Origin: a virus
Reading direction: 5' to 3' (one strand)
DNA: 20,307 bases
IMG/VR virus record: IMGVR_UViG_3300049479_000041
Location: 1 to 20,307 of that record
Shown: piece by piece, positions 1-20,307 of the stretch
Layout: every line of letters starts with the position of its first letter
How positions within the stretch are numbered: position 1 is the first letter of the stretch
Translations under genes and position numbers: made by a program
The notes under the pieces: model-generated
What the model was told of the DNA's origin: nothing
What the model saw: the letters and a program-made list of their open reading frames with translations, nothing else
The model's database searches: none

Positions 1-27
1 GTTATCTAAACAGTAGACTAAACAATG

Positions 28-39
28 ATTATTAATAAT
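28..39. promoter_or_regulatory. AT-rich leader with perfect 12-bp palindrome
   Basis: The first 61 bases hold no gene and are strongly AT-rich. They contain the perfect palindrome ATTATTAATAAT, followed by the ribosome-binding-like TAAGGA ahead of the first gene. The palindrome could be an operator or a weakly melting promoter element, but no convincing -35/-10 pair is visible. The stretch may continue upstream of the window. Confidence 0.25.
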
Positions 40-61
40 TATCTTATAAGGATCTGAATAG

Positions 62-238
62 ATGGATGACCAGGAACGATTCATATCTGAGACAGGCGAA
101 GAAGCCCACTACTGGTGGACACTGTCTGACTTTGTTGACCTGTCCCTAAAACATCCCCTTGACCAATTGCTTGCCGATATGTTACAATTAAGGATACAGC
201 GTTATGAAAAAGAAAAGGAGACCCAACCCGATAGCTAA
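62..238 (+). CDS. small acidic hypothetical phage protein (58 aa)
   Basis: This short reading frame starts at an ATG preceded by TAAGGA about ten bases upstream and ends in TAA. The product begins MDDQERFISE and is rich in acidic and aromatic residues, with a Tyr-Trp-Trp cluster near residue 17. The middle (about residues 20-50) looks helical, and the tail is charged. I do not recognise a family. It overlaps the next gene by 35 bases in another frame, which fits the compressed leader of this arm. The start codon, ribosome-binding site and position immediately ahead of two other small genes support it as real, but no function can be given. Confidence 0.6.
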   Translation: MDDQERFISETGEEAHYWWTLSDFVDLSLKHPLDQLLADMLQLRIQRYEKEKETQPDS

Positions 239-362
239 AGACCTGCGTACACCGAAGTACAGAATGCGTATTGTCCCAAACAAAAAGAAGGATTACTATC
301 GTGAGTACAGTAACATCGAACATAGAGAAGGCGAGACAGGCCCTGGCAGCAAGGAGGGCTAG
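204..362 (+). CDS. small basic phage protein (52 aa)
   Basis: The gene starts at ATG with AAGGA eight bases upstream. The product begins MKKKRRPNPIAKDLRTPKYR and is very basic. The pattern of basic residues, then NP-[IV]-AK, a Lys/Arg-rich middle and a KKKxYxR-like stretch recurs in many small podovirus proteins of unknown function; this is recalled from family pattern, not searched. The high charge would suit nucleic-acid binding, which is inference. It overlaps the gene before it by 35 bases and the Cys-rich gene after it by 62 bases, each in a different frame, so this leader is triply layered. The C-terminal part (from about residue 35) lies entirely within the overlap and becomes Gly/Glu-rich, so the ancestral protein may have been shorter. 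Confidence 0.6.
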   Translation: MKKKRRPNPIAKDLRTPKYRMRIVPNKKKDYYREYSNIEHREGETGPGSKEG

Positions 363-537
363 TGGTGTCAAAGTTATAAGACGCACGCCAGTAGAGATAT
401 GGCAGGAAGATAAGCTGTCCCTACGCAAGAGCATCAATGCCAAGTGCTTTGACTGCTGCTGCGGAGATATCGAGGAAGTAAAGGGTTGTACGGTACAAGT
501 ATGTCCATTGTGGCTTGTTAGACCAGGAGCAAAGTAA
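301..537 (+). CDS. small cysteine-rich, putative zinc-binding phage protein (78 aa)
   Basis: I chose the GTG start at 301 because AAGGA lies about nine bases upstream; an in-frame TTG at 271 lacks this. The N-terminal half is helical and basic. The C-terminal half carries the cluster KCFDCCCGDIEEVKGC followed by CPLW and an arginine. This matches a pattern common in small phage proteins (C-x2-C, Glu-Val, C-x4-C-P-L), which probably binds a metal. I know of no assigned biochemical role for the family. The stop codon overlaps the start of the primase-helicase gene (TAATG), so the two are probably translated together and the protein may assist DNA metabolism. That role is inferred only from position. 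Confidence 0.75.
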   Translation: MSTVTSNIEKARQALAARRASGVKVIRRTPVEIWQEDKLSLRKSINAKCFDCCCGDIEEVKGCTVQVCPLWLVRPGAK

Positions 538-2117
538 TGGGTAAGCAGTTAAAAGCGCATCAGCCCTGTCCTGATTGTGGTAGCTCAGACGCACTGACCT
601 ACTACGATTGGGGTAGCAGGTGCTTTAAATGTGGCAAGGCAACACGAAACAAGGTTGAAGAACCAGTGCAGATACTAACCAAAGTGAATACTAACTTGAC
701 TAGCATACATGATTTACATTATCAATCTGTCCAGGAAAGGGGACTGACTCGTGACACTTGCCTTACATATGGGATTGGCACTAAAGACAGTAGCTATTAT
801 TTTCCTTACTACTCTGGCGATAATCTGGTAGCATTCAAGAAACGTAACATTAGTGATAAACGATTCAGCATCGAGGGCGAGTGGCAGAAAGGCACTCTCT
901 TCGGGCAGCAATTGTTCACCAAAGGGGGTAAGTATGTCACAATCACAGAGGGAGAGTTTGACGCTGCGGCTGCGTATCAGATGCTGGGTTCTAAGTATCC
1001 TGTGGTTTCTGTTAGGAATGGCGCAGGCAATGCAGCACAGGATGTCAAGGCGAATTATGAGTGGCTCGACTCATTCGAGAATGTTGTCATCTGTTTTGAC
1101 AACGATGAGGCAGGCAGAAACGCTGCTAATCAGGTCGCTGAAATCATTGGAACTAAAGCCAAGATATTTAAAGGAACCTCAGATTATAAGGATGCCTGCG
1201 AATACTCACAAGCAGCAAAAGACAAAGAGTTTATAGACCAATGGTGGAAGGCTGAACGATTCACACCAGACGGTATCGTTGATGGAGCTGGTTTGTGGGA
1301 CATGGTGAACCAGCCAGTGGAGAAGGCTGATGTGTTGTACCCATTCTCTGGATTGAATGACCTGACCTATGGTATTCGCACTGGTGAGATGGTGACCATC
1401 ACTGCAGGCTCTGGCCTGGGTAAGTCACAGTTTCTGCGAGAAATTGTTTATCATATTCTAAATAGCAGCCAGGAAAACATTGGCCTATTGTTTCTCGAAG
1501 AGTCTATCAAGCGTACAGCTAAAAGCCTGATGAGTCTACACGCCAATAAGCCACTGCACCTACCAGACATCGAGGTGTCTGAGCAGGACCTGCGTGATGC
1601 GTTTGATGCTACGTTAGGCACTGGTCGTGTGTTTCTATTTGATCACTTCGGATCTACTGCAATCGATAACATCATCAGTAGGGTTAGGTTCATGGCAAAG
1701 GCGCTTGAGTGTAGGTATATCTTCCTTGACCATGTGTCTATTGTTGTGTCTGCCCAGGAGAATGGTGACGAACGAAAGGCACTGGATGAAATCATGACCA
1801 AGCTGCGAATGATTGTCCAAGAGACAGGCATTGCTTTGTTCTGTGTCTCGCATCTGAAGCGTCCTGATGGAAAGGGACACGAGGAAGGAGCAAGTACCTC
1901 TCTGTCTGCACTACGAGGCTCAGGTTCGATTGGTCAACTGTCTGACATGGTGCTAGGTCTAGAGCGTAACGGGCAGGCTGAGGACCTAAAGGAACGCCAC
2001 ACAACCAAGGTTCGAGTGCTGAAGAATCGCTTTGCTGGATTGACAGGACCTGCCTGCGGGTTGTATTACGACAGGGTTACTGGTCGCATGAGTGAGACAA
2101 TCGTGGAGGATCTATGA
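537..2117 (+). CDS. bifunctional DNA primase-helicase, T7 gp4-like (526 aa)
   Basis: This protein would unwind DNA at the replication fork as a hexameric 5'-3' helicase and make RNA primers. The N-terminal zinc ribbon has cysteines 11, 14, 29 and 32. A TOPRIM primase core follows, with the glutamate of EGEFDAA at residue 138 and CFDNDEAGR around 188-190. The C-terminal RecA-like helicase has Walker A GSGLGKS with the lysine at 296. Further motifs are LLFLEES (walker-like strand, about 320), IFLDHVS (about 395) and CVSHLKR (about 435). The length is close to the 566 residues of T7 gp4. The ATG overlaps the preceding stop and has AGGAG upstream. It opens the replication module and overlaps the next gene by four bases. 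Confidence 0.97.
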   Translation: MGKQLKAHQPCPDCGSSDALTYYDWGSRCFKCGKATRNKVEEPVQILTKVNTNLTSIHDLHYQSVQERGLTRDTCLTYGIGTKDSSYYFPYYSGDNLVAFKKRNISDKRFSIEGEWQKGTLFGQQLFTKGGKYVTITEGEFDAAAAYQMLGSKYPVVSVRNGAGNAAQDVKANYEWLDSFENVVICFDNDEAGRNAANQVAEIIGTKAKIFKGTSDYKDACEYSQAAKDKEFIDQWWKAERFTPDGIVDGAGLWDMVNQPVEKADVLYPFSGLNDLTYGIRTGEMVTITAGSGLGKSQFLREIVYHILNSSQENIGLLFLEESIKRTAKSLMSLHANKPLHLPDIEVSEQDLRDAFDATLGTGRVFLFDHFGSTAIDNIISRVRFMAKALECRYIFLDHVSIVVSAQENGDERKALDEIMTKLRMIVQETGIALFCVSHLKRPDGKGHEEGASTSLSALRGSGSIGQLSDMVLGLERNGQAEDLKERHTTKVRVLKNRFAGLTGPACGLYYDRVTGRMSETIVEDL

Positions 2118-2401
2118 ATCTTGAAATCGAAGCCTACGAAGGAGAACTCCGTAAACTACGCCAAGCACTAGCGCAACCGGAACAAGAGCCTGTGGGGTAT
2201 GTAACCATTGAGAACATTTCTAGTTGGACACAAGTTCCCTCAATAAAGTGGTTCAAAAAACCTACTGAAGGACCACTCTACACCGCACCACCAAAGCGTG
2301 AATGGGTTGGGCTGACGGATGAAGATGTTGTTACTGTGAAGAATGAATTTAACCGTGGTGCATTGTGGGCAGAGCAAGTGCTGAAGGAGAAGAACACATG
2401 A
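2114..2401 (+). CDS. hypothetical protein with PLYTAPP...WVGLTDEDV motif (95 aa)
   Basis: The gene starts at an ATGA overlap with the helicase stop and has GGAGG six bases upstream. It ends in another ATGA overlap with the methyltransferase. The N-terminus is a short Glu/Leu/Arg helix ending in QALAQPEQEPVGYV. The middle carries GPLYTAPPKR, and the C-terminal part is WVGLTDEDV followed by a helix. I associate this modular pattern with small phage and prophage proteins from Burkholderiales, where the segments are shuffled and repeated; this is from memory, not a search. Function is unknown. Its presence suggests gene exchange with phages of such hosts. Confidence 0.7.
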   Translation: MNLEIEAYEGELRKLRQALAQPEQEPVGYVTIENISSWTQVPSIKWFKKPTEGPLYTAPPKREWVGLTDEDVVTVKNEFNRGALWAEQVLKEKNT

Positions 2402-3027
2402 GTCATCCTGACCAAGCCTTTGGTGATAAGACTTACTCGCAGTTTGGAGAAGACTTAATACTACTGAATGTGTTTCACAAGCTAGGTATTGAGAAAGGCA
2501 GATACTTTGATGTAGGCGCACACAATCCCTGGAACATCAGCAACACTGCGCTACTGTACGAGCGTGGATGGAGAGGCGTATGCGTTGAAGCTAACCCTAA
2601 TCAGATTGGTGGCTTCGAGTTGGCTAGGCCAGAGGATAACATCCTGAATGTTGGTGTTGGCTGCTCAATTGGTACGATGCCTTTCTACATGATTGATGAC
2701 TACTCAGGTAGGAATACTTTTGATAAGAATAAAGCTGAGAAGTTTGTCTCTGACTATCCTTGGTTCAAGATTCAAGAGGTTAGGGAAATCCCTATGGTGA
2801 CAATCGATAGTTTGTTTAAGAGTTTATATGTGCCTGACTTATTGTGTATCGACATCGAAGGCTACGACTACCCAGTGCTTATGAGTATGGAAGCAAGGCC
2901 AAAGGTAATCTGTGCAGAGAATGAGGGACAGATACAAGACTTTGATGACTTGCTAAAAGGCATGGGATATGATAAAATATTTAATACCGTAGCAAATGGA
3001 ATCTACATTCATGCGACTAGCACTTGA
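2398..3027 (+). CDS. FkbM-family SAM-dependent methyltransferase (209 aa)
   Basis: This is a Rossmann-fold methyltransferase of the FkbM type. The SAM-binding motif I is YFDVGAHNP at residues 37-44. The acidic residue that holds the ribose lies in GVCVEANP at 60-67. The family-typical VTIDSLF (134-140) is followed by LLCIDIEGYDYPVL at 148-161. FkbM enzymes usually O-methylate sugars or small metabolites, and bacterial members often act on surface polysaccharides; the substrate here cannot be read. I chose ATG 2398 because AAGGAG precedes it and it overlaps the upstream stop as ATGA. The end overlaps the polymerase gene by 17 bases. A methyltransferase between helicase and polymerase genes is not part of a standard T7-like replication set. 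Confidence 0.9.
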   Translation: MSHPDQAFGDKTYSQFGEDLILLNVFHKLGIEKGRYFDVGAHNPWNISNTALLYERGWRGVCVEANPNQIGGFELARPEDNILNVGVGCSIGTMPFYMIDDYSGRNTFDKNKAEKFVSDYPWFKIQEVREIPMVTIDSLFKSLYVPDLLCIDIEGYDYPVLMSMEARPKVICAENEGQIQDFDDLLKGMGYDKIFNTVANGIYIHATST

Positions 3028-4651
3028 CATTGAAACGAACACAGCCCATGACAAGATATGGGTTTGCTGTACCTATGACATTGACACCAAAGAAGTAAGG
3101 ACATGGACAAGCGCACAAGACTTCAATCAATTCATTCAGAAAGCAAAGTTACTGATAGCACACAACGGGATATGCTTCGACTTTCCAGTGCTGAACAGAG
3201 TCTGGAAGACTACGATCAAGCTGAACCAAGTGCAGGATACACTGGTTATGTCAAGACTGTCAAACCCAAGCAGAGATGGGGGACACAGCCTAGCAAAACT
3301 CGCAAAGCTAGTAGGCCGAACCAAGAAGGAGTTCGCAGATTTCGAGGGCGGCCTGAGCGATGATATGATTTACTACTGCCAGGAAGATGTACGAATCTGT
3401 GGTGATTTGTATCTCTATCTGCAGCAGGAGCTAAAAGGTTTCTCTGAGCAGTCGATTGAGTTAGAGCACAAGGTTCAAGCTATCATTGCTAGGCAGGAGC
3501 GCCACGGCTTTAAACTAGATACTGTGAAAGCTCAGTGCTTGCTTGGCAGGTGGAAGCGTAGGTTGTCAGATATAGAGGAGGAGTTACAAAAAGTATTCCC
3601 GCCCATTGTCACTCAAAGATTTAGCGAGAAGACAGGCAAGCAGTTGAAGGACGATGTGGAAGTATTCAACCCTGGCTCAAGGCAGCAGATTGCTAAAAGG
3701 CTGATGGACCTGGGATGGAAGCCTACTAAACACACTGAGAAAGGAGCAGTGATAGTCGATGAAGCAGTCCTGGATGGAGTTGATATACCAGAAGCAAAGC
3801 TCATTGCCGAGTACTTATTGCTTCAGAAACGGGTGGCTCAGGTTGAGTCATGGCTTGAGTTTGTATCTGACGAACACAGGGTTCACGGTAAGGTCATCAC
3901 CAACGGGGCAGTCACAGGAAGGATGACACACCACAGTCCCAACATGGCACAGGTTCCTAGTAGCTCCAGTCCCTGGGGTGTCGAATGTCGTGATTGCTGG
4001 ACAGTAGATGAGGGTAAGACTTTAGTTGGCGCTGATGCAGCTAGTCTTGAATTGCGTATGCTTGCACATTACATGAAGGATGAACAGTATGCTAGAGAAA
4101 TCATTGAAGGTGATATCCACACCAAAAACCAGACTGCGGCAGGTCTTCAGACTAGAGCGCAAGCAAAGACATTTATCTACGCTTTACTATACGGGGCAGG
4201 ACCTACCAAGATCGGGAAGATTGTTGGTGGTTCGGCGAAGGAAGGACAGGAACTCATCAGTAATTTTCTTCGGAACACGCCAGCTCTCAAACATCTTAGA
4301 GAAAAGATTGAACGCTTATCAGAAAAAGGGACGCTTCCAGGTCTTGACGGTAGGCAATTACAAGTTCGCTCCGCACACGCAGCACTTAACACGTTACTCC
4401 AGAGTGCTGGTGCGATAGTGATGAAGCAGGGATTAGTATTGTTGGACAGTAAACTGAGGAAGTTTGCACCAAGCGCACAATTCGTAGCTAACGTACACGA
4501 TGAGTGGCAAATCGAATGTGATGAGGCTGATGCAGATTTAGTAGGAGAGCTAGCAGTTAGTAGTATTAAGGAAGCAGGACAGGTGTTGGGTCTACGCTGC
4601 CCATTAGATGGTGAATACAAGAAAGGGAAAACATGGGCAAACACCCACTAG
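3011..4651 (+). CDS. family A DNA polymerase with 3'-5' exonuclease domain (546 aa)
   Basis: This is the replicative DNA polymerase. The proofreading domain shows Exo I LALDIETN (residues 3-10), Exo II AHNGICFDFP near 50 and Exo III YYCQEDVRI near 120. The polymerase domain shows motif A with the catalytic aspartate at 342 in VGADAASLELR. Motif B is RAQAKTFIYALLYG, with Arg382, Lys386 and Tyr390, the tyrosine form as in T7. Motif C is VHDEW with Asp497. At 546 residues it is much shorter than T7 gp5 (704), and I see no room for the thioredoxin-binding insertion. I chose ATG 3011 because the product then starts right at the conserved exonuclease strand. An ATG at 2996 would add five residues, and ribosome-binding sites are weak for both. 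It overlaps the genes on both sides. Confidence 0.96.
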   Translation: MRLALDIETNTAHDKIWVCCTYDIDTKEVRTWTSAQDFNQFIQKAKLLIAHNGICFDFPVLNRVWKTTIKLNQVQDTLVMSRLSNPSRDGGHSLAKLAKLVGRTKKEFADFEGGLSDDMIYYCQEDVRICGDLYLYLQQELKGFSEQSIELEHKVQAIIARQERHGFKLDTVKAQCLLGRWKRRLSDIEEELQKVFPPIVTQRFSEKTGKQLKDDVEVFNPGSRQQIAKRLMDLGWKPTKHTEKGAVIVDEAVLDGVDIPEAKLIAEYLLLQKRVAQVESWLEFVSDEHRVHGKVITNGAVTGRMTHHSPNMAQVPSSSSPWGVECRDCWTVDEGKTLVGADAASLELRMLAHYMKDEQYAREIIEGDIHTKNQTAAGLQTRAQAKTFIYALLYGAGPTKIGKIVGGSAKEGQELISNFLRNTPALKHLREKIERLSEKGTLPGLDGRQLQVRSAHAALNTLLQSAGAIVMKQGLVLLDSKLRKFAPSAQFVANVHDEWQIECDEADADLVGELAVSSIKEAGQVLGLRCPLDGEYKKGKTWANTH

Positions 4652-4842
4652 ATAAGGACGATGAGTTCTGGACAGATATGGAGGATGTTGTATTTCTGTG
4701 TATTAAGAAGGACAGAACAGTCAGCATGAAGACTAGCGTTACTGATATGGAAGATTTGAAATCTATCTTCAGTACTGCCTTTATGATGGCCCTGTTTCAC
4801 GATATGAAATCATCACCTAAAGACGTTGACAAACTTCACTAG
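4633..4842 (+). CDS. small hypothetical protein (69 aa)
   Basis: The gene starts at ATG with AAAGGG upstream, inside the last codons of the polymerase gene, and ends at TAG. The product is acidic at the N-terminus (DKDDEFW), with a predicted strand FLCIKKDRTV and a helix MEDLKSIFSTAFMMALFHDM. I do not recognise a family. Its position directly after the polymerase suggests a role in DNA metabolism, but only by position. Its last codons contain the -35 element of the promoter that follows. Confidence 0.6.
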   Translation: MGKHPLDKDDEFWTDMEDVVFLCIKKDRTVSMKTSVTDMEDLKSIFSTAFMMALFHDMKSSPKDVDKLH

Positions 4843-4853
4843 TGTGATATAAT
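4826..4853 (+). promoter_or_regulatory. consensus sigma70-type promoter with extended -10
   Basis: TTGACA at 4826-4831 and TATAAT at 4848-4853 are separated by 16 bases. TGA directly before the -10 gives the extended -10 pattern TGn. All twelve hexamer positions match the bacterial sigma70 consensus. The -10 lies in the intergenic gap, so coding constraint does not explain it. Transcription would start near 4860, about 25 bases before the ssDNA-binding protein gene, which has a strong AAGGAG site. This would let host RNA polymerase strongly express the ssDNA-binding protein and downstream genes. Confidence 0.85.
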
Positions 4854-4884
4854 ATTAAGGTAGTCATTTAAAAAGGAGAAGTAA

Positions 4885-5292
4885 ATGGAGTTGAAACCGC
4901 TTAAAGTACAGGCAGAGATTATGTGGGCTTTCCTTGATACGCCTAACCAGCTATCAGGTAAGTATCAGGTAGACCTCTGTAACCTTACCAAAGGCGCTAT
5001 TGATGCACTGAAGTCTATGGGCGTTGAAGTACGCAGCCGTGCTGATCAGCCTGAGAAGGGTACATACATTACCGCTAAGTCTGTCAACTATCCTATCAAG
5101 ACGGAAGACAGTAACGGTAACCCTATCGCTGCCAAAGTAGGCAACGGTAGTAAGGGCATTGCACTACTCAAGCCTTATGAGTATACATTCAAAGGCAAGA
5201 AGGGTGTTGGTGTTGGTATCAATAAACTGGTGGTGACTGACCTCGTGGTGTACGAGGGCGAAGCTGTCGCTGCCACTGACGATGTACTGTAA
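4885..5292 (+). CDS. ssDNA-binding protein, T7 gp2.5-like (135 aa)
   Basis: The product resembles the small single-stranded DNA-binding proteins of podoviruses that coat ssDNA at the fork. Recognisable stretches are GKYQVDLCNL (about 25-34), then ITAKSVNYPI and a KVGNGSKGIALLKPYEY segment. The closing part is GVGINKLVVTDLVVYE near the C-terminus. It is rich in beta strands, as expected of an OB fold. The C-terminus is short and mildly acidic (ATDDVL) and lacks the terminal phenylalanine of T7 gp2.5, so partner contacts may differ. The start has AAAAAGGAG upstream and lies just behind a consensus promoter, which suits a protein needed in large amounts. Confidence 0.85.
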   Translation: MELKPLKVQAEIMWAFLDTPNQLSGKYQVDLCNLTKGAIDALKSMGVEVRSRADQPEKGTYITAKSVNYPIKTEDSNGNPIAAKVGNGSKGIALLKPYEYTFKGKKGVGVGINKLVVTDLVVYEGEAVAATDDVL

Positions 5293-5302
5293 AGGAGATA
5301 GT

Positions 5303-5533
5303 ATGGCTACTGCAAAGAAGAAAGCAACTGCGGCTAAACTTGCGTTTAATGTTTCGCCTATTGAGTCCTCGTTTGAGGTCGCTATTCCTGGCACTAGTGC
5401 GTTTGGGTGGGACGAGACATTCCGTTTCTCTGTCGGAGCAGACGGTACTGTGACCATCAACGATAACGAGTTTAGCAGCAAGAAGCAAGCTGCTCAGGCT
5501 CTTGAAGCGATGTCTGCATTTCTGAAGAAGTAA
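5303..5533 (+). CDS. small hypothetical protein with Lys/Ala-rich N-terminus (76 aa)
   Basis: I chose ATG 5303 because AAAGGAG precedes it at good spacing; an in-frame upstream start has none. The product begins MATAKKKATAAK, a flexible basic segment. A compact, probably beta-rich part follows (FNVSPIESSFEVAIPG, then DGTVTINDNEF), and it closes with a helix ending in FLKK. I do not recognise the family. It sits between the ssDNA-binding protein and exonuclease genes with a ten-base gap before it and a TAATG junction after it. It is probably transcribed with both, and nucleic-acid binding is possible but unproven. Confidence 0.65.
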   Translation: MATAKKKATAAKLAFNVSPIESSFEVAIPGTSAFGWDETFRFSVGADGTVTINDNEFSSKKQAAQALEAMSAFLKK

Positions 5534-6237
5534 TGTTCGCACTTATCGATGCCGATATTGTTTGCTACCGAATCGGATTTGCTTCTGAGGAAGTTAGCGA
5601 CAGAATCTGTGTGGCTCGATGTGCGGAGTTTATGGAAGAGCTGGTGATGAAGCCTTGGGTAGGTGACTACCAGGGTTATCTCACTGGCTCTGACAACTTT
5701 CGTAAAGATGTAGCAGTAACAGTCCCATACAAAGGCAACAGAGTCGGAACCAAGCCTAAACACTATGACCTAATCAGAGAATATTTAGAGAAGGCTTGGG
5801 GATGTATTGTTGTGCAGGGCCAGGAAGCTGATGATGCAATAGGTATCAGAGCTTACGAGTTTGAAGATGTTGAAGACTACGTTATTATGTCTATCGATAA
5901 AGACCTTGACATGATTCACGGCTGGCATTATAACTTTGTGAAGGACAACAAGTATTTAATTGATGACGAACAGGCTATCAGGAATTTCTATACGCAGATT
6001 CTTACTGGCGATAGGGTTGATAATGTTGTTGGTCTGAAAGGCGTTGGTCCAAAGAAGGCTGCAAAGATTCTTGAGGACTGCACCACAGAGCAAGAGTTAT
6101 ACGATGCAGTTCTGAAGGCTTACGATAACGATGAGAAACGAGTACTAGAGAACGGACAACTTCTATGGATACGAAGAAAAGAAAATCAGATTTGGTCTCC
6201 AGCCCTATTCAGTACATCCAATGGGTTGACGCAGTAG
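5533..6237 (+). CDS. 5'-3' exonuclease, PIN/FEN-like (234 aa)
   Basis: This is a phage 5'-3' exonuclease of the FEN superfamily, the counterpart of T7 gp6, which degrades host DNA and removes RNA primers. The N-terminus carries the metal-binding strand FALIDADIVCYR (Asp6, Asp8). The middle has VPYKGNR followed by KPKHYDLIREYL, then QEADDAIGIRAYE and the motif SIDKDLDMIHGWHYN. The helix-hairpin-helix region TGDRVDNVVGLKGVGPKKAAKIL lies around 155-180 and binds DNA. The ATG overlaps the preceding stop. The last 73 bases overlap the next gene. The tail after about residue 215 is basic and probably flexible. Confidence 0.94.
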   Translation: MFALIDADIVCYRIGFASEEVSDRICVARCAEFMEELVMKPWVGDYQGYLTGSDNFRKDVAVTVPYKGNRVGTKPKHYDLIREYLEKAWGCIVVQGQEADDAIGIRAYEFEDVEDYVIMSIDKDLDMIHGWHYNFVKDNKYLIDDEQAIRNFYTQILTGDRVDNVVGLKGVGPKKAAKILEDCTTEQELYDAVLKAYDNDEKRVLENGQLLWIRRKENQIWSPALFSTSNGLTQ

Positions 6238-6506
6238 CGGATGTGGAGTGGCAGGAAAATGTCAAAGCTGAAGTTCACCTTTGTCACACTATCGGATGGA
6301 TTGTTGATGAAACAGATGATGCTTTATGTATCGCTAGCACAGTCAGTATGGACAGTAGCAATGCCCGTATGCATATCCCTAAGCAGTGGATTAAAGTAAG
6401 AAAGGAAGTTATCTTTGAAACCGAGCAGCGCCAAGTCCAAAGGAAGACACCTTCAAAAGTGGGTAAGAGATCTAATACTTGCCAAGTTCGACCTGGAGCA
6501 CGATGA
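6165..6506 (+). CDS. hypothetical phage protein with GWIVxETDDALCIAS motif (113 aa)
   Basis: The gene starts inside the exonuclease gene in a different frame. After a basic leader (MDTKKRKSDL) come VDAVADVEW, then HLCHTIGWIVDETDDALCIA and finally MHIPKQWIKVRKEV. This order of motifs recurs in small podovirus proteins encoded beside nucleases, and I know of no assigned function. The usual family end would be near KEV at about residue 80. The last roughly 30 residues are basic and are encoded entirely within the overlap with the nuclease gene. No strong ribosome-binding site is visible, so translation may depend on the upstream ribosomes. Confidence 0.75.
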   Translation: MDTKKRKSDLVSSPIQYIQWVDAVADVEWQENVKAEVHLCHTIGWIVDETDDALCIASTVSMDSSNARMHIPKQWIKVRKEVIFETEQRQVQRKTPSKVGKRSNTCQVRPGAR

Positions 6507-6756
6507 TGTACGCTCAGTTAGTATGGGCGTGTCGGGAGAAGACCTGCTACTTAGTCCAGCAGCCAGACGGAAGCTACCAATCAGTTTGGAATGCAAGTCC
6601 AGAGCAGCTATCTCAGTATACGGTTATTACGAACAAGCAAAGACAAATGCAGGAGGACACGAACCTGTCGTTGTTATTAAACAGAATCGGTCCAGCCCTC
6701 TTGTAGTTGTTGATGCTGAATACTTTTTTGACTTACTAAGGAGCAAGCATGAGTAA
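6415..6756 (+). CDS. PD-(D/E)XK nuclease, putative Holliday junction resolvase (113 aa)
   Basis: The start is a TTG chosen because AAGGAAG lies six bases upstream. The product opens with a basic segment SKGRHLQKWVRDL. DDVRSVSMGVSGEDLLLSPAAR follows, with Glu42 and Asp43, then LPISLECK with Glu59 and Lys61, which is the ExK half of a PD-(D/E)XK active site. VYGYYEQA contributes a conserved glutamine at about 75. This family replaces T7 endonuclease I in many marine and freshwater podoviruses, so a junction-resolving or debranching role is likely; that is inference from the family. It overlaps the previous gene by 92 bases and the next by eight. Confidence 0.85.
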   Translation: MKPSSAKSKGRHLQKWVRDLILAKFDLEHDDVRSVSMGVSGEDLLLSPAARRKLPISLECKSRAAISVYGYYEQAKTNAGGHEPVVVIKQNRSSPLVVVDAEYFFDLLRSKHE

Positions 6757-7042
6757 TGTATTTCGATTCATCTATGATTCAGAAAAAGGCAATGGGTTTT
6801 TTGTTTCGCCTGAAGCAAGCACTATTAAGGCACGACACTACTTCGAGGACGGTATCACATGGGTTCCTATCCTATGGCAGTTTTGTAAATTCCTTGAAAG
6901 CGTAGGTTACGAAGGTGTGCGTGGTCGAGTAGTCATCAAAGACCCTTACGGTATGGAAAGCGAGTCACATCTGTTTGATACTATTGGTCCTGATGATGTT
7001 ATTGTTAAGACTGAGGTTGAAGACGAAGAAGAGGAAGAGTAA
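6749..7042 (+). CDS. hypothetical protein with poly-acidic tail (97 aa)
   Basis: The ATG has AAGGAG upstream and overlaps the nuclease stop by eight bases. The product begins MSNVFRFIYDSEKGNGFFV, has an aromatic middle (ITWVPILWQFCKFLESVGY) and a beta-rich part GRVVIKDPYG. It ends in EVEDEEEEE. I do not recognise the family. The acidic tail could mimic DNA or contact a basic partner such as the neighbouring nuclease; that is speculation. At the DNA level the Glu codons of the tail form GAGGAAGAG, which also serves as the ribosome-binding site for the next gene, whose ATG overlaps this stop (TAATG). Confidence 0.65.
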   Translation: MSNVFRFIYDSEKGNGFFVSPEASTIKARHYFEDGITWVPILWQFCKFLESVGYEGVRGRVVIKDPYGMESESHLFDTIGPDDVIVKTEVEDEEEEE

Positions 7043-7809
7043 TGACTGTTCATGCCATAATCCCAGACTGCCAAGTCAAGGACGGTGTTGATCTAAGTTA
7101 TCTTACCTGGGTGGGAAAGTATCTAGTAGAAAAGAAGCCAGATGTGATTGTACAGATTGGCGACTTTGCTGATATGCCTAGTCTATCCAGCTATGATGTA
7201 GGTAAGAAGAGCTTTGAAGGCCGTAGATACAAGACAGATATCGAAGTAACAAACAAAGCAATGGAGATGTTACTAGCTCCGATTAAGGAACATAATGAAA
7301 GAGCACGAAGAAATAAGGATAAGCAGTACCGACCAAGAATGGTTCTCACTCTCGGAAACCATGAAGAAAGAATTTCCAGGGCTGTCGAAGGAGACCCTAA
7401 ACTTGACGGAACTATTAGTCTCGATGATCTTAGATACGAACGTCATGGTTGGGAAGTTATACCGTATCTTGAACCTATTGTCATTGATGGCGTTGTGTAC
7501 GCTCATTACTTTACTTCTGGCGTTATGGGGCGTCCTGTAACATCTGCTGCTGCATTGCTAGCCAAGAAGCATATGAGTGCTGTGATGGGCCATGTGCAGA
7601 ATAGACAGATAGCTTACGCTAATAGAGCTGATGGTTCACAGATTACAGGCTTGTTCAGTGGTTGTTGCTACCTGCATGATGAGGATTATCTAGGCAGTCA
7701 AGGCAACAAGTACTGGCGTGGTATCTGGATGCTGCACGAGGTGAACAACGGCAGCTTTGATGAGATGCCTGTGTCACTAAACTATCTGAGGAAAAAGTAT
7801 GAGCATTGA
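7042..7809 (+). CDS. calcineurin-like metallophosphoesterase (255 aa)
   Basis: This is a two-metal phosphoesterase of the calcineurin-like superfamily. Visible motifs are IIPDCQ (Asp9), VQIGDFAD (Asp41), LTLGNHEE (Asn106, His107), VYAHYF near 152 and MGHVQ near 180. The first motif has Gln where the classical D-x-H has His. I recall the D-x-Q form as typical of the marine phage branch of this family. Substrate is unknown; cyclic nucleotides, phosphodiesters or phosphorylated DNA or RNA ends are the usual candidates. It lies among replication and nucleotide genes, overlaps the preceding stop by one base and the DUF3310 gene by 11 bases. Confidence 0.9.
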   Translation: MTVHAIIPDCQVKDGVDLSYLTWVGKYLVEKKPDVIVQIGDFADMPSLSSYDVGKKSFEGRRYKTDIEVTNKAMEMLLAPIKEHNERARRNKDKQYRPRMVLTLGNHEERISRAVEGDPKLDGTISLDDLRYERHGWEVIPYLEPIVIDGVVYAHYFTSGVMGRPVTSAAALLAKKHMSAVMGHVQNRQIAYANRADGSQITGLFSGCCYLHDEDYLGSQGNKYWRGIWMLHEVNNGSFDEMPVSLNYLRKKYEH

Positions 7810-8095
7810 TAACGCAACACCTGAAGAGTGGAACCGAGCGATGTGGAAACAACCATCTACTCTGAAGGACTACATCAAGTCTAAGCAGGTTGGAGGCAAC
7901 CACTACAAAGGCAGTATCGAACCTTGGGAAGCGATGCTAGCATGGGGCTTAGATCCTTGGTCCTGTAATGTAATCAAATATGTGCAGCGACACAGAAAGA
8001 AGAACGGTAAAGAAGATTTAGAGAAGGCCAAACACTACCTTGAATTTATGATTGAGAACTACGATGCCGTTGGCGACAAGTATTACAAAGATTGA
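7799..8095 (+). CDS. DUF3310 (SaV-like) putative nucleotide kinase (98 aa)
   Basis: The C-terminal two-thirds match the DUF3310 pattern: QVGGNHYKGSIEPWEA (about 30-45), then NVIKYVQRHRKKNGKEDL and KAKHYLEFM. The family is often annotated as a phage nucleotide kinase, but its activity is poorly established. ATG follows GAGGAAAAAGT and overlaps the phosphoesterase end by 11 bases, so the two are probably co-translated. The end overlaps the glycosyltransferase-like gene. A role in managing the nucleotide pool fits the nearby ribonucleotide reductase. Confidence 0.85.
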   Translation: MSIDNATPEEWNRAMWKQPSTLKDYIKSKQVGGNHYKGSIEPWEAMLAWGLDPWSCNVIKYVQRHRKKNGKEDLEKAKHYLEFMIENYDAVGDKYYKD

Positions 8096-9059
8096 TTGGT
8101 CCAATGCTGATAAGGATTACAAACGAGGGCAGCAGTTAATTAAGCAAGGCAACTGGGCTGATGGGTTTAAACTTCATGAGCTTCGTTCCTTGCCTGATGC
8201 CTTCTGGAATCCTAATGCTAAGTTTCCTGGAGTAAAGACTAACTTCGATAGAGCACCTGTCTGGATGCCAGGGACTAATATTAGGAACCGTAATGTCATC
8301 ATCTGGTCAGAGGCAGGCTGGGGAGATATGCTACAGTTCTCTAGATTTATCCCACTTATCAAGGAACTTACTCAAGCCAGTACAGTAACTGCAGTCTATC
8401 CTACCGAGATGCATAAAATGCTACGCAGGCTGTCTAAAAACATCGTTATTACAAGCCTAGCTAGAGAATGTCCACCCAGTTCTTATCGTATCAAGATGAT
8501 GTCAATGCCTTACCTGCTGATGGAGCATGGAATAATCCCTGCTAATCCTGTGGATAGATGGTATGGTTCTGAAGGATTGTACCGTAACCCTGAGATTGTA
8601 CCGCCTAAGCGTAAGAAACCACTGGTTGGTATCTGTTATGATACAAGTAATGTTTCCTGGAACATGGCTGCAAAGAAAATCCCGAAGGACATAGTGGATG
8701 ACTTTGTCAAGCGTCACAAGGAATATGACTTCGTATCTCTGCAGCTTGGTGAAGGCTTTATCGACAGCAAGATATGGACAGATACTGCTGATAAGCTACA
8801 GACCCTGGATGCAGTTATCTCTGTGGACTCAGCAATCGCTCACTGCGCGGCTGGTGTAGGTGTCAAGACAATAGACCTAATAGGTGACGAGTCAATGGCC
8901 TGCTGGCGCTGGTATCCAATTGGAGAGACCACCTACTGGTATGACACAATGACTACGGTGTGGTGGGACCACTATGCAGATTGGGACACTGGGCTGGAGA
9001 AAGCTGTAGAGTATCTGCCAAAAATTAAGACTAGCAAATCTAAGAAAAGTGTGGTATAA
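8064..9059 (+). CDS. glycosyltransferase-like protein (GT-B fold, GT9/TPR-type) (331 aa)
   Basis: The N-terminus has one TPR-like helix pair (DYKRGQQLIKQGNWADGF, about 18-35). A GT-B type pattern follows: VIIWSEAGWGDMLQFSRFIP (about 78-97) matches the WxExGxGDxIQFxR motif of bacterial TPR-glycosyltransferases and heptosyltransferases. Near the C-terminus, AVISVDSAIAHCAAGVGVKT has Asp255 and His260 at the expected donor-binding site, and DESMACWRWYPI follows. The donor and acceptor cannot be read. ATG 8064 lies inside the DUF3310 gene; a TTG at 8052 is the alternative, and neither has a good ribosome-binding site. The C-terminus is Lys/Ser-rich. Such a gene is an accessory rather than a core phage function, possibly acting on host surface glycan. 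Confidence 0.75.
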   Translation: MPLATSITKIDWSNADKDYKRGQQLIKQGNWADGFKLHELRSLPDAFWNPNAKFPGVKTNFDRAPVWMPGTNIRNRNVIIWSEAGWGDMLQFSRFIPLIKELTQASTVTAVYPTEMHKMLRRLSKNIVITSLARECPPSSYRIKMMSMPYLLMEHGIIPANPVDRWYGSEGLYRNPEIVPPKRKKPLVGICYDTSNVSWNMAAKKIPKDIVDDFVKRHKEYDFVSLQLGEGFIDSKIWTDTADKLQTLDAVISVDSAIAHCAAGVGVKTIDLIGDESMACWRWYPIGETTYWYDTMTTVWWDHYADWDTGLEKAVEYLPKIKTSKSKKSVV

Positions 9060-9060
9060 T
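9052..9060 (+). promoter_or_regulatory. possible extended -10 promoter (TGGTATAAT)
   Basis: TGGTATAAT ends the glycosyltransferase-like gene and resembles the promoter at 4826: both read GTGTG, then G or A, then TATAATAT. The -35 at 17 bases (TAGCAA, 9032-9037) matches only three of six positions, so it would rely on the extended -10. Transcription would start near 9067, too late for the 54-aa gene but right for the ribonucleotide reductase. Confidence 0.4.
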
Positions 9061-9062
9061 AT

Positions 9063-9227
9063 ATGGCCCTGACGTTAGAAGAGATTAAAGAAAGGATGAA
9101 ACGATGGGATGAACTGTCCCTTATTGAAGAACTATCAATTAGATCAGAGGATATAGTAGAAAGATTTGATGATGTGATTGAAGAACACGCAGATAGATTA
9201 GAGAAACTTGTAAACTGGGAAGAATAA
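9063..9227 (+). CDS. small acidic helical phage protein (54 aa)
   Basis: The product begins MALTLEEIKERMKRWDELSL and continues SEDIVERFDDVIEEHADRLEKL, ending NWEE. It is almost wholly helical and acidic. This MALTLEEIKERL...SEDIVxRFxD pattern recurs in many phage genomes as a small protein of unknown function; I recall it but did not search it. It starts three bases after the glycosyltransferase-like stop and ends five bases before the ribonucleotide reductase. No strong ribosome-binding site is visible. The start would be lost from a transcript beginning at the -10 element just upstream. Confidence 0.75.
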   Translation: MALTLEEIKERMKRWDELSLIEELSIRSEDIVERFDDVIEEHADRLEKLVNWEE

Positions 9228-9232
9228 AAACT

Positions 9233-11122
9233 ATGGACTACTATCAACAATTCATTGCTAAATCACGCTACTCACGCTTCTTGCCTGAGTTAAACAGGCG
9301 TGAACACTGGCACGAGTCTGTCAATCGATACATGGTGTTTATGTACAAGCACCTGCAGGACAAACACAACTATAAGATGTCTGATGATTTGTATAAAGAA
9401 ATTAAAGACGCAATTATTAACCTAGAAGTAATGCCTTCGATGCGTGCTATTATGACTGCAGGCAAGGCGCTTGAGCGTGACAACACTGCTGGCTACAACT
9501 GTAGCTACTTACCTATTGATGACCCCAAAGCCTTTGACGAGGCCATGTACATCCTGCTATGTGGCACAGGCGTAGGCTTCTCTGTGGAGCAAAAGTATGT
9601 TAATGAATTACCTGAAGTGCCGGACCAGTTGTTTGCTTCTGAAACTATTATTTCTGTTGCAGACTCGAAAGAAGGATGGGCTAAGGCGCTACGCCAACTC
9701 ATCGCTTTACTATACTCTGGGGAAATTGCAAAGTATGACCTTAGCAGAATCCGTCCCTCTGGAGCCAGACTTAAAACTTTCGGAGGAAGAGCTTCTGGAC
9801 CAGGGCCTTTGGATGAACTTTTTAGATTTGTTATTGACAAGTTCCGAGGAGCCGTTGGTAGGAAACTCACATCACTCGAGTGTCATGATATTCTCTGCAA
9901 AATCGGGGAAGTTGTTGTTGTGGGTGGAGTCAGACGATCAGCAATGATTAGTCTGTCAGACTTAGAAGATGATAGGATGCGTCATGCAAAATCAGGAGAT
10001 TGGTGGACACACAATGGGCAAAGAGCACTCGCTAACAACTCAGCAGCTTACGTCACTAAACCAGATATTGGACAGTTTCTTTCTGAATGGACAAGCCTTT
10101 ATAACAGTCACTCTGGAGAGCGTGGTATCTTCTCACGAGCCGCAAGTAAAAGTCAGGCTAAGAAAAACGGGAGGCGCAATGGAGATTTTGACTTCGGTAC
10201 TAACCCCTGTTCAGAAATCATACTACGACCATACCAATTCTGTAACCTTACAGAAGTCGTTGTACGGGCAGAAGACACCGTTGAATCACTTTCTAAAAAA
10301 GTTCGAGTAGCTACTATCCTTGGTACATTCCAGTCTACGCTGACGCACTTCCCTTATCTGCGTAAGATTTGGAATAAGAACACAGAAGAGGAGCGACTGC
10401 TTGGTGTGTCCTTCACTGGCATTCTTGATAACAAATGGATGGGAGAGGTAAGTGACAGCACTGCGAAAACTCTTGAACAGCTACGGGAAGTTGCCGTTAG
10501 CACCAACGCAAACATTGCAGCAACTCTGGGAATCCCTGTGTCTGCTGCTATTACTTGTGTTAAACCTTCTGGCACTGTGTCTCAACTTGTTAATTCTGCC
10601 TCTGGTATTCATACTAGACATAGTGACTATTATGTTCGGCGTGTTCGTGGCGACAAGAAAGACCCGCTGACTAAGTTTTTGACAGAAGCAGGTATTCCTA
10701 CTGAGGACTGTGTGATGCGTCCAGACAGCACTGCTGTGTTTTCCTTCCCAGTGAAAGCACCAGATAATGCTAGGACTCGTGAGCACTTAACTGCTTTGCA
10801 GCACCTGGACCTGTGGCTAATGTATCAACGGCACTGGTGTGAACACAAGCCTTCTGTCACTATCTCTGTTAAGGAAGACGAGTGGATGGATGTTGGAGCG
10901 TGGGTATGGAGGAACTTCGATGAAATCTCTGGTATATCGTTCCTGCCTTGGGATGGAGGCACTTATCGTCAAGCACCTTATGAGGAGTGCAGCAAGGAGC
11001 AGTACGAGGAACTTCTTGCTAAGATGCCTAGCGATATTGCATGGGATAATCTTAAAGAAGAAGACGATAATGTCGAAGGAGCACAGACCTTAGCCTGTGT
11101 AGCGGGGCATTGCGAAATATGA
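9233..11122 (+). CDS. nrdJ: adenosylcobalamin-dependent (class II) ribonucleotide reductase (629 aa)
   Basis: This enzyme reduces ribonucleotides to deoxyribonucleotides with a B12 cofactor and works with or without oxygen. All five key cysteines are present. Cys90 (YNCSYLP) and Cys337 form the redox pair. Cys326 in NPCSEI carries the radical, flanked by Asn324 and Glu328. Cys622 and Cys627 (CVAGHC) form the C-terminal shuttle pair, with the same spacing as Cys731/Cys736 of the Lactobacillus leichmannii enzyme. Other landmarks are GTGVGFSVE near 108, PSGARLKTFGGRASGP near 180 and GGVRRSAMI near 230. It is about 110 residues shorter than the Lactobacillus enzyme. The host or medium must supply cobalamin. 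It supplies dNTPs for the replication genes upstream. Confidence 0.95.
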   Translation: MDYYQQFIAKSRYSRFLPELNRREHWHESVNRYMVFMYKHLQDKHNYKMSDDLYKEIKDAIINLEVMPSMRAIMTAGKALERDNTAGYNCSYLPIDDPKAFDEAMYILLCGTGVGFSVEQKYVNELPEVPDQLFASETIISVADSKEGWAKALRQLIALLYSGEIAKYDLSRIRPSGARLKTFGGRASGPGPLDELFRFVIDKFRGAVGRKLTSLECHDILCKIGEVVVVGGVRRSAMISLSDLEDDRMRHAKSGDWWTHNGQRALANNSAAYVTKPDIGQFLSEWTSLYNSHSGERGIFSRAASKSQAKKNGRRNGDFDFGTNPCSEIILRPYQFCNLTEVVVRAEDTVESLSKKVRVATILGTFQSTLTHFPYLRKIWNKNTEEERLLGVSFTGILDNKWMGEVSDSTAKTLEQLREVAVSTNANIAATLGIPVSAAITCVKPSGTVSQLVNSASGIHTRHSDYYVRRVRGDKKDPLTKFLTEAGIPTEDCVMRPDSTAVFSFPVKAPDNARTREHLTALQHLDLWLMYQRHWCEHKPSVTISVKEDEWMDVGAWVWRNFDEISGISFLPWDGGTYRQAPYEECSKEQYEELLAKMPSDIAWDNLKEEDDNVEGAQTLACVAGHCEI

Positions 11123-11244
11123 AAATGGAACTAAGTTTAATTGCTGGTATAATGCTTGGTTGTGAGTTTGTCCAAGACCCAGAGGATGGTACAAACTACT
11201 TTGTTTTAGACTGTTTGTTTGTCCGTATTCTATTTGGATGGTAG
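11119..11244 (+). CDS. very small hydrophobic/aromatic phage protein (41 aa)
   Basis: ATG overlaps the ribonucleotide reductase stop as ATGA, which argues for coupled translation. The product begins MKMELSLIAGIMLGCEFV, has an acidic turn (QDPEDGTNY) and ends LDCLFVRILFGW. The first and last parts are hydrophobic. Small phage proteins with this layout and an RI.FGW ending are familiar to me, but no function is known. It is the last gene of the + strand arm. Confidence 0.6.
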   Translation: MKMELSLIAGIMLGCEFVQDPEDGTNYFVLDCLFVRILFGW

Positions 11245-11251
11245 GTTTATG

Positions 11252-11282
11252 CTAAAATTTAGCACGATCATGCTCATTTTAG
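11252..11282. terminator. candidate bidirectional terminator between convergent arms
   Basis: CTAAAAT (11252-11258) pairs with ATTTTAG (11276-11282), and between them AGCA pairs with TGCT around a six-base loop. The stem has small internal mismatches. In both directions the 5' arm is A-rich and the 3' arm T-rich, as in bidirectional rho-independent terminators. The GC core is only four pairs, so it may be weak. It overlaps the endolysin stop codon and lies in the 29-base gap between converging genes. Confidence 0.55.
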
Positions 11283-11750
11283 GTATAGAGCCATCTCGTC
11301 TTTCCTTCGCTTGACCAATCCAGGTAGCTCTTTGCCGCCTGCTTTGGTCCAAACCATGAAGGCTTCCGCAGCACCATCATAATCTCCACGATTGTGCTTC
11401 ATCCTTATTGTGGAGCGTTGGAGATTGCCGAGACCAACATTGAAAGAGAAGGAAACGAGGCTGTCAAAGCGAGACTGAGTAAGACCAGAAGGACACAATC
11501 GTAGTACGCCTCGCTCGAACGTAGCCAAGTCGTTGGATAGGATTTCGTCCACTTCTGCCATTGAAAGGGTTCTGTCCCATCCTGGTGGGATTGGTAGGTT
11601 CTTTCGTTCATCTAGCTTTACTCCAATATGTGCGGGATCAATGACATGACCAACGCCAACAGTCCATAGAAGTGCAGGACAACGATAAGGGCGAGTCCTA
11701 ACACCTTCATGGTGCTTTATCATGTCGATGCATTCTTTTGATACTTTCAT
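11274..11750 (-). CDS. endolysin, GH24 lysozyme (158 aa)
   Basis: This muramidase cleaves the glycan strands of peptidoglycan at lysis. The GH24 catalytic triad pattern E-x8-(D/C)-x5-T is met by Glu15 (HHEG), Cys24 and Thr30, so the middle residue is Cys as in some other phage lysozymes. LLWTVGVGH follows, then the family motifs LTQSRFDSLVSFSFNVG (about 90-106) and LPGLVKRRKDEMALYL at the C-terminus. There is no signal peptide, so release depends on the holin encoded just upstream, which it overlaps as ATGA. It is the last gene of the late operon. Confidence 0.93.
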   Translation of the reverse strand: MKVSKECIDMIKHHEGVRTRPYRCPALLWTVGVGHVIDPAHIGVKLDERKNLPIPPGWDRTLSMAEVDEILSNDLATFERGVLRLCPSGLTQSRFDSLVSFSFNVGLGNLQRSTIRMKHNRGDYDGAAEAFMVWTKAGGKELPGLVKRRKDEMALYLK

Positions 11751-12229
11751 TTCTTAAAGCTCTGAGTACCAAACCAGAAGGCAATCACGCTTGAGAAGAT
11801 GATGGCGCTGTCCTCATCCCAGAGGATTGACATAGCCTGCTCGAAAGGAACACCAGTCTTCCAGGCATAGAAGAAACCAAAGATGTTGACAAAGAGCAAC
11901 ATCACGAACATACCATAAGTAATCAATGGACGTACTGACGCACGAAGATTAACAACCCACTGCGAGGCTCCTTTACCAATCTCGATATCATGTGCGTACA
12001 AGGCTTGCCTTTCCTGCACTGCTGTCTGCATGGCTACTTGGTCTGTGCGTATCTCTTCGATTTTAGCTTGTGCTAAGAAGCCACGCTCTGCCATAGCTAG
12101 CTCACGCTCAGTCTGCATACGAGCCATCTCAAGCTCATGCTTCTTGTCTGACCTATCTTGGAAGAAGTCTAGGAACTTGGGCAGACCGCCCATTAGGAAA
12201 GATACAAGAGTAGACAGAAGTGTAATCAT
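11747..12229 (-). CDS. holin, GTA/3TM-type (160 aa)
   Basis: The N-terminus has a hydrophobic/amphipathic segment (LLSTLVSFLMGGL). A long charged helix follows (about 25-75, rich in Glu, Arg, Gln), and then come two clear membrane segments: PLITYGMFVMLLFVNIFGFF (about 105-124) and SAIIFSSVIAFWFG. The C-terminus ends in lysines. A soluble helix before RPxITYxM is typical of the three-TM holin family first described for gene transfer agents. It would form the pore that releases the endolysin. It overlaps the coiled-coil protein upstream by one base and the endolysin by four. Confidence 0.85.
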   Translation of the reverse strand: MITLLSTLVSFLMGGLPKFLDFFQDRSDKKHELEMARMQTERELAMAERGFLAQAKIEEIRTDQVAMQTAVQERQALYAHDIEIGKGASQWVVNLRASVRPLITYGMFVMLLFVNIFGFFYAWKTGVPFEQAMSILWDEDSAIIFSSVIAFWFGTQSFKK

Positions 12230-12669
12230 TACATTAGCCCCATAAATTTAAACAAACCATATACACATCCAGATACAACCAATATCCAAAACATCTCTCG
12301 TCTTGTCTCCATGCGCTTGCGGTAGAAGTCATCGTTTAACTCTAAGTGCTGCTTACGCATCTGCGTAATAAGAGACTTGACCTCAGAGACAGCGGCCCTA
12401 CCATACTCCTGCTCAATCTGCTTATACATCTCCTGCTCAGCATCCCTAATCTGCCTGATGATTTTGTATTCTTCATAGGCAGTCATGAACATCATGTCAC
12501 CACGGCGTTCAATCTGCTGCTGCTTACGCTTCCAGGCTAGTCTGGCTTTGGCTTCTTCGTCTAGGAAGGCATTGACTTCGTTAGCAGTCTCCTTAATCTC
12601 CCTGCCAACCTGTACAGCTTCTTTGATACCAGACAGTGCAGCTCTGGCACTAGCGGCTGGATCACTCAT
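12229..12669 (-). CDS. coiled-coil protein with C-terminal membrane anchor (146 aa)
   Basis: GAGGAC lies ahead of the ATG. Residues 1-35 are Ala-rich and helical (ARAALSGIKEAVQVGREI), and residues 40-125 form a charged helix with coiled-coil character. The last 20 residues (MFWILVVSGCVYGLFKFMG) are a single membrane anchor with almost nothing behind it. The topology is thus that of a tail-anchored protein. I do not recognise a named family. It lies between the internal virion genes and the holin with TAATG coupling, so it may be a lysis accessory or a membrane-inserting virion component. It is not a standard inner spanin, which has its membrane segment at the N-terminus. Confidence 0.75.
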   Translation of the reverse strand: MSDPAASARAALSGIKEAVQVGREIKETANEVNAFLDEEAKARLAWKRKQQQIERRGDMMFMTAYEEYKIIRQIRDAEQEMYKQIEQEYGRAAVSEVKSLITQMRKQHLELNDDFYRKRMETRREMFWILVVSGCVYGLFKFMGLM

Positions 12670-12670
12670 A

Positions 12671-14734
12671 CTAGTCCTCTAATACATCTGGTTGCATCCC
12701 ACGCTTAGTCAAGAGGTTAAGTACAAACTCAGCTCTCTTCTCTGGGTCTTGAACAAGCATTGATAGTGTACGCATACGCTCAGCCTTGCGAACTTCCTCT
12801 GCTATGCCTTTAACAAGTCTTGCCTGCATAGGACGAGACAGAGCTAAGAAGCCAGGATTCTGAGCTAGCATTGTAGCAGCACGATTAAGCTGGTCTCCAG
12901 CACGATTAGTCATGTCAGCATACTGCTCAGCAGTCAACTCAAGACCACCAACCTTCCTGTCCATTGTAGCCAGACGAAGATAAGGATTATCAAATATAGC
13001 CTGAGATACTTCACGCTCAAGCGGTGTAACCTGGATACCAGTCAGGACAGATCCAACATTCATCTGTTGTGTTTGACCAAGCAGGTTAGTCTGCTCAGGC
13101 AGCGTAGAGCGCAGCCCAGGTAAGCGACTCTTCAGGTTATTCAGAATCCAGTTAGCTGTATCTGGGTCTTTAATCTCTCTACGGACAGGGTCTTCAATCC
13201 TGGCAATCTGGTTCAGGATAGCTGGTACAATTGGGTTAGTCAGACTGACCAGATATGACTCCAAGTACCGATCAGGCTCCTGCATAGCCAGCATAGCCTT
13301 GCCTAAGCCCTCAGTAAAGGTCTTGTCCAGGAAATTCTGTCCTACTATCTTGAAGACAGCACCGATGCTAGGACTCTCTCCCTTCATCTTACCAGTCTTC
13401 AGTGCATTCATGGAGTCCACTACAAGGCCCATGACAGTAGAGAAGGGTTCAATTCGGTCATATGAGACCCACCTATCTCCCATCTTGATAGACATAGGAG
13501 GGACACCAGAAGCAATCTGACCAGCCCTGGTAGATGGGTCAGACGAGTAGTGACCAGTGACCAATCCCTGCTGCACCATACCATAGGTAGCTAGCATGAA
13601 TCCAGCGCCTATAGCCTGCTGAGCTACAAACTCAGGAATCTTCTCTTCCTTGAATGTACGCTCACCTTCTAGCATTGCCTTACGTTTTAACAACTTATCT
13701 AGTTTAGCCTGAGCATTTTCAATTTGTCCTGGAAACACTGCATTCGCTAAATTTTCTTCAGCTTTTTTAATTTTTTCATTTAGACCAACAATGACTTTAC
13801 CATCAACCAAACCGCCTTCAAGTTTTAAATTGATATCTTTAATATCACTCTTAGCCTGACGAACACGCAACATGCCAGCGCCAGGAATATAACCACCAGC
13901 TTCTTTAGCAATGTTAATACCAGTACGCAGGAACGGAACAACAAGGTTAAACTCAGGAGCAATGTTCTTGGCTTCAGCAATTAACTGTCCACCACGGTCA
14001 ATCAGAGACTTACCAAGCGGTGTGCGAAATGTGTTGAATGCTGCAAAGTTCTCTAGTTGATAGCGCAGAGCTGGGTCACGGTCTTCTAAGTATCGCAGCA
14101 TAGTCGCATTACCATCTTTGTTCTTCATGGCAATATCGTCTAGCTCTTTGATGAATGCTTCCCTGGTTGTACCGCGCCTAGCAAAGTACTCATCAGGAAA
14201 CTTCTGCTCAATCCTGTGAATCATAGCACGGTATTCCATGCGCTCGAGCACTGCTGAGAACGCCTGATCAAGCGCACCAGTCAGTCGTTGAGGATAGGTC
14301 AGGACAGCATCACCATATTTGTTTCTAACAATGTCAAATGCTTGATGCGTGTTACCATCAAAGTCTTCTGTACGCTTTGACAGTCCAGCCATGAACCGTG
14401 GGAAAGCCTCAGTAAAGCCTTCACCAATACCACGCAGCATAGCTAGTCCTTCGCTAGGTCTACCAGCCAAAGCTCGTGTGATTGGAGCTAATGCAAGCTG
14501 GGCAGTCTGAGACACAAAGTTCACTACCTGTGTAGACAGAGCAGATAGGTAGCTGTTACGAATAAATGCACCAATACGTTCTCTAACGCTTGGGTCTTTG
14601 AGGACCTTGGTAGCTGCATCAGAGACTGCTGCGCCTGCCTCACCTGGAGACAGCACAGGGTTAGTCATAATATCGTCAGTGGCTTTGACCCAGTTAGCCA
14701 GGAAGTCTGCACACTTTTTGGTAATACCCGCCAT
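12671..14734 (-). CDS. large internal virion / polyvalent-type protein, C-terminal part (687 aa)
   Basis: ATG 14734 overlaps the preceding stop (TAATG) and only GGGG lies upstream. RNSYLSALSTQVVNFVSQ (about 59-76) resembles the RNxxLSxxxTxxxN motif of giant phage polyvalent proteins. VVPFLRTGINI (about 265-275) and RWVSYDRIEPFSTVMGL (about 421-437) also fit that class. A coiled-coil segment lies at about 300-365 and a hydrophobic stretch at about 370-385. Such proteins are packed in the virion and ejected with DNA in other phages. Here it looks like the last of three pieces that elsewhere are one long protein; this is inference. No enzymatic domain is visible. Confidence 0.75.
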   Translation of the reverse strand: MAGITKKCADFLANWVKATDDIMTNPVLSPGEAGAAVSDAATKVLKDPSVRERIGAFIRNSYLSALSTQVVNFVSQTAQLALAPITRALAGRPSEGLAMLRGIGEGFTEAFPRFMAGLSKRTEDFDGNTHQAFDIVRNKYGDAVLTYPQRLTGALDQAFSAVLERMEYRAMIHRIEQKFPDEYFARRGTTREAFIKELDDIAMKNKDGNATMLRYLEDRDPALRYQLENFAAFNTFRTPLGKSLIDRGGQLIAEAKNIAPEFNLVVPFLRTGINIAKEAGGYIPGAGMLRVRQAKSDIKDINLKLEGGLVDGKVIVGLNEKIKKAEENLANAVFPGQIENAQAKLDKLLKRKAMLEGERTFKEEKIPEFVAQQAIGAGFMLATYGMVQQGLVTGHYSSDPSTRAGQIASGVPPMSIKMGDRWVSYDRIEPFSTVMGLVVDSMNALKTGKMKGESPSIGAVFKIVGQNFLDKTFTEGLGKAMLAMQEPDRYLESYLVSLTNPIVPAILNQIARIEDPVRREIKDPDTANWILNNLKSRLPGLRSTLPEQTNLLGQTQQMNVGSVLTGIQVTPLEREVSQAIFDNPYLRLATMDRKVGGLELTAEQYADMTNRAGDQLNRAATMLAQNPGFLALSRPMQARLVKGIAEEVRKAERMRTLSMLVQDPEKRAEFVLNLLTKRGMQPDVLED

Positions 14735-15363
14735 TAGCAAGCCCCGTTATTAAATAGTTTTGTTATCTGTGCGTTAGCTTGAATCTGCTTGTACATATAC
14801 TTGTAAGTATTGAAACCAACAGACAGAGCATTCTGATCAGCTCGTACACCAGCAAAGATAGCGATTGACTTAGCAATCTCTGCACCATACCTAGCTGTCA
14901 TTTCCTGGTCACCAGCTTCAAATGCTTTTAAGTATTGACGGTTCAGCAACGGCATCTCTTCCAGGCGCTTTAGAAATGCAGGCAGTGCCAGAGCACGTTC
15001 TTCGTTACTAAGTGGATTACCTCTCTCCACACGCATCAGAATATCCTGGCCTAATGCTCGTGCGTCAGGACTATCAAATCCACCCTCTCGTGCTGACTTT
15101 AGCGCTTTTTGGTAAGTCTCATTGGTAAAGGTATCCATCTGAATACCCTTATTAGTCTTACCTTCAACACGCCTACCAAATACATAGGCAAGCCCTTCCA
15201 TCAAGTCCTTCTCATCATCGTTAGCGTACACACGCTCGTTCATGAAGAAGTTCTTCTTACTAGCGTCCATCTTCAGGAGCTTGTCCATCTGATTGGATGT
15301 GATGTTATTAATCCTTACCTTTGGTAGGACACCTTTGTATAACGGTAAATCGCATCTAGCCAT
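14734..15363 (-). CDS. putative internal virion protein, middle part (209 aa)
   Basis: ATG 15363 overlaps the preceding stop (TAATG); a GTG nine bases upstream is the alternative start. The product is mostly helical and charged. It has a basic N-terminus (MARCDLPLYKGVLPKVRINN), a middle around VYANDDEKDLMEGLAYVFGR and a C-terminal helix rich in Tyr, Lys and Gln. No family is recognised. It ends in TAATG with the large protein downstream. Its position between two parts of a probable ejection complex, with no strong ribosome-binding site at either junction, suggests fixed stoichiometry with them. Confidence 0.7.
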   Translation of the reverse strand: MARCDLPLYKGVLPKVRINNITSNQMDKLLKMDASKKNFFMNERVYANDDEKDLMEGLAYVFGRRVEGKTNKGIQMDTFTNETYQKALKSAREGGFDSPDARALGQDILMRVERGNPLSNEERALALPAFLKRLEEMPLLNRQYLKAFEAGDQEMTARYGAEIAKSIAIFAGVRADQNALSVGFNTYKYMYKQIQANAQITKLFNNGAC

Positions 15364-16808
15364 TATCTGCACCCATCAAAGAAACCAGCTTCAACCATCT
15401 TAATCTGATCGTCAGCATCAATACCTTTGGTTATAAAGTCTTCAAAGGATTTAGCTTTAAAGTTACGTCCATTTAGGGCCTTCATGTCATCCAGGTATCT
15501 ACGGTATGCTACGACATTGCGTGAAGCATCTGGCATACTTTTGATGAATGTTGGGTCAGCTCTCTGCATAACTGAGACAGCTTCTTCAGCCTGCTTAGGT
15601 GACAGGACAGGATAGCCTTTTGGACCAGTTCTATAACCAGCACCTAAATTATACACCTTTTTTGAAAAGTCGTCAAGATACTTGTCAGGAGGATTGATCA
15701 GGTTATCTACAGCCCTGGAGAAGTTAAACTTAAAGTTATCAATCTGACCTATACCAGACAAGCCAGCTTCTCCTTGTGCCAGCTTACCAGCCTGGACCAC
15801 CTCTGACCTGACCTCTCGTGCCAGCTTAGAGATAGTAGCTTCGTCTGTCTGCAAAGCCTGCTGCAGGAAGGCCATATAGTCGTCATGCCTAGCTGATTTT
15901 GTGGCAGGATTGCCTACGATGTATAGTGCTTTATCTACGTCAGACTCAAAATCGATAGTAGACTTAGCAAACCTGGGCTTAGCGCCAGCCAGGAACTGTG
16001 GTAAAACGGGAGTTATCTCTTCCTCTACTGTCTTGGCTACAGTAACTTCAGGGCTTTCTACCCTTGGCTCTAGTCCATCTATGGTCGCAGCCCTACGCTC
16101 CTCTGCTAACTGTCTTGCCTTCAGTAAGTCCTCGGTTACTGGAGCATCTTCCTTAACCCAGTTCCCATCTTCATCTAGTTTTAACTTGAAGTGCGGGGTA
16201 GTAATCTCTTTCCCGTCTGGGGAGACTGTCCCTGTATTAATAATGTCATCAGCTACTTTTGGACCAAACTTCTCAATCAGCTTACCGATACCAAAGCCTA
16301 GTGTTCCTCCGATAGTGGCTCCGACAGCAGCTCCTCCAAGCCTACCCAGATCCTCCTCAGTGTAGATAGGACGAACAGCACCAGCAATACCACCACCAAC
16401 AGCGCCAGCAGCAGCTACGCCTTTAGCGCCTTTTAGAAGAAAAGAACCAGGAAGGAGAGTGCTTGGATTAACAAGGCCACCAACAAGAGTACCCAGGCCA
16501 GTAGCAAACCCACGTTCTTCAGCAGCCTGTCTTGCCAAGTTCTCTTGAGCCACTTGTTTGTCACTTAGCTCTCCACCGAATATCTGCTTGATACCGTCAA
16601 CTTCAGACAAGACTTCAGCACGAGCGCCAGCCATGAACGCTTCACCAAAGGAGAAGTTCTGCTTATTAAGATAGGATACAATTTCATTATCTTTATATCC
16701 TTCTTTACGAGCATCGGCAATATTAAAACCAGAACGCTGTGCTAAATAATCTGCAATCTCTGCGTCTGTGTAGCCTTCTCGTTTTGCTGCTAATACATTG
16801 AAAGCCAT
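15363..16808 (-). CDS. putative internal virion protein with N-terminal tandem repeat (481 aa)
   Basis: AAGGAT precedes the ATG. The N-terminus has two copies of a short helical repeat 25 residues apart: REGYTDAEIADYL (about 10-22) and KEGYKDNEIVSYL (about 35-47). Repeats of this form sit at the start of internal or ejected proteins of other phages. Residues 100-180 are rich in Gly and Ala (GLGTLVGGLVNP, AAAGAVGGGIAGAV, GGAAVGATIGGTLGFGIG) and could insert in membranes. The rest is mixed and helical. This layout suits a DNA-ejection protein that crosses the host envelope. It is the first of three coupled genes. Confidence 0.75.
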   Translation of the reverse strand: MAFNVLAAKREGYTDAEIADYLAQRSGFNIADARKEGYKDNEIVSYLNKQNFSFGEAFMAGARAEVLSEVDGIKQIFGGELSDKQVAQENLARQAAEERGFATGLGTLVGGLVNPSTLLPGSFLLKGAKGVAAAGAVGGGIAGAVRPIYTEEDLGRLGGAAVGATIGGTLGFGIGKLIEKFGPKVADDIINTGTVSPDGKEITTPHFKLKLDEDGNWVKEDAPVTEDLLKARQLAEERRAATIDGLEPRVESPEVTVAKTVEEEITPVLPQFLAGAKPRFAKSTIDFESDVDKALYIVGNPATKSARHDDYMAFLQQALQTDEATISKLAREVRSEVVQAGKLAQGEAGLSGIGQIDNFKFNFSRAVDNLINPPDKYLDDFSKKVYNLGAGYRTGPKGYPVLSPKQAEEAVSVMQRADPTFIKSMPDASRNVVAYRRYLDDMKALNGRNFKAKSFEDFITKGIDADDQIKMVEAGFFDGCR

Positions 16809-16817
16809 GTATTATCC

Positions 16818-17843
16818 TTATTCAGAATCTCTTTGTCGCCACTCTTCCATTGTCAGACCACGAGGACTTGGTGTATAAACATAAGTATTACCTCGTCCTT
16901 TGCTTCTAATATATCTTGTGTTCATGCTTGATGCAGTAGCAGCTTCTGGTACACCCGCAGGCTGTGAAGCCCCTGACTCAAACGAACCCAAAGGCCTACG
17001 TTCTCCAGGCGGTCTAGTAGGCTGACCAGGAGTTGCTGCGCCGCCGCCTTCTAGTAATGCTGCATACGGACTAGGAGCAGCTAAGCGTTTAACCTTACCT
17101 TCATACACTTTACCATCCATCTTATACAGTTTACCACCACGGCGAGTAAGAGGTTCTCCAGATTCTGTAACAAGGTTTTCACTAACCTCACCACCAGCAG
17201 CTCTTTCAACCTGTGCTCTGGATGCTGCAGCAGATGCTTCAGATGCACGAATCTGAGCTTCTTTAACAGCTTGATCAAAGTTACGCTGACCAATTGCAGC
17301 AGATGCTCCAGCCAGGATAACTTGACGCTGAGGAGAATCTTCAGGTAGTTGAAGAGCTTTAGCAATAGAACCATATGGGTCTTTGTTAACTTCATCAAGC
17401 AGTACCTGACGCTCACGAAGACCAAGTTCAGACTTACGAATACCAAGTTCTTCAGTTCTGATAGCCTCGGCACGTTCTTGTTGACGATACTTAGCAGCTT
17501 CCTGAGCAGCCATCATAGCCTGCTGACCAAAGCCTAACTCAGAGAATCTACGAGCCATAGCCTCATATGATGCAGCAGGATTAGCTGGATCAAAGTTAGT
17601 CATAGCTTCATTAAACACACGCTGTGTATCAGCGACTCTACGCAATGCTGGGTCAGATACTTCAAAGAATCCACGACCACCGAACAAGTTAGCAAGACCA
17701 CGGCCTAAGACAGCGCCCGATGTAGAGGCTAATCCTAGCTGAGGATTCTGAAAGTTCTGATAACGCTGAATCTCTTGCTGTGCTAACTGACGAGCAAGGT
17801 ACTCAGGGTCTTGTGCTAGAAGTTGTTGTGCTGACATTCCCAT
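16818..17843 (-). CDS. putative DNA-ejection / internal virion protein (341 aa)
   Basis: AGGAG lies ahead of the ATG; a second ATG two codons on is possible. The N-terminus is Gln-rich and helical (MSAQQLLAQDPEYLARQL, then QEIQRYQNFQ). A Gly-rich turn GRGLANLFGGRGFFEVSDP follows near 50. Residues 105-150 and 185-225 are charged, Ala-rich helices with coiled-coil character. The C-terminal third is Gly/Pro-rich and looks disordered (GGGAATPGQPTRPPG), ending in WRQRDSE. No enzymatic motif is seen. I infer an internal virion protein from composition and from its place between the other ejection-type genes. Confidence 0.65.
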   Translation of the reverse strand: MGMSAQQLLAQDPEYLARQLAQQEIQRYQNFQNPQLGLASTSGAVLGRGLANLFGGRGFFEVSDPALRRVADTQRVFNEAMTNFDPANPAASYEAMARRFSELGFGQQAMMAAQEAAKYRQQERAEAIRTEELGIRKSELGLRERQVLLDEVNKDPYGSIAKALQLPEDSPQRQVILAGASAAIGQRNFDQAVKEAQIRASEASAAASRAQVERAAGGEVSENLVTESGEPLTRRGGKLYKMDGKVYEGKVKRLAAPSPYAALLEGGGAATPGQPTRPPGERRPLGSFESGASQPAGVPEAATASSMNTRYIRSKGRGNTYVYTPSPRGLTMEEWRQRDSE

Positions 17844-17858
17844 TATGATTATCTCCTA

Positions 17859-18830
17859 TTACATCCAACCAAAACTACCACCACCTTGTGGAGGAGGAAC
17901 GCCTCTTCCACCGCCGCCACCCATACCACCAGAGGCAGCACCAATCAGTGATTGTAGGAAGGCAGCATTAGCAGCGTTAGCTTGTTGTACGCCTTGGTAG
18001 CGAGTCTGAGCAGCTTGGGACAAGCCAGTACCAAGTAATGTAGCTCCTGCCTGTGCTCCAGGTTGAGCAGCACCACCAACAGCCAAGCCCATCTGGAATG
18101 GTTGCTGACCAAGTTGTTCAACAGTGCCTACAGTACCAAGTAATGAAGATAATGGAGCTAGCGCCTGTGTGGGTATTGAATATTGTTGACCAAGCAAACT
18201 AGCGCCAGTACCAAACAAACTAGCGCCATATCCGAGTTGTTGTTGAGCAGCTTGTTCAGCCTGAGCAGCCAGTGCTAAGTCTTGTTGTCTTCGTGCAGCA
18301 GCTAGTGTAGCAAGTTCTGGCTGACCAGTAGGACCAACATTTAATCCAGCACGGCCACGACCAAAGACAGAAGATGCTAGTCTTGCTTCTTCAGCAGCAC
18401 GAGGCTGGGCTAGGAGTGCCTGTTGCTGACTAAAGTAACGTTGACGTAGTTCTTCAGGAGACTGTGCTAGGTACTGCTGACCAAGACCAAAAAGACCTGC
18501 AGCAGCTTGGCCTAATGGCATTCCTGCAGCTTGTGCTTGCTCTGCAGTGGTAAGAGCACCGCCAGTCAAACCCATCAGCCTGTCTTGGATAGCTCGTAAC
18601 TCTGGAGCTACTTCGTACTCTGCAGATGTAACACGAGGAACCCCGCCTACATCCGTGATACCAAAGCGTGAAGTACCAAAGCGACTAGTCATCCCGACTG
18701 GTCTAAACGCAGCTATGTTAGCCGCCTGTCTACCTGCTTCTGCCTGTTGAGCAGCGGCTTGTTCAGCGGCTCTCCTGGTAGAACTAGCACCAGTAAACGG
18801 ATCTAATACTGCACTAACTACATTACCCAT
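17859..18830 (-). CDS. putative DNA-ejection / internal virion protein, Ala/Gln/Gly-rich (323 aa)
   Basis: AGGAG precedes the ATG and the stop of the gene before overlaps it (TAATG). Ala and Gln dominate. The N-terminus has an Ala/Gln helix (RRAAEQAAAQQAEAGRQAAN), then FRPVGMTSRFGTSRFGITD near 42-60. I associate this RPVGxTxRFG stretch with structural proteins of aquatic podoviruses. A long Ala/Gln/Leu helix spans about 115-220. The C-terminus is a glycine run ending GGSFGWM. It may be a pilot or ejection protein; that is inference from composition and position. Confidence 0.65.
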   Translation of the reverse strand: MGNVVSAVLDPFTGASSTRRAAEQAAAQQAEAGRQAANIAAFRPVGMTSRFGTSRFGITDVGGVPRVTSAEYEVAPELRAIQDRLMGLTGGALTTAEQAQAAGMPLGQAAAGLFGLGQQYLAQSPEELRQRYFSQQQALLAQPRAAEEARLASSVFGRGRAGLNVGPTGQPELATLAAARRQQDLALAAQAEQAAQQQLGYGASLFGTGASLLGQQYSIPTQALAPLSSLLGTVGTVEQLGQQPFQMGLAVGGAAQPGAQAGATLLGTGLSQAAQTRYQGVQQANAANAAFLQSLIGAASGGMGGGGGRGVPPPQGGGSFGWM

Positions 18831-19111
18831 TATAAACTCCTGTAGTAAATCTTATAAGTATTACCGTCATTACCTACGGCGTAGTCTCCAAACTTAAAAC
18901 CTATTGATTCTCCAAACTTACCTAACTTATCATTATCTACTAATCCGTACATTGGTAGGTTTAGTAGTGACTGTAGTTGGTTTAAATCTCTAATGTAATG
19001 TTTCTTTATTTCTGCTGTCCACTTAAATACATCTGTGTGGATAAATACTAAGTTGTTAAACCATTCGATGTATATTATGTAGTGTTCTCGTAATACTATT
19101 GGTATCTTCAT
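18830..19111 (-). CDS. small protein, possibly GNAT-like (93 aa)
   Basis: ATG 19111 overlaps the tail-fibre stop by one base. The product begins MKIPIVLREHYIIYIEWF and is rich in aromatic residues. The end, LVDNDKLGKFGESIGFKFGDY followed by GNDGNTYKIYY, resembles the last helix and strand of GNAT acetyltransferases (N...F...xGF). At 93 residues it is too short for a complete GNAT domain and no acetyl-CoA loop is evident. Similar small proteins lie among virion genes of other podoviruses, where they may act in assembly. The GNAT comparison is a weak resemblance. Confidence 0.6.
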   Translation of the reverse strand: MKIPIVLREHYIIYIEWFNNLVFIHTDVFKWTAEIKKHYIRDLNQLQSLLNLPMYGLVDNDKLGKFGESIGFKFGDYAVGNDGNTYKIYYRSL

Positions 19112-19794
19112 CAGGTCTTCATGATGTAGCACAATGCATAGTACGGCGGTAGGTTTGCATTAGTGCCAGATGAGCCTGTAGAACTGTTTGCTACTGTAAT
19201 ACCAGTAGTTGCAGAACTCATAGTTAATTGAGTATATGTTTCACCACCGTTAGTTAACCCACCCGTTCCGCTAGCACCTGAGTTATACACCTGTCGATTA
19301 GTTGGTGATAAGGTATGAGTATGACCAGGGTCAGTTACAGTAGCTGTGTGAGTGTGGCTTACAACAATTGCATCAGCAGAACCGCCAGTATCGTCTACAG
19401 CGTAAGTAGAACCAGCACCTACAATGAACCGATTACGCAGATCTGGAGTACTATTAGAACCATTACACAGAACCCAACCAGTAGGAATAGATGCTACAGA
19501 ACCAGACCAGAGAACAATCGTACCAGCAGGCAGAGCAGCACTAATTTCAGCAGCTACTACAGTCTTAACAAATGCTGTAGAAGCAATCTGAGTATTATTA
19601 GTAGTAGAAGACGCAGTAGGTGTTAGCGGAGTACCAGTAAAGGTAGGACTGTTCGTATCTGCCTTTGATGAGATAGCCGAGGCAATAGCATTATATTCGG
19701 TATCAATCTCAGTACCTTTAATAATCTTACCAGCGTTACCGCTAGGCAGGGCATCTTTAGCCGCAAAATTAGTGGCTTTGGTATAATTACTCAT
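19111..19794 (-). CDS. tail fibre protein with phage collar domain (227 aa)
   Basis: AAGGAAAAACAGT precedes the ATG, which overlaps the stop of the gene before as ATGA. The N-terminus (MSNYTKATNFAAKDALPSGN) and KGTEIDTEYNAIASAI are typical of short tail-fibre attachment parts. A Thr/Ser-rich shaft follows (TFTGTPLTPTAS). The collar domain starts near 90: GTIVLWSGS, IPTGWVLCNG and TPDLRNRFIVGAG. It continues with a histidine metal site SHTHT (146-150) and GHTHT (157-161). The C-terminus NLPPYYALCYIMKT is characteristic. The protein probably trimerises and contacts the host surface. Ser/Thr-rich loops between 165 and 210 are the likely variable, receptor-contacting region. Confidence 0.92.
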   Translation of the reverse strand: MSNYTKATNFAAKDALPSGNAGKIIKGTEIDTEYNAIASAISSKADTNSPTFTGTPLTPTASSTTNNTQIASTAFVKTVVAAEISAALPAGTIVLWSGSVASIPTGWVLCNGSNSTPDLRNRFIVGAGSTYAVDDTGGSADAIVVSHTHTATVTDPGHTHTLSPTNRQVYNSGASGTGGLTNGGETYTQLTMSSATTGITVANSSTGSSGTNANLPPYYALCYIMKT

Positions 19795-20307
19795 ACTGTT
19801 TTTCCTTGTTTAATATACACATCAATACGCTGGATTGAAATTGGGTTACCATTAATCTCTGCCTCTAGGCCGATCTGTATGACAGCACCTGTGCCGCCAG
19901 CCTGAATCTTAAACTTGTCCAGTACAATACCATCTGAGAATTCAGCAATATTGTATTCACCTATATTATACTCGTAAGCAATGGCTGTGTCAAGTTTTTT
20001 CGTAAAAGCAAAGAAATTTTCTGTGTAATCAAAACCCCACTTTACAGCCACATCTTGGTTAGAACCACCAATGACCACAAAGCCAATCTGCTTCATAATC
20101 TTCTCCTTGGTGGGAGCATCAAAGTCAAAGTAGTTGGTATAATAACTGAACCGATAGTTAGTACCATTATCTGTATGACCAAAGTATTTACCGATATACC
20201 CAGGCTTGCCAATGTACAAGTCTTTAGTATTAGTAACCAAGAAGGACCGAGGTTCTATGTTTGTCCATGTAGTCACTCTAGCTGACGCATCCTGTAACGG
20301 TGCTCTC
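19791..20307 (-). CDS. C-terminal part of large tail protein, P22 gp10-like (partial, at least 172 aa)
   Basis: The frame stays open to the window edge, and the codons before the internal GTG at 20276 read as normal protein (RAPLQDASARV), so this is the end of a longer gene. The part seen has RSFLVTNTKDLYIGKPGYIG, then YRFSYYTNYFDFDAPTKEK, GFVVIGGSNQDVAVKWGFDY and IQAGGTGAVIQIGLEAEING, and ends YIKQGKTV. This order fits the C-terminus of tail stabilisation or accessory proteins of podoviruses, the kind represented by P22 gp10. These link the portal or tail tube to the needle or fibres. It is followed by the tail fibre with an ATGA overlap. Confidence 0.75.
   Translation of the reverse strand, partial: RAPLQDASARVTTWTNIEPRSFLVTNTKDLYIGKPGYIGKYFGHTDNGTNYRFSYYTNYFDFDAPTKEKIMKQIGFVVIGGSNQDVAVKWGFDYTENFFAFTKKLDTAIAYEYNIGEYNIAEFSDGIVLDKFKIQAGGTGAVIQIGLEAEINGNPISIQRIDVYIKQGKTV
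19965..19993 (-). promoter_or_regulatory. consensus sigma70-type promoter, reverse strand, inside tail gene
   Basis: Reading the reverse strand, TTGACA (19993-19988) and TATAAT (19970-19965) are separated by exactly 17 bases, a full match to the consensus. The downstream bases TATAATATAGG resemble those of the + strand promoter at 4826. It lies within coding sequence about 170 bases before the tail-fibre gene and points into the late arm. Coding constraint may explain it in part, since the hexamers fall on Leu-Asp-Thr and Tyr-Asn codons. Confidence 0.5.

Follow-up and report, generated by a model that had tools for sequence, protein, structure and literature searches.

A long internal virion protein divided into three gene products with cysteines solely where their ends meet

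Why should what looks like a single long virion protein be encoded by three consecutive genes, and why should the only cysteines of the three products stand at the ends where these meet? The question is raised by the IMG/VR virus record IMGVR_UViG_3300049479_000041, of which positions 1 to 20,307 were analyzed (hereafter the window, 20,307 nt). Three genes follow one another on the minus strand, ORF1 (15363–16808, 481 aa), ORF2 (14734–15363, 209 aa), and ORF3 (12671–14734, 687 aa), meeting at junction J1 (15361–15365; stop 15365–15363, ATG 15363–15361) and junction J2 (14732–14736; stop 14736–14734, ATG 14734–14732), in both cases through TAATG with an overlap of one base, exactly as a preliminary description of the locus had reported. 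Its further remark that the ribosome-binding sites are weak agrees with our inspection by eye, which revealed no AGGAG-like site just upstream of either start but only GGG or GGGG. The 1377 residues of the three products contain four Cys, one per meeting end and no others: Cys480 of ORF1 (TGC, 15369–15371) and Cys4 of ORF2 (15352–15354) flank J1, and Cys209 of ORF2 (TGC, 14737–14739) and Cys8 of ORF3 (14711–14713) flank J2, all codons lying on the minus strand. The broken ends accordingly read FDGCR before the ORF1 stop, MARC and NGAC at the two ends of ORF2, and MAGITKKC at the start of ORF3. For four Cys placed at random, the chance of finding one in each 10-residue end window is about 7e-8.

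That the three genes together encode one long internal virion protein, as had been proposed, is borne out by comparison with proteins made as one chain. A profile built from the three pieces joined in series aligns with such proteins from one end to the other, window residues 32–1371 on residues 56–1209 of P-GSP1 (E 3e-50) and 3–1368 on 61–1391 of L066 (E 1e-35); the colinearity extends over the full length, ORF2 being placed by position only. The counterparts are internal virion or core proteins of T7-like cyanophages (P-GSP1, Syn5, S-TIP28, and others; PHROG 6651), with whole-length colinear homology that is strongest in ORF3 (E 9e-53) and with 1121–1639 aa against 1377 aa for the window pieces. 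They are, however, single and mostly Cys-free chains, whereas the window has three chains with Cys at each meeting end. Taken singly, ORF3 matches PHROG 6651, annotated as internal virion protein (E 1e-30, profile 1022–1304 of 1375), and ORF1 and ORF2 do not; neither of these two alone significantly matched the cyanophage one-chain proteins, nor did tblastn of ORF1, ORF2, and the ORF1 of relative L028 find a match in named phages. A scan of genome contigs with the ORF3 profile found no relative. ORF1, which is conserved in relatives, carries at residues 264–346 (15771–16019, minus strand) a domain common to the one-chain homologues, detected by hmmsearch and by hhalign, which gave E 1e-22 for a set of 10 fused IMG/VR proteins. 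Single-chain homologues, on which the earlier proposal depended, thus exist, although ORF2 alone has no significant match in the fully fused proteins. The motifs RNSYLS (ORF3 residues 59–64), VPFLRT (266–271), and YDRIEPF (425–431) are present and conserved in eight aligned relatives. Less remains of the N-terminal repeats, for which there is only a sub-threshold match to Pfam DUF7626 (19.7 bits, cut-off 27); the N-terminus is not conserved, and relative L002 has an unrelated one in place of that of the window ORF1. The label "polyvalent-type" finds no support, Pfam detecting no polyvalent-protein domain in ORF1, ORF2, or ORF3.

The long protein probably enters the cell by ejection before the DNA does. 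The likeness to T7 gp16 is one of place and size, as suggested by the annotation of the homologues; gp16 is one chain, whereas the window has three genes, and hhalign gave no significant similarity to gp16 for any profile. Pfam detected no transglycosylase domain in any of the three products. Both gp15 and gp16 of T7 are devoid of Cys, and ORF3 is predicted to be all-helical. Sequence searches of the PDB with the ORF3 and ORF2 profiles gave no meaningful match, those of ORF2 being mostly designed helical and 14-3-3 proteins, and at E ≤ 0.001 Foldseek matched neither the model of ORF3 (pLDDT 65, pTM 0.48) nor that of the fused ORF1 + ORF2 of relative L070 (pLDDT 73.6, pTM 0.39) to any PDB entry. 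Directly upstream of ORF1 lies a gene for 341 aa (16818–17843, minus strand) and farther upstream one for 323 aa (17859–18830, minus strand), both without Cys and without a PHROG match; their position suggests that they encode further internal virion proteins.

Is the division genuine? An indel alone could give a one-base overlap, and a sequencing frameshift had been named beforehand as the observation that would undo the proposal; a programmed frameshift yielding one fused chain would leave a similar trace. Both are hardly credible here. The split recurs in relatives from many assemblies, which excludes a sequencing frameshift at the junctions, and the frame relation differs between clades, with offsets of −1, −4, or −11 at J1 and −1, −4, or 0 at J2. 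Programmed frameshifting was rejected because the relation is constant at neither junction, and no slippery heptamer was seen by eye at those of the window. Since the overlap itself varies among relatives, the TAATG coupling, through which reinitiation had been suggested to fix equal amounts of the pieces, is not the conserved feature.

What is conserved is the placement of Cys. The J1 pair is present in 39 of 39 records in which both sides are seen (15 clusters at 90% identity) and the J2 pair in 39 of 40 (16 clusters at 90% identity), the single miss, L049, having a deletion there relative to L050; L009, L041, L044, L142, L149, and L150, each with one side cut off, were left out of this scoring. 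The upstream chain has its Cys within the last 1–4 residues and the downstream chain at residue 3–8. Both Cys of ORF2 are invariant in 13 diverse ORF2 proteins, where they make up two of only 13 invariant columns, and among the first 45 residues of ORF3, compared in 11 diverse proteins, no column but that of the Cys is invariant. In a further alignment of 17 rows (A11), the column that holds the ORF3 Cys falls just short of invariance; Cys was found in every row that was pair-scored, and the exception may be a misaligned row. In another (A10), which still served for structure modeling, MAFFT moved the GC that ends the ORF1 rows to the far end, an artifact. Extra Cys counted for ORF1 of L045, L052, and L058 lie upstream of the start in a stop-to-stop reading, and one Cys remains when counting from the start; ORF2 of L045 has a third Cys only if the listed, more upstream start is used. 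L097, with a single Cys at residue 4, was considered as a further case and rejected, as this Cys precedes a more probable start codon and the gene upstream is free of Cys.

In the window, as in many relatives, the Cys codon adjoins the stop, so that the residues might be regarded as a by-product of the overlap DNA (TGC before TAATG or TGATG), without selection at the protein level. We give this practically no credence: the upstream Cys lies 1–4 residues from the end with a varying codon, the downstream Cys lies outside the overlap, and other adjacent gene pairs lack the pattern. Among 430 adjacent same-strand pairs, 48 have a Cys both in the last 4 upstream and in the first 20 downstream residues; all but one of them (47) are the split-protein junctions. 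The Cys are kept while overlap type, frame relation, distance from Cys to stop, and codon (TGC or TGT) all vary.

In L070, nested inside the split clade, ORF1 and ORF2 are fused, both J1 Cys are absent, and the J2 pair is retained; this is a single contig, for which a second copy was looked for and not found. Of the unbroken named proteins, 15 of 17 are without any Cys, the homologues ProddE and P60 having some, and Cys also occurs in 6 of 48 IMG/VR chains that are unbroken; of these 48, 13 combine detectable domains of ORF1 and ORF3 type in a single chain. A rival account is that the split serves only stoichiometry or translation, through reinitiation coupling, or an ordered non-covalent assembly, the Cys having a separate role. 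Every scored junction does overlap or directly adjoin, and Synechococcus phage S-CBP2, whose two TGATG-overlapping genes (1051 and 773 aa) both lack Cys, looks like a split protein without cysteines, its first gene being only a candidate for the N-terminal half. Yet the overlap type differs between clades while the Cys stay, and both are gone in the rejoined L070, so that we regard this account as improbable. The protein of S-CBP3 (389 and 863 aa) is also broken and free of Cys, probably from a frameshift.

A second family, of two genes, shows the same arrangement, with one Cys per chain at the meeting ends in all 44 downstream chains and in all 43 upstream chains that are visible; the pattern also occurs in the cultured Synechococcus phage S-SRP02, whose two products are p046 (1016 aa) and p047 (1094 aa), in S31-C1, S37-C6, and S38-C3, and in L212. 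In S-SRP02 and the MedDCM group G9 phages, the single Cys of each chain is the last residue upstream and residue 3–4 downstream, and the downstream chain contains an ORF3-type domain (E 5e-8). They differ from the window in having one break instead of two, the equivalence of its site to J1 being putative. Their proteins are annotated as hypothetical or "chromosome segregation ATPase-like".

On the sequence evidence, we consider it reasonably likely that ORF1–ORF3 are one internal virion (ejection) protein made as three separately translated chains, which terminal disulfides couple head to tail. Because each break has one Cys on each side and there is no other Cys, two interchain disulfides could join C-terminus to N-terminus, giving a continuous, unbranched chain of about 1377 residues. 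The pieces would be translated in order and fold jointly within the virion core, where the broken ends come to lie next to each other. Virion assembly occurs in the reducing cytoplasm, so that oxidation would have to come later, a point that counts against a disulfide, as do the Cys-free breaks of S-CBP2 and S-CBP3, the Cys in ProddE, P60, and the 6 unbroken IMG/VR chains, and the occurrence of the L070 fusion in one contig only; the Cys pairs may oxidize once the virion is assembled or once the cell has lysed. Coupled in this way, the chain could unfold and be threaded through the tail channel, the route presumably taken by the one-chain homologues. We infer the bond, its timing, and its role in threading from the split and the residues that flank it.

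Interchain disulfides between virion proteins are established for the tail of Agrobacterium phage Milano (PMC10811340) and for the portal vertex and tail of crAss001 (PMC10172136). These cross-link folded tail or capsid subunits, whereas the bond proposed here would stand in for a peptide bond, linking parts of a single protein; among the literature matches listed, there was no description of such a Cys-ended split ejection protein. The precedents also count in favor of a reading in which the terminal Cys stabilize the oligomer by linking copies of a core ring, either between like ends or from subunit to subunit and not head to tail across the break, the T7 internal virion proteins being oligomers (PMC8954989). 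We judge this unlikely, as it leaves unexplained both the Cys pairs flanking each break and the loss of both in L070, rejoined at J1. Two conserved thiols per junction could also form half a zinc site, and the ends might be held by coordination of a cluster or a single metal ion, either inside one junction or shared between copies; two ligands are few, however, and the alignments show no conserved His or extra Cys beside them, which makes metal binding very improbable. Protein trans-splicing by a split intein was rejected, because Pfam found no intein domain in the three proteins (E ≤ 0.01) and the ends reach only 1–8 residues beyond the Cys.

The head-to-tail disulfides might further act as redox couplers, intact in the virion and in the oxidizing periplasm, which would allow passage through the tail as one unbranched chain, and cut in the reducing host cytoplasm, where the C-terminal piece would be freed; we hold this extension to be doubtful. 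The C-terminal part of T7 gp16 is delivered to that same compartment. So understood, the giant ejection protein would resemble a train whose carriages are made separately and coupled by cysteines; phages would have broken it at several places and rejoined it at least once.

If head-to-tail coupling is true, phages have swapped peptide bonds in a giant virion protein for disulfides between gene products, and the reversal to a peptide bond has happened at least once. Nature would thereby have done the experiment of asking whether passage of an ejection protein requires a single unbroken chain, a question otherwise hard to test and open to test in a cultured cyanophage. For annotation, a rule would follow that adjacent late genes with their sole Cys at the meeting ends probably encode pieces of one protein, and this rule could reveal split proteins missed by sequence similarity.

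The window (20,307 bases of an IMG/VR virus record) carries replication genes (primase-helicase, DNA polymerase, exonuclease and ribonucleotide reductase) on its + strand and late genes on its − strand, with an endolysin gene where the two blocks meet; a 220-aa gene lying between those for helicase and DNA polymerase (2365-3027, + strand) weakly matches a methyltransferase family (PHROG 8156, E 1e-4). As noted in the preliminary description, three consecutive − strand genes, ORF1 (16808-15363, 481 aa), ORF2 (15363-14734, 209 aa), and ORF3 (14734-12671, 687 aa), are joined by TAATG overlaps, located at 15361-15365 (junction J1) and 14732-14736 (junction J2). The further claim that they are parts of one long virion protein is borne out by profile comparison, in which the concatenated pieces (profile built from 15 records) aligned colinearly, end to end, with a profile of 14 one-chain proteins (1121-1415 aa; probability 100, E 3e-50) and one of 10 fused IMG/VR proteins (probability 99.9, E 1e-35). 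Taken singly, ORF3 matches the internal virion protein family PHROG 6651 at profile positions 1022-1304 (E 1e-30), the profile having 1375 positions and the three products totaling 1377 aa; by tblastn it matched 37 phage records (GenBank/RefSeq duplicates counted in), 27 of them within genes whose annotation reads internal virion or internal core protein. ORF3 also matches the cyanophage one-chain profile (residues 50-674, E 9e-53) and the fused IMG/VR profile (242-560, E 1e-16), and ORF1 matches the latter (264-346, E 1e-22) and not the former; ORF2 alone gave no significant match to either. Of 48 unbroken IMG/VR chains (duplicates and truncated chains counted in), 13 have both an ORF1-type and an ORF3-type domain detected, and ORF2 is fused to ORF1 only in L070, the locus of one relative. 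Because of these concatenated and piecewise matches, the split reading holds at the level of sequence, ORF2, joined in L070 only, being the least certain part in the fully fused proteins. Profile comparison with T7 gp16 gave no significant match. The segment encoding ORF1 residues 264-346 (15771-16019) is a short domain also found in very different giant phage proteins of 852-3220 aa, which have no other detected domain in common, and uncultured phage MedDCM-OCT-S45-C18 has an ORF3-type match near the end of its record, where no gene is annotated (L016:1330-1677).

A sequencing frameshift, named in the preliminary description as what would undo the split, is not upheld. The first nine relatives found (ORF3 78-89% identical to that of the window) have start and stop codons identical to those of the window wherever the junctions are visible, and wider scans recovered relatives with 33-58% identity in ORF3, 25-38% in ORF1 (tblastn), and as little as 21% in ORF2 (among 13 diverse proteins). 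The three-way split recurs in all wider relatives with visible junctions except L070, rejoined at J1, and L049, which has a deletion spanning J2; judged from this recurrence, the three-gene split is real. In ORF1 of two relatives (L002 and L003, both at 5855-7372), an N-terminal part unrelated to the window's precedes a remainder of about 75% identity, suggesting that the N-terminal module was exchanged.

The junctions are marked by cysteines. ORF1 has a sole Cys at residue 480 of 481, ORF2 has two, at residues 4 and 209 of 209, and ORF3 has one, at residue 8. In a census of 46 records, 6 of which have neither junction complete, a Cys pair, one on each side of the break, was present at all 39 broken J1 junctions with both sides visible (J1 of L070 is unbroken) and at 39 of 40 such J2 junctions, the sole miss being L049. 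The 40 ORF2 proteins form 16 clusters at 90% identity, L070 being one; among 13 diverse members only 13 columns are invariant, both Cys included. The ORF3 Cys is the sole invariant column within the first 45 residues of 11 diverse proteins, and is nearly invariant in a 17-row alignment. The start offsets in the census vary (−1 (TAATG), −4 (ATGA), or −11 at J1; −1, −4, or 0 at J2), so that the frame relation differs between clades; the upstream Cys, encoded by TGC or TGT, takes any one of the last four positions of its chain (FDGC, FDGCR, DGCWS, DGCNLL). In these comparisons, it is the cysteines that are conserved and not the overlap. As a background set, 430 distinct pairs of neighboring genes on one strand were taken from the collected loci; Cys occurs in the last 4 upstream residues in 54, in the first 20 downstream residues in 94, and at both places in 48, of which 47 are the split junctions. 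In seven loci (L127-L132 and L144; e.g., L128:7980-7985), ORF2 and ORF3 are in frame with one stop codon between them (TAA then ATG, offset 0), and stop read-through would join them.

The same arrangement is found in a second, two-gene family. In the distant relative L095, the upstream chain (start cut off) has one Cys four from its end and the downstream chain starts MTNFC; uncultured phage MedDCM-OCT-S31-C1 encodes 1484 aa with the sole Cys as last residue, followed by 1145 aa with the sole Cys at residue 3. In S-SRP02, a Synechococcus phage in culture, a chain of 1016 aa (sole Cys last) is followed by one of 1094 aa (sole Cys at residue 4). S37-C6 and S38-C3 are further members. Across 44 scanned loci, two of which may be S37-C6 and S38-C3 themselves, every downstream chain (44/44) has exactly one Cys in its visible part, at residue 3-4 from the likely start, and every visible upstream chain (43/43) exactly one, last or third from last; the downstream chains, including those of S-SRP02 and of L212 (in a Cyanobium metagenome-assembled genome), form 19 clusters. 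The break, which may correspond to J1, lies between two stretches that by eye resemble coiled coil (..QLEELRKKHQGGSC, stop, then MADCNDLNQQIADIEAKLRQ..). An ORF1-type domain is found in the upstream chains of S31-C1 (E 1e-11) and L095 (E 5e-12), and an ORF3-type domain in the downstream chain of S-SRP02 (E 5e-8). In the S-SRP02 paper (PMC8790148), one of the two proteins is listed as chromosome segregation ATPase-like, and word searches found neither virion nor mass spectrometry.

Unbroken chains mostly lack cysteine (15 of 17 named proteins, T7 gp16 among them, and 42 of 48 IMG/VR chains with related domains), but as a counterpoint to the coupling reading, some unbroken chains hold cysteines too, ProddE having three and P60 one. 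T7 gp15 and gp16 have no Cys, and T7 gp14 has one, at residue 2 (gene 14, L211:1229-1819). In L070, ORF1 and ORF2 form a single 775-aa chain without either J1 Cys (..KMGETDLNKFKRFLPE.., versus ..KRGDMDGCWS, stop, then MTKRCYLDKFARFLPE.. in L059), and the J2 pair is kept (..ENGEC, stop, then MILNPRC). Since L070 is nested inside the split clade of the ORF3 tree, as sister to L059/L060/L062/L119 (100/100; midpoint root, with a program warning of long outgroup branches), rejoining of J1 would be the simpler reading. The predicted L070 structure (pTM 0.39) places the J1 site on a short loop that connects helices 553-561 and 567-573, which is only a hint; one search for a second arrangement with J1 rejoined found none. 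Also against the coupling reading, breaks without Cys appear to occur. The internal virion protein of Synechococcus phage S-CBP2 (L166:880-6356) appears as two genes (1051 and 773 aa, TGATG overlap) without Cys; the second matches the C-terminal part of one-chain proteins, and the first is at most a putative N-terminal part. In Synechococcus phage S-CBP3 (L158:2500-6314), the internal virion protein gene is likewise interrupted and Cys-free, a frameshift in the record being the probable cause. Chains can therefore probably be divided and yet lack the couplings.

Among the literature matches listed, none deals in its title or abstract with split ejection proteins whose ends carry cysteines. Word searches for disulfide, cysteine, and split found nothing in a review on ejection proteins (PMC8954989), in the paper on the phage M1 ejectosome (PMC11440229), or in that on the P-SCSP1u structure (PMC10575957), and disulfide and cysteine are absent from a T7 core paper (PMC11784390). 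Precedents for disulfides between phage virion proteins are given in the reports on Milano (PMC10811340) and crAss001 (PMC10172136). From the sequences we infer that the terminal cysteines are head-to-tail disulfide couplings, which would form after assembly. A link from the last residues of one chain to the first of the next would make the polymer unbranched, so that it could pass through a narrow channel, and such a link would explain why the cysteines are strictly terminal, with none elsewhere. The couplings may thus substitute for the missing peptide bonds of the divided ejection protein.
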